From assembly GCF_011769525.1 (NCBI RefSeq), contig NZ_CP050440.1, positions 3,349,501 to 3,413,500 on the forward strand: a stretch of DNA of 64,000 bases, given 5' to 3'. Source of the DNA: Tolypothrix sp. PCC 7910 (GTDB taxonomy: Bacteria; Cyanobacteriota; Cyanobacteriia; Cyanobacteriales; Nostocaceae). Positions 1 to 64,000 of the stretch are shown piece after piece. Each line of letters opens with the position of its first letter. The stretch's first letter is position 1. The position numbers were made by a program, and so were the translations under genes. The notes beneath the pieces are model-generated. The model was not told where the DNA came from and ran no database searches. It saw only the letters and a list, made by a program, of their open reading frames with translations.

Positions 1-202
1 CCTGGTTGGTGTACATTCTAAACCTCAGGGTTTAATCAGATTATGTATACACACCTTACGGAGCAAATACTGGGCAAATGCTGAGTTAATATGTGTATGC
101 ACTGTGCTATCTTTACTAAGAAATTTATGTAAAGTATGTGAAGCACGACACCTTATTTGTCTGTAATTTAACTCCCCGAAGACAAAAAAAATTGCTGGAT
201 TT

Positions 203-439
203 TCAAACGGCAGGATGAACATTTTTGTAGGATTCGATCAGTTCTCTACGCCCACTACCACGATGCGGTACAGGTTTTTCTGGCTGGTTAGGCTTGGGCT
301 TGGGTCTGGCTGAGAGCAAGTGTTCTGAACCAGATGAGGATGGTAACAAACGTGAGAATTGATTGATCGTAGCTTGACAGTTGATAGCAAAGGAAACAGC
401 TACCAAACTAGAGGCTAAAAGTGAAACTACAGCACGCAT
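203..439 (-). CDS. patX: PatX, RGSGR-containing heterocyst pattern inhibitor precursor
   Basis: This 78-residue exported precursor has a hydrophobic N-terminus (about residues 3-20), a proline/lysine-rich middle (RPKPKPNQPEKP, 45-56) and the pentapeptide RGSGR at 60-64 in the context HRGSGRRE. PatX is known from heterocystous cyanobacteria as a source of RGSGR peptide, which moves between cells and inhibits HetR so that heterocysts are spaced. PatS and HetN carry the same pentapeptide, but PatS is a very short peptide and HetN a ketoacyl-reductase-like protein, so this architecture fits PatX. An in-frame TAA 12 nt upstream (449-451) makes the ATG at 439 the first possible start. A TCCGGA element lies about 60 nt upstream, and hetR is 9.6 kb away. 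The gene follows an FAD oxidoreductase on the same strand at a 101-bp gap but appears to have its own promoter. Confidence 0.88.
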   Translation of the reverse strand: MRAVVSLLASSLVAVSFAINCQATINQFSRLLPSSSGSEHLLSARPKPKPNQPEKPVPHRGSGRRELIESYKNVHPAV

Positions 440-475
440 AGCAGATGTTTATTTTAAAACTGTCTTATTACCTCC

Positions 476-502
476 TACTTAGTTTTTATTACTGCATCCG
501 GA
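476..502 (-). promoter_or_regulatory. DIF-type (TCCGGA) promoter upstream of patX
   Basis: TCCGGA at 497-502 lies 58 nt upstream of the patX ATG. Fifteen bases downstream on the minus strand is TAAGTA (481-476), a poor but possible -10. TCCGGA near -35 is the DIF1 motif described for HetR-dependent, differentiation-induced promoters in Anabaena. The motif is palindromic and short, so only its placement before a known developmental gene gives it weight. Confidence 0.55.
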
Positions 503-540
503 CAAATCCCTAAAACGTGTTTTTTTTTACTGAATAAAAA

Positions 541-2316
541 TCAACTTGATTCAATCACAAGATGTTCTACTAGCAACCAATTACCAGCCGAGTTCAAGCG
601 ACTGTCAACGGTTACCAATTGCCCATCTAGACAAGCTTTTAGTTGTTCATCAATGTGCGATCGCAAGGTTACAAGCTGCCAAATCTGCTTTTGATGCGTT
701 GTTGGTGTCATAATGCTGAATCTGTAATCTTGCTGATGTAAGCGATGAAATACACCTGTAAAGCAATTACTCAACCGTGATAATACTGGATTTACAGATT
801 CGTAATTACACGTAGATGATATTAAGCCAGGACAGTTACCATCAAGCGGATAGCTGGCAGGATTGTTGAGATAATTTATTTGCGACCGTATCCACTGAGG
901 ATGAGCAAGTGTTGAATTGAACAATGGAATAATTGCCGCAGGCGATCGCTTGTCTTCTAATAAAGCCATTTGTAGCGCCCTCGCTGGTAAATCCCGCGGT
1001 TGACAGTTCAATTCAACGCACATAGCCGCAGCCATTCCCGCAGCTTGACCAATACCCATCACCACAGGTTGCAATCGAGTTGCACCATTAGCAATATGGG
1101 AAACGGAAATATTCTTTTCGCAAACTAAAAAGCCGTCTATAGTTGCAGGAATCAGGCTACTGTAGGGAATTGTGAAGGGTGTCCCTGTCCAGCGTCCGCC
1201 CCAACGAATCGATTTAGGTTGCAGGGGAAAGTTAAAGCCTGGGTAATGGTGGTCGTTAGGATAGTTAGCGATCGCGATTGCATCTATATTTAATGATGCT
1301 ACCTGACCCCCAGACACAGGTAAGATATTCTGTTCGGTAATTGTTGTCATTCCCACCAAGCGCCGACTTTCCCGGTAATAAGGATGCAGTGCAAAAGCTG
1401 TGGGTGAATGAGGAAATACCTGTGTTGCTAAACCGTAGCGCCTACCAACCTGATTTTGGATGTAATGGGCAAAATTTTGGCTATGCCAGCGAGATTCTTG
1501 AATATACTCATCTCTACTGGCTTTTGAACCTAGAAGCCGTCCTAAACCTTCACCATAGTCATTACCGCATATAGGCCAATTGAGCATCAATAGACCCCCA
1601 GGTAAGCGTCCATAATTCAAAAATTGTTCCGCACCATAACCATCCCAAGCACCTGCAAATTTCGATGGATCGTAATTCGGCGCTGGGGGAATTTCTGGGG
1701 CGATATCTGTACCAAAATCTTGCATTAGCACAACCCCAGTTGGCGCTTGTACAGGGTATTTTTCCGTGAGAGGATTAGGAGATTCTGGGGCGCTAGGTTC
1801 TCCCCATTGCGATCGCCATTCCCAACCCCAACGAAAAGGTATTTCCGCCAAAGCCAATAAATCGCCTAACTCTGTCCCATCGAGGGTAATTTTAGCTTTC
1901 ACAATAAAATCACTAAACCGAACCCCAGTTACACAACTTCCTTCGCGAAAAACCTCTAAGGGAACTTCCCCTACAATCCAATGCAGATTTGCTAACTCGT
2001 GCACCCAATCTGCAAAAATTTGCGCCCCAACTCGCGGATCGAAACTAAAAAAGCTTACCCAGCTGTGATCTAAACCTTCTAGCTGACGGTGCTGTAATTC
2101 TCGTAAAAACTCACCCCACAACCCCGTCTGAAAAGCTTCTAACTCATTTCCATCAGGGACAGATACGCCAGCAGAGGTTAACATTCCCCCTAACCAAGCA
2201 AACTCACTCACCAGGATAGTTTTCGCCCCACGTCGCGCCGCCTGAATCGCCGCCGCTGTACCGCCTACTCCACCACCCACCACTAAAACATCAGCTTGAT
2301 ATGTCTGATTCATCAT
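541..2316 (-). CDS. FAD-dependent oxidoreductase (FAD_oxidored family)
   Basis: A 591-residue protein opens with a dinucleotide-binding fold: VLVVGGGVGGTAAAIQAARRG at about residues 10-30 (GxGxxG), followed by a WLGGM segment, as in the FAD_oxidored (PF12831) family. Substrate is not predictable from sequence. There is no signal peptide, so a cytoplasmic location is likely. Two adjacent ATGs (2316 and 2313) are possible starts. The gene is read towards patX with a 101-bp gap, and is divergent from the acetyltransferase at 2467. I recall the same type of gene beside patX in Anabaena, which I could not verify. Confidence 0.8.
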   Translation of the reverse strand: MMNQTYQADVLVVGGGVGGTAAAIQAARRGAKTILVSEFAWLGGMLTSAGVSVPDGNELEAFQTGLWGEFLRELQHRQLEGLDHSWVSFFSFDPRVGAQIFADWVHELANLHWIVGEVPLEVFREGSCVTGVRFSDFIVKAKITLDGTELGDLLALAEIPFRWGWEWRSQWGEPSAPESPNPLTEKYPVQAPTGVVLMQDFGTDIAPEIPPAPNYDPSKFAGAWDGYGAEQFLNYGRLPGGLLMLNWPICGNDYGEGLGRLLGSKASRDEYIQESRWHSQNFAHYIQNQVGRRYGLATQVFPHSPTAFALHPYYRESRRLVGMTTITEQNILPVSGGQVASLNIDAIAIANYPNDHHYPGFNFPLQPKSIRWGGRWTGTPFTIPYSSLIPATIDGFLVCEKNISVSHIANGATRLQPVVMGIGQAAGMAAAMCVELNCQPRDLPARALQMALLEDKRSPAAIIPLFNSTLAHPQWIRSQINYLNNPASYPLDGNCPGLISSTCNYESVNPVLSRLSNCFTGVFHRLHQQDYRFSIMTPTTHQKQIWQLVTLRSHIDEQLKACLDGQLVTVDSRLNSAGNWLLVEHLVIESS

Positions 2317-2466
2317 TGCTTAACCCCATTCATTCAAGAAGTATAAGCAACAACGAAATGAAAAGCGTAGTAAATTGTTAGATGAATTAATTGCAACAAA
2401 TCAAGAGTTGGGCTTCTACAAGTATGAATATTAAAATTGTTAAAATTGAATTGATAAAGATAGCGA

Positions 2467-2910
2467 ATGAAAATTCTTTTAGCTGATACAGATCATCTCG
2501 AAAGCCTATCGATATTGTTTGATCAATACCGTGTTTTTTATGGGCAGGTATCAGACATTAAAGCTGCAAAAGAATTTCTGAAAGAGCGTTTCCAGCATCA
2601 TGATTCAGTAGTATTTGTAGCTCAGGATAAGGGGGAAATCATAGGTTTTACTCAACTTTATCCCAGCTTTTCTTCAGTTTCGATGAAGCGAGTCTGGATA
2701 TTAAACGATTTGTATGTCAAAGAATCACATCGCCGTCAGAAAGTAGCAACATTATTGATCAATGCTGCACAAGATTATGCAAAACAAAGTGGTGCAGTTC
2801 GGATAGTTTTAGCTACTCATATTTCTAATACAACTGCTCAAAAGCTCTATGAATCACAAGGATATATAAAAGATGTAGAATTTGACTATTACGCTTTACG
2901 ATTGCAGTAG
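2467..2910 (+). CDS. GNAT family N-acetyltransferase
   Basis: This 147-residue protein has the GNAT fold order: a central strand WILNDLYVKESHRRQKVATLLI (about residues 78-100) includes the acetyl-CoA pyrophosphate-binding motif A (RRQKVA, a variant of R/QxxGxG/A), then the C-terminal motif AQKLYESQGYI (about 125-135). It would transfer an acetyl group from acetyl-CoA to an amine on an unknown acceptor. It stands alone between divergent and parallel neighbours with 150-bp gaps on both sides. The start ATG is the first in frame. Family assignment is firm; substrate is unknown. Confidence 0.85.
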   Translation: MKILLADTDHLESLSILFDQYRVFYGQVSDIKAAKEFLKERFQHHDSVVFVAQDKGEIIGFTQLYPSFSSVSMKRVWILNDLYVKESHRRQKVATLLINAAQDYAKQSGAVRIVLATHISNTTAQKLYESQGYIKDVEFDYYALRLQ

Positions 2911-3059
2911 TAGCATCGCATCTCTATTATGTTCTACCAGGTTTTGCAACTTCGGAGATTGACAGAGGTACTGTATTAAAAGCAGAAATTTCAAACCTGA
3001 TAGCTTAACTTTAACCACTAAATGTTACATCTAATAACGTTGAGAGGTGAAAAACCAAC

Positions 3060-4106
3060 GTGAAAGCACAGGTATTTAGAGGCGTAAATCAACTTTCCTA
3101 CGAAGAAATCCCAGTACCGACTCTGGAACCGGATGAAGTGCTGGTTCAGGTTCGGGTGGTAGGGTTGTGTCAATCAGATATTAAAAAAATTCGTTATCCC
3201 CTGTACGAACCCCCGCGGATTTTTGGACATGAAACGGCGGGAACGATCGCATCTGTGGGTTCAGAAGTTAAAGGTTGGCAAGTGGGACAAAGGGTGGCGG
3301 TAATGCACCATATTCCCTGTATGCGTTGCGCCTACTGCCTTAATGAAAATTATTCCATGTGTGATGTCTATAAAAACATCTCCACCACAGCCGGATTTAA
3401 CGCCAGTGGCGGCGGTTTTGCGGAATATGTCAAAGTACCAGGACATATCGTCCAAAATGGCGGCTTAATTCCCATTCCCGATGATATTAGTTTTGAAGAA
3501 GCGAGTTTTGTTGAACCGACTAACTGCTGCTTAAAAGCCGTCAAAAAAGCGCAAATTGCACCCGGACAAACCGTACTGATTACTGGTGCAGGGCCGATTG
3601 GCTTAATGTTTGTCATGTTAGTTAAGTATTTCGGTGCGAGAGCGATCGCTACCGATTTACTACCCTCTAGAATTGAAAAAGCTTTAAATCTCGGTGCGGA
3701 AGCTGCTTTTGAGCCTCGCGATCCCGATTTACCAGCGAAAATCCATGCAATTACTGGTGGAATGGGTGTTGATGTCACCTTATTAGCCGTTCCCAGCGAG
3801 AAAGCATTCTTTCAAGCTTTGGATTGCACTCGTAAAGGCGGCAAAATTCTCTTTTTCGCAGAGTTCCCCGACGAAGTACAAATTCCCATCAACCCCAATC
3901 TGCTATATCGCCGAGAAATTGACCTAATGGGTAGTTATAGCTCATCCTATCGCCTACAAAATCTCTCAGCAGATATAGTATTTAATCGACGCATTAATGT
4001 ACAAGCATTAATTAGCGATCGCTATCCCCTACAAAATTTATCAGCCGCCGTCGATCAAGCGATCGCCCCCACACCAGAAACCTATAAAATCTTGATTTAT
4101 CCGTAA
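3060..4106 (+). CDS. Zinc-dependent alcohol dehydrogenase (MDR superfamily)
   Basis: A 348-residue medium-chain dehydrogenase. Catalytic zinc ligands are visible as C37, H57/E58 (GHE) and E153 (FVEP). The structural zinc site is C87, C90, C93 and C101. The Rossmann motif GAGPIG lies at 177-182 and an acidic D199 ends the next strand (ATD), which favours NAD over NADP. This pattern resembles sorbitol or threonine dehydrogenases, which oxidise a secondary hydroxyl, but the substrate cannot be named. The start is GTG at 3060, chosen because AGAGGTGA sits about 10 bases upstream and the MKAQVFRG start fits the family. The phosphate permease follows on the same strand after a repeat tract. Confidence 0.85.
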   Translation: MKAQVFRGVNQLSYEEIPVPTLEPDEVLVQVRVVGLCQSDIKKIRYPLYEPPRIFGHETAGTIASVGSEVKGWQVGQRVAVMHHIPCMRCAYCLNENYSMCDVYKNISTTAGFNASGGGFAEYVKVPGHIVQNGGLIPIPDDISFEEASFVEPTNCCLKAVKKAQIAPGQTVLITGAGPIGLMFVMLVKYFGARAIATDLLPSRIEKALNLGAEAAFEPRDPDLPAKIHAITGGMGVDVTLLAVPSEKAFFQALDCTRKGGKILFFAEFPDEVQIPINPNLLYRREIDLMGSYSSSYRLQNLSADIVFNRRINVQALISDRYPLQNLSAAVDQAIAPTPETYKILIYP

Positions 4107-4132
4107 ATAAAGGTGTCATTCGGTCATAGGTA

Positions 4133-4255
4133 ATGGGTAATTGGGGTTTGTCATTCGTCATTTGTCATTTGCTGTTTGTTATTCCCCTTTACCCTTTACC
4201 CTTTTCCCTTTTCCCCTTTTCCCTTTTCCCCACTCCCCAGTCCCCAATCCCCAAA
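4133..4255 (+). repeat. Short tandem repeat tract before the phosphate permease
   Basis: The tract consists of GTCATTCGTCATTTGTCATTTG-like units followed by repeats of CCCTTTTCC and CCCCAGTCCCCAAT. It is open in the same frame as the permease, so a reading from an upstream ATG at 4133 would add a false leader of 41 residues. Such heptamer-type repeats are common between Nostocales genes. Confidence 0.8.
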
Positions 4256-5548
4256 ATGCCCATCACCCTCGCAATCGTCGCCTTACTCGCTTTCTACGTC
4301 GCCTTTAATCTTGGTGCTAATGATGTTGCTAATGCAATGGGAACGTCTGTCGGTTCCAAAGCTGTCACCTTGAAACAGGCGTTAATTATTGCTGGGGTAT
4401 TAGAGTTTGCAGGTGCGGTATTGTTTGGGCATGAGGTAACAGAAACGCTAGCAACAAAAGTTGCTAACCCCGCCTTATTTGCGGCTATACCCCAAATTTT
4501 GGTTATAGGAATGGTGACGGTATTGCTAGCCTCTGGGGTATGGCTGCAAATTGCCACATCACGGGGTTTACCTGTATCCTCATCTCATGCAGTAGTCGGT
4601 GCGATCGCAGGTTTTAGTTGGGTAGCTTTGGGAGTGGGTGCAATTGATTGGTCATCCATTGGCTCAATTACCGTTGGCTGGATTTTAACGCCGATAATTA
4701 GTGGTGCGATCGCGGCTTTATTTTACAGTCAAATCAAGCGCTGGATTTTAGACCAACCAAATCAACTGGTGCAGTTAAATGAGTGGCTTCCTTGGTTGAG
4801 TGCGCTACTCATAGGAACATTTGGCGTGATTGTCCTCCCATCGCTGACTCAACCTTTAAGCAATTTTTTAATTAACCAAGTTGGCTTAAATCTCCCCGCT
4901 TACGATATTCCCATCTTCACTGGTTCAGTAGCCGCAGTTGGGCTTACCTTCTACAGCTGGAACCAATTAGATAAAAATACAATCCAAAATCCAAGTTGCG
5001 CTGAAAGCGCACCTCTGGTGCGACCCAAAATCCAAAATGCAGTTGAGCGCTTATTCGGTCGCTTCCAAGTACTCAGCGCTTGCTTTGTTGCCTTTGCTCA
5101 TGGTTCTAATGATGTAGGGAATGCGATCGCTCCTTTAGCTGCGATCGTTTACATTAATCAGACTGGTAGCGTACCGATAAATGGTATTACCATCCCCTTA
5201 TGGATTTTAATCCTTGGTGGTATCGGCATTGTGGGGGGTTTAGCCATCTGGGGTAAAAAAGTAATTGCCACCATTGGCGAAAATATTATTTCTTTGCAAC
5301 CTAGTAGCGGCTTCTGTGCGGAACTCGCAACCGCCACAACTATATTACTCGCCTCTCGTTTAGGGTTACCTGTATCTACCTCTCACGCTCTTGTTGGTGG
5401 TGTGGTTGGCATTGGACTAGTGCAAAATATCAAGTCGATTCAATTCCAAACCCTCAAAGGTATTGCGGCTGCATGGCTCATCACAGTTCCCGCTAGTGCA
5501 GTTCTTAGTGCAGCTATCTTTAGCATTGTCCGAATGATTTTTCTGTGA
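4256..5548 (+). CDS. PiT family inorganic phosphate permease
   Basis: A 430-residue inner-membrane protein with the two inverted PiT signature repeats, FNLGANDVANAMGT near the N-terminus and FAHGSNDVGNAIAPLA in the second half. Both carry the GxNDVxN phosphate/cation-binding motif, and both are followed by a PVSSSHA/PVSTSHA motif. About ten hydrophobic helices are visible. It would import phosphate with H+ or Na+. I start the gene at the ATG at 4256, because an in-frame upstream ATG at 4133 lies in simple repeats. Residues about 242-262 in the central loop are encoded by intergenic-type repeats (AATCCAAAATCCAA and a GCGCTGAAAGCGC hairpin), an insertion in the gene. Confidence 0.88.
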   Translation: MPITLAIVALLAFYVAFNLGANDVANAMGTSVGSKAVTLKQALIIAGVLEFAGAVLFGHEVTETLATKVANPALFAAIPQILVIGMVTVLLASGVWLQIATSRGLPVSSSHAVVGAIAGFSWVALGVGAIDWSSIGSITVGWILTPIISGAIAALFYSQIKRWILDQPNQLVQLNEWLPWLSALLIGTFGVIVLPSLTQPLSNFLINQVGLNLPAYDIPIFTGSVAAVGLTFYSWNQLDKNTIQNPSCAESAPLVRPKIQNAVERLFGRFQVLSACFVAFAHGSNDVGNAIAPLAAIVYINQTGSVPINGITIPLWILILGGIGIVGGLAIWGKKVIATIGENIISLQPSSGFCAELATATTILLASRLGLPVSTSHALVGGVVGIGLVQNIKSIQFQTLKGIAAAWLITVPASAVLSAAIFSIVRMIFL

Positions 5549-5866
5549 ATATTACTTTAAATTTTAATACCTATCAGTTACAGCTATTTTCAGGTAAATA
5601 GACCACCCTGTAAGGTGACTAAAGTCTCTCTAACTTTACTCTTTAATGTTTTTCTCAAACCAGCTTTTTAGTTCAAAACCCTATTTATATCCATATAAAA
5701 CGAAATTTCTCCCCAATTTTTTATAAATATGGGCAAAACTAATTTATGAAAAAATATCAGAAATTGGGATAATTATTTGTAACTTTCCTGACATCAAAAA
5801 TTTAGAAATAAGTCGTAATATTACAACCTCTCAGGTGATATCAACTAGTTTTTAATACAGATTGCT

Positions 5867-5890
5867 AAACGCTCATGTCAGAGCGTTTTT
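5867..5890 (+). terminator. Intrinsic terminator-like hairpin
   Basis: AAACGCTC and GAGCGTTT form an 8-bp stem with a 6-base loop (ATGTCA), running into five Ts. It lies 320 bp after the phosphate permease, so it may end that transcript or a small RNA; the stem is also preceded by As and could act in both directions. Confidence 0.5.
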
Positions 5891-6457
5891 GCATAATGGC
5901 AGTTAATTCACTAAAATATATTCCAGGAGTCAGCAATAATTTTGATTTCAGCAGACAAATAATTTAATCCCAGTCAGCAGTATAAACTGTCTCTTAAGTT
6001 ACATTACACTAAAATTTTTATATCCCTAACAGTTTAGCTCGCCTGGTGGTAGCCCAGTACTCCTTCACAATTTTTTGACAATTACTATTCACACAAAAAG
6101 AATATGTATTGATTTGGAGTAAAAATTTTTCTCCCAAAAAAATCCTGTTCAAAAACATAGATGATTGAACTAATACTTCTGTACGGAAGTCAAAAAAATC
6201 CTGTGTGTTTAGTCACTTAACTGATAGTGACTTGTAACACTGATAGTTTTGCCTGATGGGATGGCAACTTTATTTACCTCCCGCCGTACAAAAACTGAGA
6301 AAATTTATACAAGTCATGCTACAAGAAACACAGTTAATTGAGTCATGAGTTAAATTATTCTCTTTGCCAACTCTGTGTTCAGCATGACAAAATTACGTTG
6401 ATATGCGTAAGTCCTGTTAAAATTTTTGGTTTATCTAAGAAGGTACAAAAAATTAGT

Positions 6458-6514
6458 ATGAGTGCCAAGCAGTTATACGGGAAGCAGCTTTATCGTCAAG
6501 GTGTTAGAGGTTAA
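6458..6514 (+). other. Upstream 18-codon reading frame before EamA gene
   Basis: ATG at 6458 opens an 18-residue frame (MSAKQLYGKQLYRQGVRG) that stops with TAA at 6512, six bases before the ATG of the EamA gene and in the same frame as it. It could be a leader peptide, or the old N-terminus of the EamA protein cut off by a nonsense codon. AAGAAGG lies about 14 bases upstream. Confidence 0.35.
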
Positions 6515-6520
6515 AAGCTA

Positions 6521-8800
6521 ATGGGGCGATTTGAAAAGCAACCAGACAACCCGCGAGCCAGAGGAGATTTATCCAGAGCAGCAGAAAATGCCCTGTGGGC
6601 TGTTGTTGAGGACTTAGAAAATCTTCAACAACATGTGCTGCGCTCATTACAGGAAGAGGTAAAGCGGCTTCAGGCGGAAAAAAACCGTTTAGGAGACGAC
6701 ATTCAACGGCTGCTGGAAGAAAAAGAACAGTTACAACAGGTGCGTCAAATCACCGAGCAGCAGGTGTTAATCCGGCAGTTAGCAGAAGCTTTGGCGAAAC
6801 ACATCTCTTCCCAACTGCAATCCTCACTGACTACTTTAGCTAACGAAGCAATAGAAAGTAATTCTTCCCAAAGAGAAAGAGCTGCACTAGGGCCAGGCCA
6901 GACGCAGAACAACGAAAAAGTAGAGCAAATGCTTGGCTCTTTGGATGATACTATTACCATTACCTTTAACTCACTGCAACAAGAGCTAAAGAATTATCAA
7001 AGCAATATTTCCCAGCAGTTGTCTCGGATGCAAAATCAACAACAGCAAGGGGAATACATCATAGCGGAGTTAATCAACCGATTGCAAGGTCTAGAAAAAA
7101 CAATTGCACAAACTCCCCTAACAACAGTACAAGTATCACCGCCCACTGTGTTGCAACCTGCCGAAGAACCAGCAGCCACAGTATCATTACCCACAATCTT
7201 GCAACCTAATGAAGAACCAGTAGCGAAACTATCACCCCCTACTGTGTTGCAACCGGCTGAAGAACAACAAAAAAGCTCTTGGGCAATTTCTCCACAGTCA
7301 GCAGCAATAAATAGCCAAGCTGTCGAGCCACTTAATGCCATCCCTGTAGAATTTTCCCAAAACACAACTAAATCACAACCGGAATTCGAGGCTCCAGAAG
7401 AAGCTACATTTTTGCCAGAAAGTGAAAGTTCGACGGAACCAATGTCTTTCCGTTCTAGTTACTTTTCTGAAAGCGAAACGACAGCAGAACCGACTGTTCC
7501 ATCACCGGAAGCCACCCCCCCACCAACAACGAGTAGCGCTGATGAGGAGGAAATTTCTGTTTTCTTTAATAGCTTATCGGAGAGTGAAACTAAACCGGAG
7601 CCGACTCTACCATCACTAGAAGAAACACCCGCGCCATTGACGAGCAACTCGGATGAGCCAATCTCTGTACTCTCTAATAACTTATCATCAAGCGAAAATC
7701 AGCCAGCACCTGGTTTGCGATCGCGCAAGCAGGGAATCAAACCGCCATCACTGAATTTGCCTAACTCCTCTAAGTTATCGACTATTCAAATAGGTTTCTT
7801 GCTGATTGTGTTGTCAGCAGTGGTGTCATCACTTTATAACGTTGCCATCAAGGTGATTTTCCAAGATGCAGCGATTTTGGGAGTAGTGCAAGTAGAGCGT
7901 TTAATGTTACCAACTTTGGGTAATACACTCTTAATTTTAATGCTGCGGTTGCTGGTTGTTGTACCACTGATGTTACTCCTAGCGCCGATTATGCATCCAC
8001 CAGTCTGGCAAGACTTGCAAAATTTATTTACCTCAGTTAAGGGAAATGCCAATCCCGACAATCTCAAGACAAGGAAGGTTTTGCAGTTATCAATTGCTAG
8101 CGGATGCTTTTTGTTTTTATCTCAAGTGCTGATCTATGTTGCTATCGGTCAAGTTACCACAGGTATGGCGATCGCACTTTTCTTTATCTATCCTCTAATT
8201 AGCGGTCTTTTGTCTTGGTTATTATTCCGCGATCGCCCTAGCGTATTTCGTTATGGTGCTATGGGTGCGTTGTTCTGCGGAGAATTATTAGTTTTAGGCG
8301 GTGCTACTAGTCCGAGTCTAGGTAATGTTCCCCTGGGAAGTACTACTGCAATTATGTCGGGAGTAGCTTTTGCTTTCTACGTTGTCTTGACACGAATATG
8401 TGCTAATAAAGTACATCCAGTGTCTTTTACCTTAATTAACTTCGCTACCATGTTGCTGTTAAGCTTCATCGGTTTCATGGTGCCATTGCCCGAAGATTTG
8501 AGTTCAGCATTTAACCCTGCAAAGTTATTAGAAATCATTTTAAGTGCATTTATTTTAGGTGTCCTGACTCTATTTGGTTATGTGGTTAATAATGTTGGTA
8601 TTCGTCAACTTGGTGCAATCCGTTCCGCAATTATAGGAGCTAGTGTCCCATTTCTCACTGTGATTTTTGCTGGTTTGTTAATTCAAGAAAACTTAGAGGT
8701 AGTACAAATTTTAGGAGTGCTATTAGTTACCTTTGGAGCAGCCGCCTTTAGTATTGAAAAAATGCGTAATCAGCCAAAATCTTCAAATTCTGCAAATTAA
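6521..8800 (+). CDS. Coiled-coil protein with C-terminal EamA (DMT) transporter domain
   Basis: A 759-residue two-part protein. Residues about 15-195 are charged and heptad-rich (LQQHVLRSLQEEVKRLQAEK), predicting a long coiled coil. Residues about 200-415 are a Pro/Glu/Ser-rich linker containing near-repeats of SPPTVLQPAEEP and SESETxxEPTxPS. From about residue 418 to 748 there are about ten hydrophobic helices ending in an EamA-like unit (GAIRSAIIGASVPFLTVIFAGLLIQE), typical of drug/metabolite exporters. No substrate can be named. The start has AGAGG 10 bases upstream. The gene lies directly upstream of hetR on the same strand, a neighbourhood I recall from Anabaena, but with 1.27 kb between them. 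Confidence 0.78.
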   Translation: MGRFEKQPDNPRARGDLSRAAENALWAVVEDLENLQQHVLRSLQEEVKRLQAEKNRLGDDIQRLLEEKEQLQQVRQITEQQVLIRQLAEALAKHISSQLQSSLTTLANEAIESNSSQRERAALGPGQTQNNEKVEQMLGSLDDTITITFNSLQQELKNYQSNISQQLSRMQNQQQQGEYIIAELINRLQGLEKTIAQTPLTTVQVSPPTVLQPAEEPAATVSLPTILQPNEEPVAKLSPPTVLQPAEEQQKSSWAISPQSAAINSQAVEPLNAIPVEFSQNTTKSQPEFEAPEEATFLPESESSTEPMSFRSSYFSESETTAEPTVPSPEATPPPTTSSADEEEISVFFNSLSESETKPEPTLPSLEETPAPLTSNSDEPISVLSNNLSSSENQPAPGLRSRKQGIKPPSLNLPNSSKLSTIQIGFLLIVLSAVVSSLYNVAIKVIFQDAAILGVVQVERLMLPTLGNTLLILMLRLLVVVPLMLLLAPIMHPPVWQDLQNLFTSVKGNANPDNLKTRKVLQLSIASGCFLFLSQVLIYVAIGQVTTGMAIALFFIYPLISGLLSWLLFRDRPSVFRYGAMGALFCGELLVLGGATSPSLGNVPLGSTTAIMSGVAFAFYVVLTRICANKVHPVSFTLINFATMLLLSFIGFMVPLPEDLSSAFNPAKLLEIILSAFILGVLTLFGYVVNNVGIRQLGAIRSAIIGASVPFLTVIFAGLLIQENLEVVQILGVLLVTFGAAAFSIEKMRNQPKSSNSAN

Positions 8801-8846
8801 ATGGCAATGCAAATACTATCTGATTTTTAAAAGTTATCTCTATACA

Positions 8847-8878
8847 TATTCCCGAATTATTTAAATAATTCGGGAATA
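8847..8878. terminator. Perfect palindrome after EamA gene
   Basis: Two 16-base arms (TATTCCCGAATTATTT and its complement) form an uninterrupted stem 47 bp after the stop codon of the EamA gene. There is no T-run on either side, so it is a probable 3'-end stabiliser or a non-canonical terminator. Confidence 0.5.
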
Positions 8879-9360
8879 TAATCTAAAAATAAATTCTTAA
8901 TATATATTATTTATATAAAACTTTAGATGCTAACTCATTGATTTTTGCATATTTTTTTGATAATTAAGATAACGTATAATTAATCGTCTATGATTAATAT
9001 ATAGCTATGCTATTCTCCTAACCTATCTTTAGTCTAAAAGACAAGATAACTAGATATACCTACCATTATTTATTCCATAGTTATCTAGCGTTGTTCTTGA
9101 TTTCCTTTTCAATGTTTCTCCCGCCGCAATTCATTGCAAGCATCAAATGAAATTGCCAGACATACATCATCAATTACACAAATATCAACTAAACTTAATT
9201 TTACTTTTTGTATAAAAAAAACAAATAATAATTATGAGAAAAATTAAAATCTCTTACTTGATATAAGTAAAAGTCAAGAAAAATGCTAAAATAAATGAAT
9301 AATATTTACAGGCAAAATAAATAAAAGACTTGAAAATCTAATTTATCAAGCTTTATTTGT

Positions 9361-9464
9361 TATAGCAATCCTAACTGAGTTGTGAAAACTACTCATGGAG
9401 TTAGGGAATAGGGAAGAAGGATGTATAAGTGTACTTTTTTTCCAAATTAAATAGGAATGCTATA
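9361..9464. mobile_element. MITE-like 104-bp element in hetR upstream region
   Basis: TATAGCAATCCTA at 9361-9373 and TAGGAATGCTATA at 9452-9464 are 13-bp terminal inverted repeats with one mismatch. There is no reading frame inside and no clear target duplication. It lies 606 bp before the hetR ATG. Confidence 0.5.
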
Positions 9465-10045
9465 TTTGCCATTTCAGTAATTTTTCAATTACTAGAATGG
9501 TAAACAGTAAAAAGTTTTGCAGTGATGGATTCAACGTACCTCATCTGTGAAATTTTGCAGCTTGATTTTTAAATTTTTTAGCCAAAATTGAATCATCGGT
9601 TGCTGATACCGATTGTGCAATTACAAATTTCTCTGTAGCTTTCCCTAGTAGCTGATTATATTGAATTACGTAACTTACAAACGTTTTTTATAGCTTGATT
9701 AAGTATCGTCCAGTATTAAAGTAATTAAAAAACAGCCTCGAAATATCATTGAGGAGAACCTAAGCGTTTTTATACAGCCTAATCAGCTAATTTTTCCTAA
9801 AAACCCAATTTGAGAAATGTAGTAAAGGAATGGAGGGCTAAAAAGTGGTAGTAATATTACGGAGATAAGTTATATAAAATACAGCAACTACATCTTTATC
9901 AACTATGTGTCTGAAATTACACCTAATTTCATCATTTTGACTAGCAAGAACTTCATACTTGACGCATAATAAATAATCTGAAGTGAAAATATTGCCTTCA
10001 GTCGGGTGTATACTACTTACTTTCCTACGGCTAATAAATTTGTAA

Positions 10046-10969
<924 letters not shown>

Positions 10970-10992
10970 TAAATCGAGGTCAAGGTTTGCAG

Positions 10993-11012
10993 AGACGCGA
11001 TTAATCGCGTCT
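10993..11012. repeat. 20-bp perfect palindrome after hetR
   Basis: AGACGCGATT is followed at once by its reverse complement. It begins 24 bases after the hetR stop and probably folds at the end of the transcript. The unit resembles dispersed palindromic repeats of Nostoc genomes. Two bases on is TACTTAAAAA rather than a T-run. Confidence 0.6.
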
Positions 11013-11052
11013 ATACTTAAAAATCAAGTTTATCGGTTAATTTTGAATTTTG

Positions 11053-11104
11053 TAGACGCGCAGCGGCTACTCTAAGAGAACGCTGAACGGCGATCGCGCA
11101 GAGT
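11053..11104. repeat. Dispersed GC-rich repeat overlapping kinase 3' end
   Basis: GTAGACGCGCAGCGGCTAC followed by TCTAAGAGAACGC is a widespread Nostoc-type repeat. It encodes the last dozen residues (about SARSPFSVLLE) and the stop codon of the hybrid kinase read on the minus strand. Confidence 0.55.
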
Positions 11105-14100
11105 ATTTTGAATTATTTACCAACTGTTGAATGATGGCGTTCAGCTGTTTTAATTTCACAGGTTTAGACAGGTATTCATCGGCCCCTGCTTCCAGACATT
11201 TTTCTCTATCTTGGGGCATGGCTAATGCCGTTAGCGCAATAATTGGAATCGAGGCTAAGGAGTCATGGATACGGATCTGACGAATAGCTTCTAAGCCATC
11301 CATTCCTGGCATTTGGATATCCATGAGAATCAAGTCAGGACTGTGAGCAATGGCGAGGTCGATCGCAGCTTGACCATTGTTTGCCAATATCAACCGATAG
11401 TCTAGGCTATTGAGATAGGCGGCTAGAGTTTCAATATTTGCTTCATTGTCCTCTGCTAACAAGATGAGAGGATGTTGTGAGGGTGGAGCATTGACTACAG
11501 CTGACACCGAGGAATTTTCGCCAGTTAGTTGGTCATGAGAGTTAATTTTGGAAGTAGTTAGAGTTGCTGTAGCTGGCGAAATTTTTGTGTAAGGTAAGCG
11601 AACCGTAAAGCAGCTACCTTTACCCAGTTCACTACTAACCGTGACACAACCACCATGCAATTCAGCGATTTGCTTCACTAAAGTTAGCCCTAAACCTGTA
11701 CCAGAATACTGACGACTGAGGCTACTGTCAACTTGCACAAATGGCTGGAAGAGTTTCTCTATATCCTCACCTGCGATTCCAATTCCGGTGTCAATCACAG
11801 AAAAAGCGATCGCTGCAGGAGCTAACAAAGTGTTCTCCTCATTGGGGTGCGATCGCTCTAACCTCACTTTTAAGGTTACCAATCCCCCCGCTGGAGTGAA
11901 TTTCACAGCATTATTGAGTAAATTGATGAGCACTTGCCGCATTCGTCGCTCATCCACTTCTATCTCTTCTAAGGTAGTAGAAATATCTGTCTGCAATTGA
12001 ATATTTTTTTGAATTGCCTGTTGCCTAACTAAAGACAAGCTAGAGTGGCAGATTTGGTTAACCAAAACAGCAGAAATTTCCAGTTCTAGTTTGCCTGCTT
12101 CGATTTTTGCTACTTCTAGGATGTCGTTAATCAATTCCAACAAATGTTGACCGCTACTCTCAATAGTTGTGACCGCTCGATGCTGGCGTTCATTCAACGT
12201 TCCGAAAACCTCTCCCTGCAATACTTCTGACATCCCCAAAATAGCATTCAGGGGAGTACGCAGTTCATGGCTCATATTAGCAAGAAATTCATCTTTCAGG
12301 CGGGTAGCACGAATCAGTTCCGTATTGGCATGGCTAAGTTGTTCGTTAGCCTGCTGTAGTTTAATTTCTGCTTGTTTGCGGTCAGTAATATCTCGCCCAA
12401 CTGACTGAAACTCAATTAAACGTCCCTGCTGATCAAATAAAGCCCGATTGTTCCATTGTGTCCAACGGATTCCTCTGGGGGTGACCACCCGATTCTCAAG
12501 TGTGACAATGGGGTTATTGAGATTCATGGAATCAATCAGCCGAGTTACCTGTTCGTAGTCTTCTGGAAAAATAATTGGCTGATAGCTACTGCCGATAACT
12601 TGTGCTTGCTCTAGCCCAAAAAAGCGGCAGTAAGCTTCGTTGACATAGAGAATGGTAGTATCTGGTAGAAATCGGCAAATAAACTCGGTTTGGTCTTCTA
12701 CAATGGCGCGATAACGTGCCTGACTTACCTCCGCTTCCTGTTGGGCTGCTTCAGCACAGAGACGCAGCGTATGTTCCCGCGTAGCAGCTTCCTGACGAAT
12801 CTGCGCTAGCTTCAAATTCGCTTCCACCCTCACCAGCAATTCACGACTGGAGAAGGGCTTGATTAAGTAATCATCGGCTCCCGCTTCCAACCCTTCAATG
12901 CGTGACTCTTCACCTGCCCGCGCCGAGAGGAGAATGATCGGCAGTTCTCTTGTCTGGGGATCGGCGCGTAGTTCCCGTAGTAGCCCAAAACCATCAAGCC
13001 GGGGCATCATGACATCTGTTAACACCAAATCAGGAAGCTGTTGCCGCACAGATGCGATCGCCTCTATACCATCGGCAACAGCATGAACTCGATAGCGTTG
13101 CTCCAGTAGCCGCTTGGCATAGTTCCGCATATCTGCATTATCATCCACCAGCAGAATGAGAGCAGAGGGAGCAGAGGAGGCAGAGGAGGCAAAAGGTAAA
13201 AATTCTCCCTTATCTACCTTATCTGCCTCATCTCTTACTTCTGGTAGCCACCGCCAAGCTTCTTCAATATAAGCAGTAGCGCCCATCGCAGTAGATGCAA
13301 GGTTGCGGGAAACGTAGTTCTGTCTAGGGCTATCTTGCTGGGCTACACTGGCACTAGGTAAATGGGCAAATCCGGTGGGGATCGCCACTCTAAAGCAACT
13401 ACCTTTTCCTAATTCACTGGTGACATGGACAGTACCACCATGCAGCTTCACTAACTCTTGTACCAAAGACAAGCCAATGCCTGAGCCTTCAAAACTGCGA
13501 CCCTGGGCTTCTTTAACTCGATGAAACCGCTCAAATAAATGGGGAATTTCGTTTGCAGGAATACCAATACCTGTATCCGCAACAGTTAACTCTACAAAAT
13601 CGGCAAAATCTTGTAAGCAGACTGTAATCTCGCCACTAAAGGTAAATTTAAAGGCATTGGACAACAAATTGAAGACTATTTTCTCCCACATTTCCCGGTC
13701 AACATAAACCGGAGCAGATAACGGGGAGCATTCCACAACCAAAGACAGCCCAGCACGTTCAATTAGCGAGCGAAACGTACTAGCAAGTTCTGCTGTCCAT
13801 GTAGATAAATCAATTGGTTCATAGACTGCTTGAATGCGTCCAGCTTCAATACGCGAGAAATCCAAGAGAGTATTGACTAGTTTCAACAAGCGTAAGCCGT
13901 TGCGCTGTAAAATTTCCATGCGATCGCGTTGCCTGGGTGCTAAGGCAGCCTCGGTATCAGCTAGGGCATCCTCTAAAGGAGCCAGCATCAGGGTTAGCGG
14001 TGTGCGAAACTCATGGGAGACATTGCTAAAAAAGACGGTTTTAGCGCGATCAATCTCTGCCAAAGCCTCTGCTCGTTTGCGTTCTGCTTCATAAGCACGG

Positions 14101-15086
14101 GCTTTAGATAAGGCATTGGTGACTGCATCAGCCAGCATTTCGTAGAATTGGCGATAAGGCTGATCGAGCGATCGCCGCGAACTCACCCCTGTAACCATCA
14201 TCGCCAGTGGGTAATCTGCCCCAGGTAAGCGGATTGGTAATACCAAGGCGGTTTGTGGTGGTTCTGGATAGGGGCCGCAAGCTAACCCAGCTAATAAATG
14301 CTGTACGCCATCAACCTGTAGTGAGTGGTGCGATCGCATGACATCAGCCAACGGCCACACCAATAGCGATGCAGAATCCAAATCTACTACCGTTGGGCTA
14401 GCAATAGTTTCCCTTGGCAAGCCTACATTTTCCAACAGTCGAGCCTGTTTGCCTTCAGCATCAACCAAATAAATCAGCACAAAGGGCAAATCGAGATCGT
14501 ACCGAGCCAAGGCTTGAGCTACTGCTGCGATCGCAGCTTCTACGGTTTTAGTATCTGTTGTTTGGTCAGATAAATCTCGTAATACCTGAAGTCGCCGTTC
14601 TGCTAGGGTTTGCTGAGTCAACTCTGTCACTGGATGGAACAGTCCGCCTACACCGCCTGTCTCATCGCGGATGGGACTGAAGGAGAACGTGAAAAATGTC
14701 TCTTCTAGATAACCGTTGCGATCGAGAAACATCCGCCGATTTTCTAGGTAAGAAGTCTCGCCTTCGCAAGCACGATTAAACGCTTCGCCAATAGCTGGCC
14801 ATGCTGAAGCCCAGCACTCTCTAAAATCTTGCCCCATTGAATGGGGATGCTTCCCACCACAAATAGGCCAGTAGCCGTCATTGTAAATCTGGATGTAATT
14901 CGGCCCCCAGGCAATGGAAATGGGGAAATTGGAAGCAAGGCAAAGGCTGACAGTGGTTCTTAAGCTTTGGGGCCAGGAAGCGATCGCCCCCAGTGGTGTC
15001 TTCGACCAGTCTATTGAGCGAATCAGCTTGCCCATCTCTCCACCACCGATGAGCCAGTCCATAGAGGCTGCTTCCTGATTACTCAT
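11067..15086 (-). CDS. Hybrid sensor histidine kinase/response regulator (two kinase cores, two receivers)
   Basis: A 1339-residue soluble signalling protein. In order: a PAS-like sensor (about 25-165), a GAF-like domain (about 165-335), kinase core 1 with phospho-His H358 (SHEFRTP) and ATPase boxes NLLSNAFKF/DTGIGIP/GSGIGL (467-570), receiver 1 with D691 (LTDVMMP), a PAS domain (about 790-905), kinase core 2 with H940 (SHELRTP) and its ATPase (to 1165), and receiver 2 with D1256 (LMDIQMP). All catalytic residues are present, so an internal phosphorelay is likely. The signal and output are unknown. Convergent with hetR 97 bp away, which invites a link to development, but this is only position. 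Residues 617-643 and the last ~12 are encoded by repeats. Confidence 0.9.
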   Translation of the reverse strand: MSNQEAASMDWLIGGGEMGKLIRSIDWSKTPLGAIASWPQSLRTTVSLCLASNFPISIAWGPNYIQIYNDGYWPICGGKHPHSMGQDFRECWASAWPAIGEAFNRACEGETSYLENRRMFLDRNGYLEETFFTFSFSPIRDETGGVGGLFHPVTELTQQTLAERRLQVLRDLSDQTTDTKTVEAAIAAVAQALARYDLDLPFVLIYLVDAEGKQARLLENVGLPRETIASPTVVDLDSASLLVWPLADVMRSHHSLQVDGVQHLLAGLACGPYPEPPQTALVLPIRLPGADYPLAMMVTGVSSRRSLDQPYRQFYEMLADAVTNALSKARAYEAERKRAEALAEIDRAKTVFFSNVSHEFRTPLTLMLAPLEDALADTEAALAPRQRDRMEILQRNGLRLLKLVNTLLDFSRIEAGRIQAVYEPIDLSTWTAELASTFRSLIERAGLSLVVECSPLSAPVYVDREMWEKIVFNLLSNAFKFTFSGEITVCLQDFADFVELTVADTGIGIPANEIPHLFERFHRVKEAQGRSFEGSGIGLSLVQELVKLHGGTVHVTSELGKGSCFRVAIPTGFAHLPSASVAQQDSPRQNYVSRNLASTAMGATAYIEEAWRWLPEVRDEADKVDKGEFLPFASSASSAPSALILLVDDNADMRNYAKRLLEQRYRVHAVADGIEAIASVRQQLPDLVLTDVMMPRLDGFGLLRELRADPQTRELPIILLSARAGEESRIEGLEAGADDYLIKPFSSRELLVRVEANLKLAQIRQEAATREHTLRLCAEAAQQEAEVSQARYRAIVEDQTEFICRFLPDTTILYVNEAYCRFFGLEQAQVIGSSYQPIIFPEDYEQVTRLIDSMNLNNPIVTLENRVVTPRGIRWTQWNNRALFDQQGRLIEFQSVGRDITDRKQAEIKLQQANEQLSHANTELIRATRLKDEFLANMSHELRTPLNAILGMSEVLQGEVFGTLNERQHRAVTTIESSGQHLLELINDILEVAKIEAGKLELEISAVLVNQICHSSLSLVRQQAIQKNIQLQTDISTTLEEIEVDERRMRQVLINLLNNAVKFTPAGGLVTLKVRLERSHPNEENTLLAPAAIAFSVIDTGIGIAGEDIEKLFQPFVQVDSSLSRQYSGTGLGLTLVKQIAELHGGCVTVSSELGKGSCFTVRLPYTKISPATATLTTSKINSHDQLTGENSSVSAVVNAPPSQHPLILLAEDNEANIETLAAYLNSLDYRLILANNGQAAIDLAIAHSPDLILMDIQMPGMDGLEAIRQIRIHDSLASIPIIALTALAMPQDREKCLEAGADEYLSKPVKLKQLNAIIQQLVNNSKYSARSPFSVLLE

Positions 15087-15555
15087 TATGAATTCCTAGA
15101 ATGAAAATATTGTTGACTGTTGATTGTTGATTGTTAACTGGAAAGATAAATTTTCATACGTGCTGGTATACGCAGTTGATGACGACTATTGTCAAACAAT
15201 GCTTTCAATGTAACTAATAACTCTTTATACTCTGCGATCAGCGCAAAGCGCTAAGTAATTTATAATTCCTAATTAATAATTATAGCTACTAGCAAATTAC
15301 GTAATTCTGCTAAATTTTATATAGATTTTTAATAATAGCTGGGTTGAGATTTAATTTTGGTTATTTAAATTAATGCAGTTTTGTTAAGATCAACAAAATT
15401 TAGATGCGTTAGCAATAGGTAACGCATCCTCGTGAACTTCAAAAATCAAATATGATTCCTACATAAATAGTAGGTTTGGCTATTTCCGATTGGAAATAGC
15501 ATTTTTCATTTTTTAAATTTAGCCTGAGAGAGCAGCAACTTTCAAACAATAGTTT
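15087..15555. other. 470-bp intergenic region with hairpins
   Basis: It holds AGCGCAAAGCGCT (15240-15252), a 9-bp GATGCGTTA/TAACGCATC hairpin (15403-15428) and a terminator-like hairpin (15479-15514). No reading frame of note. Confidence 0.6.
15403..15514 (+). ncRNA. Candidate small RNA ending in a strong terminator
   Basis: A 9-bp stem-loop (15403-15428) is followed 50 bases later by GCTATTTCC-GATT-GGAAATAGC (15479-15500), a tight 9-bp stem, then ATTTTTCATTTTTT. This is a canonical plus-strand terminator with no plus-strand gene upstream for 4 kb (the last being hetR). TTAAGAT at 15384-15390 could be a -10 box. No known RNA family was recognised; the terminator is the firm part. Confidence 0.4.
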
Positions 15556-16167
15556 TTACTTATTAACTGGTTGTACAGGAATTGGAGTACTTTCAAATAC
15601 TGGGTTAAATTGTGTGGTTGGTTGCAGTGGTGATGTCGAGGAAGGTACAAAACTACTAACTCGATCGCTACCACTAATACAAGTATCTAGCGTAGGAACC
15701 AGAGCCGATTTAGTTTCAGTTCGTAAGCCTACGACACACTGAGAAAAGCTCACAGGCAACAAACTGCGACCGCAATAATTTAAAATTGCGGGGTTAGCTG
15801 CTTCCTTACTAGGATAAAGGCTAATATCAACTACACAGGTAGCCAACTCTTCAGGACGGCGTGCTAACGTACAAGAATTAAGAGCATCTACAGCACTGAT
15901 TTGAGTTTGTCTGCTAATTTTGACCACACAACGAGACAACTCACGTGGACGTAGTGCGCTAGCACAAGCTTGTGATGCTGAGTTGGTATTAATGTTAAGG
16001 CGCAAAAGCTGACCAGCACAGGCACGGTAATCATTATTACTGTAGGTGGCGGCCGCCATAGAGGGAACCATCGTTGCCAACCATCCAGCGATCGCTAAAA
16101 CTGGCCCTGTCCATCTAATTGCTTTAGCTGACAACATCCTATATTTAGAACCGCCTTTTTTGCTCAT
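15556..16167 (-). CDS. Secreted cysteine-repeat protein, unknown function
   Basis: A 203-residue protein I do not recognise. A positively charged start is followed by a hydrophobic segment (GPVLAIAGWLATMVPSMAAA, about 21-40) that looks like a signal peptide with an AxA cleavage site. The mature part has three or four repeats of about 32 residues with the pattern C-x(7-9)-RPxELxxCVVxIS, so pairs of cysteines recur at regular spacing. The last 40 residues are Ser/Pro/Thr-rich. It probably lies in the periplasm or outside the cell with disulfide-linked repeats. A plus-strand terminator lies just past its 3' end. Similar proteins appear limited to cyanobacteria, as far as I recall. Confidence 0.65.
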   Translation of the reverse strand: MSKKGGSKYRMLSAKAIRWTGPVLAIAGWLATMVPSMAAATYSNNDYRACAGQLLRLNINTNSASQACASALRPRELSRCVVKISRQTQISAVDALNSCTLARRPEELATCVVDISLYPSKEAANPAILNYCGRSLLPVSFSQCVVGLRTETKSALVPTLDTCISGSDRVSSFVPSSTSPLQPTTQFNPVFESTPIPVQPVNK

Positions 16168-16412
16168 AAATTTTTACTCCTGAATATTCCGTTCACCAAA
16201 CACCCAATGGTTATGCTAACTCAAGAACTGCGCTCAATCCTCGTTAATATAGGGAATTTTACTAGGATAGACGGGAGATAAGAGGATGAAGAAGTAGCAG
16301 AGTAATTACCAATTACCCATTACCCATTACCAATTACCCCATCCTCAACAACCTCACCCTGTTAGAAGATTTATCCCATGTTGATGTGCTACGATATTTT
16401 GATCGAAGATAA

Positions 16413-16619
16413 GTAGGTAACGTAAACAGTATTTCTGTGTAGAAATACTACGTGAATCAATCTAGCGATTGAGTCGCCTACGAAACCGCAAAACAAAAAA
16501 CTCATATATTGGAGTACCTAGGGGCACTGGGGAATTGACGCTTGGGAACCAATGCCTAGGGCAAGTAGTGTGTGGCTTTGAGAAACAAAGCTGAATCAAC
16601 TACCGTCGGTTTTACCGAC
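16413..16619 (+). promoter_or_regulatory. Structured RNA leader upstream of rpsD
   Basis: Several nested stems are visible. Domain 1 (16413-16481) closes with GTAGG/CCTAC and contains ACGT/ACGT, the 9-bp hairpin AGTATTTCT/AGAAATACT and the hairpin CAATC/GATTG, a three-way junction of 69 nt. Domain 2 offers CTAGGGGCA with TGCCTAG (16518-16559) and, crossing it, ATTGG with CCAAT (16508-16553), which would make a pseudoknot or a switch. Then GTAGT/ACTAC encloses GCTTTG/CAAAGC (16565-16603), followed by GTCGG/CCGAC (16605-16619). It ends 190 bp before the rpsD ATG. It matches no family I recognise; S4 autoregulation or a separate small RNA are both possible. Confidence 0.5.
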
Positions 16620-16810
16620 TTAAAGCTCTGGCTGTGGAAAAGATAACTCGGTTCTAATTTAGATTCATTCTACTAGAGCAAGGGTTTTCAGCAAACTAAG
16701 AATCCCTCGATTTGAGAAACAAATAAGCGATCGCTTTATTTGTTAAGTTGGGGGAATGCCACAATGGTATGTCTGGGTAAAGTTGAAACAGGAATAGATT
16801 AAGGAAACAC

Positions 16811-17419
16811 ATGTCCCGATATAGAGGGCCTCGCCTCAGAATTGTACGCCGCTTAGGCGATTTACCAGGATTAACTCGTAAAAGCGCTAGACGTGCTTAT
16901 CCACCTGGACAGCATGGTCAGAACCGCAAAAAGCGTTCTGAGTATGCTGTCCGGTTAGAAGAAAAGCAAAAGCTGCGCTTAAACTACGGTCTGACCGAAA
17001 AGCAACTGCTACGTTATGTCCGTAAAGCCAGACGAGTTACTGGTTCTACCGGACAAGCGCTGTTGCAACTGCTAGAAATGCGCCTAGATAATACGGTTTT
17101 CCGCTTGGGTTTAGCTCCCACTATTCCCGCAGCACGGCAACTAGTAAATCACGGCCATATCACTGTAAATGGACGTGTAGTTAATATTGCTAGCTACCAG
17201 TGCCGTCCTGGTGAAGTAATTGCTGTGAGGGATAGAGAAGCATCCCGTAAGTTGGCAGAAACCAACCTCCAATATCCTGGATTAGCTAACCTACCCAGTC
17301 ACTTGGAGTTTGATAAAACCAAGCTTGTTGGTAAAGTCAACGGTGTTATTGAAAGAGAATGGGTGGCGCTACAAGTTAACGAACTGCTGGTTGTGGAATA
17401 CTACTCCCGCCAAGCGTAA
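16811..17419 (+). CDS. rpsD: 30S ribosomal protein S4
   Basis: A 202-residue S4 with the standard start [21 protein letters not shown] and the S4 RNA-binding domain at about 92-155 ([32 protein letters not shown]). S4 binds 16S rRNA early in assembly of the small subunit and in other bacteria also represses its own mRNA. This copy lacks the N-terminal zinc cysteines, as is usual in cyanobacteria. AAGGAAAC lies just before the ATG. The gene stands alone, not in a ribosomal-protein cluster, behind a long structured leader. Confidence 0.98.
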
Positions 17420-17445
17420 TATTCATTCGTCCCTTGTCCTTCTTA

Positions 17446-17483
17446 CAAAGTTCTGATCGGAGGAAACCTCCGCTCAGACTTTG
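17446..17483. terminator. Bidirectional hairpin between rpsD and moaA
   Basis: CAAAGTTCTGATCGGAGG and the matching arm CCTCCGCTCAGACTTTG form a stem of about 17 bp with two mismatches and an AAA loop. It lies between the convergent stops of rpsD and moaA, within CTTTGTCCTTTGTC repeats. A shared terminator is the simplest reading. Confidence 0.6.
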
Positions 17484-17532
17484 CGCTTTGTCCTTTGTGA
17501 ATAACCAAGGACAAATGACTAAGGACAAATGA

Positions 17533-18519
17533 CTACCCGCCAATCTGGGACATAGTACGTGAATAGATGCCTGTTGTGCCAGATTCGCGCCCTTTAAAAT
17601 TTATTTCCGGCTTAATTGCTAATAAATGTCTAACTTGCTCTTGCAATTGTGCGGTACTGATACCAGACCGGAGGGCAGTTTTTAAGTCTAATTGGCCAGT
17701 TTCATTTAATAAACAAGGACGCAGCCAGCCGTCAGCGCTCAAACGCATCCGGTTACAGCGATCGCAAAAACACTCTGACATCTGACTGATGAATCCCAGT
17801 GTTCCCTTGGCTTCCGGAATCTGAAAAATATCGGCTGGCCCGTTTCCTCGAACTTGAGAATCTGTCAATCCCCAGCGATCGCGGATTTGTTGCCGCAGTT
17901 GTGCAGAAGAAACCCATCCGCGATCACCAAACAATTGCCAATTGCCAATCGGCATAAACTCAATAAACCGGACGTGCCAGTTGCGGTCAAGGGTGAGGGC
18001 AGCTAAATCTAGCACTTCATGGTCATTTACCCCAGGAATCACCACTACATTCAGCTTCAAGGGGTCAAAACCGACGCGATGGGCTGCTTGAATTCCCTGC
18101 CAAACTTGCTCCCATCGTCCACGGCCGCGATTACCAATAATTTGGTCAAAGGTGTCTGGTTCTAGAGAATCGAGGCTAATATTAATGCGTCGCAAACCCG
18201 CATCATAGAGATTTTGGGCGATGGGGGCCAGTAAGAACCCGTTGGTTGTCATGGATAAATCTTGAGTTTGGGGAAAAGATGCGATCGCCCTCACCAATTC
18301 CACCACATGGGGACGCAATAAAGGTTCCCCGCCAGTCAAACGAAAACGAGTAAAGCCAACAGGGATAAATACTTCTGCAATGAGGGTAAGCAGTTCCTCA
18401 TCAGTTAAAAGTTGTTGTTTGAGAATATAGTCGATTTCTGCGCCTTCTGGCATACAGTATTGACACCGGAAATTGCAGCGATCAATTAAGCTAATCCGGA
18501 GGTAATCTACCTGGTTCAT
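17533..18519 (-). CDS. moaA: GTP 3',8-cyclase, molybdenum cofactor synthesis
   Basis: A 328-residue radical SAM enzyme that makes the first intermediate of the molybdenum cofactor from GTP. The N-terminal cluster motif is C15-x3-C19-x2-C22, the glycine-rich SAM motif is [10 protein letters not shown] (61-70), the second iron-sulfur cluster is C252, C255 and C269, and the chain ends in the double glycine (327-328) needed for catalysis. All key residues are present. No other moa/moe gene is next to it. The cofactor serves nitrate reductase and other molybdoenzymes. Start ATG at 18519 gives the normal length. Confidence 0.96.
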
Positions 18520-18962
18520 TTTTTAGTGTTTATTTCTATTCTATTTTCCCTAACGGGTAGCAAACCTGATAGTAGGCTTCCCATAGGTTACGGATAACCA
18601 CTTTTCATTATTTCTTTTGGTTTGGCAAAAGGATCAATAGTGAATTCCCATCTTTTACCTTTTTTCCTTTCTTCCTGGCGCTAACGCCCCAAACTTTTTC
18701 GACTGCAGACGGTTAACAGCCAACAGTCAGCAGTCAACAAACCTATTAATATGCGATCGCCCTCAACCCAAGTGCATATGCCCAAAGATGGACACAGACA
18801 ACTAGAATTAGATATTCTTTAAGCGTCTTTAGCAATTACTACATTGCTTTTTTATCTCATTAACGTTGAATGCCTACAGTCAACTTTGTCCCTCAATCTC
18901 TTGCATGCAGCAAGTTTTCAGTCTAGCGAATTTTCAACAATCATGGTGTGAGGGGATATTAA
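18520..18962. other. 440-bp intergenic region
   Basis: Divergent promoter region between moaA and the permease. It contains short repeats (AACAGCCAACAGTCAGCAGTCAACA, partly) and one GCGATCGC site. No gene or clear RNA structure was seen. Confidence 0.5.
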
Positions 18963-19748
18963 ATGGTAGTAAAAGTACAACATAGAAGAAATTTAAAACA
19001 ATTTTCAATTGGGCGCTATTTCTCCGTATTTCTGCTTTTTGGGCAAGTTTTGCTCCATTTCATCCAAGGAAAAACCTATCATCGAAAAATTCTGGAACAT
19101 ATGGTGACTGCGGGGCCAGCTTCTCTGTGTCCAGTTCTGCTAGTCAGCAGTTTTGCGGGTATGATTTTCACCATCCAAACAGCCAGAGAATTAGTGCAGT
19201 TTGGTGCTGTGAGTGCCGTAGGAGGAGCCTTTGCACTAGCTTTTTGCAGAGAATTGGCTCCCATTTTGTCTGCTAGCATCATCGCTGGACAAGTAGGTTC
19301 AGCCTTTGCAGCAGAAATAGGCGCAATGCGAGTCACAGACCAAATTGATGCGCTACATATGCTGAGAACAGATCCAATTGATTATCTAGTACTCCCTAGA
19401 GTCATTGCTTGCTGTTTAATGACACCATTATTAACAATTTTTGGGTTACTAACTGGCATTATCGGTGGAATTTTTGCCGCATCGCAGTTTTATCAGATTA
19501 TGCCAGAGACATTTTTAGAGTCAGTCAGAAGTTTTTTAACCCCTGCAGATTTATGGATTGTTTTACTCAAAGGCTTTCTGTTTGGAGCTATAGTTGCTGT
19601 CAATGGTTGTAGTTGGGGTCTCACTACTAGAGGTGGAGCAAAAGAAGTAGGAGAATCAGCCACCACAGCAGTTGTAACTACTTGGGTGTCAATTTTTATG
19701 ATGGATTTCTTCTTGTCTGTATTGTTTTTTGAGAAACCAACGTTTTAA
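18963..19748 (+). CDS. MlaE family ABC transporter permease
   Basis: A 261-residue membrane protein of the MlaE/YrbE family, permease of ABC systems that move lipids between inner and outer membranes. The family core is clear: ELAPILSASIIAGQVGSAFAAEIGAMRVTDQIDAL (about 97-131), with five or six hydrophobic helices. The AVNGCSWGLTTRGGAKEVGESAT segment near the C-terminus is also typical. GAGGGG precedes the ATG by 8-9 bases, which supports the start. No ATPase or MCE substrate-binding gene is adjacent, as is usual in cyanobacteria where these genes are scattered. Confidence 0.9.
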   Translation: MVVKVQHRRNLKQFSIGRYFSVFLLFGQVLLHFIQGKTYHRKILEHMVTAGPASLCPVLLVSSFAGMIFTIQTARELVQFGAVSAVGGAFALAFCRELAPILSASIIAGQVGSAFAAEIGAMRVTDQIDALHMLRTDPIDYLVLPRVIACCLMTPLLTIFGLLTGIIGGIFAASQFYQIMPETFLESVRSFLTPADLWIVLLKGFLFGAIVAVNGCSWGLTTRGGAKEVGESATTAVVTTWVSIFMMDFFLSVLFFEKPTF

Positions 19749-19904
19749 ATAATGCGTCATTCGTCATTCGTCATTCGGAATTTGAATGAGTTGGGGCGTA
19801 AATCCGCAACTCATTCAATACCAAAATCTGATGATTTGGTGTCTGTTATTTGGGGTTTGATAATGGGTAATAGATAATTTGTCCCCTTGTCCCCTTGTCC
19901 CTCA

Positions 19905-21467
19905 TCACCCAGCTACCGCCAAAGGCTTCGGTGTTTCAACTCTCCGCCGCACGGATTGTCCTGTCAGCAATTCCGCTACATCCATACCGTTACCAATTAC
20001 GCCAGGTACGCTGGGATAGCCTGCACTCGCACCTACTAAGAACAGATTCGGCAATTCTGTTGTATATCCCAAGCGCTCTAAGCCTACTTGTTTAGGCACT
20101 AACTTCGCACCATAAATATTACCCTGGGGTTGTCCAAGATAAAATTCACTGGTAGTAGGTGTACCGTAAATTTTCATCCGAGCATACTTGTCTACATCGG
20201 GAATTAAATCGCGGACACTGGTCATTACTTGCTGATAAACTTCCCGCTTTTTCGCCTTATAGCCTTTGGGGTCGTGTTTGTGTAGATATTCAAAAGGTTC
20301 ATAAGGGCAAACTGTGGCAATTTCTAGAATATGATGCCCTGGTGGCCCCATGCCTGGTTCTTGAGACTTCATTGTTGGACAAGAAAGGAAAATCCACGGA
20401 TGGCTAAGTTCTCCTGCAAGTTGTTGTTGATATTCTTGATTGAGATCGCCTGTGGGATAGTACCAAATATTCCAGTTACCAATACCGTAGCGTTCTGGCT
20501 CAAAGCGGCTATCTAAACCTAAGTAGATATTAAAAGCACTAGCTGAATATTCGTAGCCTGTTAAGCGTTGACGTTCCTTGTGGCTCAAAGCTTCAACATC
20601 ATGCATCAACTCTACTGTTAATTTCGGGTCTAGGTCGCTGATATAAGCTTTACGCGCGCTGTAGGTGATACCATCGGCAATGACGCTGTGGATAGTGTTG
20701 TGACTAACTTGAATATGTTCTACAGGTGTTGAGTATTGAATTACGCCTCCACCAGCTGTAATTGCTTCGGTAATGCTATCTACAAAGTGTTTGAAGTGAT
20801 GTTTTGGATAGTAAGCTCCCTCGGAATAGTCCCAAACTAGGGAGGTGTGGGTAATAAGAGCAATTTCATTGGGTGGTAATGCATAATCACCACTTTGTCC
20901 TGCTAATACAGCTTGCAGTTTGGGTGACAAGCCAACATGGTTATACAAATTTTGTAGAGTCCAATTCCGCTTCCAGAAGAGATTCCAGTATTTTGGTAAC
21001 TTCAACCAATCCGACCATTTACGGTCAAACCAGCGCACTTCTTGAACTAAGGTACGAATTTCTTGATGGAGTTGCTTAATTTCATCGCAGTAGCGGTTAA
21101 TGGCTCGTTGTTCTTCAGAAAAGCTAGTCAGCAAGGCTTGACGCAGATTTTCCCATCCCAATGGAATTGCAAAATTCGCTTCTGGTGTAATTACTCGGTC
21201 AATGCAGTCTGGATTTAGGCTGTTAAACGGTACATCCCGTTCGATGTAATTGAGAAATTGGTTGATAGTCTTACCCGAACCACATTGAGAAATATAATGC
21301 ACATCCGCGCAAAAGCTGTATTCTCCATAATCAAAGGTATGACAGCAGCCGCCTGGTAAGTAATGTTTTTCTAAAACTACTACTCGGTATCCTTGCTTGG
21401 TTAAACAGGCTGCTGCTGACAGTCCACCTAACCCAGCTCCTAAAATCACATAATCAAAGATTTCCAT
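19905..21467 (-). CDS. CrtI-like NAD(P)/FAD-dependent oxidoreductase
   Basis: A 520-residue flavoprotein of the phytoene desaturase/carotenoid isomerase/retinol saturase superfamily. The FAD motif is VILGAGLGGLSAAACL (7-22), then VVLEKHYLPGGCCHTF (about 30-45). The C-terminal FAD segment LFLVGASAGYPSVPGVIGNGMDVAELL is intact. It would oxidise, isomerise or saturate an isoprenoid or similar hydrophobic substrate. It is not a clear match to cyanobacterial CrtP, CrtQ or CrtH, so I give no symbol. AGAGGAG lies nine bases upstream of the ATG. A MITE-like element is inserted 93 bp upstream of the start. Confidence 0.82.
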   Translation of the reverse strand: MEIFDYVILGAGLGGLSAAACLTKQGYRVVVLEKHYLPGGCCHTFDYGEYSFCADVHYISQCGSGKTINQFLNYIERDVPFNSLNPDCIDRVITPEANFAIPLGWENLRQALLTSFSEEQRAINRYCDEIKQLHQEIRTLVQEVRWFDRKWSDWLKLPKYWNLFWKRNWTLQNLYNHVGLSPKLQAVLAGQSGDYALPPNEIALITHTSLVWDYSEGAYYPKHHFKHFVDSITEAITAGGGVIQYSTPVEHIQVSHNTIHSVIADGITYSARKAYISDLDPKLTVELMHDVEALSHKERQRLTGYEYSASAFNIYLGLDSRFEPERYGIGNWNIWYYPTGDLNQEYQQQLAGELSHPWIFLSCPTMKSQEPGMGPPGHHILEIATVCPYEPFEYLHKHDPKGYKAKKREVYQQVMTSVRDLIPDVDKYARMKIYGTPTTSEFYLGQPQGNIYGAKLVPKQVGLERLGYTTELPNLFLVGASAGYPSVPGVIGNGMDVAELLTGQSVRRRVETPKPLAVAG

Positions 21468-21559
21468 TTCGGACTCCTCTGGTAATCTTGATATTTCTTG
21501 ATTTCGGCGATATGGTTTTTGATTGCTGTTTTTTCACAGCAAAAATATGCAAATTCTCA

Positions 21560-21830
21560 CAGGACTTACGCAACTGGCACAGTGATCCTCTGGGATAAGA
21601 GTCAAGAGTCAAGAGTCAAGGGTCAAAAATTTAGGTTTTTTGGACTCTTGACATTTGAACGCCAGTTCACTCAACGGAGGGAACCTCCCTTCGGGTGAAT
21701 CCTTCGGATACGCTACGCGAGCGCCAGTCGCCTACGGAGGGAAACCCTCCTGCAGCGCTGGTCTCACCGCACGTGACTGGCTCCCCTGGACAAACCCAAA
21801 CGAAAAAAATATGACACTTGCGTAAGTCCT
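21560..21830. mobile_element. MITE-like 271-bp element with 7-bp flanking direct repeat
   Basis: AGGACTTACGCAA (21561-21573) and TTGCGTAAGTCCT (21818-21830) are exact 13-bp inverted ends; the next seven bases also largely match (CTGGCAC and GTGTCAT). ATTCTCA stands on both outer sides (21553-21559 and 21831-21837), a likely target duplication. The inside has AGAGTCA repeats and GGAGGGAACCTCCC-type hairpins but no gene. A lone copy of one end is at 6404-6415. Confidence 0.72.
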
Positions 21831-22021
21831 ATTCTCAGTATTGATTCATCTGGCTGTTAGATTTTCACTGCATCTACATTGAAGACTGGGTAAAAAATAA
21901 AATTAGCGCCGATGAACTATTGAGCATACAAACAAAATTTTTTAATTGCCTCAGCTAGCTATAAACAATCACCAACTGAGCATTAAGAAATCGACGGCTT
22001 TTTATGAAATCAGCCGGATTG

Positions 22022-22250
22022 TATTAAACTGCAATTATTAAGCGATCGCAGCAACTATTGCGAGGGTAAGTAGTCTCTTTCCAGTCAAGTAGAAACCTAG
22101 CCTTGGAAAACACTTAAATTACCCTATGCTTTGCCTGGTAAGGGCTACAAGAAATCTAAAAACTCTTAATTCTCATAGTAGATGCTTAATGTCTTTAGCT
22201 TAACAAAAATAGTAAGATTTATTAGTTAAGCTTGATTATTTTTCGTTTTT
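22022..22250 (+). ncRNA. Candidate structured RNA A with terminator
   Basis: TATTAA at 22022-22027 could be a -10 box. AGGGTAA (22063-22069) pairs with TTACCCT (22119-22125), enclosing TTTCCA/TGGAAA (22078-22109). The stretch ends in AGCTTAAC/GTTAAGCT (22197-22232) followed by TGATTATTTTTCGTTTTT, a plus-strand terminator. There is no reading frame. The nested stems recall regulatory RNAs but no family is recognised. Confidence 0.38.
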
Positions 22251-22391
22251 CTTAACAAAAGTCCGTAAACCTATCATTTGCTCAAACTTGCAATCGTAAA
22301 TACAGCTAAATGTTTAAAACTGAAAAAAGAGGAAATTTCTAATAGCTGAAAATCTAAAAATTCCCCTTTCATCTATAGAAAATTGTGTTAA

Positions 22392-22620
22392 TATAATAGT
22401 GGAATTGCGAAGAACCTCTCAAATAGGTGGAAGTGGCGACACCCTAACCACAAGGTTTTATTAAGAGTCATGCCAAACCAATAGCTTAGGAAGAAGCGAC
22501 TACGGGAGGTTCAGAGATAAATGCAAGACCTGTAAACATAAACTCGTTATGGAGGCAATGTTGGATCAAATTGGCTCACAGATATGAGGGGTCTGGTTAC
22601 TAATAACTAGACCCCTCTAC
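22392..22620 (+). ncRNA. Candidate structured RNA B with promoter and terminator
   Basis: A perfect TATAAT (22392-22397) is followed by about 220 bases without a reading frame, ending in GAGGGGTCT/AGACCCCTC (22586-22617) with an inner GTTA/TAAC. GAACCTC (from 22412) can pair with GAGGTTC (near 22511), with TTGC/GCAA outside it, and CCTAA/TTAGG and GGTTT/AAACC inside, leaving an open middle. A closing stem, open bubble and apical arm recall 6S RNA, but I cannot confirm that from sequence alone. No protein gene on the plus strand follows. Confidence 0.48.
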
Positions 22621-22773
22621 TTATTGATGGGTATCAGCCTTTTGTTCCTGTTGACTTCATGGTTGTACTAGTACCGCAGTGCGGAAGTCAAAAGTCAAAA
22701 CCTGCTACAAGTTACTTTATACACCTGTAGCAAGCAAGATGTAGAAACCACAAATCTTTTGGACTTTCAAACT

Positions 22774-23709
22774 CTACAAAAAGTTTGTTTCTGCCAAAAA
22801 CTCTACAATCGCTGCATTGACTTCCTTTGCAGAACCAATTGCGGCATCATGACGGCAGTTACGCAAAATTTTTAACTTCGCATTGGGGAGACATCTATAC
22901 AGTTTCTCTCCATGAGTTACAGGAAACCAATTATCTTGCTCACCCCATAAAACTAGAGTGGGACATTCAATATTACTTAACTTTTTTTGAATTGTACTGA
23001 GCATATTTGGTTTCTCGGTTTGCCAATGCTCAATTTCTCTCGCTGCTATTTGTAAGTCTTCTGCAACTTTTACGAGTGTCCCAGGAATTTCAATAAATGG
23101 GTAGGAGATCCAATAAATATCTTCTTGGGTTAATACTGATGGATCGAATAGCACCTGTCGCCGCTCTATTGCCATAATTTCTCTAAATAGAGGTGCGAAG
23201 AAATATGCTAGACGTAAGCTGTCAATTGTTTGGATAACTTCTAACGGCGTTTGTGATAGTATCCACATTGCCCAATGCGGCAATTTTTCTGCAAAAATTG
23301 GCACATTGACAACTACTAACCGCCCTACCAATTCAGGATATTCTTGAGCCAGAGAAAGAGAAACTAAGGCACCTAAAGATTCTGCTACAATCACTGGCGG
23401 TTCATCACATAACTCCTGAACTATACGTGCTAATTCCAGAACTTGATGACCGTTATCTTCTCTTCTAAATACAGGTTTTTCGGAAAAACCAAAGCCTTTG
23501 GCATCAAAACAAATTACCCGGAAATATTTAGACAATGGGTCTATACTGTAACGCCAATTATAGCTCCAGTTGCCCATACCATGTAATAAAATGAGTGGCT
23601 TACCTGTACCTTTTTCACCATAAGCAATGTTTACAGGATAACCTTTAGTATCAGTAATAATTAAACTTTGTCGCCCTTGAGGAAAAGTAGCCTGCCACCA
23701 ATCTTTCAT
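22774..23709 (-). CDS. Alpha/beta fold hydrolase
   Basis: A 311-residue hydrolase. The oxyanion-hole motif LLHGMGNW is at about 41-48, the nucleophile elbow AESLGA puts Ser at 111, the acid is probably D in WGEQDNWFP (about 255-262) and the histidine is in NCRHDAAIG (about 285-293). The cap region is mostly helical. The substrate is unknown; relatives include haloalkane dehalogenase-like and ester hydrolases. It is the last of three same-strand genes (YihY-type, DUF4112, hydrolase) with a 20-bp gap to the DUF4112 gene, which suggests co-transcription. Confidence 0.85.
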   Translation of the reverse strand: MKDWWQATFPQGRQSLIITDTKGYPVNIAYGEKGTGKPLILLHGMGNWSYNWRYSIDPLSKYFRVICFDAKGFGFSEKPVFRREDNGHQVLELARIVQELCDEPPVIVAESLGALVSLSLAQEYPELVGRLVVVNVPIFAEKLPHWAMWILSQTPLEVIQTIDSLRLAYFFAPLFREIMAIERRQVLFDPSVLTQEDIYWISYPFIEIPGTLVKVAEDLQIAAREIEHWQTEKPNMLSTIQKKLSNIECPTLVLWGEQDNWFPVTHGEKLYRCLPNAKLKILRNCRHDAAIGSAKEVNAAIVEFLAETNFL

Positions 23710-23729
23710 TACTGTAATTAATACCTAAA

Positions 23730-24236
23730 TTAGCCACCAGTGATGGCTTGCCACAGCAATCTAATTAGTATCACAGGTAAGACAACTAAGACAATGGCAA
23801 TTACCAATAATCCAGCTACTAGAGCAAAGATAAATAATCTGTCGGCTTTCTGAGTTTGGCTAGAAAACTTTAAGTTATCTTCTAAAAGCTGAATATTCAT
23901 ACTATTCGCTTTCCAAGCAAAATCAAACAAGTCTCCCAACATGGGGAAAGAGCCTACTAACCCATCTACGATGATATTAAAAACCATTCTGCCAATGGTG
24001 GCTCTTGGTACGCCTAAACGTGCGGCTTCGACAACAATGTAACAAGAAAGCATTACACCTAAAAAATCACCGCCAACAGGTAATAATCCTAAAATTGGAT
24101 CTATCCCAACACCAACCTGTGTACCGGGAATAGTAATAGCATTATCTAAAATTCTACTTAGTTGACGCAGCCGTCTTACTCTAGGAGCCTTAGCATCAGG
24201 TTCAATAATCGGATAGCGAGAAGGTGAATCAGGCAT
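23730..24236 (-). CDS. DUF4112 membrane protein
   Basis: A 168-residue protein of the DUF4112 family. The family pattern is visible: LSRILDNAITIPGTQVGVGIDPILGLLPVGGDFLG (about 26-60), then helices around 60-75 and 90-105 and a strongly hydrophobic C-terminal pair (FIFALVAGLLVIAIVLVVLPVIL). It is an integral membrane protein of unknown function. The gap to the hydrolase downstream is 20 bp and to the YihY-type gene upstream about 60 bp, so all three may form one operon. Confidence 0.85.
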   Translation of the reverse strand: MPDSPSRYPIIEPDAKAPRVRRLRQLSRILDNAITIPGTQVGVGIDPILGLLPVGGDFLGVMLSCYIVVEAARLGVPRATIGRMVFNIIVDGLVGSFPMLGDLFDFAWKANSMNIQLLEDNLKFSSQTQKADRLFIFALVAGLLVIAIVLVVLPVILIRLLWQAITGG

Positions 24237-24296
24237 GAGTGCGATCGCTTGGTTGAATTTGAATAGTTAAGTATTTTACTGCTGTCTATTAAATAA

Positions 24297-25196
24297 TTAA
24301 TTTTGTTTAATCAATTTTGACGATTTGCGTAACTGCATATCCTCACCAACTGTAACGTTTAATTGGTCGCCTACCAGTAGCACAACCGCACTCATCCATA
24401 ACCAAAGCATTAAGACAATCACAGCCCCAACAGCACCATATACTTTATTGTAGTTACCAAAATTAGCTACATAAAGTCGAAATAAAGCCGACAACACTGC
24501 CCAAAAAACAGCTGCTAAACTAGCTCCTGGCATCATTGGTGTACCTGGATTCCAGATACTGGGGCCATAGCGATAGACAAAGCCAAAGGTAAAAGCAACA
24601 ATACTTAAAGCTAAAGGCCAGCGTAAAAGTTGCCAAATATCAAATAAGAAGATTAAAGAATTATTTTCGCTGACTACCATTGCTAAGAGTAAGTCGCTGA
24701 GAAAAACTAAAAATGAAGCTAATACTAAAAGCAACATAGTACCGACTGTTAGCCCTAAAGAAACCAGCTTGGCTTTCCAAAAAGGACGCATTTTTTCTGG
24801 GGGAATTTGATGAATTTGATCTAAGGCTGTCATCGCCGTACTTACCGCACCCGAAGCAGTCCAAATTGCGATCGCAAAACTGATAGAAAACAAACTCCCA
24901 TTTTTGGAATGGGCGATTTCTCGAGAAGCAAAATCCCGAATCAGCACCAGCGCTTCTTCCGGCGCAATTTGACTTACCAGCGCCGCCAGTTGTTTAAAGG
25001 TATCCTGTAAGGATTCTGCAAATAAGCCAATGGCTGTAAAAAAAGCCAGTATTGCCGGAAACAGCGATAACATGGCGTTGAAAGCAATTTCTGAAGAAAG
25101 TCCTAAAAGTCGTCTTTCTAATGTCCTAGCAAACGTTTTTTTGAGGTTACGCCAGGTAAGGTGGCGAAAGAAACGAATAAACCGAGGCTGGTACAT
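24297..25196 (-). CDS. YihY/BrkB family membrane protein
   Basis: A 299-residue integral membrane protein with six hydrophobic helices, of the YihY/BrkB (PF03631) family. Family hallmarks are SSEIAFNAMLSLFPAILAF near the N-terminus, the YRYGPSIWNPG loop, and GAVGAVIVLMLWLWMSAVVLLVGDQLN near the end. The function is not settled; it is often listed as a putative transporter. I start at the ATG at 25196, because the reading frame continues upstream only through simple G-rich repeats that would add a spurious 51-residue leader. Confidence 0.87.
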   Translation of the reverse strand: MYQPRFIRFFRHLTWRNLKKTFARTLERRLLGLSSEIAFNAMLSLFPAILAFFTAIGLFAESLQDTFKQLAALVSQIAPEEALVLIRDFASREIAHSKNGSLFSISFAIAIWTASGAVSTAMTALDQIHQIPPEKMRPFWKAKLVSLGLTVGTMLLLVLASFLVFLSDLLLAMVVSENNSLIFLFDIWQLLRWPLALSIVAFTFGFVYRYGPSIWNPGTPMMPGASLAAVFWAVLSALFRLYVANFGNYNKVYGAVGAVIVLMLWLWMSAVVLLVGDQLNVTVGEDMQLRKSSKLIKQN

Positions 25197-25487
25197 GATT
25201 GTTGGGGACGGGGGATTGGGGATTGGGGAACTCGGGGCCCCCTCTAGGGATAAGGGGTAATGGGGACTGGGGAACTCGGGGCCCCCTCTGGGGATAAGGG
25301 GTAATGGGGATTGGGAGACAAGGGGACAAGGGGAAAGAACAAACACCAATTACCAATTACCAATTACCAATTACCAATTACCAATCACCAATTGCCAATT
25401 ACCAACGCCCAATGCCCCATGCCCTATTCCCTTTTATTTTTAACCTTTGACTCTTGACTTTTACGTTTCGCTGATAACTAATAACTA
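25197..25487. repeat. Tandem repeat cluster
   Basis: Two near-identical units of about 55 bp containing GGGGAACTCGGGGCCCCCTC lie at 25224-25312. They are followed by at least six ACCAATT heptamers (25348-25400) and TAATAACTAATGAC units. All are typical dispersed short repeats of Nostocales intergenic DNA. No gene. Confidence 0.8.
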
Positions 25488-25514
25488 ATGACTATTAACC
25501 AATCAACAATCGCT

Positions 25515-26012
25515 ATGAGTCAAGACTTAACAACGCAATGGTTGAGCGAGATCCAATCTCTCAAACAGCAAATGGTAGAACTTCAGCGCGATCGCGATGC
25601 AGCTTGGGAAAGCGCCCAAAAGTGGCGTAAACTCTACAACACCGAAGCAGAACAACGTCGTACAGATACTCAGTTATCCCAACAGGCGATCGCATCTCTA
25701 AAAGCTGAATTGCAAAAAGTCCAGGGTTTAGACACAGACGCACTCCCTGATGCGATCGCAGCAACTGCTATCCAACAGGAAGTAGCACAGCTGCAATCGG
25801 TAGAAGATTTGAAAACAAAATTAGTTACAGTCATTAAAGAACGCGATCGCCTCTTGCAAGCTTTGAAAACCGAGCAAGACAACCACGCTCAAACCCGCAA
25901 TAATTTAACTACTGCCTTGGGCGATGCGATCGATAGCTGGGCTAGGGAAAAAGTTGGATCTGAACAGGATACACAGGACAATTCTTCTATGGAGTCAATG
26001 GTTAACAGTTAA
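25515..26012 (+). CDS. Conserved coiled-coil protein, unknown function
   Basis: About 165 residues, almost wholly charged and heptad-like (WLSEIQSLKQQMVELQRDRD, then ASLKAELQKVQ and LKTKLVTVIKERDRLLQALK), so a coiled coil is expected. No catalytic motif, signal peptide or membrane segment is visible, hence probably cytoplasmic. I prefer the ATG at 25515 because the in-frame ATG at 25488 lies inside the ACTAATGACTATTA repeat tract. Codon use, with several in-frame GCGATCGC sites, looks native. Confidence 0.65.
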   Translation: MSQDLTTQWLSEIQSLKQQMVELQRDRDAAWESAQKWRKLYNTEAEQRRTDTQLSQQAIASLKAELQKVQGLDTDALPDAIAATAIQQEVAQLQSVEDLKTKLVTVIKERDRLLQALKTEQDNHAQTRNNLTTALGDAIDSWAREKVGSEQDTQDNSSMESMVNS

Positions 26013-26360
26013 TCAGCTAAAACACATTGAGTTTGCATATTAAATTTTATCAATCTCCTGTGGGGCGGGCATCTTCTACCAATTCTCTAATATATGGCTA
26101 CACATAGGGAGCAAGGGGACAATTATCTGTAGCTTGGATTTAGAGAACTGGTAATACCTGCCCTGAGGATGCAACTTAAATGCCAATTAGCTTAGTTCAA
26201 AATTTTTGAATAGTAGCTCCAAACCCATCCAATATTAGGATGGGCAATACCCACCCTACAAAAACCTGAAGCACTAGCTTCTTTTGACTTTGCCCCAGTA
26301 AGGCACAAATAACCGATGATAATAAAATTAATGTTTTAAGAATTTATACAATTTCAGCTC
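26013..26360. other. 350-bp intergenic region with nested repeats
   Basis: TACCAATTCTCTAA (26077-26090) and TTAGAGAACTGGTA (26140-26153) are inverted ends of a 77-bp element, which sits inside a GGGCGGGCATCT...CCTGCCCTG repeat. Further on CCCATCCAATATTAGGATGGG (21 bases, 26226-26246) folds into a hairpin. No gene. Confidence 0.55.
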
Positions 26361-26915
26361 ATGTTACGCCAAATTTCTTTGGGAACCATCGGTTTAACTG
26401 TCGGTGCTATCCTAACCATTGTTGGCTTTGTAGCCTACGCGGCTGATAATGCCACACTCAATCTTGTGGGATTTTTTTACGGCTTTCCTCTATTGTTAGG
26501 AGGATTAGCGCTTAAAGCTAATGAACTCAAGCCCATACCTTTTAGCCAAACTACTACGCCTGAAGTTTTGGCACTGCGCGAACAACAAGCCACTGTCACT
26601 CAAAATAAAATCCGTAAAGATATTACCCGCTATTGCTATGGGCAAAATGCTCATCTTGACAGGGCACTCTCTTTTCTGGGTTTAGGTAAAACAGACGAAG
26701 ACACACCAATTGTCACAGGCTTAAAAGAAAAAGAAATTAATGGAGCTTACGCTTTAATTTTAGAATTTGATTCGCCACTACTCCCAATTGATGCTTGGCA
26801 GCAAAAACAGGAAAAAATGCTCAAATATTTTGGCCCTAATGTTGAGGTTCAAATCACACAGCCAGAAGCAGATAAAATTGAACTAGCACTGATTACTACA
26901 ATTAGTAATTCGTAA
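26361..26915 (+). CDS. DUF2854 family membrane protein
   Basis: A 184-residue protein of the cyanobacterial/plastid DUF2854 family. Two hydrophobic helices form the N-terminus (TIGLTVGAILTIVGFVAYAA and NLVGFFYGFPLLLGGLAL, about residues 8-52), and the remaining 130 residues are soluble with a conserved YGQNAHLDRAL segment. It is probably anchored in the thylakoid or plasma membrane. The function is unknown. It has its own upstream region and no obvious operon partners. Confidence 0.8.
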   Translation: MLRQISLGTIGLTVGAILTIVGFVAYAADNATLNLVGFFYGFPLLLGGLALKANELKPIPFSQTTTPEVLALREQQATVTQNKIRKDITRYCYGQNAHLDRALSFLGLGKTDEDTPIVTGLKEKEINGAYALILEFDSPLLPIDAWQQKQEKMLKYFGPNVEVQITQPEADKIELALITTISNS

Positions 26916-27019
26916 TTTAAATAGAAGCTCCCACTAAATTGTTGATTTAGTGGTCTTCAATCAGTGGAGTTTCAGGCTACCACTGATTTTTAATTTAATA
27001 AGATTATGCTGATGAAAAT

Positions 27020-27280
27020 TTACTTTTCTAAGCGTACTGCATACCACTGTAAATATTTACCTGGCCCTAAATCTAACTCACAGCTTGTATCGATTAAATA
27101 CTGGACTTGAGCTTCTAGCCCATCAATTCTTTGCACATCAGGTGGTAAATCCTCAAAATCGATTTTTTGTAGAACTAACTTAAGCTTTTCTAATAACTCT
27201 GAGGCAGTTAAAAATTGTTCTGGTTGGTTTGTTTCCAAAACAACGTAATTATCTTGTAGATACATTAATGGCTCGGGCAT
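27020..27280 (-). CDS. CRR7-type (chlororespiratory reduction 7) protein
   Basis: An 86-residue protein with the features I associate with the CRR7 family: MYLQDNYVVLETNQPEQFLT near the start and VQYLIDTSCELDLGPGKYLQWYAVRLEK at the end. In plants CRR7 is needed for the chloroplast NDH complex; the cyanobacterial role is less clear. I use the ATG at 27280; a TTG nine codons earlier is a weaker choice because the family begins close to MPEPLMY. No membrane segment. Confidence 0.68.
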   Translation of the reverse strand: MPEPLMYLQDNYVVLETNQPEQFLTASELLEKLKLVLQKIDFEDLPPDVQRIDGLEAQVQYLIDTSCELDLGPGKYLQWYAVRLEK

Positions 27281-28424
27281 TGAATTTACTGGTGTTTTTT
27301 TCAACAATTGATTTTTTTATAACCGTAATAGCAGCTAATGAAGCTTTAATCTTATTTTAGTTGAGCCACGTAGTAGCGCTCGTTAAAAGTGAATCATATT
27401 TTTCAAGATATAATCCTACTTCCTGCCAACGTCACAAAACAGGAAAGTCCCTCTTAAGCAATCTATAGCGCTAAGCTCACCCCTTCATCCTTATAAATTA
27501 TTACCTAGCAAATGTCATACAAGCTATTGATCTGCGATCGCTTACTATAAATGGACTTTTTTTGAATCTTTTTCAGTATTTACACGTAAATTTATATAAA
27601 AACTAGTAAATATATTGAGATTTTCCTCTATATATTTTTTCAGAAATATCATGATTAAAAACTCTAAAAATATAATCTAAGTAATCAAAAACTTTAATAA
27701 TAGTGATTTTCAGGATTTATCTTGAGATTTTTTTCTCAGTGCATTTTATTGTTTGCCAATAAATGCTGAGTGCTAAAAAATACTGTATAACTGAAAACGA
27801 GGGTGAATATTAGAAGTTTTCCCGGAAATGGCAATTCGACTTCAGGACTAGGGAAATATAAATAGTACGCCTAATGTGAATTAGAAACACCTCTTATGCC
27901 ATAAGGGTTTCTAGATTAGTCCAAAATCATTGTTTTGTGACTACCTACGAAATTATAAGGGTTTCAAGGCTTAATTCTCATTAAACGTTAAAAATACATT
28001 TCTGACTATGTCTTTAACTGGACAAGCAGATCGCAATTGCCTTTGTGTTTTCAATAAATTGTCTATGCAACCTAGTAATCTACTGTTTGCTTGGCTGAGA
28101 ATCATTGAGTGTCCTACGCACCAACAGCAGGATACCTTCCGGCTACAAGTCTTGGCATCGATATGGAAGCAAGCATCCCTAGCTTCTGTTAAGACAGCCT
28201 TTTTTCGTGTTTATCTGCAAACTCACTACTTATACCGATTATCTCATCCAAAATTTGCATTACTGGGCATTCGGCAAACTGGTACATCAAGAAGCAGAAC
28301 CTAACCTGTTTCTCGCAATCCAGTAAGAACCAGAACACTATCGCTCACAAGCGATTTAGTTCAGGGGGTAAGTTTTTCCAAGTTCGCCTTTAGCGATACT
28401 TTTATTTTCTGTGGAACGCAACTC
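27281..28424. other. 1.14-kb intergenic region
   Basis: AT-rich DNA with a TTCCTG/CAGGAA hairpin (27420-27450) and a TTTCCCGGAAA palindrome near 27820. A reading frame of 98 codons at 28008-28304 has no recognisable domain. No RNA gene was recognised. It probably includes the promoter region of the GGDEF regulator. Confidence 0.5.
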
Positions 28425-29447
28425 ATGTCAGGCATAAGCCCATTTCCTCTTTCTAAGCAACCGCCACTAATTTTAGTGGCTGATGATGACAAGACCATGC
28501 GAGTGCTGTTGCGTAAAGCTATGGAACAAGAAGGCTATCGGGTGGTTGAAGTCAATGATGGCCAACAGTGTCTAGATGCTTACGATACTATCAAACCGGA
28601 TATAGTCTTGCTAGATGCGGTAATGCCTGTCATGGATGGCTTTACCTGTTGTAAGCAATTGCTCAAGATTGCTAGAAATAACTTGATGTCAGCACTAGCC
28701 AGTTTTGATACAGATTCTGCTCTTGGCAATACAGTGATTTCTAAACTATGGGAGCGGACTCCCATATTGATGATTACTTGCTTAGATGATGAAGATTCTG
28801 TCAATCGTGCTTTTGAAGCTGGAGCGATGGATTACATAACTAAACCTATTCACTGGGCAGTTTTACGCCAGCGTTTACGACGGCTATTGCAACAGGCACA
28901 AGTATATAAACAATTAGAAGCGGCAAACCAAGCTTTACAGCATATTGCCAATGTTGATGGTTTAACAGGATTGGCTAATCGTCGCCGTTTTGATGATTAT
29001 TTAAATACTCAGTGGATTAATTTAGCGCAAGAGGAAGCACCTCTATCATTAATTTTATGTGATATCGACTTTTTTAAACTTTACAATGATAAATATGGTC
29101 ACCCAGCTGGAGATGTATGTCTACAAAAAGTGGGTGCTGTCTTAAGTCATACCGCCCAGAAAAATCACGATTTAGTAGCGCGTTACGGCGGTGAAGAATT
29201 TGCCGTGGTTATGCCTCATACCCATGCGTTTGGTGCAGTTCACGTTGCTGCTGCAATGCAAGCTGGAGTGAGAAATTTACAAATAACTCATGCAGGTTCA
29301 GAGGTTAGCCAATATGTCACATTAAGCATGGGTGTAGCGACTGTTATACCTACTTGGGAATCTTCTCCTGCAGATTTAATTGTGACGGCTGATAAGGCAC
29401 TTTACCAAGCAAAGGCAGAAGGACGCAATCGTATTATCCTCAAATGA
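28425..29447 (+). CDS. Response regulator with GGDEF diguanylate cyclase domain
   Basis: A 340-residue PleD-like protein. The receiver (about 14-158) has the acidic pair D20/D21 and phospho-acceptor D64 (LLDAVMP), and an insert of about 25 residues (85-110) before its fourth strand. The GGDEF domain (about 170-340) has the active-site motif GGEEF at 255-259, so it should make cyclic di-GMP from GTP. The inhibitory site is KNHD (246-249) instead of RxxD, so product feedback may be weakened. No sensor kinase is directly paired with it; the clock kinase sasA lies 420 bp downstream on the other strand. Confidence 0.92.
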   Translation: MSGISPFPLSKQPPLILVADDDKTMRVLLRKAMEQEGYRVVEVNDGQQCLDAYDTIKPDIVLLDAVMPVMDGFTCCKQLLKIARNNLMSALASFDTDSALGNTVISKLWERTPILMITCLDDEDSVNRAFEAGAMDYITKPIHWAVLRQRLRRLLQQAQVYKQLEAANQALQHIANVDGLTGLANRRRFDDYLNTQWINLAQEEAPLSLILCDIDFFKLYNDKYGHPAGDVCLQKVGAVLSHTAQKNHDLVARYGGEEFAVVMPHTHAFGAVHVAAAMQAGVRNLQITHAGSEVSQYVTLSMGVATVIPTWESSPADLIVTADKALYQAKAEGRNRIILK

Positions 29448-29468
29448 TTAATCAATAACGAGTGTGTC

Positions 29469-29500
29469 AATCCTAGGCTTTGACTCTAGGATTTTGCTTT
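29469..29500 (+). terminator. Intrinsic terminator of the GGDEF gene
   Basis: AATCCTAG and CTAGGATT form an 8-bp stem with a 9-base loop 22 bases after the stop codon, followed by TTGCTTTT. The rest of the gap to sasA holds TTTTTAA repeats (29644-29681) and no gene. Confidence 0.7.
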
Positions 29501-29869
29501 TAAATTTTAATTTAACAATAAAATTTTAATCATCAGTTTTAAGTTTAACGCCGTCAATATTCCAATAATATTTCAATTACTAATGCCCAGTCTCCAAAAT
29601 TCAGCAACAGATCCAAACTCAAAAAACCTTGCTACATATAGTTTTCTTAATTTTTAATTTTTAATTTTTAATTTTTAATTGGTATAAGATGATGAGGTGG
29701 GGATGCAAAGTTTTGCGTCCTTACAGATGATTGATATGGCACAAAAATTTATTGACTTGGTATTAGATGAAAAACCTTGAGAGCAAACTTTAAAATTGGA
29801 AATCTCAAGTCTTTTGCACAAGCCCAAGCTTAATAGAAAAGGCTCAATAAAAAATACAAAATTGTATGA

Positions 29870-31057
29870 CTAAGAAGGATAAACTGGCAAAGTGAAGTGA
29901 AACCATGCTCCACCATTAGGAACAGAGTCTACCCAAATCTGACCATAGTGCGCCCGAATAATCCGTTGGCATACGCAAAGACCAATACCATAACCTTCTG
30001 TACCTTCATCTCGTTGTAAACGGAAGTGGTTTTCAAAAATGCGATCGCGGTTTTCGTAAGGAATTCCTGGGCCAGTATCACCAATACTAATTTGCACTTT
30101 TTGAGTAGTACGATGTAGTCCTGTAAGACTAATTTTGCCACCCGCCGGCGTATATTTAATAGCATTATCCAACAGGTTGATCAACACTTGGTGAATACGC
30201 TCTGGATCGGCATAAACATAAGGTAAGTCTTGGGGGACATCTGTTTCTATCTGTTGAGATTTGGCAGTGTAGCGATCGCGCAATTCTTCCAATACATGGA
30301 AACAGAGTTTGCCGATTTCCATTTTTTGGGGTACTATTGGTAACTCTGTATCATTGCCCCTACCTACTTGCAAAAGATCCGTAATCATACGGTCAATTGT
30401 TTTAGTTTGAGTCCGGGCTTGCTTGAGTAAGTGCGCCGTCATTGCTGGTTTGAGGCGCTGGAATTGGCCAGTTTCGATATTGTAGTTAGATTGAAGCGTT
30501 TCTATGGCGATCGCAGCAGCAGTTAAAGGATTACGGAGGTCATGGGCCAGTACAGAGATTACCCTGTCTTTAAATTGCAACTGCTCGTGAAGTTTCTCTT
30601 GTTCCTGTTTCAAACGAAAAATTTCGTCCGAAAGGCGTATAAGTTCGGCGGAAACAGCAACGGAACTAATTGTAGATTTTGGTGCGACTACTCGACTATT
30701 GTCCTCTAGACGTTCTTGTAAATCTTCCTGTAATTTTAAATAGGCATCGACAGAAGCTTGCCAGCGAGGCCACCAATTTTTTAGTTGACCGATTATATTA
30801 CTACCAGCAATAATTTGCCTGGGTTCCGGGTGGATTTTGACTAAGGCTGGCGTTGCCACTAATTTAAAGTGTTCCGCCAAATAAGGTTGTTGTCCTACAT
30901 CAATGATTTGAAGTTCAAACTGATACCCAGCCTGTAATTCTTTTAAGTAAGCACGTATTCGCTGTACCTGTTGTCGGGACTTGGGCCGTCCATCAACAAA
31001 CAGCAACAGCTGGAGTGGAGCCTCAGAATAGATCGGCTGATCTTGGGAAACTGGCAT
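29870..31057 (-). CDS. sasA: Adaptive-response sensory kinase SasA, circadian clock output
   Basis: A 395-residue kinase. The first ~95 residues ([20 protein letters not shown] onwards) form the KaiB-like thioredoxin fold that binds KaiC. Then comes a coiled segment, the dimerisation domain with phospho-His H172 (AHDLRNPLT) and the ATPase with N, G1 and G2 boxes ([24 protein letters not shown]). SasA senses the KaiC state and phosphorylates RpaA to drive clock-controlled transcription. The ATG at 31057 is preferred to a TTG nine codons upstream. No kai gene or rpaA is near; the related regulator rpaB is 31 kb away. Divergent from an exported protein gene. Confidence 0.93.
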
Positions 31058-31203
31058 GTAATCGTGTTTCAGCACTGGTAACAACCCGGCGGCGCTTGAC
31101 AGAAAGTTTAAGATGGACTGACGCTGGTCGATGGTCGTTCTTTCTTTTAAATTTAATATCTATTTTAGATTTTTCCTACACCTATCAGTCCTGCATTTTT
31201 CAG

Positions 31204-32721
31204 ATGAGACACATCTTTTTCAGCTTTTTGCTACCTTTTTCCTTGGTTTCTGTTCCTGATAACCTTTCGAGCCTTAATGATCGCTCTGTATTATCAGCGA
31301 ATCTAAATCTGGCGGCAGTACCGACAAATGAGACATTTTATACTGCAGCCAGTCGAATGGTACAGCAACAGATTGATTTGATTGCCCGCATTGAACAAGC
31401 TATTACTACGCCCGATGCTAATCGGATGCGTTCGGTTCAAGGGCAATTAAATGTCTACACCAAGTTTGTAGACACTTTTCTCAACCGTCAATACAAAAGC
31501 CCCAAAACTTTATGTATGTCTAGAGTTGACGTTACGGAGAACTTGTCTTTTTTAGCCGAGCCATTAACTGAGTCACAAATAAAAATTTACTGCTCTTTGT
31601 ATGCTTCTAACCAAGAATTATTAAAACTTACCCCAGTAATAGATCGGGTATTATCCCGACGTGGGGAATTAAGCTTAGTCAGACCACTACCTTTAGTATC
31701 GGGAGAGCGACAATCAGATTCTGTGCTGGCGATCGCGCCGATGCAGCTTCCTCATCTGGATAAGCTGGCGACACCTTTTGCCACACAAGAACCAAATTTA
31801 TTTTCACCTCCACTACCTATTATCGGTAGAACTGCGAAAACTGCAATAGCAGATTATGTACCCCTTGTACAACCTGCGATCGCACCTCCTCCGGAAGCGC
31901 TGACAATTTTGGCAGATGCCAAGAAATATTTGACCGCAGCCCAGGTGGAATTCCCCTTAAAAAATCAATTTACTAATCCTCAGGAAACTTCTGCGGTACT
32001 TGACCACTTTAGCTACGACATCGATCCCCAAGAACCTCAAATTTACGCTGCGTTTTTGAAATTGCCCCGTACTGGCATTTTCCGCGTTTTACCTAATTCG
32101 GCTTACCAGCGTCCGCTTAATACTATCGATAACCGCTTGGCAGCTACTGTTAGTGAACGCTATCCTTTCCCTTTGTTGGGTGATCATCAAGGCGGGTTTA
32201 CTCCCAGTCTAGCACTTCAACTAGTTGGCGATCGCTTTGGTTTCAGACATCAAGGTGTAGATTACAGCTTCATGGTGGATTTGGGTGATATTCCCCTGAC
32301 CAAGTTAGATTCTCAGTTGCAAACCGTGGCCAAACCCACAAGAGAATTTTTTCTCACATACCAACCACCTAAGCAATTAGATGATTTACAAATGGAACGG
32401 CGACGCTTGTTGACAGGTAAAGACCAGAACTGGAATTTAAATCAAGTGATTTTGTCCAGCGCTAAAGCTCAATTAAATCATACCTACTTAGTGCGATCGC
32501 TACAATTTCAGTTACCAGACATAATTTTGAACAATAGAAAACTTACACCTCAAGAACGGCAATATTTAGGGCAAGCAGCACAACTACACAGTAGTGATAT
32601 CCTTCTAGCCTTTCGACCTGTTCGTCGTCGTTCTGATGGCAGTTACACTGTGCTGTGGCGAGTTTTAAATCAGTTTCCCGCGCCCCAAATCAATGACTTG
32701 GACAAATACAGCAGCAATTGA
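31204..32721 (+). CDS. Exported protein of unknown function
   Basis: About 505 residues. I do not recognise the family. The N-terminus (MRHIFFSFLLPFSLVSV) is a plausible signal peptide. The middle region is Pro-rich (about 180-260), and the C-terminal half has aromatic-rich stretches (YPFPLLGDHQGGFTPSLALQLV and FGFRHQGVDYSFMVDLGDIP) but no known catalytic motif. The open frame extends upstream to 31015 and would overlap sasA, so I choose the ATG at 31204, which creates a signal peptide. Its promoter probably lies between it and sasA, with which it is divergent. Confidence 0.6.
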   Translation: MRHIFFSFLLPFSLVSVPDNLSSLNDRSVLSANLNLAAVPTNETFYTAASRMVQQQIDLIARIEQAITTPDANRMRSVQGQLNVYTKFVDTFLNRQYKSPKTLCMSRVDVTENLSFLAEPLTESQIKIYCSLYASNQELLKLTPVIDRVLSRRGELSLVRPLPLVSGERQSDSVLAIAPMQLPHLDKLATPFATQEPNLFSPPLPIIGRTAKTAIADYVPLVQPAIAPPPEALTILADAKKYLTAAQVEFPLKNQFTNPQETSAVLDHFSYDIDPQEPQIYAAFLKLPRTGIFRVLPNSAYQRPLNTIDNRLAATVSERYPFPLLGDHQGGFTPSLALQLVGDRFGFRHQGVDYSFMVDLGDIPLTKLDSQLQTVAKPTREFFLTYQPPKQLDDLQMERRRLLTGKDQNWNLNQVILSSAKAQLNHTYLVRSLQFQLPDIILNNRKLTPQERQYLGQAAQLHSSDILLAFRPVRRRSDGSYTVLWRVLNQFPAPQINDLDKYSSN

Positions 32722-32848
32722 TGATAGCTGTTACATTTTGTAATCCTAAATCTTGGCTCAGTGTTTTTGCTGGTGACATTGATATTAAGAATGACTAAAA
32801 ATTTAATCAAAGATATAATTTGTTCCTAAATTTTTGGTCATTAAAATT

Positions 32849-33847
32849 ATGATTAATTTTAGCGTGGCTATATGTACATTTAATGGCGAAAAACGTTTAC
32901 CTGATGTTTTAGATAAGCTCAAAGATTGTTGTACATATACCGCGCAGTTAGGGATAGAGACTGAACCAATAAATTGGGAAATACTTGTTATTGATAACAA
33001 TAGCAAAGATAATACAGCCCAAGTAGTTCAAGAATACCAAGCAAATTGGCCTGCTGATTATCCACTTAAATATTACTTAGAAACCCAGCAAGGATTAAGC
33101 TATGCGCGAGAACGTGCTATCCAAGAAGCAGAAGGTACATTGATCGGCTTTCTCGATGATGATAATTTACCAACTCCTAATTGGGTAGCATCTGCCTATA
33201 ATTTTGGCAAAAATCATCCTCAAGCCGGGGCTTATGGTGGCAGAATTTACGGAGATTATGAAGTTAAACCACCTCATAACTTCGATAGGATTAGTCTGTT
33301 TTTAGCTATAGGTGGTAGTAGTAAAACTATTTGCTATACTGCACCAGAAAACAGCTTGTATTTTAAAAAAGTTCTGCCTGCAGGTGCAGGATTAGTAGTA
33401 CGTAAACAAGCTTGGATCGAAAATGTTCCTAAAACTCTTTTTTTCCACGGTCGAGTAAATGGTTCATTGGTTACTGCTGAAGATATAGAAGCATTAACTC
33501 ATATTAAAAAAGCAGGTTGGGAAATTTGGCATAATGCCGAGATGGAAATTTATCACCGGATTCCTAAGCAGCGTTTAGAAAAAGAATATTTGTTTAAATT
33601 AATGCGTGGTATAGGATTAAGCCGACATTACACGCGGATGCTAGATTTACAAATTTGGCAGCAACCTTTTGTTTCTCTAGCTTATATGGCTAACGATATC
33701 CGCAAAATTTTTCTCCATTGGTTCAAATATCGCTTAGTTCTAAAAAATGATCTTGTAGCTGCTTGTGAGTTGGAACTTTTAATTGGAGCTTTTCTTAGCC
33801 CCTTTTATATTTATAAAAGATATTTATTAAATTTCAATAATAATTAA
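32849..33847 (+). CDS. GT2 glycosyltransferase, HpsE-like (hormogonium polysaccharide type)
   Basis: A 332-residue inverting glycosyltransferase of family 2. The nucleotide-sugar site is shown by AICTFNGEKRLPDVLDKL at the N-terminus, the ILVIDNNSKDNT loop and the metal-binding DDDN (FLDDDNLPTPNW). A C-terminal hydrophobic patch could bind the membrane. The sequence reminds me strongly of HpsE, which helps to make the polysaccharide secreted by motile hormogonia in Nostoc, but paralogues exist, so I give no symbol. The ATG at 32849 is chosen over a TTG five codons upstream. A second glycosyltransferase follows after 82 bp. Confidence 0.8.
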   Translation: MINFSVAICTFNGEKRLPDVLDKLKDCCTYTAQLGIETEPINWEILVIDNNSKDNTAQVVQEYQANWPADYPLKYYLETQQGLSYARERAIQEAEGTLIGFLDDDNLPTPNWVASAYNFGKNHPQAGAYGGRIYGDYEVKPPHNFDRISLFLAIGGSSKTICYTAPENSLYFKKVLPAGAGLVVRKQAWIENVPKTLFFHGRVNGSLVTAEDIEALTHIKKAGWEIWHNAEMEIYHRIPKQRLEKEYLFKLMRGIGLSRHYTRMLDLQIWQQPFVSLAYMANDIRKIFLHWFKYRLVLKNDLVAACELELLIGAFLSPFYIYKRYLLNFNNN

Positions 33848-33929
33848 ATTTATAAACTTCTAGAATTTGGCTTAGAGTTTCGCTGGGTCAAGATGATTAG
33901 GCAAATTATTTTGATAAGTTAATTTAACT

Positions 33930-34811
33930 ATGCAACTTCAGCCGGAAACAGCTTCAACCATTAAGAATATTACCCAGGATAGCAGTGATGAAAATTCTCT
34001 AGTTAAGTGTATTAGTAGAGTCTTCATTATTGCCTATAAAGAATCTACTCAGGAGTTAGAAGAATTATTAACAAATCAAGGGTTTACCAGCGAAGTTCTC
34101 AGACAGGAACGTAAACCAGAATATCAAAGCTACTCTCGGAGTTATCTCTGTCTTTTAAACCATCGTACAGCTTGGGAAAGGGCGATTCAAGAAACTCAAT
34201 CAACGATGATTATTGAGGCAGATTTTGTACCAGTAGTTAATTTTGGCAAGCTACCTTTACCCTTTAATCCTCACCAAAGTAATGTAGGAATTAGCTGGCT
34301 ATACACTTGTGCGCCACAGATATATTACGTTTCACCTGATGGTTATGCTGAAGGCTTTTCTGCTTCAACTGTAGCTTATATTGTCACTCCTGAAAGTGCC
34401 CGATTTTTGATAGAACTGGCGGAAGAAATTCGCACCCAGGTAGGAGAAACTAACTATTCAAGTTGGGACTCAACTATCGATAGTTTTCTCCGACGTAAAG
34501 GGCTGAAGAACTATATTCCTTGGCGAAACTATGGCGAACATGGAGGATTACCAAATCCAGAGCATCATAAGCATAATCTCAGTAAAACTCATCGTGCTGA
34601 TGTCCTCTACGGTAAACTTGCTTTCATACCCTTGTATGCTGTTCAAAATAGTAAACTCAATTTGTTTGGGGTAAGATTTTGGGCAAGAGTTAAAGGTATT
34701 GCCCGTCTGGGAACTGGACGCTTTCTGCGAGTCAAAGTTCTCCAAGGTTCTAACTTTCCTATGCGGCTACTCTGGTTTGCAATTTTGAGACAGTTAACAT
34801 GGAATATTTAA
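33930..34811 (+). CDS. Putative LPS-type glycosyltransferase (GT25-like)
   Basis: A 293-residue protein with features of family 25 LPS glycosyltransferases: an ISRVFIIAYKES strand near residue 30, SRSYLCLLNHRTAWERAIQE (a conserved SH-like acceptor helix, about 70-90) and MIIEADFVPV (an ExD-type metal motif, about 95-105). It probably transfers a sugar in surface glycan assembly together with the GT2 gene upstream (82-bp gap, same strand). The assignment rests on motif resemblance only, so the exact family is uncertain. Confidence 0.6.
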   Translation: MQLQPETASTIKNITQDSSDENSLVKCISRVFIIAYKESTQELEELLTNQGFTSEVLRQERKPEYQSYSRSYLCLLNHRTAWERAIQETQSTMIIEADFVPVVNFGKLPLPFNPHQSNVGISWLYTCAPQIYYVSPDGYAEGFSASTVAYIVTPESARFLIELAEEIRTQVGETNYSSWDSTIDSFLRRKGLKNYIPWRNYGEHGGLPNPEHHKHNLSKTHRADVLYGKLAFIPLYAVQNSKLNLFGVRFWARVKGIARLGTGRFLRVKVLQGSNFPMRLLWFAILRQLTWNI

Positions 34812-35071
34812 CAAAATGAAGTAGCCTCGATGAAAAAATTTCACAAGCGTTACATGGAAGTTGGAATGGGATTTTTACTCAGCACGAGCTCAACATCCCA
34901 CTACCGCTAACAGCACTTTCAAGCTAAGTAACAGGGAAATCCCCATCCATCCATTCATTCATAGAATAATCAAATCTTAAAAGTCTTCTCCGTGAAATTT
35001 CATACTCAAATTTGAACTGGAGTTCATAGTCTGCGCTAGGGTAGGAATTGACACTAGATTTGTGATTTCCT

Positions 35072-36487
35072 GTGCTGCCTTGTAAACGTCCGGCTATATT
35101 TCTGAGTGTGGCTGTTTTACTCACTTCTTTAACAGCCTGCGCTAACAGTCCCACTGCCAAAAATCTTGAGCAGTCTTTGGCGGCTGATCCTCAGTTGCAA
35201 AATAACCCAGTTGTGTTTGGAGAAGCTAAGGATAGCCAACAGCAAGCACAGCAGAACGAATCAACAGTTAAATTACCAACTGATTTTCCGCAAGATATTC
35301 CTTTATATCCCAACGCCAAATTAGAAGCAGTTACACCACCTAGCGGTGCAGAAAACGGCACATCCACTCGCTGGCTAAGTTCTGACCCCAGCAATTTTAT
35401 TGCCAACTTCTACCGCCAACAATTGCAGGCGAACAATTGGCAAATTGTACAACAACCGACAGATGATTTAGGAGGCGTTTTTGAGGCGCGTCGCAATGAT
35501 TTGCAGGTGAAGGTTTCTATTCAAGCTCAATCAGTAACTAACCCTACACCAAATCAACCACAAACAGCCACCCAATTACTAATTGAGTATCTTCCCGCAA
35601 CCACAGCCACGGTACAACCTACACAAACTACTAATCCTAGCGAAACTACTACCACCACAACTTCTAGCGATATTCCCCAACCTGGTAATCCAGAATTTAT
35701 TGGCCCTGTACTACCTGCAAATGTGGCGACACAGCCAGCAAGCACATCTAATAGCCAACAGGTGGCGACAGTTATCGCAGAAGCTCAAGAATTTAGCGAT
35801 TTGAATAAAGTACCTCAAGAACTACGACGACACATTCAAGATTTAGAAAAATTAGGAGTTTTATCTCCAGACTCTTCAGTTAATAAGAGCAACTCCAATA
35901 CTACAAGTAACCTATTTGCGCCTAGTAAAACCATAAATCGTAGAGAATATGCTCGTTGGCTAGTGGCTGCTAATAATGCCATGTATGCTAATAACCCAGC
36001 TAAACAGATTCGCTTAGCATCAGAAAGCGCTCAACCTGCTTTTAGTGATGTGTCTGCCAAAGACTCTGATTTTCCTGTGATTCAAGGATTAGCCGAAGCC
36101 GGATTAATTCCGAGTCCCTTGTCTGGGGATACTACAGCAGTTTTATTCCGTCCTGATGCACCCCTAACAAGGGAGCAGTTGCTACTGTGGAAATTACCTT
36201 TAGATACTCGCCAAGCTTTACCATCAGCGAATTTAGAGGTGGTGAGGCAAACTTGGGGTTTTCAAGATGCAGGGAAAATTGACCCGAAAGCTTTAAGAGC
36301 TGTAGTAGCTGATTACCAAAATGGCGAACAATCAAATATTCGCCGTGTATTTGGCTATACAACTCTATTCCAACCAAAAAAACCTGTCACTCGCGCTGAA
36401 GCGGCGGCGGCTTTGTGGTACTTCGGCATTCAGGGTGAAGGAATATCGGCTGTTGATGCTTTGAAGTTAAAGCGTCCCCAAACTTGA
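35072..36487 (+). CDS. SLH-domain lipoprotein
   Basis: A 471-residue exported protein. A short basic start is followed by the lipobox LTSLTAC, with the lipidated Cys at 23. Residues about 65-170 form a domain seen in cyanobacterial lipoproteins (FPQDIPLYPNAKL, then FYRQQLQANNWQIVQQ). A Thr-rich linker (TTATVQPTQTT) follows, and two or three SLH-like units lie in the C-terminal 220 residues (INRREYARWLV, AFSDVSAKDSDFPVIQGLAEAGLI, LTREQLLLWKL, KPVTRAEAAAALWYFG). It would sit on a membrane and bind cell-wall polymer. The start is GTG at 35072. Confidence 0.78.
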   Translation: MLPCKRPAIFLSVAVLLTSLTACANSPTAKNLEQSLAADPQLQNNPVVFGEAKDSQQQAQQNESTVKLPTDFPQDIPLYPNAKLEAVTPPSGAENGTSTRWLSSDPSNFIANFYRQQLQANNWQIVQQPTDDLGGVFEARRNDLQVKVSIQAQSVTNPTPNQPQTATQLLIEYLPATTATVQPTQTTNPSETTTTTTSSDIPQPGNPEFIGPVLPANVATQPASTSNSQQVATVIAEAQEFSDLNKVPQELRRHIQDLEKLGVLSPDSSVNKSNSNTTSNLFAPSKTINRREYARWLVAANNAMYANNPAKQIRLASESAQPAFSDVSAKDSDFPVIQGLAEAGLIPSPLSGDTTAVLFRPDAPLTREQLLLWKLPLDTRQALPSANLEVVRQTWGFQDAGKIDPKALRAVVADYQNGEQSNIRRVFGYTTLFQPKKPVTRAEAAAALWYFGIQGEGISAVDALKLKRPQT

Positions 36488-36830
36488 TACTTGATTGCCG
36501 ATTCATGTCTTACTTAAGTAAGATAGCTCACTTTACCATGCGGGCTACAAACTGTACTGATATTTGGCATGAAAGTCTAAAAATTTTTTGTAAAAAAAAT
36601 GTAGTCCGTATATAAAAATTCGGTGAATTTAGGCACTTACAGCATTTTTAGCTTATATTTTGGAAGTAATAAAAATTTTAGATTGTCTCATTAAAAACAC
36701 GTAAATGAGTTTGAAGATTTGAAGTCAAAGCTGGATTTTGCCAGATTTCTAACCCATACCAGTAGATCCATTGAGATACTTGGCATTTTTTAATTAAGAC
36801 GTACCAAATTATAACCAGAGTTGCACGATC
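36488..36830. other. 340-bp intergenic region
   Basis: A 16-bp perfect palindrome, TCTTACTTAAGTAAGA (36508-36523), follows the SLH lipoprotein stop by 20 bases and may close its transcript. The rest is AT-rich and probably contains the promoter of the GDSL gene. No gene. Confidence 0.5.
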
Positions 36831-37973
36831 ATGAAAAAACGCTTTGTCGCAGCAGGCTTTATTCTTTTCTCTTTCATGTTGCCATTGAAAGCAAATGCTG
36901 CACAGTTTAGTGGTATTTACGTATTTGGTGACAGTCTTTCAGATGCAGGTAATGTATACAACTCTACTATAGACCCCAAGACAGGAGTAGGATTTCCACC
37001 ACCGCCTTACTTTGACGGAAACTTTTCCAATGGGCCGATTTGGATAGATGAGCTTGCTAAGAAGCTGCAATTAGATAGTTCTCCTACTCTTGTTACTGAT
37101 GTTGCCAAGGGTACTGCCCCAAAAAACGGTATTAACTTTGCCTATGGAGGCGCTACTTCTATAGATAAAAACACTATCTCGCCTTTATTACCTGGCTTTA
37201 AACAGCAGATTGAAGCATTTACAACACCACTTTTGCAAACTAAAAATGCTGACTCAAACGCACTTTATGTATTGTGGACTGGTGCGAATGATTATTTACC
37301 TACGAATGCTGATCCCAATTATTTCAAACCTTTTACCGATCCAACAACGACAATTAACAGATTAAGATTAGCGATCGCATCTCTAGCTGATGTAGGTGCT
37401 AAAAATATTCTGGTAGTTAACTTACCAGATTTAGGACAGCTACCTCGCGCTCAAAATTTAGATCCGACTTTCCCTGTTCCTAGTGGTACTTCCCAAGCTC
37501 TTACAGATTTGACTAAAAAGCATAACTCTGATTTATCAGATGCGATCGCTAATTTAAATAAAGTCCTCAATCCTGATGTAAAACTCATCAGTCTGGATGC
37601 TAATTCTGTATTTACAGATATTATGAACGATACAAAAAATATGCAGGGTGTCAAATATGGTTTCAAAGAAGTGGCAAAACCTTGCTTAGTTGATCCATCC
37701 TGTGCAGCTGACCCAAGCATCCAAAATCAATATTTCTTTTGGGATGGGCTTCATCCCACAACTGCTGCTCACAAAGTCTTGGGAGATTACGCCTTTCAGC
37801 AAATTGAACAATCAATCAAGCCAGTCCCCGAACCCTCTACAGCATTGGGGACTGTGGCTATTGGTGCTTTCGGTGCAGCAGCCTTACTCAAGCGCAAACG
37901 CAAACAATCACTGCTTAGGACAGCAAGTCTGGTTCCTGCTGGACAATCAACTCATACAAAGGTTGAAAGCTAA
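36831..37973 (+). CDS. GDSL/SGNH family esterase with PEP-CTERM sorting signal
   Basis: A 380-residue exported hydrolase. A signal peptide (residues 1-24, ending ANAA) is followed by block I FGDSLSDAGN with nucleophile Ser at about 34, block II NFAYGGA, block III GAND and block V DGLHP, so the whole catalytic set is present. It should hydrolyse esters or lipids outside the cytoplasm. Near the C-terminus VPEPSTALGTVAIGAFGAAA and then KRKRK form a PEP-CTERM sorting signal, read by an exosortase. About 20 residues follow the basic cluster, which is unusual, and they overlap the 3' end of the convergent aldolase gene by 59 bp. Confidence 0.9.
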   Translation: MKKRFVAAGFILFSFMLPLKANAAQFSGIYVFGDSLSDAGNVYNSTIDPKTGVGFPPPPYFDGNFSNGPIWIDELAKKLQLDSSPTLVTDVAKGTAPKNGINFAYGGATSIDKNTISPLLPGFKQQIEAFTTPLLQTKNADSNALYVLWTGANDYLPTNADPNYFKPFTDPTTTINRLRLAIASLADVGAKNILVVNLPDLGQLPRAQNLDPTFPVPSGTSQALTDLTKKHNSDLSDAIANLNKVLNPDVKLISLDANSVFTDIMNDTKNMQGVKYGFKEVAKPCLVDPSCAADPSIQNQYFFWDGLHPTTAAHKVLGDYAFQQIEQSIKPVPEPSTALGTVAIGAFGAAALLKRKRKQSLLRTASLVPAGQSTHTKVES

Positions 37974-38691
37974 ACCAGCCTAAATCATGCCCGCCTACTT
38001 GCTGATGTGCCAAACTGGCTGACTCTGGCTTAATTAGTTGAGGTTTACCAGCAGCCTCAGCGAGTAACTGGGCTTGACAAGAACGCTCCATTGTGATGAA
38101 CCACCAAGCAGTTTCATCAACTGAGTGACCAACTGTTAATAAGCCATGATTCTTCAGAATTATGGCTTTATTTTGGCCTAAAGTTTCGGCAATTCGCTTA
38201 CCTTCAGCAACTTCAAGAACTACCCCTGTATAGTCATCAAATAGACTATGGTCTTGGTAGAAAGCACAAGCATCTTGGGTTAAGGGGTCAAGTAGACGAC
38301 CAAGACTAGACCAACTTTTACCATAAACAGAATGGGCGTGAGCTGCGGCTATGACATCAGGACGCGCTGCATGGATTTGGGAATGAATCGCAAAAGCTGC
38401 GCCATTGATGGGGCGATCGCCTTCAATAATTTCACCTGTCTGGTTTACTAAAATTAGGTCGCTCACGCGAATTAAACCGAAGTGTTTTCCTAAGGGATTA
38501 ACCCAAAATTGCTCGGAATTTTCTGGATCGCGTACAGTGATATGACCTGCAATACCTTCATCAAATCCAAAGCGGGCGAATAGTCGGAATGCGGCTGCTA
38601 GGCGTTGCTTGCGATGCAGACGTTCTTCTTTTACAGAAGCAAAGGTAGGCTGCTGAAAAAAGTTTGGCTTGGCCCTGGATATTGCTTGCAT
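37915..38691 (-). CDS. Class II aldolase/adducin family protein
   Basis: A 258-residue protein of the class II aldolase/adducin family. FGFDEGIAGHITVRDPE (about 42-58) and the metal histidines in AAHAHSVYG (about 115-123) and LKNHGLLTVG (about 178-187) are present, so a zinc site can form. Family members cleave or epimerise sugar phosphates, but members with this type of sequence often have no known substrate. It is read against the GDSL gene, and their 3' ends overlap. Divergent from the M42 peptidase at 38762 with 70 bp between. Confidence 0.88.
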   Translation of the reverse strand: MQAISRAKPNFFQQPTFASVKEERLHRKQRLAAAFRLFARFGFDEGIAGHITVRDPENSEQFWVNPLGKHFGLIRVSDLILVNQTGEIIEGDRPINGAAFAIHSQIHAARPDVIAAAHAHSVYGKSWSSLGRLLDPLTQDACAFYQDHSLFDDYTGVVLEVAEGKRIAETLGQNKAIILKNHGLLTVGHSVDETAWWFITMERSCQAQLLAEAAGKPQLIKPESASLAHQQVGGHDLGWFSFQPLYELIVQQEPDLLS

Positions 38692-38761
38692 TTTGACCTT
38701 TGAATATGTGATTGTCCGTAAAAATCTTTATACTTAATTGTTAGCTTAAAATCATAGCTCT

Positions 38762-39805
38762 ATGTGGGATTACGAGCATTTATTCAAAATTATTGCAGAA
38801 TTGGTGATGCATCATTCTCCCAGTGGTGTAGAAACCGAAATTAACCAATTTTTACTGCAAGAATTTGCCAAATTGGGTGTAGAAGTATGGAGCGATCTCG
38901 CTGATAATGTAATTGCCAAAATTCCTGGGAAAAATCCTGACAGAGCAATTGCGATTACTGCTCATAAAGACGAAATTGGTGCGATTGTCAAAACTATTGG
39001 CGATGAAGGACGCGTAGAAGTCCGCAAACTTGGTGGTTCTTACCCCTGGATTTACGGTGAAGGTGTTGTAGATTTATTGGGCGATGCCGAAACTATTAGC
39101 GGTATTCTCAGCTTTGGTTCTCGTCATGTTTCCCATGAATCGCCTCAAAAAGTCCAGCAGGAAGATACTAGCATCAAGTGGGAAAATGCTTGGATTGAAA
39201 CCAAATGTACCACTGCTGAGTTAGAAGCAGCTGGGATTCGTCCTGGCACGAGAATGGTAGTTGGTAAACATCGCAAGCGCCCCATTAGATTAAAGGATCA
39301 CATTGCCAGTTACACTCTGGATAATAAAGCTTCTGTAGCAATTCTGCTAGGACTAGCGCAACAACTCAAACAACCCGCCGTAGATGTTTATTTAGTCGCC
39401 TCAGCCAAAGAAGAAGTAGGCGCGATCGGGGCGCTATTTTTCACCCAAAATCAGGTATTGGATGCACTGATTGCTTTGGAAATTTGCCCTTTATCTAGCG
39501 AATATCCAATTGAGGATGGTAAAAGCCCGGTGATTCTCTCTCAGGATGCCTACGGCATATATGATGAGGCATTGAATGGACAATTATGCCATTGTGCCAA
39601 GCAGATAGAGATTCCAGTGCAACTCACTATTTTGAGTCAGTTTGGTAGCGATGCTTCAATTGCCATGAAATTTGGCCATGTAGGGCGTGCTGCTTGCTTG
39701 GCATTTCCTACCCAAAACACTCATGGCTATGAAATTGCTCATTTAGGTGCGATCGCTAACTGCATATCTTTACTGCAAAACTTTTGTGAAAATTATCCTG
39801 CTTGA
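38762..39805 (+). CDS. M42 family metallopeptidase (glutamyl aminopeptidase-like)
   Basis: A 347-residue cytosolic aminopeptidase. Metal-binding and catalytic motifs are HSPSGVE at the start, AITAHKDEIGAIV (about 61-73), YTLDNKASVAILLG with the bridging Asp (about 182-195), AKEEVGAIGA with the catalytic Glu pair (about 214-223) and a final NTHGYEIAH histidine segment (about 319-327). Family members trim N-terminal residues from peptides as large tetrahedral assemblies. Divergent from the aldolase gene; its promoter lies in the 70-bp gap. Confidence 0.88.
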   Translation: MWDYEHLFKIIAELVMHHSPSGVETEINQFLLQEFAKLGVEVWSDLADNVIAKIPGKNPDRAIAITAHKDEIGAIVKTIGDEGRVEVRKLGGSYPWIYGEGVVDLLGDAETISGILSFGSRHVSHESPQKVQQEDTSIKWENAWIETKCTTAELEAAGIRPGTRMVVGKHRKRPIRLKDHIASYTLDNKASVAILLGLAQQLKQPAVDVYLVASAKEEVGAIGALFFTQNQVLDALIALEICPLSSEYPIEDGKSPVILSQDAYGIYDEALNGQLCHCAKQIEIPVQLTILSQFGSDASIAMKFGHVGRAACLAFPTQNTHGYEIAHLGAIANCISLLQNFCENYPA

Positions 39806-40193
39806 CTATATGGGCGTGAGTGAGTGCGATCGCATAAATTCCACCATTTATGCAATACTCCAAAAGCAACAATTTTTTCGTTTAAAGCAAATACCTGATT
39901 TTTTATGATTTTTTACCCTAGGAAGACAGGATAGTTGGACGGTATAAATTTATAGTGAGTACGTCAGTTTCCAGTAGGGTTAACGCATTTTCTTGCCAAA
40001 CTTGTTTCCATTAAGGATTCACTTTACTCAATGTCAATATTGGGTGGAATTATAATCCTTATGTATACAACCTCTAGAGTTGAGATTCGTTAGCCCTGCT
40101 GTTTTTGTTTATAAAAATAAAAAAGTTTTTTCATTACCTAGCTAGATTTTTATTTTCAATTTAATTAAAAATTAATATACAGGAGAAAACATA
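39806..40193. other. 390-bp intergenic region
   Basis: AT-rich, with no RNA structure or gene recognised. It contains the Shine-Dalgarno AGGAG (40181-40185) that fixes the TTG start of the next gene. Confidence 0.5.
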
Positions 40194-40421
40194 TTGGGTA
40201 ACAAAAATGATTTTCTCTATGTTCGTAGTCGCTACTATGGACAAATTAAGCCTGAAAATCTAGCTTTTAATGCTAATTTGCAAGAATTTAACCAGCGCGT
40301 TAGCTATATCTCTATCTTAGTCACTAGTGGAAAAATACCTCCCTATGAAGCTTACCAACAGATCAAGGCTCTTTGGAAGGTACTCAAGCTTAGTAAAAAA
40401 CAATTAAAAATTGGCAAATAA
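40194..40421 (+). CDS. Small conserved cyanobacterial protein (DUF7219-like)
   Basis: A 75-residue soluble protein. The start is TTG, supported by AGGAG eight bases upstream. The sequence begins NKNDFLYVRSRYYGQIKPEN and ends with a helix rich in Lys (ALWKVLKLSKKQLKIGK), a pattern I recall from a small family found widely in cyanobacteria. No catalytic or membrane features are visible, and its function is unknown. A short gene with a rare start codon is easily missed. Confidence 0.7.
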   Translation: MGNKNDFLYVRSRYYGQIKPENLAFNANLQEFNQRVSYISILVTSGKIPPYEAYQQIKALWKVLKLSKKQLKIGK

Positions 40422-40619
40422 ATTCCAGAGCCAGAGGGTTTTTCTGAAGGTTTATAACTATAATTTGAGAATTTTTGAAATATAAATTTCTATTTTATTA
40501 AGACTCATACATGGTAATAGATGTCAAGTCTCACACAAAAACATTGCTTTGAGTCTTGACCTTAATTGGCTGCTAGGTTAATTTATGCCACACTTTACTA
40601 TATAAAAATACTTAATGAA

Positions 40620-40691
40620 AGCCGATGACGGGATTTGAACCCGTGGCCTGCTGATTACGAATCAGCTGCTCTACCACTGAGCCACATCGGC
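40620..40691 (-). tRNA. tRNA-Thr (CGU)
   Basis: The minus strand folds into a full cloverleaf: acceptor GCCGATG/CATCGGC, D-arm GGCTCAGTGGTAGAGC, anticodon arm GCTGA-TTCGTAA-TCAGC with anticodon CGT (codon ACG), and T-arm ACGGG-TTCAAAT-CCCGT. The discriminator base is T and CCA is not encoded. It is 72 bases long and divergent from the DUF3493 gene 35 bp away. Confidence 0.97.
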
Positions 40692-40726
40692 GTACACAAT
40701 CCAAGATTGTAGCATAATTTTGACTC

Positions 40727-40996
40727 ATGGTAGAACCAAATTCTAAAAGTCGCCTTAACCCTGAACAATACGCCAGACTCAAAGCTGAAATGGCAGCACC
40801 TTACCGAGGCTTGCGAAAATTTATCTATGTCGCTTGTGGCGCGTCTGGAATGATTGGCGTGTTCATATTTTTTTTTAAAGTGCTTGCTGGGCGGGATGTA
40901 GATAGTAGTGTGCCTAATCTTGTCCTGCAAATAGGAATTGTCGCACTGATGGTATTTCTCTGGCGTTGGGAACAGCAAAAGCAAAAACGCTCTTAA
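40727..40996 (+). CDS. DUF3493 membrane protein
   Basis: An 89-residue protein with the DUF3493 pattern: LNPEQYARLKAEMAAPYRGLRKFIY (about 10-34) followed by two hydrophobic helices (about 35-52 and 64-78). It is conserved in cyanobacteria and plastids and its function is unknown. The ATG is 35 bp from the 5' end of the tRNA, so the two genes share a tiny divergent promoter region. A terminator hairpin follows within 10 bases of the stop. Confidence 0.85.
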   Translation: MVEPNSKSRLNPEQYARLKAEMAAPYRGLRKFIYVACGASGMIGVFIFFFKVLAGRDVDSSVPNLVLQIGIVALMVFLWRWEQQKQKRS

Positions 40997-41003
40997 ATTG
41001 CTT

Positions 41004-41038
41004 AGATGTTCCTAAGCTTCTGGAACATCTATATTTTT
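41004..41038 (+). terminator. Terminator of the DUF3493 gene
   Basis: AGATGTTCC and GGAACATCT form a 9-bp stem with a 9-base loop, followed by ATATTTTT. It starts eight bases after the stop codon. Confidence 0.75.
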
Positions 41039-41236
41039 GAGATTAGCTTAAAGAAAAATAATAATTTGAGCCGCGAAGCTCATCCTCAAGTACTGCTAAA
41101 TTCTTTATATCTCTCTATCATGTTTAAGTTAATTAACGATACTTGAAATTTTGAAATATAAAGTCAGAAAAAATAAAAAAAATCTTAGGAAATCAGAAAA
41201 TACAAAATTTTCTGAGAAACTAAAAATTGTTGAAAC

Positions 41237-41310
41237 GAGGTCAGCCAATATAAAGACCTTGAATATAAATAAGCGAATTTAAATGAGGGTCAGCTAAATT
41301 TTTAGACCCT
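41237..41310. repeat. Two similar tandem stem-loops
   Basis: AGGTC-agcc...-GACCT (41238-41259) and GGGTC-agct...-GACCC (41287-41309) have matching layout and similar loops, about 48 bases apart. They look like two diverged copies of one hairpin unit. No gene is near except convergent 3' ends. Confidence 0.5.
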
Positions 41311-41334
41311 TGATTTCAAGAAAATTACAAAATT

Positions 41335-41374
41335 AAAAGCGCTAAGACTGACAAATTGTTAGCTTGGCGCTTTT
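41335..41374. terminator. Bidirectional terminator-like hairpin
   Basis: AAAAGCGCTAAG and CTTGGCGCTTTT pair over 12 bases with one G-T, leaving a 16-base loop. As precede and Ts follow, so it could stop transcription from both sides. It lies between the DUF3493 gene and the surface-protein gene, which are convergent. Confidence 0.6.
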
Positions 41375-41625
41375 AATTTTACGAATTCATAATTATAAGG
41401 AAATAAGCTCGTAGTCAGGAATAATATCCTAGATTTTGAAGCACATTTTATGCTAACTACGAACTTATCAAAATTACATTCAAGAAACAGGCTACTAGCG
41501 GTTAATCACGTCAATGATGACACTAGAATAAATTCGGAGTCACGATGAAATCTTTGTATCTTTAAGCACTCTCATCAATAACTGCGGAGCTAGCAAAATT
41601 TTTGCGATCGACCACTAACATTCAT

Positions 41626-43302
41626 CTATGGAACTTGCACTACATAAGAAGACGGAATTGCTGGGGCACGTCCAGCATTGACTAGTGCTTGATAAACAAA
41701 AGCAGCAACTTCTGCCCTAGTAGCATCACGATTAGGATTAAGTTGCTTGACTGTAGGATAGTTGATTACCAACTGCTTTGTCGTAGCAGCAGCAACTTGA
41801 TTCAGCGCATATTTGGGAATCTGAGCAGCATCAGTATAAAATGTGAGGCTATTTTGATTATCCGCAGTTAACCCAAGACCACTAGCTAAAGCAACTAAAG
41901 CTTGCACTCGGGGAATTTGCTGCTGTGGTTTAAATGTACCATCAGGATATCCAGAGACAAATTGGCTTTGGTAAGCAGATTGGATAGCAGCATAAGCCCA
42001 AAAATTACTTGGGACATCCTTAAAACTAATCGCTGGGCGTTTAGATGTTGGTGCCAACGCTTTGGTGACAATAGTAGCGAATTGAGCACGTGTTACCGGA
42101 TCGTTGGGTTTAAAGGTGCCATCAGGAAAGCCAGCAATAATTTTTTGAGAGGACAAAGCTTCTATATAGGCCTTTGCCCAGTAACCTGTGGGTACATCAT
42201 TAAAGGCAGTAGCACCACCAACGTTGGCTGCCACAAAATCTACAGAACCAAAAATGCGCTTTTGATCGATATCATTGCCAACAGCGACAATCTGATTTCT
42301 AGTAGCATTATTTACGTCATAACGTGTGTTATTACGGATGAGATTACCACCAGGACTTTCATTTGTACCCAAGTCTGGTGCAGCATTAACAGTTGCTACA
42401 ACACCATCCCGCTTATTGTTCTGAATAACATTTTTACGTAGTATGGGTTTACCCGTTTCTGAGATAAAAAGACCGTCTTGGTTTTCGATAATTTGGTTTT
42501 CTGTAATTAAAGGTGTGGAAGTTCCACCAATTGCCAAACCAAAACCAGTATTCTGAAACAAGTTATTCCGAATTTCGCCTTGGGCAGTTTTAGCTACAGA
42601 AACGCCATTACCTGAGTTCTGCACGAAGACATTGTTTTCGATTTTGGGATTTCCTGTCCCCGTGACAAAAACTCCCTCTCTAAGACTTTGAGTAAACGTA
42701 TTATTTGTGATCAGGGGATTAGTGGATTCTACCCACACACCTGTACCCCGTTGATTTGGGTTGGTTACAGTTACACCTGCGATCGTGGTGCTATTATCCA
42801 CCAAAATTGTAATATCTTGTCTGGCAAATGTTTTACTGGTGTAGTAACCTCCACCTGTAATTAATATTCCCTGACCTTTAGTGGCTTCATCACCTCGTAG
42901 AGTTACTCCTGCTTTGAGGATGAGTGGAAAAGTTTCTCCACTTTGTTGATTATAAGTACCAGGCGCTAATTGAATAACTGTCCCGGCTTGGGCTTTAGTC
43001 AGGGCAAAAGTAATAGTTTTCAAAGCAGCAGCTTGTGTTGTACCTGCAGCAGTATCTGAACCAGTTGCTGAGTTTACATAAATTACAGTTGCAGCTGCTG
43101 GAGTTTGGGCTGTCAGAGTAGGGGAAATACCTGCTTGCCGAGTGGAATCAGCATTTACTACGCCAGGTAATAGTGTTAAACCACTGGAAACCACTAAAAC
43201 AGTACTAAGTCCGGCTCTTAATGGTAGATTAGATCTGAGAAGACTGCCAAAAATAGGGCGAAAACCTTTCGCTGGAATAATGTGAAAACCCCGATATTTC
43301 AT
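41626..43302 (-). CDS. Surface protein with DUF1565/beta-helix and SLH domains
   Basis: A 558-residue exported protein. A basic N-terminus and hydrophobic segment (LSTVLVVSSGLTLLPGVVNA) act as a signal. Next comes a DUF1565 start (VIYVNSATGSDTAAGTTQAAALKTI) and a right-handed parallel beta-helix with many short NNTF/NNVF/NNLF rungs (about 130-330). Three SLH units follow: FNDVPTGYWAKAYIEAL, FKDVPSNFWAYAAIQ and a weaker third one. SLH units bind cell-wall polymer. The helix fold is typical of polysaccharide binding or cleavage, but no catalytic site is evident. ATG at 43302 is preferred to a TTG 14 codons upstream. Confidence 0.82.
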   Translation of the reverse strand: MKYRGFHIIPAKGFRPIFGSLLRSNLPLRAGLSTVLVVSSGLTLLPGVVNADSTRQAGISPTLTAQTPAAATVIYVNSATGSDTAAGTTQAAALKTITFALTKAQAGTVIQLAPGTYNQQSGETFPLILKAGVTLRGDEATKGQGILITGGGYYTSKTFARQDITILVDNSTTIAGVTVTNPNQRGTGVWVESTNPLITNNTFTQSLREGVFVTGTGNPKIENNVFVQNSGNGVSVAKTAQGEIRNNLFQNTGFGLAIGGTSTPLITENQIIENQDGLFISETGKPILRKNVIQNNKRDGVVATVNAAPDLGTNESPGGNLIRNNTRYDVNNATRNQIVAVGNDIDQKRIFGSVDFVAANVGGATAFNDVPTGYWAKAYIEALSSQKIIAGFPDGTFKPNDPVTRAQFATIVTKALAPTSKRPAISFKDVPSNFWAYAAIQSAYQSQFVSGYPDGTFKPQQQIPRVQALVALASGLGLTADNQNSLTFYTDAAQIPKYALNQVAAATTKQLVINYPTVKQLNPNRDATRAEVAAFVYQALVNAGRAPAIPSSYVVQVP

Positions 43303-43616
43303 TTTTGATGTCTGTGAAGTGCTGAATGAAGTTACCTTAAACAATAAGGTGGTAGGTGACAGCTATTAAGCTGCCAAACCCATGCAAAACTATACCGGAT
43401 CGTCAGCAATTGATCAGCTAAATTTCACAGATAAATTACAGAACTTATATTATTTATCACTAAAAATTTTTTAAAGTCACTTTCGAGAACTGATATCACT
43501 CGATGGTTGGCAAATGCTCTTAAGTAAGCATAAATACTTAGATAGCGCAGGATGCCGCTACTAATTGTGCAGAAATATCATTTTCACCACAGCCAGGTTT
43601 TAGGAAATTAACAGAG

Positions 43617-44132
43617 ATGCGGTATCACTTTCTGAGCTTAGTGCAGATTTTACTGTTGACAGTCACTACTCCTGTGTGGGCAGCAGAACAAGTAGTGTTG
43701 AACTACAAAGTTTTTCGAGAATCACTTTCAGTAGAGGAAATTTCGAGATTTGCCCAAACAGGCGAACTTTCTAGTTCCCTTAAAATAAATTTTGCTTTGG
43801 CGCGGCAAAACCCCAAAGCAGTACGTCAATATTTAACGCAACCAGTGAAAGTAAACCCAGTGTTTTTAGATAGGGTTTTAAATACGCCCATTGGTAACGT
43901 GATTTTGGATCAAATTAGTCAAGTAATTCACACACCGTCTCAAAAGGCAGACAGGCAAGCTTTACGTGCTGCTTTGGTGCTTTCTGCTAGGCAAGATAGC
44001 CAGATAACGCTAATCGAAATTTTAAAAAATTATCCTACATCAGAAGTGGAAGTTGACGGGGATCGGTTGGAAACTGCCTACCGCCAACTCCGGCGTTTGC
44101 AGACAAACATAGAAAATTTGATGGGCGTTTAG
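43617..44132 (+). CDS. DUF1400-type secreted protein
   Basis: A 171-residue protein with a clear signal peptide (residues 1-22, ending VWA). The mature part matches the layout of the DUF1400 domain, usually the N-terminal piece of cyanobacterial alpha/beta hydrolases: VLNYKVFRESLSVEEISRFAQTGE, then a set of helices with NPKAVRQYLTQPVKVNPVFLDRVLNTPIG. Here it stands alone with no hydrolase behind it. It ends in a 4-bp overlap with the small convergent gene at 44129. Confidence 0.75.
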   Translation: MRYHFLSLVQILLLTVTTPVWAAEQVVLNYKVFRESLSVEEISRFAQTGELSSSLKINFALARQNPKAVRQYLTQPVKVNPVFLDRVLNTPIGNVILDQISQVIHTPSQKADRQALRAALVLSARQDSQITLIEILKNYPTSEVEVDGDRLETAYRQLRRLQTNIENLMGV

Positions 44133-44326
44133 TAAGCCAGTGTTTCTAAAGTTTCCCGCAAATAGCGTTGTACTTGTTGTTCTAAACGCACTCCGTCTAA
44201 TTGCAAATCGCGCTCTAGTTGCCAGCGTTGGAAACCAGAACTAGCGGCGATGGCGGATTTGAGGCTGTGCCAAATTTCACTATCATCAGTAAATTGGCGA
44301 TCGCTAGAAGTTGGAATTTGAGCCAT
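44129..44326 (-). CDS. Small conserved hypothetical protein
   Basis: 65 residues, soluble and helical (SEIWHSLKSAIAASSGFQRWQLERD and LRETLETLAY). I do not recognise a named family, but a similar small protein occurs near infB in related genomes as far as I recall. Its TAA and the TAG of the DUF1400 gene overlap on opposite strands (44129-44132). It follows the membrane protein gene at 44419 on the same strand after about 90 bp, and so may end the infB transcript. Confidence 0.6.
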   Translation of the reverse strand: MAQIPTSSDRQFTDDSEIWHSLKSAIAASSGFQRWQLERDLQLDGVRLEQQVQRYLRETLETLAY

Positions 44327-44418
44327 AGTTTCTCATTCCTGTGTTTTAACTTCAAAATTTACCGCAGGTTGCACTTCAGGTAATCCGACTTGCAGAAGAG
44401 AAAATAAATGATGTTTTC

Positions 44419-45072
44419 CTAATCTTCATCGGTATTTTGCTCTAGGGTCTGCTGGGTGTTTTTGTTAATACCTAACACGGATTTAAATAGCCGGGGCAAT
44501 ATTTGATTAACCCGCACCCCTACAATTGTGTAATCCTGCTGAATCTTATCTAAAGGTAATGGTTCTATGGCTGCAAATTCTGTGTCATTAGTCACCAAAA
44601 TTCTGGCTACACTCACGGGAATTTGCAAAAACAGATTGCTGGCAAAAAAAGCTAAAGCAGCTAGCAGCAATCCGACGCTGCGCCATTGGGGTAGAAAACT
44701 GGCAATGTCGGCTACCAGTGGCGCGGCTTGGTACATTTGCCATAGCACCCCTACTAATAATATTGCTGCCAAAACAGACAGCACGCGATTTAAATTAGTA
44801 TTAATTAAACAAAGAATTTTGCGTTGCTGCTCAGTCAGATTCTCTGGCTTGAGCGCAACTCCTAAAATCGCAAATATGTAAAATGGGCGACGAAATTGCA
44901 TCCACAGTAGTGGCAAAACTCCAATCGCGGCCACTAAACATAGTTCCATCCACATAGGCAAGACTGGCTCACCTACGGATAGAAACAACAGGCACAAAAA
45001 CAAAAAAATCGGCAGCGTCGCTAAACCAGCAACGTGAAGCCACAATATAGGTTCAGAGCGAAATGAGGACAT
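44419..45072 (-). CDS. Low-complexity tail membrane protein
   Basis: About 217 residues with four or five hydrophobic helices (about 10-30, 38-55, 63-75, 102-120, 133-150) and a soluble, Gln/Asn/Asp/Glu-rich C-terminal tail (NKNTQQTLEQNTDED). Cyanobacterial databases carry a family under the name low-complexity tail membrane protein with this layout. ATG at 45072 is preferred to a TTG at 45087. It follows infB on the same strand after 122 bp of ACTCAGCACT-type repeats. Function unknown. Confidence 0.7.
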   Translation of the reverse strand: MSSFRSEPILWLHVAGLATLPIFLFLCLLFLSVGEPVLPMWMELCLVAAIGVLPLLWMQFRRPFYIFAILGVALKPENLTEQQRKILCLINTNLNRVLSVLAAILLVGVLWQMYQAAPLVADIASFLPQWRSVGLLLAALAFFASNLFLQIPVSVARILVTNDTEFAAIEPLPLDKIQQDYTIVGVRVNQILPRLFKSVLGINKNTQQTLEQNTDED

Positions 45073-45194
45073 AGTTACATTTTTCAATTCTGAGTTGTAG
45101 GTGCTGAGTTGTAAGTTTAAAGTTACGAGTATTGAGGTTGAGAACTCAAGACTCAGAGCTTTTTACTTAGAACTCAGCACTAGTAGACTCAGCA

Positions 45195-48100
45195 CTACTT
45201 TGTCATTGTCAGGGTGCGACGCTTAGTCACCATTTGGTAGGCTTCGATGATGTCACCTTCAGCCCAATCGTGGAATTTATCTATGCCAATACCGCATTCA
45301 TAACCGGCATTGACTTCGCGCGCATCTTCTTTCATCCGTTTGAGGGAATCCAGAACGCCTTCGTAAATCACCCTACCGTTACGACGTACCCGCACTTTGC
45401 AGTTGCGGACTAGTTTGCCAGATTGCACATAACAACCAGCAACTGCGCCTCGACCAACTGGGAATACGGCACGGACTTCGGTTTGTCCCAAGGATTCTTC
45501 CACTAATTCGGGTTCCAACAGACCTTCCAAGGCTCCTTGAATATCTTCGAGGAGTTTGTAGATGATGTTGTATTCCCGCACATCTACACCTGCTTCATCG
45601 GCAGCTTGTCTGGCTCCACTGGCATAGGTGGTGTTGAAGCCAATAATTACAGCGTTACTAGCAGCAGCTAAGTCGATATCCGTTTCGGTGATTTCTCCAG
45701 CAGTAGCTAACAACATCCGGATTTGGACTTCGTTTTGCGGAATTTGTCTGAGCGATCCCACAATAGCTTCCACTGAACCTTGCACATCTGCTTTGAGGAT
45801 TAAGTTGAGTTCTTTCAACTCGCCCTCTTGTGCTTGAGCTGAGAGGGTTGTGAGCGTAACACGTCCCTGTAATAGTCGGGATTGACGCTGTTTGTCTGCG
45901 CGATCGCTAGCTAGGGCACGTGCTTCTTTTTCGTTCTCGAATGCCTCAAATTCATCACCTGCTGCTGGCACATCGCTCAACCCTAAGACTTCGACAGCAA
46001 AGGAAGGACTAGCAATTTCTACTCTTCTTCCTCTGTCATCGACCATGGCCCGCACTTTACCAAATGCTGAGCCAGCTACCAACATGTCTCCGACATGCAA
46101 GGTGCCATTTTGAATCAGCAAGGTAGCAACTGCGCCCTTAGCTTTATCCAAATGCGCTTCTATGACTGTTCCTTTGGCAGCCCGGTCTGGGTTGGCAGAT
46201 AGTTCGGCAACTTCTGCGACTAGCAGAATCATTTCTAGGAGTGTATCGAGGTTCTCTCCCTTGATTGCACTCACGGGAACCATAATTGTTTCACCACCCC
46301 AGTCTTCTGCTGTGAGACCGTAGTTGGTAAGTTCTTGTTTTACCCGCTCTGGTTGTGCGCCTTCTTTGTCAATTTTGTTAATTGCTACAACAATGGGCAC
46401 TCCCGCTGCCTGAGCGTGGCTGATGGCTTCAATGGTTTGAGGACGTACACCATCATCAGCAGCTACTACCAAAACGGCAATATCTGTGACTCTTGCTCCT
46501 CTAGCCCGCATGGCGGTGAATGCTTCGTGACCAGGGGTATCGAGGAATACGATTTGCTGTGGCTTACCTTCATGTTCGATATCCACATGGTATGCACCAA
46601 TATGCTGAGTGATCCCCCCAGCTTCGCCAGCGGCCACTTTGGTTTTGCGGATCGAGTCCAGCAAGGTGGTTTTCCCGTGGTCTACGTGACCCATAATGGT
46701 CACTACTGGTGGACGGCGATGGAGATTCTCCATGTCTGCCAGATCCAGCATTTCTGTAACTTTGCGGGCTTCTGCTTCTGGTTCAGCAGTTTCAACTGCT
46801 ACTTCTAAATCGGTGCAGATTAAGGTAATGGTTGGCACATCCAGATTTTGGGTGATGCTCACTGCCATACCTTTGAGGAACAGGATTTTCACAATCTCTG
46901 TATCTGCGATCGCTAAAGCATCAGCCAGTTCCTGCACGGTCATTGGCCCAGTTACCACCAATTTTTCTGGACGTTCCCGCTTAGTCTCTACTTCTTGACG
47001 ACGATTTTGGTCGCGGTTGGTAGCAGCAGACTTTTTACCTCTAGTGGTAGGGCTAGCAACAGCTATTGCAGGTTGTTGTGTTGGTCGCGTAGCTTTTGGT
47101 TTAGGAGGACGAGCAATTGAAAGGCTGACCTGGACTGTGGCTGGAATTTCCAGACCTTCTTCATCCAGTAAATCTTCTTCCTCAAAATCATCATCTAAGA
47201 GCGGCTTGACTCGCTTGCCTTTGACACCAGCCTTGCCAGATTTCTCTTTGATTTCATCAATAATTTCTTCTTCTTGCCACTTTTTACCACCTTTGGCTGG
47301 ACGTGGTGGTGTGGGGCGTTTCAAATCGAGAATGTCAGCAGGAATGGCTTCATCAAGTGTTGTTGTTGCTGCTGCTTTCCCCGCACCGCCTTGCATTGGT
47401 CTAGGTGGTGTAGCAATTGGCATTGCTGCTACAGCTTCACTGGGACGAACTGGTCTGCTGGGCCGTTGGGGATCGGAGAATGGAGCGCCACCAGGAGCGC
47501 GATTTCCTCTTTGTTCGGGTTTGACTGGGCCTGGAGTTGGACGAGCCTGTTTTTGTGGTGTAGGCTGTGAAGCTTGGTCTGTGGATGGTTTAGCTGCCCT
47601 TGGCTTAACTTGCTCGCGTTCTTCTTCGCCACGTTTTGGGCGTTCGCGTTTGAGAATTGGTTTTTCTGCCTGGCTCAGCGGCTCGATCGCTGGTGGGTCT
47701 TCAGACATTGGCCTGGCAGGAGGCGCAACTAGTTGAGGTTTTGGCGGTTTTTCTGGTCTCGGTTTGGATGAAACTGGTTTTTCCGGCTTTTCCGCAACTA
47801 TTTTTTCTTTTGGCGGTGTATTAGGCGTTGTATCCGCATCTTTAACAGCTGGTTGCTGTTGGGTCTCAGAAAGATTTCGGGGTACGGGTCGAGTTGGTGC
47901 CGTCGGCTGCATGGGTGAGACTGGTGTAGCGAAGGGCTTTGGAGGTGAAGGAGGGTTAGCTTCAGACAAAGCAGATTGGGTAGTTGTATTAACTGATGCC
48001 TCTGGGGCGTTGGAGTTAGGATTTCTCAATATTTTGGGTTTACGAATTTCCAAAATTTGTTGTTTGTGAGGTGATGGTGCAGGTCGATTTCGAGAGCCAG

Positions 48101-48332
48101 CTTGGGGCCCTTGTGCTTGATGCGTGTTTATACCTGTTTCTTTTTTCGGTGTTCCATTCGTTGCTGCGAGTTTTTCCGCTGCGGAACGGATGCGTTCTGC
48201 CTCCGAATCTGAAATTGTACTGCTATGGCTTTTAACCGCGATGTTGAGCTGGTCGCATATTGCTAATAGCTCTTTGTTATCCAAATTCAATTCCTTTGAT
48301 AATTCATAGATTCTAACTTTGCCGTTGTTCAT
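45195..48332 (-). CDS. infB: Translation initiation factor IF-2
   Basis: A 1045-residue IF-2, longer than the E. coli protein because of a Pro/Lys-rich linker (about 60-450). An IF2_N domain (1-52) opens it. The G domain has GHVDHGKT (548-555), DTPG (598-601) and NKID (652-655), followed by the translation-factor beta barrels and the C-terminal fMet-tRNA binding domain. IF-2 brings initiator tRNA to the 30S subunit and promotes subunit joining with GTP. It follows nusA and rnpM, and a 46-base hairpin lies in the gap before it. GGGGAAGAG lies upstream of the ATG. Confidence 0.98.
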
Positions 48333-48503
48333 CCACTCTTCCCCTTTAATTTACAGTTTTAGCGGATGGTTGCCTGGTTTGTGACATCTCCATCCTTTGA
48401 CTACTGTTTTTTGGTTGCCGTTTAGATTTTGTCGGTGCCTCCAATCAGGAAAGAGAGATGTCTCGGTTTATTGCTGGCATCCCCACCAGTAATCATGATG
48501 TCT

Positions 48504-48549
48504 GGGCACCCATAAAAGTTTTTTAAATAAAAATTTTTTATAGGTGCCC
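48504..48549 (-). promoter_or_regulatory. Long hairpin in infB leader
   Basis: GGGCACC (48504-48510) and GGTGCCC (48543-48549) close a 32-base AT-rich interior that is itself nearly self-complementary (CATAAAAG...TTTTTATA). It lies 171-217 bases upstream of infB in the 464-bp gap after rnpM. There is no T-run, so a processing or stability element is more likely than a terminator. Confidence 0.5.
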
Positions 48550-48796
48550 TGAATGCCGAACTGCGCCTGAGCGCTACCAGGTTGCCATTTTTTAGTTTTT
48601 TGTTTTGCTGATTCTGAGTCTTCCACAACACAATCGAGTAAAACTTGTTGGGAGTATTACTTCGTCTCTCTTAATTGTAAAAGAGGCGTTTGTCAACTAC
48701 ACCCATTTACTATTTTGACACTAACCCCAGCAATCAACAGAGACTGTGTTACTACCGCTAGTTCGGCTTCTGGCACAATTACTCTAGGGATTACCG

Positions 48797-49084
48797 CTAC
48801 AAATTTCTTAAAATTAAAATTTGATTTTGGGTATTGCTTTTGGCTAGACGCTGCCACAATGTTTGATACAGTGTTTCTGGCACTGTTGCATGTAGCGATC
48901 GCCCTAGTCGATTTTTTTTCTGAGCGGCTTGCAAGCAGCTCGTTTGTGGGCAGATATAGGCAGAACGCCCCATGCCCTCATCTAATTGTACCTTTCCCGA
49001 TGGAAAGACGCGGACAATCCGCCAAAACTCTTCTTTTAAGCCTACTTGGCGGCAACTAATACAGCGCCGATAATTCGGTTTCAT
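48797..49084 (-). CDS. RnpM/YlxR family RNA-binding protein
   Basis: A 95-residue YlxR-type protein. RRCISCRQVGLKEEFWRIVR (6-25) and GRSAYICPQTSCLQAAQKKN (about 39-58) are the family signatures, including RxCxxC and GR(G/S)AYxC. B. subtilis YlxR (RnpM) binds the RNase P RNA and modulates its activity. It is in the usual place between nusA and infB, 146 bp after nusA. The start gives MKPNYRRC as in relatives. Small and basic, cytosolic. Confidence 0.9.
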   Translation of the reverse strand: MKPNYRRCISCRQVGLKEEFWRIVRVFPSGKVQLDEGMGRSAYICPQTSCLQAAQKKNRLGRSLHATVPETLYQTLWQRLAKSNTQNQILILRNL

Positions 49085-49230
49085 GAATTTTTTGCTACAT
49101 CACATCAGCAGTCTCGTTAAGCAAGGATGATTGAAATCTCTATCTTTGCTTCCCTGAAACCTCAAATGCAAGGCAATTAATAATACATTTTATTAAAGTA
49201 CTATTACTTAAACAACTGGATGTGAATAAA

Positions 49231-50538
49231 CTACTCGTCATCGTTATTGTCAAAAGAGTCATCTTCTAATTCTAATTCTTCTTGATTGTTATCATCTTCT
49301 AGTTCTGGCAGATCGGATTCATCCTCATCTTCATATTCATATTCTTCCTCTTGCTCTGCTTGATATTTGGCACGAGCAGCAGCAAATTTAGCATCTTCTG
49401 CAGCTTGGTCATATTTAGCTTTATCTTTAATATCAATCTTCCACCCAGTCAAACGTGCTGCCAAACGGACATTTTGTCCTTCTTTACCAATAGCCAAACT
49501 CAGTTGATCTTCCGCCACTAGTACATGAGTTTGCCGCGTTTCTGGGTCCATGAGGCGGACTTCGTCTACTCGTGCGGGGCTGAGAGCATTTGCAATGTAA
49601 GTTGCTGGATCTGGAGACCAGCGAATCACATCAATTTTTTCACCACGTAATTCGTTAACTACCACTTGAATCCGTGATCCCCGTGCGCCAATACAAGCTC
49701 CAACTGGGTCTACATCACGGTCGAGAGTATCTACGGCAATTTTAGTCCGGGGGCCGACATAACGAGAAGGAGGATTGGCTTCTCGTGCTACCGCAACAAT
49801 CCGCACAACTTCATCTTCTATTTCCGGTACTTCATTGGCGAATAAATACACTACTAAGCCTGCATCAGCACGAGACACTAATAATTGTGGGCCGCGTTGC
49901 TGACCTTGGGAAACTTTTTTGAGATATACCTTAAAAGTGGCATTCGCTCGATAGTTATCATTAGGTAGCTGTTCCCGTTTTGGTAATTCTGCCTCTACTT
50001 CTGGTTGACCAAAACCACTGCTAACAGCCAAAATGACCGATTGTCGCTCAAACCGCAAAACTCTTGCTTGCAGGACAGTACTTTCTAAGTCTTGGAATTC
50101 TTCTTGCACCATCTGGCGCTGTTGATCCCGCAGTTTTTGGGCGAGTACCTGCTTAGTTTGCATCGCCGCCATCCGGCCAAATTCGCCTTGATCTGGAGTA
50201 ACATCTAGGACTACAGAGTCTCCTAATTGGGCTTCAGGGGCTACTTGTTGTACTTCATCTAGAGATATTTGGTGGTCAGAATTACTAACTTCTTCAACGA
50301 TGGTTTTAGTCGAGAGAACTCGGAAACCTTCTTCTTCGATATCGAGTTCTACCTCAAAATTCTCAAAGTAATCTTCATCAAATTGTTTGCGCTCCAAATT
50401 TTGGGCACGACGATAGCGTTCGTAACCCTTAAGCAGAGCTTCTCTAATTGCTGATTGCACTGCCAGCCGAGGTAAATTACGTTCACGACTTATACTTTCA
50501 ATTAAGTCTTTTAACCCAGGTAAAGTGACCATTGACAT
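49231..50538 (-). CDS. nusA: Transcription termination/antitermination factor NusA
   Basis: A 435-residue NusA: the N-terminal RNA polymerase-binding domain (about 1-125), S1 domain (about 130-205, LGDSVVLDVTP to EVEAELPKREQ), KH1 (about 225-295, with GACIGARGSRI) and KH2 (about 300-370, AIGKEGQNVRLAARL), then an acidic low-complexity tail (EEEYEYEDEDESDLPELE). It lacks the C-terminal AR repeats of E. coli, like other cyanobacterial NusA. It controls pausing, termination and antitermination. AGAGGAG lies about 10 bases upstream of the ATG. It follows rimP in the same operon. Confidence 0.97.
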   Translation of the reverse strand: MSMVTLPGLKDLIESISRERNLPRLAVQSAIREALLKGYERYRRAQNLERKQFDEDYFENFEVELDIEEEGFRVLSTKTIVEEVSNSDHQISLDEVQQVAPEAQLGDSVVLDVTPDQGEFGRMAAMQTKQVLAQKLRDQQRQMVQEEFQDLESTVLQARVLRFERQSVILAVSSGFGQPEVEAELPKREQLPNDNYRANATFKVYLKKVSQGQQRGPQLLVSRADAGLVVYLFANEVPEIEDEVVRIVAVAREANPPSRYVGPRTKIAVDTLDRDVDPVGACIGARGSRIQVVVNELRGEKIDVIRWSPDPATYIANALSPARVDEVRLMDPETRQTHVLVAEDQLSLAIGKEGQNVRLAARLTGWKIDIKDKAKYDQAAEDAKFAAARAKYQAEQEEEYEYEDEDESDLPELEDDNNQEELELEDDSFDNNDDE

Positions 50539-50557
50539 AATTAATCTCCTCTAGAAA

Positions 50558-50762
50558 TTAAGGATGGGAAACTAGGGGCTAGGAACTAGGTGCTAGAGAT
50601 TAAGGGCTAGAGACTATCAACTAAAAGCTAGGTAGTGAAAACTACACATTAGAGACTAAGGATTAGAGAAAAGTTTTACTCTAGTCCCTAGCCTCTAGCT
50701 CCTAGCCTCTAGCTCCTAGCCTCTAGCCTCCAGCCCCTAGCCTCTAGTCCCTAGCCTCTAGG
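50558..50762. repeat. CTAG-rich repeat tract between nusA and rimP
   Basis: Units such as CTAGGGGCTAGGAACTAGG (50572-50590) lie on one side and units such as CCTAGCCTCTAGCTCCTAG on the other (50660-50762). The two sides are broadly inverse, so the whole may fold into an imperfect hairpin nearly 200 bases long in the mRNA between rimP and nusA. Confidence 0.65.
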
Positions 50763-51224
50763 TTATCGGCGCTCATCCAGCTGCACCCTAGTAATGAGAG
50801 CGCGGGGAATTTCGACTACACGACCTTTTTGGTTTAAATAAACCGTTTGTTCATCCCGGCGAATCAACTGACCTGTCCACTCTTGCTGTCCGTCGTAGGG
50901 TGGGGAAGTGGAAACGATCACAGGAAATCCTTTAAAAGAAATAAACTCCCTGTCTGTCACCAGTTGCCGCGATATACCGGGACTAGATATTTCCAAGACA
51001 TAGGCATCTGGAATAATCTCCGCCGCATCTAAAGAAGCTTCTAAAGCACGACTCATCCTTTCGCAATCATTTAATCCAGTGTCTTCTTGGGGATTGCGAA
51101 TGTCTACCCGCAACACTGGCGGACGTTGGTTAGTGTGAAAAACTACTCCAACGACTTCCAATCCCAGTTCTTCTGCCACTGGTGTTGCTAAATCAATAAT
51201 TTGTGGGACTAAAGGATGAGTCAT
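50763..51224 (-). CDS. rimP: Ribosome maturation factor RimP
   Basis: A 153-residue RimP, needed for maturation of the 30S subunit. The two-domain layout is clear: an N-terminal alpha/beta domain ([61 protein letters not shown]) and a C-terminal SH3-like barrel. I start at the ATG at 51224; the frame runs on upstream to 51305, but that would place a terminator-like hairpin inside the coding region. First gene of rimP-nusA-rnpM-infB. Confidence 0.92.
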
Positions 51225-51237
51225 GCGAAAATCCAAT

Positions 51238-51262
51238 AAAAAAAGTGGGCTTCGACCCACTT
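51238..51262 (-). promoter_or_regulatory. Terminator-like attenuator before rimP
   Basis: On the minus strand AAGTGGG-TCGAAG-CCCACTT forms a 7-bp stem, followed directly by a run of seven Ts (51244-51238), 13 bases before the rimP ATG. A canonical intrinsic terminator in this position would stop most transcription before rimP-nusA-infB unless read through. Confidence 0.6.
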
Positions 51263-51622
51263 CCTGCGATAGGGATATCTTCCAAGAAGTCTTGTTACGA
51301 ACCAAATATGGTTCGACCTAATCTGAGTTTAGCGCATTTCTTTTAGAGGGAGTAGGAAGAAATTATTATATGGGGCATTGGACATAGGGCATTGGGCATG
51401 GGATGGTAATGGATGTTTGGGGTTTGCCATTAATTACTTCCCCCTGCTCCCTGCCCCTTGCCTTATTCCTTAATCCTCTCAAGGGTAGGTATTTTGTATT
51501 TGGCCATTTTTTGGCTATTTCAGCCGATACTTAAATCCTGAAATGACCAAACCATGTTAAACAATTGAGAATTTTCTCAACTATTTTTGAGATTCTGAAA
51601 ACCCTACCTTTGAGAGATTCCT

Positions 51623-53074
51623 TCATCTTCCTGACTTTTCTCTGGCTGTTAGTGCACTACTTTCTGTGATTGGCTGCAATGGTACTTGTGTCCGTAACTG
51701 CCTGGTTTGCTGGAGAATTTGGTCTATATCTTCTTGAGATAAGCGCTGAACGTAATTAAGTTTGACTTCTTCTAAAAAGTCAAAAAGTAAACTCTGAATT
51801 TCGGAAAGTACGTGTTTATTTTGGACTTCTGTACCTAGAGCTTGGCTAAAGCTCTGTACTAACTGACTGGTAAGTTTTGCCCCAACGGGATCTTCTACTG
51901 CACTAACCAACACGTTATAAAGATTAGTTGTGATTTGGGTTGCTAGCTGCTCACTGATTTGGGTTTGTGCTTGTCCCACTCCAGGAAGGGTTTGCAAGTT
52001 GCGATACAGCGGTACTTGCTGCAAGGCAGTGTTGATATTGTGACGCAAAATGGCGTTAATTTCTGGTTGAATTTTGGGCAATACTTGGTAAACAACAGTT
52101 TGTACTAACAAACCTGCGATCGCTTCTACTTCATTAACATTATTAATATCTATGTAAGGGCGCAGGTTCTCTTGTTGCATCAGCCAGCGGGTAAATTCCC
52201 CACGCTGAATTGATCCCTGAATTTGGTTAATAACTCTTACCACCACAATTTCTGTGATTTCTTCGGCAAAATTGGCGACAATTCCTTGGTTAACTTGCCG
52301 CCATACTGGACGTAAATTTACTAGCCGTGCCTGATCGAGGCGAATTAAAACTGGGGCGATTCGCAACCATCGCCAAAATGGTAACAGTAATAATAAATCG
52401 TACCACCGCCACAACACAGCATCTAACCAGCTAAAACCTGGATGACTGCGTTTGATATAAAAGCTACGGACTAATAACTCCAGCGCAAATAAACCGACAA
52501 AGGGTAAGTCAATCAGCCAAAAATTATCTAGTAATTCGCCATCTTCTCCAATGCGGCGGTAGTAGTTCGTGGCAATTAAAGGGCGAATATTCTGCTTAAA
52601 GAAATTAATTTCTGGATTCCAGCCCTTTTGAGATAAATATTGCTGGCTCCAAAAAGTTCTAAAAGCTTGCTTGGCAGATTCTTGCCCGACGCGATCGCGC
52701 ATTCGGTTTTTGATTTTTTCTAAGGTACCACTCTTCCCAACCGCTGCAAAAGGGTTGCTGTCAACTATCTCGATACTGAGACGGCTAATTTCTTCTAGCT
52801 TGGTTTGTACTTGAGGAGACTGTAACCCTGTCTGGCTTACCTGTTCTTCTAATGCTGTTACTGCTTGCAGGTAGCTTTGCGTTTCTCTATGAGGTTCAAT
52901 ACCTTTAATTGGGTCATAAACTTGAGTAATTTGCGGTAATTTTCTGTAGTAAAAATCTCGCCAAGGTACGTAACTTAAATTAAACAAAACTAAGCATAAA
53001 TTTGCCGTAGCTGTAATTGCCATAACTTTTTCAAAGTAAAGTTGTGGCCGCTGGGAAGATTTGATTTTAGCCAT
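51623..53074 (-). CDS. Conserved cyanobacterial membrane protein, unknown function
   Basis: A 483-residue protein. One hydrophobic segment is near residue 20-40 (VMAITATANLCLVLFNLSYV), and two or three lie around 195-250 (LIDLPFVGLFALELLVRSF and AVLWRWYDLLLLLPFWRWL). The C-terminal half is helical and Gln-rich with many paired VxxQ motifs and no catalytic signature. The central helix pair resembles a short ion-channel-like fold only superficially, so I assign no function. It lies upstream of rimP on the same strand with 400 bp between. Confidence 0.6.
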   Translation of the reverse strand: MAKIKSSQRPQLYFEKVMAITATANLCLVLFNLSYVPWRDFYYRKLPQITQVYDPIKGIEPHRETQSYLQAVTALEEQVSQTGLQSPQVQTKLEEISRLSIEIVDSNPFAAVGKSGTLEKIKNRMRDRVGQESAKQAFRTFWSQQYLSQKGWNPEINFFKQNIRPLIATNYYRRIGEDGELLDNFWLIDLPFVGLFALELLVRSFYIKRSHPGFSWLDAVLWRWYDLLLLLPFWRWLRIAPVLIRLDQARLVNLRPVWRQVNQGIVANFAEEITEIVVVRVINQIQGSIQRGEFTRWLMQQENLRPYIDINNVNEVEAIAGLLVQTVVYQVLPKIQPEINAILRHNINTALQQVPLYRNLQTLPGVGQAQTQISEQLATQITTNLYNVLVSAVEDPVGAKLTSQLVQSFSQALGTEVQNKHVLSEIQSLLFDFLEEVKLNYVQRLSQEDIDQILQQTRQLRTQVPLQPITESSALTAREKSGR

Positions 53075-53335
53075 TTTTTAGTGTTGAATTATACATTAAT
53101 TGGCTATAAGTTTTTAAATTATATAATTTTTGAGCTTTTTTAGATGACAGCACTGGCAGTGAAAAATAATTCCCTAGAACGAGGAAAATTTTTCATCAAA
53201 GATTAATTAAGTTAACCAATTAAAGTATTTTTAATCAAAAATAATTAATAATTAAGAAAACAGATGTTCAAGAAACTTAAAATGCACCTGTTAACCTTTA
53301 TATTCTGCTGATTTAAACCAAAGGAGTTTTAATTT

Positions 53336-54001
53336 ATGTGGTGTGGCTTTGGAAAATCAAGCGTTACCATTGTTACTGCTTGCCTAATTACAGCAAGTGT
53401 AGTATCTGCAAGCACTTCTTTCGCTGCGCGTCAGCGTAACTATACACCGCAGCAATTTCGTGCTGTGCTTCATGGTTTAGGCTATAAAATCACCGTAAAC
53501 AATTCACCCTTAACGGATAATGAAGCAAAACAAGCAATCCGTGAATTTCAAAAGGGTTACAAGCTAGGTATAGACGGGATAGCAGGCCCAAAAACTCAAG
53601 ATTGGGCAGCTCAGATAATACAAATTTTGCAAGCCAATTTAAATGCGGTAGTTAAACCCAAAACCCCCCTACCCCGGGATCAATTTTATGGGCCTCAGAC
53701 AGAAGCTGCTGTTAAGGAAGCTCAGAAACAATTTCAGCTACAAGAAACGGGAATTGCTGATTTAGCCTTCCGTCAAAGGCTGAATACAGAAGCTAAGAAT
53801 GCTAGTGGCAAACCAGCGCCATCACCAACAGCATCACCAACAGCTAAGCCTACAACATCACCAACAACTAAGCCTACAACATCACCAACAACTAAGCCTA
53901 CAACATCACCAACAGCTAAACCGACAACGTCACCGTCACCAACACCAACATCGACAGCGACTCCTACACCAACACCAACATCTACAGCAACACCTAAATA
54001 G
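53336..54001 (+). CDS. Exported peptidoglycan-binding-like protein with TPT-rich tail
   Basis: A 221-residue secreted protein. A signal peptide (about 1-31, ending SFAA) is followed by two PG_binding_1-like units: QFRAVLHGLGYKITV...AIREFQKGYKLGIDGIAGPKTQ (about 40-88) and the weaker DQFYGPQTEAAVKEAQKQFQLQETG (about 115-140). The last 60 residues are repeats of KPTTSPT and SPTPTSTATPTP, encoded by 24-base DNA repeats (about 53830-53990). It probably attaches to the cell wall. AAAGGAG lies about 8 bases before the ATG. Repeat number may vary among strains. Confidence 0.75.
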   Translation: MWCGFGKSSVTIVTACLITASVVSASTSFAARQRNYTPQQFRAVLHGLGYKITVNNSPLTDNEAKQAIREFQKGYKLGIDGIAGPKTQDWAAQIIQILQANLNAVVKPKTPLPRDQFYGPQTEAAVKEAQKQFQLQETGIADLAFRQRLNTEAKNASGKPAPSPTASPTAKPTTSPTTKPTTSPTTKPTTSPTAKPTTSPSPTPTSTATPTPTPTSTATPK

Positions 54002-54090
54002 ATACCCTAGGCGTTACTTAAAGTATGAAGTGTAAAGTCTGAAGTCTGAAAATTAACTGGCTTATACAATTATGGGAAAGACCGAAGATA

Positions 54091-54118
54091 GTTGCACTGT
54101 TTGGGTGCAACCAAATAA
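54091..54118. terminator. Hairpin between convergent genes
   Basis: GTTGCAC and GTGCAAC form a 7-bp stem with a 7-base loop in the 130-bp gap between the peptidoglycan-binding protein and the protease genes, which converge. A CAAATAATTCACTTTATTCTTT-type tail follows only loosely. Probably a terminator. Confidence 0.45.
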
Positions 54119-54131
54119 TTCACTTTATTCT

Positions 54132-55025
54132 TTATCTTGTCTGAGTTGGTTCTTCTAAAGGTCTGCCTTTAGGTGTCGGTAAAATTGGCCGACGGTCATC
54201 GTAAGGCATAGGAATATACTGAACCGTGGGTCTACCTCCTTGTGGTTGGGGATACAGATCCATGAGTTCATAAATCGAACGGGGCAGCCCAACAGTAACG
54301 GGCAGCCCCATTTCTGTGGCTTCCTCTACGGTAATGGGATAGTCGTGAGTGACACGTCCAGTTGTTAAAGCTTCAATAATTGGTTCGATATTTTCTGGGC
54401 TGACTTTTTGTGAGGGAATACTATCTTTGAGTAAAGCCCGTACAAAGCGCTGTACTTGTTGAATGGCTTTACCTGCAAGGTCTGCCATGATTAAAGTTTG
54501 GTCATCAACTTCGCCGATGGGTTTATCTTTAACGACCTTCAGAATACTTGCTGCAGGGAAATTACCTAATTGGGGATCAACTGGCCCTAAGACAGCATTT
54601 GCATCCATAACAATTTCATCAGCAGCCAACGCCAGCATTGTCCCGCCACTCATGGCATAGTGAGGTACAAACACGGTGACTTTTGCTGGGTGGCGAATTA
54701 ATGCTCTAGCAATTTGTTCGGTAGCTAAAACTAAACCACCAGGAGTATGCAAGATTAAGTCAATGGGAACTTCTGGGGGTGTGAGGCGAATTGCGCGCAG
54801 TATTTGTTCTGAGTCTTCAATAGTGATGTAGCGTGATAAGGGTATACCGAGTAAGCTGATAGACTCTTGACGGTGAATTAGGAAAATTACCCGGCTGTTA
54901 CGTTCCCGCTCAAATTCTTGTAAAGCGCGCACACGACGATATTCGATTTGACGCTTTTGCCAGATGGGTTGTAGGGAAGAGAGGAGAAGGAAAATCCAAA
55001 ATAAATCGCCAATTCCAAATGCCAT
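54132..55025 (-). CDS. SDH-type membrane-anchored serine protease (Clp fold)
   Basis: A 297-residue protein with an N-terminal hydrophobic anchor (about 5-20) and a ClpP-like fold. IDLILHTPGGLVLATEQIA (about 84-102) supplies the oxyanion loop, HYAMSGGTMLALAADEIVMD (about 122-141) has the likely nucleophile Ser, and ANAVLGPVDPQLG (about 142-154) supplies the conserved Asp. This matches the SDH_protease family (PF01972), whose Ser/Asp/His residues form the site. Related to SppA-type proteases of membrane-protein or signal-peptide turnover. The tail is Pro-rich. Confidence 0.82.
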   Translation of the reverse strand: MAFGIGDLFWIFLLLSSLQPIWQKRQIEYRRVRALQEFERERNSRVIFLIHRQESISLLGIPLSRYITIEDSEQILRAIRLTPPEVPIDLILHTPGGLVLATEQIARALIRHPAKVTVFVPHYAMSGGTMLALAADEIVMDANAVLGPVDPQLGNFPAASILKVVKDKPIGEVDDQTLIMADLAGKAIQQVQRFVRALLKDSIPSQKVSPENIEPIIEALTTGRVTHDYPITVEEATEMGLPVTVGLPRSIYELMDLYPQPQGGRPTVQYIPMPYDDRRPILPTPKGRPLEEPTQTR

Positions 55026-55121
55026 AGGATTGATTGTCTCAAAATAACGGTTGTCGTCATTAATTGTGACAATTTTCAGGCGATCGCAATTCTATCTACA
55101 GGTCTATTAAGTTATTTAAAA

Positions 55122-55910
55122 TTACAATAATTCTTCTAAATCATCAGGATTCACCCCTAATTGCCGCAAACGTTCAGCTAGTTGTGCTGCTTTTCTTTTT
55201 GCTTGTTCTGCTTCTTGTTTAGCTTGTCTGGCTTCTTCAGCAGGTTCAGGAATCAATTCTCCGGCTAAAGTGAACCACCTTAACCACAATCTTTCAATAT
55301 CTCGAAATGAGCCTTGCCATAAGCCTAAACTTAATCCGATTTCTGGCATAAGTAAGCGTCCATCAGTTAAATTCATTGGTTCATAATGACCGCCTACTAA
55401 CTGAAATGCTTGGAGTTCATCTGTGTAACGACTAAACACAATATAGTAAGGAACTCGCAAAATTCGTTCGTAAACTTCCCATTTAGTAGGAGGTTTATCT
55501 GTGGCATTTTGTGTATTACCTAAATCTTCATCTTCTGTACCTGGGGATAATAATTCCACAATGACAAAAGGATTGGCTGGTTCTTGCCAAGTTACATAAC
55601 TTAAACGCAAATCCTCACCTTGATATTGTTTTTCCACGCCGACAACACCAAACCAATCTGGGCGTTTGTACCATAAAGGATGTTGTAAATCGTAGTAAAG
55701 ATTGAGGTCAGCAGCGCTGAAAACTAGTTCGGGATTCCAGTTTATTGGTTGAAAAGTTAAATATAAAAGTAAGGGCTGTAAAAAGTGAAAATAATCCGGC
55801 AAACCTGGCTCCTCTGGGTTATCGCTGGGTAAATCATACATTGTGGGTAGGGTTTCCCAAGGCGGAAGGGGCGGATCTGATTGGGGGATATATTTGGGGA
55901 AGATGCTCAT
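55122..55910 (-). CDS. Uma2 family (DUF820) putative endonuclease
   Basis: A 262-residue Uma2/DUF820 protein, a PD-(D/E)xK-type nuclease-like family that is greatly expanded in cyanobacteria. ELVFSAADLNLYYD, PDWFGVVGVEKQYQ and NPFVIVELLSPGTEDEDLG (about 105-125) carry the acidic active-site pattern. The C-terminus (about 225-262) is a coiled coil (PAEEARQAKQEAEQAKRKAAQL). The ATG overlaps the TGA of a broken hicA frame by ATGA, which suggests that the Uma2 gene has replaced the 3' part of hicA in the operon. No target is known. Confidence 0.85.
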   Translation of the reverse strand: MSIFPKYIPQSDPPLPPWETLPTMYDLPSDNPEEPGLPDYFHFLQPLLLYLTFQPINWNPELVFSAADLNLYYDLQHPLWYKRPDWFGVVGVEKQYQGEDLRLSYVTWQEPANPFVIVELLSPGTEDEDLGNTQNATDKPPTKWEVYERILRVPYYIVFSRYTDELQAFQLVGGHYEPMNLTDGRLLMPEIGLSLGLWQGSFRDIERLWLRWFTLAGELIPEPAEEARQAKQEAEQAKRKAAQLAERLRQLGVNPDDLEELL

Positions 55911-55981
55911 AGTAAAAATTCTAATAACTCTAATACTTTAATCACCTTATTTTTTGCTGCATCTACGGGAAATTTTGGCAT
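55907..55981 (-). pseudogene. HicA toxin remnant
   Basis: The frame starts inside the hicB stop (TAATG overlap at 55983-55979) and reads MPKFPVDAAKNKVIKVLELL, then EFLL and TGA: 24 codons. The opening is typical of HicA mRNA-interferase toxins (about 70-85 residues) and the hicB-hicA order is canonical. Everything after the first helix is lost, including the catalytic His and the dsRBD-like sheet, so the toxin cannot be active. The TGA is shared with the start of the Uma2 gene. Confidence 0.7.
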
Positions 55982-56208
55982 TAAATAATCACCTCAGCTT
56001 CAGCTATAAAAGCCTCTAAAACTGGTGATTCGTCCTCCAAAACATCCTCACCAAATACTTCTATATGGCATTGGATAGCTGATTTAACATCAGCTAAAGC
56101 TTCTGCATAAGTGTTACCTTCACCAACGACAACACCTTTAATACCAAGAAGAGGATAGGCAATATAGCCATCAGGATGCTTTTCAACAATAATTTTGATT
56201 GGTTTCAT
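55981..56208 (-). CDS. HicB family antitoxin-like protein
   Basis: A 75-residue HicB-type protein with the partial RNase H-like fold: IKIIVEKHPDGYIAYPLLGIKGVVVGEGNTYAEALADVKSAIQCHIE (about 3-50). No DNA-binding helix-turn-helix or ribbon follows it. HicB neutralises HicA toxins; here the partner is only a 24-codon remnant directly downstream, so this is an orphan antitoxin. It may still be kept for another role. It starts 70 bp downstream of the AbrB-like gene on the same strand. Confidence 0.82.
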   Translation of the reverse strand: MKPIKIIVEKHPDGYIAYPLLGIKGVVVGEGNTYAEALADVKSAIQCHIEVFGEDVLEDESPVLEAFIAEAEVII

Positions 56209-56278
56209 TGATTTAGTTAGTCATAGTATGAGTTGGGCTTCGCAATATAACAGAGCCAGATTGAGAATTTTGTATTGC

Positions 56279-56500
56279 TTAAATGGTGTCGTAGATAGCA
56301 TCATCTTCGCTGTAGCCTTTTAATAATTGCTCGGTTGCAAGATGATGCCAAGCTGCTTGTTCTTGTTTTTCTTCGGTGGGTTCATTGACAAGAATAATTA
56401 CTTTCACTTGCTGATTATTTGCTAAGTTTTGTAAAGCAGCATTCGGTAATTCTATTTTGCCTTCAGCAGTGACATTAGCTGGGAAGTCGTATGCTTTCAT
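56279..56500 (-). CDS. Small AbrB-like antitoxin-type protein
   Basis: 73 residues from the ATG at 56500 (MKAYDFPANVTAEGKIELPNAAL). The first 45 residues look like a swapped-hairpin AbrB/MazE-like fold (ANVTAEGKIELP, QVKVIILVNE) and the tail is acidic (YSEDDAIYDTI), as in many cyanobacterial antitoxins. The toxin normally found next to such genes (PIN, MazF or RelE type) is absent on either side. A frame 18 codons longer is open upstream, but the internal ATG is preferred because the fold begins there. Confidence 0.6.
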   Translation of the reverse strand: MKAYDFPANVTAEGKIELPNAALQNLANNQQVKVIILVNEPTEEKQEQAAWHHLATEQLLKGYSEDDAIYDTI

Positions 56501-56554
56501 ATTGTATTTATTTTTCGCTAGTTCTAATACTATTTTGACGCTGTTATTGCACAA

Positions 56555-59389
56555 CTAGCTGCGTTCCCATATCTGAATATTACCGCCATATTCACCAATG
56601 GCTAACAACTGTCCATTTGCGCTGAAAGAAATGGAATGAACTTGTAAGGATGCGGTAAACTTACAGATTTCTGTTCTTGTTGCTACGTGCAACAATTTAA
56701 CAGTTTTATCTTCACTTGCAATGGCTAACAATTGCCTGTCGGAACTAAAAGCAAAAGAATTAAACTGCGAAGGCGCATTAAAAGTATCGATTTCTGCGCC
56801 AGTTTCAACTTGGCATACTTTGATAGTTGTACCTTTACTACCAATCGCTAATAATTGCCTATCAAAACTAAAATTAACAGAATTCACCCAGTCCGCAGGA
56901 CAATTAAAAGTGGAGATTTCTCTACCAGTTGCTACCTCCCATAGCCTGATAGTTCCTTCATAACTCATGCTAACTAACAATTTTCCATCTGGGCTAAAAG
57001 ATAGGGAATTAACTGTGTGGGAATGACCAGATAAAATCCTAATTTCTTTAAGAGTTCCCATATGCCACAGTTTTATAATATTGTCTTGGCCGCCACTTGC
57101 TAGAAGTAGCCCATCTGGACTGAATGCAATAGACCTAATTGGATATTCATGATCGCGGAGAATTTTAATTGCTCTACCAGTTCCAACCTCCCACAATTGA
57201 ATCCATCTGAAGCTAACACTAGCTAAAATTTGCCCATCTGGACTCAAAGCGATAGGGTCAATATTTTTACTATCACCGATATACCAACTCATATTCCCAG
57301 CAAAGGTTATAATTTCTCTGCCAGTTTCAACTTGCCGTAGTTTGATAGTGTTGGTATAACTACTAGCTAATTTGTCCTTGCCAAAGCTGCCAAAGCTGAC
57401 AGAATTAATCCTATCAACCCTGTCCGGATCATCAGTAAAGGTGCGAATTTCTTGACCAGTCACAACATCCCAAAGTTTGACAGTTTTGTCTTCACCACCA
57501 CTAGCTAATATTTTTCCATCTTGACTAAAAGCAGCTGACCAAATATTGCCATAATGACCAGTAAGCTGATGGATCTCTTCTACTCTAATTACTCCTCTAA
57601 AAAAGGAACGAAGAGATTTATGTCTTGTGAAGAACATACCAATGAAGTTTTGTATTCTTTGGAATATTGATTGTCGAAAAAATATTTTATATGTCAATGA
57701 TCCTGTAATCCGCCAGAGTCTTATAACTCCCTCACCAGCAGTAGCTAATAGTTGCCCATCTTGACTAAAGGCAACAGAATTAACCCTGCCACAAGGTATA
57801 AATATTGCTTGGCTATGTGCTTCCTCTTGTGGTTTCCAGTAGGTGTTACTACTAGGCAACATTTGCACATTTTTTGGATTAAAATAAACTTCTTGACCAT
57901 GTGCTATTAGTGAAATAGCTAAATAGTAAAGATTTCCAATAGCCAACATTTCTACTACTTTTTTATTAGAATATTCATAATAAGTTGGGCTAAAAGCAAT
58001 AGAATGCACATGGAAGCCGCCAGAATCAGGAAAAGTATGGATTTTTCTGCCAGTTGCGACATCCCAAAGTTGTACTGTCCCCTCTCTACCATGACCACTA
58101 GCTAATGTTTTCATATCTGGGCTGAACGCGAGTGACCAGACTGCCCACTCGGAATGATGTAAGGTGTAGACTTCTTTGCCAGTTGCGATATCCCATACTT
58201 TAATAGTTCCATCTGCACCACCACTAGCCAATAGTGTAGTGATGCCTCCAGAGTAGCCAAAGGCAAGTGAGCCAATCTCTGTAGAATGACCAGTGAGAGT
58301 ATGCATATGCCTGCATATACCAAACTCCACATCACTTAGTTCTAATAAATTAATGGAATTTTCGTTACCAATATTTTCTGTAGCGAGCGCTAAAATTCTG
58401 CCATCGAAATCCAGGGTGAATTTCTTACCAATACCAGGGATGGTATTTAACCGATTCCAGTTTTGAGAAATGACTACAGATGAATTTGGGGATTTTAAAT
58501 TTTGAATAGATGGTTGAGGAGTCGATGTTTTTTGTGTAACGTTATCTGTACCTGAAGTTACACCCGTATTCATTCCCAATAAATCTAACCATTCCTGTAC
58601 TGACCTGGGGCGAAGCTCATACTTTAATTCCATACCCTGGATAATTGCCTCATTCACCTTGTCGCTGATCCTGGAATTTAAATCTTTTGGCGGTATGAGG
58701 TTGGTGTTTTGCAATCTCGCGGGTACAGGTGCAGGTAACTGTCCAGTAAGCAAACTATATAATGTGGCTGCTAGGGCGTAGACATCAGTGTATTCTCCCC
58801 ATCTCGCTTTTGGAAGATACTGTTCTGGTGGCGCGAAACCGTGGGTAAGACCGCCAGGAAGAGTATGGGTAACATCTGGGATAAATCCCTGTGCTAAACC
58901 AAAATCAATCAGCACGGCTTCTGGTTTACCTGCACGCATCATGATATTACTTGGCTTCAAATCCCGATGCAGCAAACCACGTTGATGAATTAAGGTTAAA
59001 GCGTCACTAATTTGCCGGATATATATCAGCGCTTCAGCTTCTGGTAAAGCTCCTTTTTGGCTTATCCTTCTGCCTAAATCTTCCCCCTCAATGTACTCCA
59101 TAGCCATACAAGGGAAATTTTCTTCAAAAAATGCATTTTCTATCTGAACAATGTGGCGATGGCGGCACAATGATAACACCAGTGCTTCATCGCGGAAGTT
59201 TTGTCTTAATAAATTTTGGTGCGGTATCCAGTCAGGATGATTGAGTATTTGCTCTCTGATGGTTTTAATTACCCTGAACTCACCCTGTTGATTTCTCGCA
59301 AGATAGGTAATGCCTATCCCACCTTCACCTAATTTTCTCTCGATGATGTAGCGACTACCAAATAACTCTTGCCCTGGATTCCACACCAT
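56555..59389 (-). CDS. Serine/threonine protein kinase with WD40 propeller
   Basis: A 944-residue fusion. The kinase domain (about 12-270) has GEGGIG (21-26), K42, HRDLKPSN (141-148, catalytic D143) and DFG (162-164), so it should be active. A linker rich in Ser/Thr follows, then about 12 WD40 repeats (about 310-944) with recurring GH...SIAFSPDGxxLASGGxDxxIKLW, enough for one or two seven-bladed propellers. WD40 scaffolds bind protein partners. Kinase/WD40 fusions are frequent in filamentous cyanobacteria. It has no transmembrane segment. The gene is next to small antitoxin and Uma2 genes on the same strand. Confidence 0.92.
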   Translation of the reverse strand: MVWNPGQELFGSRYIIERKLGEGGIGITYLARNQQGEFRVIKTIREQILNHPDWIPHQNLLRQNFRDEALVLSLCRHRHIVQIENAFFEENFPCMAMEYIEGEDLGRRISQKGALPEAEALIYIRQISDALTLIHQRGLLHRDLKPSNIMMRAGKPEAVLIDFGLAQGFIPDVTHTLPGGLTHGFAPPEQYLPKARWGEYTDVYALAATLYSLLTGQLPAPVPARLQNTNLIPPKDLNSRISDKVNEAIIQGMELKYELRPRSVQEWLDLLGMNTGVTSGTDNVTQKTSTPQPSIQNLKSPNSSVVISQNWNRLNTIPGIGKKFTLDFDGRILALATENIGNENSINLLELSDVEFGICRHMHTLTGHSTEIGSLAFGYSGGITTLLASGGADGTIKVWDIATGKEVYTLHHSEWAVWSLAFSPDMKTLASGHGREGTVQLWDVATGRKIHTFPDSGGFHVHSIAFSPTYYEYSNKKVVEMLAIGNLYYLAISLIAHGQEVYFNPKNVQMLPSSNTYWKPQEEAHSQAIFIPCGRVNSVAFSQDGQLLATAGEGVIRLWRITGSLTYKIFFRQSIFQRIQNFIGMFFTRHKSLRSFFRGVIRVEEIHQLTGHYGNIWSAAFSQDGKILASGGEDKTVKLWDVVTGQEIRTFTDDPDRVDRINSVSFGSFGKDKLASSYTNTIKLRQVETGREIITFAGNMSWYIGDSKNIDPIALSPDGQILASVSFRWIQLWEVGTGRAIKILRDHEYPIRSIAFSPDGLLLASGGQDNIIKLWHMGTLKEIRILSGHSHTVNSLSFSPDGKLLVSMSYEGTIRLWEVATGREISTFNCPADWVNSVNFSFDRQLLAIGSKGTTIKVCQVETGAEIDTFNAPSQFNSFAFSSDRQLLAIASEDKTVKLLHVATRTEICKFTASLQVHSISFSANGQLLAIGEYGGNIQIWERS

Positions 59390-59549
59390 TGGTCAAAACC
59401 GTAGTTTTACTGATATTTTATTTTGGCATACGCTTTCATACTTGACGGCGCGTTGCATTGCGTGACAACACAACGGCAATAAAGCGGGAGAACATCCACA
59501 CCGCTTTTTGCCTCCCCTACGTTGAATTTTCTTAACTGATGTCAAAAAT

Positions 59550-60260
59550 CTAATCTTGCGGTTCAATTCCCGCCGCCCGCAATTGTGCTGCTAATCTTTC
59601 AGCCCGTTGTCGTTCTTTTTGGGCTAATTCTGAACCCCAAAGTAGTAGATTTCCTTGTTCATCCCACCAACGCAACCAATTTCCTGTACGATTTTCACGA
59701 GTACCTTGCCATACAGCGAGATAAAGATTCATTTGGGCTATCCAGTAACGCTGGTTTTCGTTGGGGTTTTGGACAACATATCTGCCAGTATTATTATCTA
59801 AGCAATAAACTTCTAAATCTCCGCTATCAGGTTCAAAAATGGCGTAGTTTGGAACTTTTAAGACGCATTCGTAAAAAAACCATTTACCTGGGGGGTAGGT
59901 GGGTTTGATGGAGTATTCTCCACCTTCTGTATCAGAAAGAAATTCTATGACAATTACGGGAATGTCTCCCTGTAGCTGTGGTGTGTAACTGCGGGTGACA
60001 TCTTCTCGATTAACGCTAATTTTGGGAATATACGCCCAGTCTGGGGCTTTGACGACAATTTTGCCATTTAATGTAGCGCAGATACCGTAATTTGTTGGTG
60101 TGAGGGCGTTGGGTGGAAGTTTACCAGCAAGTTCTAAACTTTGTGTTAGTGCCGCAGCTAAGGCTGGTTGGTTGATGTTGTCCACTGGATCGTCTGGGAG
60201 TTTGTAATCGTCGGGTAGTTTTTCCCAAGTGATTTTATAGTCTTGGGTAAAGGCTGTCAT
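59550..60260 (-). CDS. Uma2 family (DUF820) putative endonuclease
   Basis: A 236-residue Uma2/DUF820 protein, the second within 5 kb. NGKIVVKAPDWAYIPKISVNRE and IPVIVIEFLSDTEGGEYS (about 105-125) carry the acidic active-site pattern (PD...E). The C-terminus is a short coiled segment (LAQKERQRAERLAAQLRAAG). Similar to the Uma2 protein at 55122 in layout, but too diverged to be a recent tandem copy. Function and target are unknown. Confidence 0.85.
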   Translation of the reverse strand: MTAFTQDYKITWEKLPDDYKLPDDPVDNINQPALAAALTQSLELAGKLPPNALTPTNYGICATLNGKIVVKAPDWAYIPKISVNREDVTRSYTPQLQGDIPVIVIEFLSDTEGGEYSIKPTYPPGKWFFYECVLKVPNYAIFEPDSGDLEVYCLDNNTGRYVVQNPNENQRYWIAQMNLYLAVWQGTRENRTGNWLRWWDEQGNLLLWGSELAQKERQRAERLAAQLRAAGIEPQD

Positions 60261-60296
60261 GGCAGGTTTTCCTTTGGTGTGGTGTCAAAGTTGGAA

Positions 60297-60427
60297 TGAA
60301 CCTCACCCCCCTACCCACCTCTCCGCAAGCAGAGAGGGGGGAGTAATTTTCCAATCTTTGCTGTGGTAACAGGTTTGGTTTGGGGAATTTAGCCCCTCCT
60401 CGCTTGCGGGGAGGGGTTGGGGTGGGG
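60297..60427. repeat. Inverted copies of a CTCC-GCAAGC palindromic repeat
   Basis: CTCTCCGCAAGCAGAGAGG (60319-60338) and CCCCTCCTCGCTTGCGGGG (60393-60411) are two copies of one GC-rich palindromic unit in opposite orientation. They lie in the short gap between the Uma2 gene and radA. This type is dispersed in Nostoc genomes. Confidence 0.65.
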
Positions 60428-62002
60428 TTACTCGTCTTCATCAGGTTCTAAATCTTCTTCTGTCAGTTCTTGATGGGGAATAGCGGCAATAATTGCATCG
60501 ATTACTTTGGAAACTGGTAAAATCTCGATATTAAGGTCGGGGAATTTTGTTCCTTTGGGGACGATCGCTCTTTTAAATCCGAGTTTGGCTGCTTCTTTTA
60601 ACCGCAGTTCCATCTGAGAAACTGATCGCACTTGTCCCCCTAACCCGACTTCACCAATCAAAACTGTACCTGGATCGACTATGCGATCGCGGAAACTCGC
60701 AACAATGGCGATCGCAATTCCTAAATCTACGGCTGGTTCTTCCACATTCAAACCACCAGCCGAAGCGACGTAGGAATCTAGTTTCGACATGGGAATTCCT
60801 ACCCGTTTTTCTAACACCGCTAAAATTTGCACTAAGCGGTTATAGTCTATCCCTGTAGCGGCGCGTCGGGGGGAGGGGTAGCTAGTAGGACTTACCAAAG
60901 CTTGCAATTCCACAACAATCGGGCGAGTTCCTTCGCAAGCCACAACAATCGCCGTACCTGGTGCTGGATCGTCACGATTACCTAGAAATAACTCCGAGGG
61001 GTTAGGAACTTCACGCAATCCATGAGATACCATCTCAAAAATACCGATTTCGTGAGTTGCACCGAAGCGATTTTTAACTGTCCGTAATAACCGATGGGAA
61101 GCAAAGCGATCGCCTTCAAAATACAATACCGTATCTACTAAATGTTCTAAAACTTTCGGCCCCGCGATCGCACCTTCTTTAGTTACGTGTCCCACAATTA
61201 ACATTGTGATATCTTCGTGCTTTGCCACTTTCATCAGTGCAGCCGTACATTCCCGCACTTGCGCTACGGAACCAGGCGCAGATGTCAGTGCCGGAAAGAA
61301 CACTGTTTGAATACTATCAATTACTGCCACATTTGGTTTAAGAGAGTCTATTTCCCGAAGAATTTCTTCTAAATCTGTTTCTGGCAATATATATAAATCT
61401 GCACCTATATTGTCAGGGTTTATACTTTGATTGTCTATGGCAACAGGTATGACTTCACTTTGAGGTTCTATGGGAACAGGTGTTACTTCCTCTACAACTG
61501 TATTTTCATCGCCTACAACATTGACGCTTTTAGATACTCCTAAGCGCGAAGCTCTTAACTTTACTTGTTGACCTGATTCTTCCCCTGTGACATAAAGAAT
61601 GCGGTATCTCTGCGCTAATTGATTAGATACTTGAAGTAGTAGAGTTGATTTCCCAATTCCTGGATCGCCACCAATTAAGACCATCGAACCAGGGACAACG
61701 CCACCACCCAAAACTCGATCTAATTCACCATAGCCAGATTCCCAGCGAGCAATTTGGCGATCGCTAATTTGATCGAATGTTAAGGAAGAGCGCGGTTTTG
61801 CTGGCTTATTATGAGATTTGCCATTAGTGGATGCTGATTGCCAACCACTGACTCCTCCTCGGCTGGGTATATCGACCGATGATTGGATGGAAATTTGTTC
61901 TTCTAAAGAGTTGTAAGTACCACAAGCGGGACACTTACCAAACCATTGAGAAGATTCTGCTCCACAATCGTTACAAATGTAAAAGGTTTTGGACTTTGCC
62001 AT
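60428..62002 (-). CDS. radA: DNA repair protein RadA
   Basis: A 524-residue RadA. A zinc finger C10-x2-C13-x10-C24-x2-C27 opens the protein, then the RecA-like ATPase with Walker A GGDPGIGKST (111-120), Walker B around NVAVIDSI (223-230) and the RadA-specific KNRFG motif, and a C-terminal Lon-like domain. RadA helps in recombination-intermediate branch migration. An insert of about 38 residues (163-200, Pro/Glu/Val-rich) separates Walker A and B and is longer than in E. coli. It is divergent from rpaB. Confidence 0.96.
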   Translation of the reverse strand: MAKSKTFYICNDCGAESSQWFGKCPACGTYNSLEEQISIQSSVDIPSRGGVSGWQSASTNGKSHNKPAKPRSSLTFDQISDRQIARWESGYGELDRVLGGGVVPGSMVLIGGDPGIGKSTLLLQVSNQLAQRYRILYVTGEESGQQVKLRASRLGVSKSVNVVGDENTVVEEVTPVPIEPQSEVIPVAIDNQSINPDNIGADLYILPETDLEEILREIDSLKPNVAVIDSIQTVFFPALTSAPGSVAQVRECTAALMKVAKHEDITMLIVGHVTKEGAIAGPKVLEHLVDTVLYFEGDRFASHRLLRTVKNRFGATHEIGIFEMVSHGLREVPNPSELFLGNRDDPAPGTAIVVACEGTRPIVVELQALVSPTSYPSPRRAATGIDYNRLVQILAVLEKRVGIPMSKLDSYVASAGGLNVEEPAVDLGIAIAIVASFRDRIVDPGTVLIGEVGLGGQVRSVSQMELRLKEAAKLGFKRAIVPKGTKFPDLNIEILPVSKVIDAIIAAIPHQELTEEDLEPDEDE

Positions 62003-62172
62003 TCTTAAATCTTATTAAATAATCTTAATTTTTCCTTAATTCTTGGCGAAAACAAAAGTTCAATAATAGTAGTAGTTACAGCTTTTTTTCATCTAATTCA
62101 TGGAATGATATCTTAATATTATGGTATTAAAAATTAATCATGAAAAATTTTAGTTAAGGAGCGTTGAGAAAC

Positions 62173-62901
62173 TTGGAAAGTCATAAAGAAAAAATCCTGG
62201 TGGTAGACGACGAAGCCAGCATTCGCCGGATTTTGGAAACGCGCCTTTCCATGATTGGCTACGATGTAGTGACTGCTGGTGATGGAGAAGAAGCTTTGGA
62301 AACTTTTCGCAAAGCTGACCCCGACCTGGTAGTTTTGGATGTAATGATGCCAAAACTCGATGGCTACGGTGTATGCCAAGAACTACGTAAGGAGTCAGAT
62401 GTCCCTATTATTATGCTAACAGCCTTAGGGGACGTAGCCGATCGCATCACCGGATTAGAGTTAGGCGCTGATGATTATGTAGTTAAGCCGTTTTCCCCGA
62501 AGGAACTAGAAGCCCGGATTCGCTCAGTACTCAGACGGGTAGACAAAACCAGTGCTTCTGGAATTCCTAGTTCTGGAGTCATCCACGTTGCTAATATCAA
62601 AATTGATACGAATAAGCGACAAGTTTACAAAGGCGATGAGCGTATTCGCTTAACTGGTATGGAATTTAGCTTACTAGAGTTACTCGTTAGCCGCTCTGGA
62701 GAAGCTTTTTCCCGTTCGGAAATTTTGCAAGAAGTTTGGGGTTACACACCAGAACGCCATGTCGATACTCGCGTGGTGGATGTGCATATCTCTCGTTTGC
62801 GCGCCAAATTAGAAGACGATCCCAGCAATCCTGAATTGATTCTCACCGCCCGTGGCACTGGTTATTTATTCCAAAGGATAATTGAACCTGGCGAGGAATA
62901 G
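62173..62901 (+). CDS. rpaB: Response regulator RpaB (OmpR family)
   Basis: A 242-residue OmpR/PhoB-type regulator: receiver (1-120) with acidic pair and phospho-acceptor Asp in VVLDVMMPKLDG (D56), and a winged-helix DNA-binding domain (about 140-235, RVVDVHISRLRAKLEDD). RpaB is the essential cyanobacterial regulator of photosynthesis and high-light genes, phosphorylated by NblS. The start codon is TTG; the TTG at 62173 (ESHKEKILVVDDEA) lies 11 bases after AAGGAG and is more plausible than the TTG at 62164, which is too close to it. Followed on the same strand by the CCB2/CCB4-type gene. Confidence 0.95.
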   Translation: MESHKEKILVVDDEASIRRILETRLSMIGYDVVTAGDGEEALETFRKADPDLVVLDVMMPKLDGYGVCQELRKESDVPIIMLTALGDVADRITGLELGADDYVVKPFSPKELEARIRSVLRRVDKTSASGIPSSGVIHVANIKIDTNKRQVYKGDERIRLTGMEFSLLELLVSRSGEAFSRSEILQEVWGYTPERHVDTRVVDVHISRLRAKLEDDPSNPELILTARGTGYLFQRIIEPGEE

Positions 62902-62963
62902 GGAAGATAAGGGAGATAGGGGAGACTATTCACAAAGGACAAATGACAAATGACTAATGACTA

Positions 62964-63626
62964 ATGACTAAACCCGATCCCAATCTAGTTTTACGCCGTC
63001 TACCCATAGTAGTTGGCTGTTTAGGTGCTGTACTTTTACTAATTAACCGCTTGTTAACACCGGAACTAACAGAATCCCAAGCCCGAGGGGATGTGCTGGG
63101 CGTGATTCTGAGTGCGGTGTTAATTTTAACTGGATTAATTTGGCAGCAAGTACAACCGCGATCGCCTGATATTGTACAACTGATTGGGGAGGAAGGTTTT
63201 GTGTTGGCTGCGGATTTACCAGAAGCCGTGAAAACAGAACTAGCTTGGGCATCCCATTTATTATTAACTAACACCGTCACGCGATCGCTCTTAGTTTTTT
63301 ACCAAGGTAAGGTTCTGTTACGTCGCGGTATTCTGTCGCCTAAATCTGAGGTTGTACCAGGCCCAATTTTAAAAAGGGTATTGGAAACAAAAAAACCTGT
63401 TTATTTAGTTGCATTAAAAGTCTATCCAGGCAAAATAGAATTTGATTATTTGCCCGAAAATACTCAAGGGGTAATTTGTCAACCTATTGGTAATCAAGGT
63501 GTATTAATTTTAGGAGCAAATGCACCTCGCAGTTACACCAAACAAGATGAAAATTGGATATCTGGAATTGCTGATAAATTAGCTGTAACTCTCAGTTCCT
63601 ATTTGCAAGTTGAGTCAGAAAGTTAA
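62964..63626 (+). CDS. CCB2/CCB4-type cofactor assembly protein for cytochrome b6f
   Basis: A 220-residue membrane protein with two N-terminal helices (RLPIVVGCLGAVLLLINRLL and LGVILSAVLILTGLIWQQV) followed by a soluble domain (LIGEEGFVLAADLPEAVKTEL, VICQPIGNQGVLILGAN). This is the pattern of the CCB2/CCB4 (PF11152) family, which attaches the covalent heme ci of cytochrome b6. The ATG lies at the end of a TGACTAATGACTAATGAC repeat. Gap to rpaB is 62 bp, so co-transcription is possible. Confidence 0.85.
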   Translation: MTKPDPNLVLRRLPIVVGCLGAVLLLINRLLTPELTESQARGDVLGVILSAVLILTGLIWQQVQPRSPDIVQLIGEEGFVLAADLPEAVKTELAWASHLLLTNTVTRSLLVFYQGKVLLRRGILSPKSEVVPGPILKRVLETKKPVYLVALKVYPGKIEFDYLPENTQGVICQPIGNQGVLILGANAPRSYTKQDENWISGIADKLAVTLSSYLQVESES

Positions 63627-63632
63627 AACTGT

Positions 63633-64000
63633 ATGCAAATTATCTATTGGTTACTGATTGCAGTGATGGTTGTGGGTATTATCGGCGCTGTAGTTCCTGC
63701 CATCCCTGGAACCAGTTTAATATTAATTGCAATTATTATCTGGGGAGTTGTCAGCAGTTCCTTTGCAGCAATTAAAATACCGCTAATTGTCACAGTTATT
63801 GTGTTGCTTTTGAGTATTGGCGTAGATTTTTTAGCAGGCTATATAGGTGCAAAACAAGCCGGTGCTAGTAAGTGGGGACAAATAGGCGCATTTGTCGGGT
63901 TGCTTTTGGGATTCTTCGGATTATTACCAGCTTTACCCTTTGGCGGGCCGCTATTAGGTATTTTAATGGGGCCATTATTGGGCGCAATCATCGGTGAATA
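63633..64000 (+). CDS. DUF456 membrane protein (partial, cut by window end)
   Basis: The frame opens with ATG at 63633, six bases after the CCB gene stop, and stays open to the window edge for 122 codons. It reads MQIIYWLLIAVMVVGIIGAV and then VPAIPGTSLI, followed by several more hydrophobic helices and a GGPLLGILMGPLLGAIIGE motif. This is the DUF456 family, small integral membrane proteins of unknown function. The close spacing suggests an operon with rpaB and the CCB gene. Confidence 0.85.
   Translation, partial: MQIIYWLLIAVMVVGIIGAVVPAIPGTSLILIAIIIWGVVSSSFAAIKIPLIVTVIVLLLSIGVDFLAGYIGAKQAGASKWGQIGAFVGLLLGFFGLLPALPFGGPLLGILMGPLLGAIIGE

Follow-up and report, generated by a model that had tools for sequence, protein, structure and literature searches.

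We describe a patX gene and its DIF1 promoter in a 64-kb stretch of DNA (hereafter the window) that also contains hetR, and propose that DIF1-driven expression of patX yields an exported precursor whose peptide limits HetR, an account to which we assign a probability of roughly 0.94. The identity of the gene, the presence of the DIF1 motif, the position and conservation of the promoter and the presence of hetR are results at the level of sequence (Table 1). The locus is an ordinary patX orthologue, and both the gene and this type of promoter have been published previously; the peptide made from PatX is known to keep adjacent cells of a cyanobacterial filament from differentiating into nitrogen-fixing heterocysts.

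Table 1. Features of the patX–hetR region and of the second copies of the patX promoter. Plain coordinates are those of the window; G000 is the source genome.
Feature	Coordinates	Strand	Remarks
patX, predicted 78-aa exported precursor of HetR-inhibiting peptide	203..439	-	NF047413 match
HRGSGRRE, PatX residues 59-66	242..265	-	RGSGR at 248-262
Predicted untranslated leader, ~25 bases	440..464	-	start site predicted near 464
Predicted extended -10 region	465..481	-	AGTA at 476-479, 17 bases past TCCGGA
TCCGGA, DIF1 motif	497..502	.	palindrome; begins 63 bases ahead of patX ATG
FAD-dependent oxidoreductase gene, patX upstream neighbour	541..2316	-	PF12831, 2.2e-98; 101-base gap
TACGGA, one mismatch to DIF1	9858..9863	+	212 bases before hetR; function doubtful
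hetR, predicted PatX peptide target	10070..10969	+	NF009718, 1.4e-188
Second patX promoter copy, source genome	G000:C1:2205363-2205628		L073 1064-1329; L074
Second patX promoter copy, relative	G133:C124 near 46907-47187		L075; promoter core intact

The patX gene and its product

The first-pass annotation had described a short precursor carrying HRGSGRRE towards its C-terminus, and its reading frame, length, strand and motif are all confirmed: the ORF list gives an ATG-initiated frame encoding 78 amino acids with RGSGR at residues 60-64, and the HRGSGR codons were recovered independently at the same position by a pattern search of the whole genome. The product matches NF047413 (heterocyst_PatX), a curated equivalog model for PatX in NCBIfam, with a score of 85.6 bits (E = 2.9e-24, cut-off 30), and the alignment covers positions 1-68 of the 69 in the profile and residues 1-66 of the ORF. 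No Pfam family was matched at E values up to 1. Together with matches in 186 of 192 genomes of the same family and conserved neighbouring genes, the curated model upholds the identification as PatX, and its existence in NCBIfam means that the gene can no longer be called easily missed by annotation, as had been suggested.

The N-terminus of the protein is hydrophobic, with a 15-residue hydropathy mean of up to 2.2 over residues 4-18, which fits a predicted Sec signal. RGSGR is present in all 19 PatX proteins aligned, a set that was itself selected for RG[ST]GR. Within the window RG[ST]GR occurs in two of the 274 ORFs of at least 40 amino acids, patX and a 101-aa plus-strand ORF at 47764; the latter is presumably a shadow ORF, because it is nested within an ORF of 1045 amino acids on the opposite strand. 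PatX of Anabaena/Nostoc PCC 7120 (asl2332) is likewise a small precursor with a hydrophobic N-terminus, an RG[ST]GR motif and a DIF1 promoter, although its motif is RGTGR rather than RGSGR (PMC7761841).

A conserved DIF1 promoter upstream of patX

TCCGGA is found at six sites in the window, compared with 7.65 expected by chance, and since it is not enriched the motif alone is little proof of a promoter. Only one of the 122 window ORFs of at least 60 amino acids – patX – has it 30-120 bases upstream. Its position was compared among relatives selected by RG[ST]GR and a start codon, independently of TCCGGA; the 102 distinct upstream/protein pairs (121 minus duplicates) have the motif starting at -63 in 89 cases and at -62 in seven, and lack it in six. 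A smaller set of 49 upstream regions was drawn from 50 loci and the window, omitting L001 as a duplicate of the window and dropping L019 and L024 at the start filter; here TCCGGA lies at -63 in 44 and at -62 in four, and L043 has TCCGGG. L108 and L118, apparent counterparts of the two dropped loci, have TCCGGA at -63. Moreover, the sequence AGTA, 17 bases past TCCGGA, is invariant in all 44 regions aligned at -63. The near-invariant position and the accompanying AGTA block bear out the earlier suggestion that the spacing is compatible with a promoter, and by this comparison the TCCGGA ahead of patX is a conserved DIF1 promoter and not a chance occurrence.

The spacing of AGTA equals the spacer of the minimal DIF promoter tested experimentally, which is reported to consist of DIF1, a 17-base spacer and an extended -10 region (PMC6133370), so that the anatomy fits. 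The DIF1 (DIF+) promoters of nsiR1, patS and hetR in PCC 7120 are described as having the same arrangement, with TCCGGA at -35, followed after 17 bases by the extended -10 region (PMC6133370); in contrast to these, the patX start site is here a predicted one, located near 464 by placing DIF1 at -35. The 25 bases just ahead of the ATG are also highly conserved across genera, with a mean column identity among 89 sequences of 0.896 over -25..-1, compared with 0.647 over -57..-43 and 0.78 over -100..-81. The conserved leader could harbour a signal acting in translation or at the RNA level, and inspection of 440-464 revealed no Shine-Dalgarno-like sequence adjoining the ATG.

The extended -10 region of the window departs from the patX family consensus, matching it at 10 of 17 positions where the median is 16 (n = 89), and only five of the 89 sequences score lower. 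This consensus was derived from the patX family alignment and not from the letters of the published DIF logo, and the window promoter was scored as row L195, an identical stretch of the source genome. The -10 region is reported to be important for heterocyst specificity (PMC6133370). The low score, and the presence of the FAD-dependent oxidoreductase gene on the same strand just upstream, would both be expected if patX were transcribed mainly by read-through from that gene, with TCCGGA playing a minor role ahead of a degenerate -10 region. We consider this distinctly unlikely, however, because TCCGGA and AGTA are both intact and occupy fixed positions across genera, and because a minimal patX DIF1 promoter is reported to be sufficient for expression in (pro)heterocysts of Anabaena PCC 7120 (PMC7377430).

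Distribution of patX and its neighbourhood

The 186 PatX matches among the family genomes include 185 above the cut-off, and none was obtained in 14 control genomes. One genome (G082) has no NF047413 match, yet was found by a wider profile (E = 4.2e-5) and has an ORF with RGSGR and TCCGGA at -63. A lack of PatX similarity in other strains, which the first-pass annotation had named as grounds for abandoning its proposal, is excluded by the NF047413 and family-genome matches. The pairing of patX with the FAD gene is seen in all seven same-genus loci and in 11 of the 13 loci retrieved from other members of the family; the retrieved stretch also includes hetR in five of the seven and in four of the 13. 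In PCC 7120, asl2332 adjoins gene 2333, according to plasmid descriptions in PMC7761841.

A survey of named loci found by the FAD oxidoreductase protein covered the best 80 of 156, and an RG[ST]GR ORF lies within 1.2 kb downstream of the FAD gene in 66 of these 80 and in none of the other 14. TCCGGA is present within 200 bases upstream of 56 of those 66 ORFs, at -63 in 50, and L116 was scored at -132 solely through the choice of an internal ATG. The ten ORF loci without TCCGGA among these best 80 include one named Anabaenopsis, and the rest either are assigned to genera such as Oscillatoria, Lyngbya and Leptolyngbya, which are not known to form heterocysts, or lack a genus name. The absence of TCCGGA under non-heterocystous names does not amount to a clean rule, since a DIF1 promoter has been predicted ahead of patX-hetR in non-heterocystous Leptolyngbya BL0902 (PMC11298460).

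Five of the 192 genomes (G017, G065, G093, G033 and G078) are, from sequence searches, possible exceptions to the presence of PatX in all HetR-containing cyanobacteria. All five have hetR and the FAD gene (loci L059-L061, L063 and L064), the latter with one internal stop in G033 and split into two pieces in G078, and patX was not detected downstream of the FAD gene in any of them. Elsewhere in these genomes a profile search extended to E = 10 yielded only matches of E = 0.4 or worse, and the three of four weak matches that were read contain no PatX-type RG[ST]GR ORF. Codon patterns of the [H/Y]RGSGR-like and ERGSGR-like types were searched in seven genomes; nine regions and a further three were read, and the remaining matches were judged from the matched letters. 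Matches to HRGSGR in G065, G017 and G093 were rejected as patX, appearing to lie in an alternative frame of another gene, and a patS-like ORF with CYGERGSGRYKYLN is present in both G065 and G093 (L184, L185). Because the codon patterns were limited to chosen residues before RGSGR, the absence of patX is unproven.

hetR and a patS-like gene

The distance of 9.6 kb between patX and hetR given by the first-pass annotation is correct (10070 - 439), and this genome has a single hetR match. Exact TCCGGA is absent from the 1.2 kb upstream of hetR (window positions 8870-10069), and, counting the window, from the hetR upstream regions of 14 out of 16 loci; the sites in the other two, L041 (-952) and L055 (-1083), were discounted as too far away and probably within a neighbouring gene. 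The hetR gene of Anabaena PCC 7120 differs in this respect, being described as having a DIF1 promoter (PMC7377430). Two weaker sequences precede hetR in the window. TACGGA at 9858 has equivalents at -212 in L033, L035 and L037 and at -317 in L038, with none at -212 in L036, and the stretch 9432-9480 (TACTTTTT...AATAGGAATGC...TCAGTAA) is vaguely DIF1-like and degenerate. Both were set aside as weak candidates for a hetR DIF1 promoter, the AGTA block 17 bases on being missing by eye.

The same genome contains a patS-like ORF ending MLINSSDERGSGR (G000:C1, about 7307339-7307380; L182), with no TCCGGA over the 1.36 kb upstream of its motif. With no exact TCCGGA near hetR or this ORF, patX is the only one of the three genes with a close, exact DIF1 motif. 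PatS of PCC 7120 is not known to have a Sec signal and, at 17 amino acids, is far shorter than the PatX described here. The two are alike in that PatS also contributes an RGSGR peptide inhibiting HetR, and in PCC 7120 it too has a DIF1 promoter (PMC7377430).

A duplicate patX promoter outside the window

The core of the patX promoter is present twice in two of eight genomes of the genus, the source genome and a relative (G133). A genome-wide pattern of TCCGGA plus GTA gave 228 matches, compared with 52 for a reversed control; the second copy was spotted among the matches listed, several of which are identical repeats. In the source genome a degraded 3′ end of the FAD gene precedes the patX upstream region, TCCGGA included, and the place of patX is taken by an ORF of 55 amino acids encoding a peptide with a hydrophobic head and no RGSGR; G133 shows the same layout with its promoter core intact. 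A single-sequence search with this peptide (E up to 0.1) found matches in 11 of 192 genomes, although among the matches listed those beyond G000, G133 and one in G088 are weak and mostly have internal stops. A three-row profile matched five of the 192 family genomes, and there was no Pfam match and no plasmid match. The copies in the two genomes differ by four non-synonymous and three synonymous changes, and thus give no clear signal of selection on the peptide.

Several small peptides (L074, L075, L085/L199, L200, L201 and L202) share a hydrophobic start, a charged tail and a motif resembling FR..F.K.AP...AL, and three members of this family have no Pfam match. One copy lies on a contig of 57.8 kb, and the source genome has a further member 2.9 kb from the first. 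Relatives of the 55-aa peptide exist without a DIF1 site upstream.

The arrangement would be accounted for if the patX promoter had been copied and captured by the ORF of this hydrophobic-headed 55-aa peptide, a reading that we regard as speculative and unlikely. Were the peptide expressed, PatX would be released in this strain together with a second exported peptide under DIF1 control, and the latter could be a new developmental signal or a heterocyst cell-envelope factor.

A predicted feedback loop on HetR

By analogy with PCC 7120, nitrogen step-down would switch on the DIF1 promoter of patX in differentiating cells through HetR and HetZ, with TCCGGA acting at about -35 and the extended -10 region 17 bases downstream. 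The 78-aa precursor would then be exported by means of its N-terminal signal and cleaved, probably by the peptidase PatP, once outside the cytosol. The freed HRGSGR peptide would reach neighbouring cells, bind HetR and block its DNA binding, and HetR would thereby restrain its own action along the filament. Both the extension of the PCC 7120 mechanism to this strain and to HRGSGR, and the movement of the peptide from cell to cell, are predictions of this account.

In Anabaena PCC 7120, induction of patX from its DIF1 promoter is reported to depend on NtcA and HetR (PMC7761841), and DIF1 promoters including that of patX depend more directly on HetZ, which is itself a HetR target (PMC7377430). 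The hexapeptide HRGTGR of PCC 7120 PatX binds HetR at 88 nM and blocks its binding to DNA, as described in PMC12756182, and the earlier statement that an RGSGR-type peptide inhibits HetR is in agreement with this published hexapeptide. With both induction and inhibition published for PCC 7120, the feedback loop proposed by the first-pass annotation is already in print; the loop itself stands, but its route runs largely through HetZ and is less direct than had been supposed. Overexpressed PatX is reported to block heterocysts in PCC 7120, the Nostoc PCC 7120 protein is reported to be cleaved by PatP, and its export signal was shown in E. coli fusions; a PatX-sfGFP fusion remained cytosolic in Nostoc, which the authors attribute to fast folding (PMC12756182). 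When patX alone is mutated in Anabaena PCC 7120, the pattern formed in the absence of combined nitrogen is normal (PMC7761841), and given this and the patS-like gene in the present genome, patX may be redundant here.

PatX could instead have its main effect on a different and older process in filamentous cyanobacteria, and not on HetR. Transcriptomes of patX, hetR and double-deletion strains of Leptolyngbya BL0902 suggested that PatX effects are basically HetR-independent, as reported in PMC11298460, and RG[ST]GR ORFs are found beside the FAD gene under the names Oscillatoria, Lyngbya and Leptolyngbya as well. Nevertheless, the binding of the PatX hexapeptide to HetR with loss of DNA binding, and the DIF1 control that links patX to heterocyst development, make this very improbable. 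That a random small ORF with RGSGR happens to follow a random TCCGGA is a negligible prospect that we reject, as the ordinary number of TCCGGA sites in the window and the second, shadow-like RG[ST]GR ORF are outweighed by the curated NF047413 match and by a promoter conserved at -63 or -62 in 96 of 102 distinct relatives.

We therefore return to the DIF1-driven loop as the preferred account of this locus. It leaves the accepted picture of heterocyst inhibition unchanged, and amends the route of the loop, which would pass via HetZ. It also adds one more hetR genome with a complete inhibitor gene and a developmental promoter, the position of which is rigid across the family.
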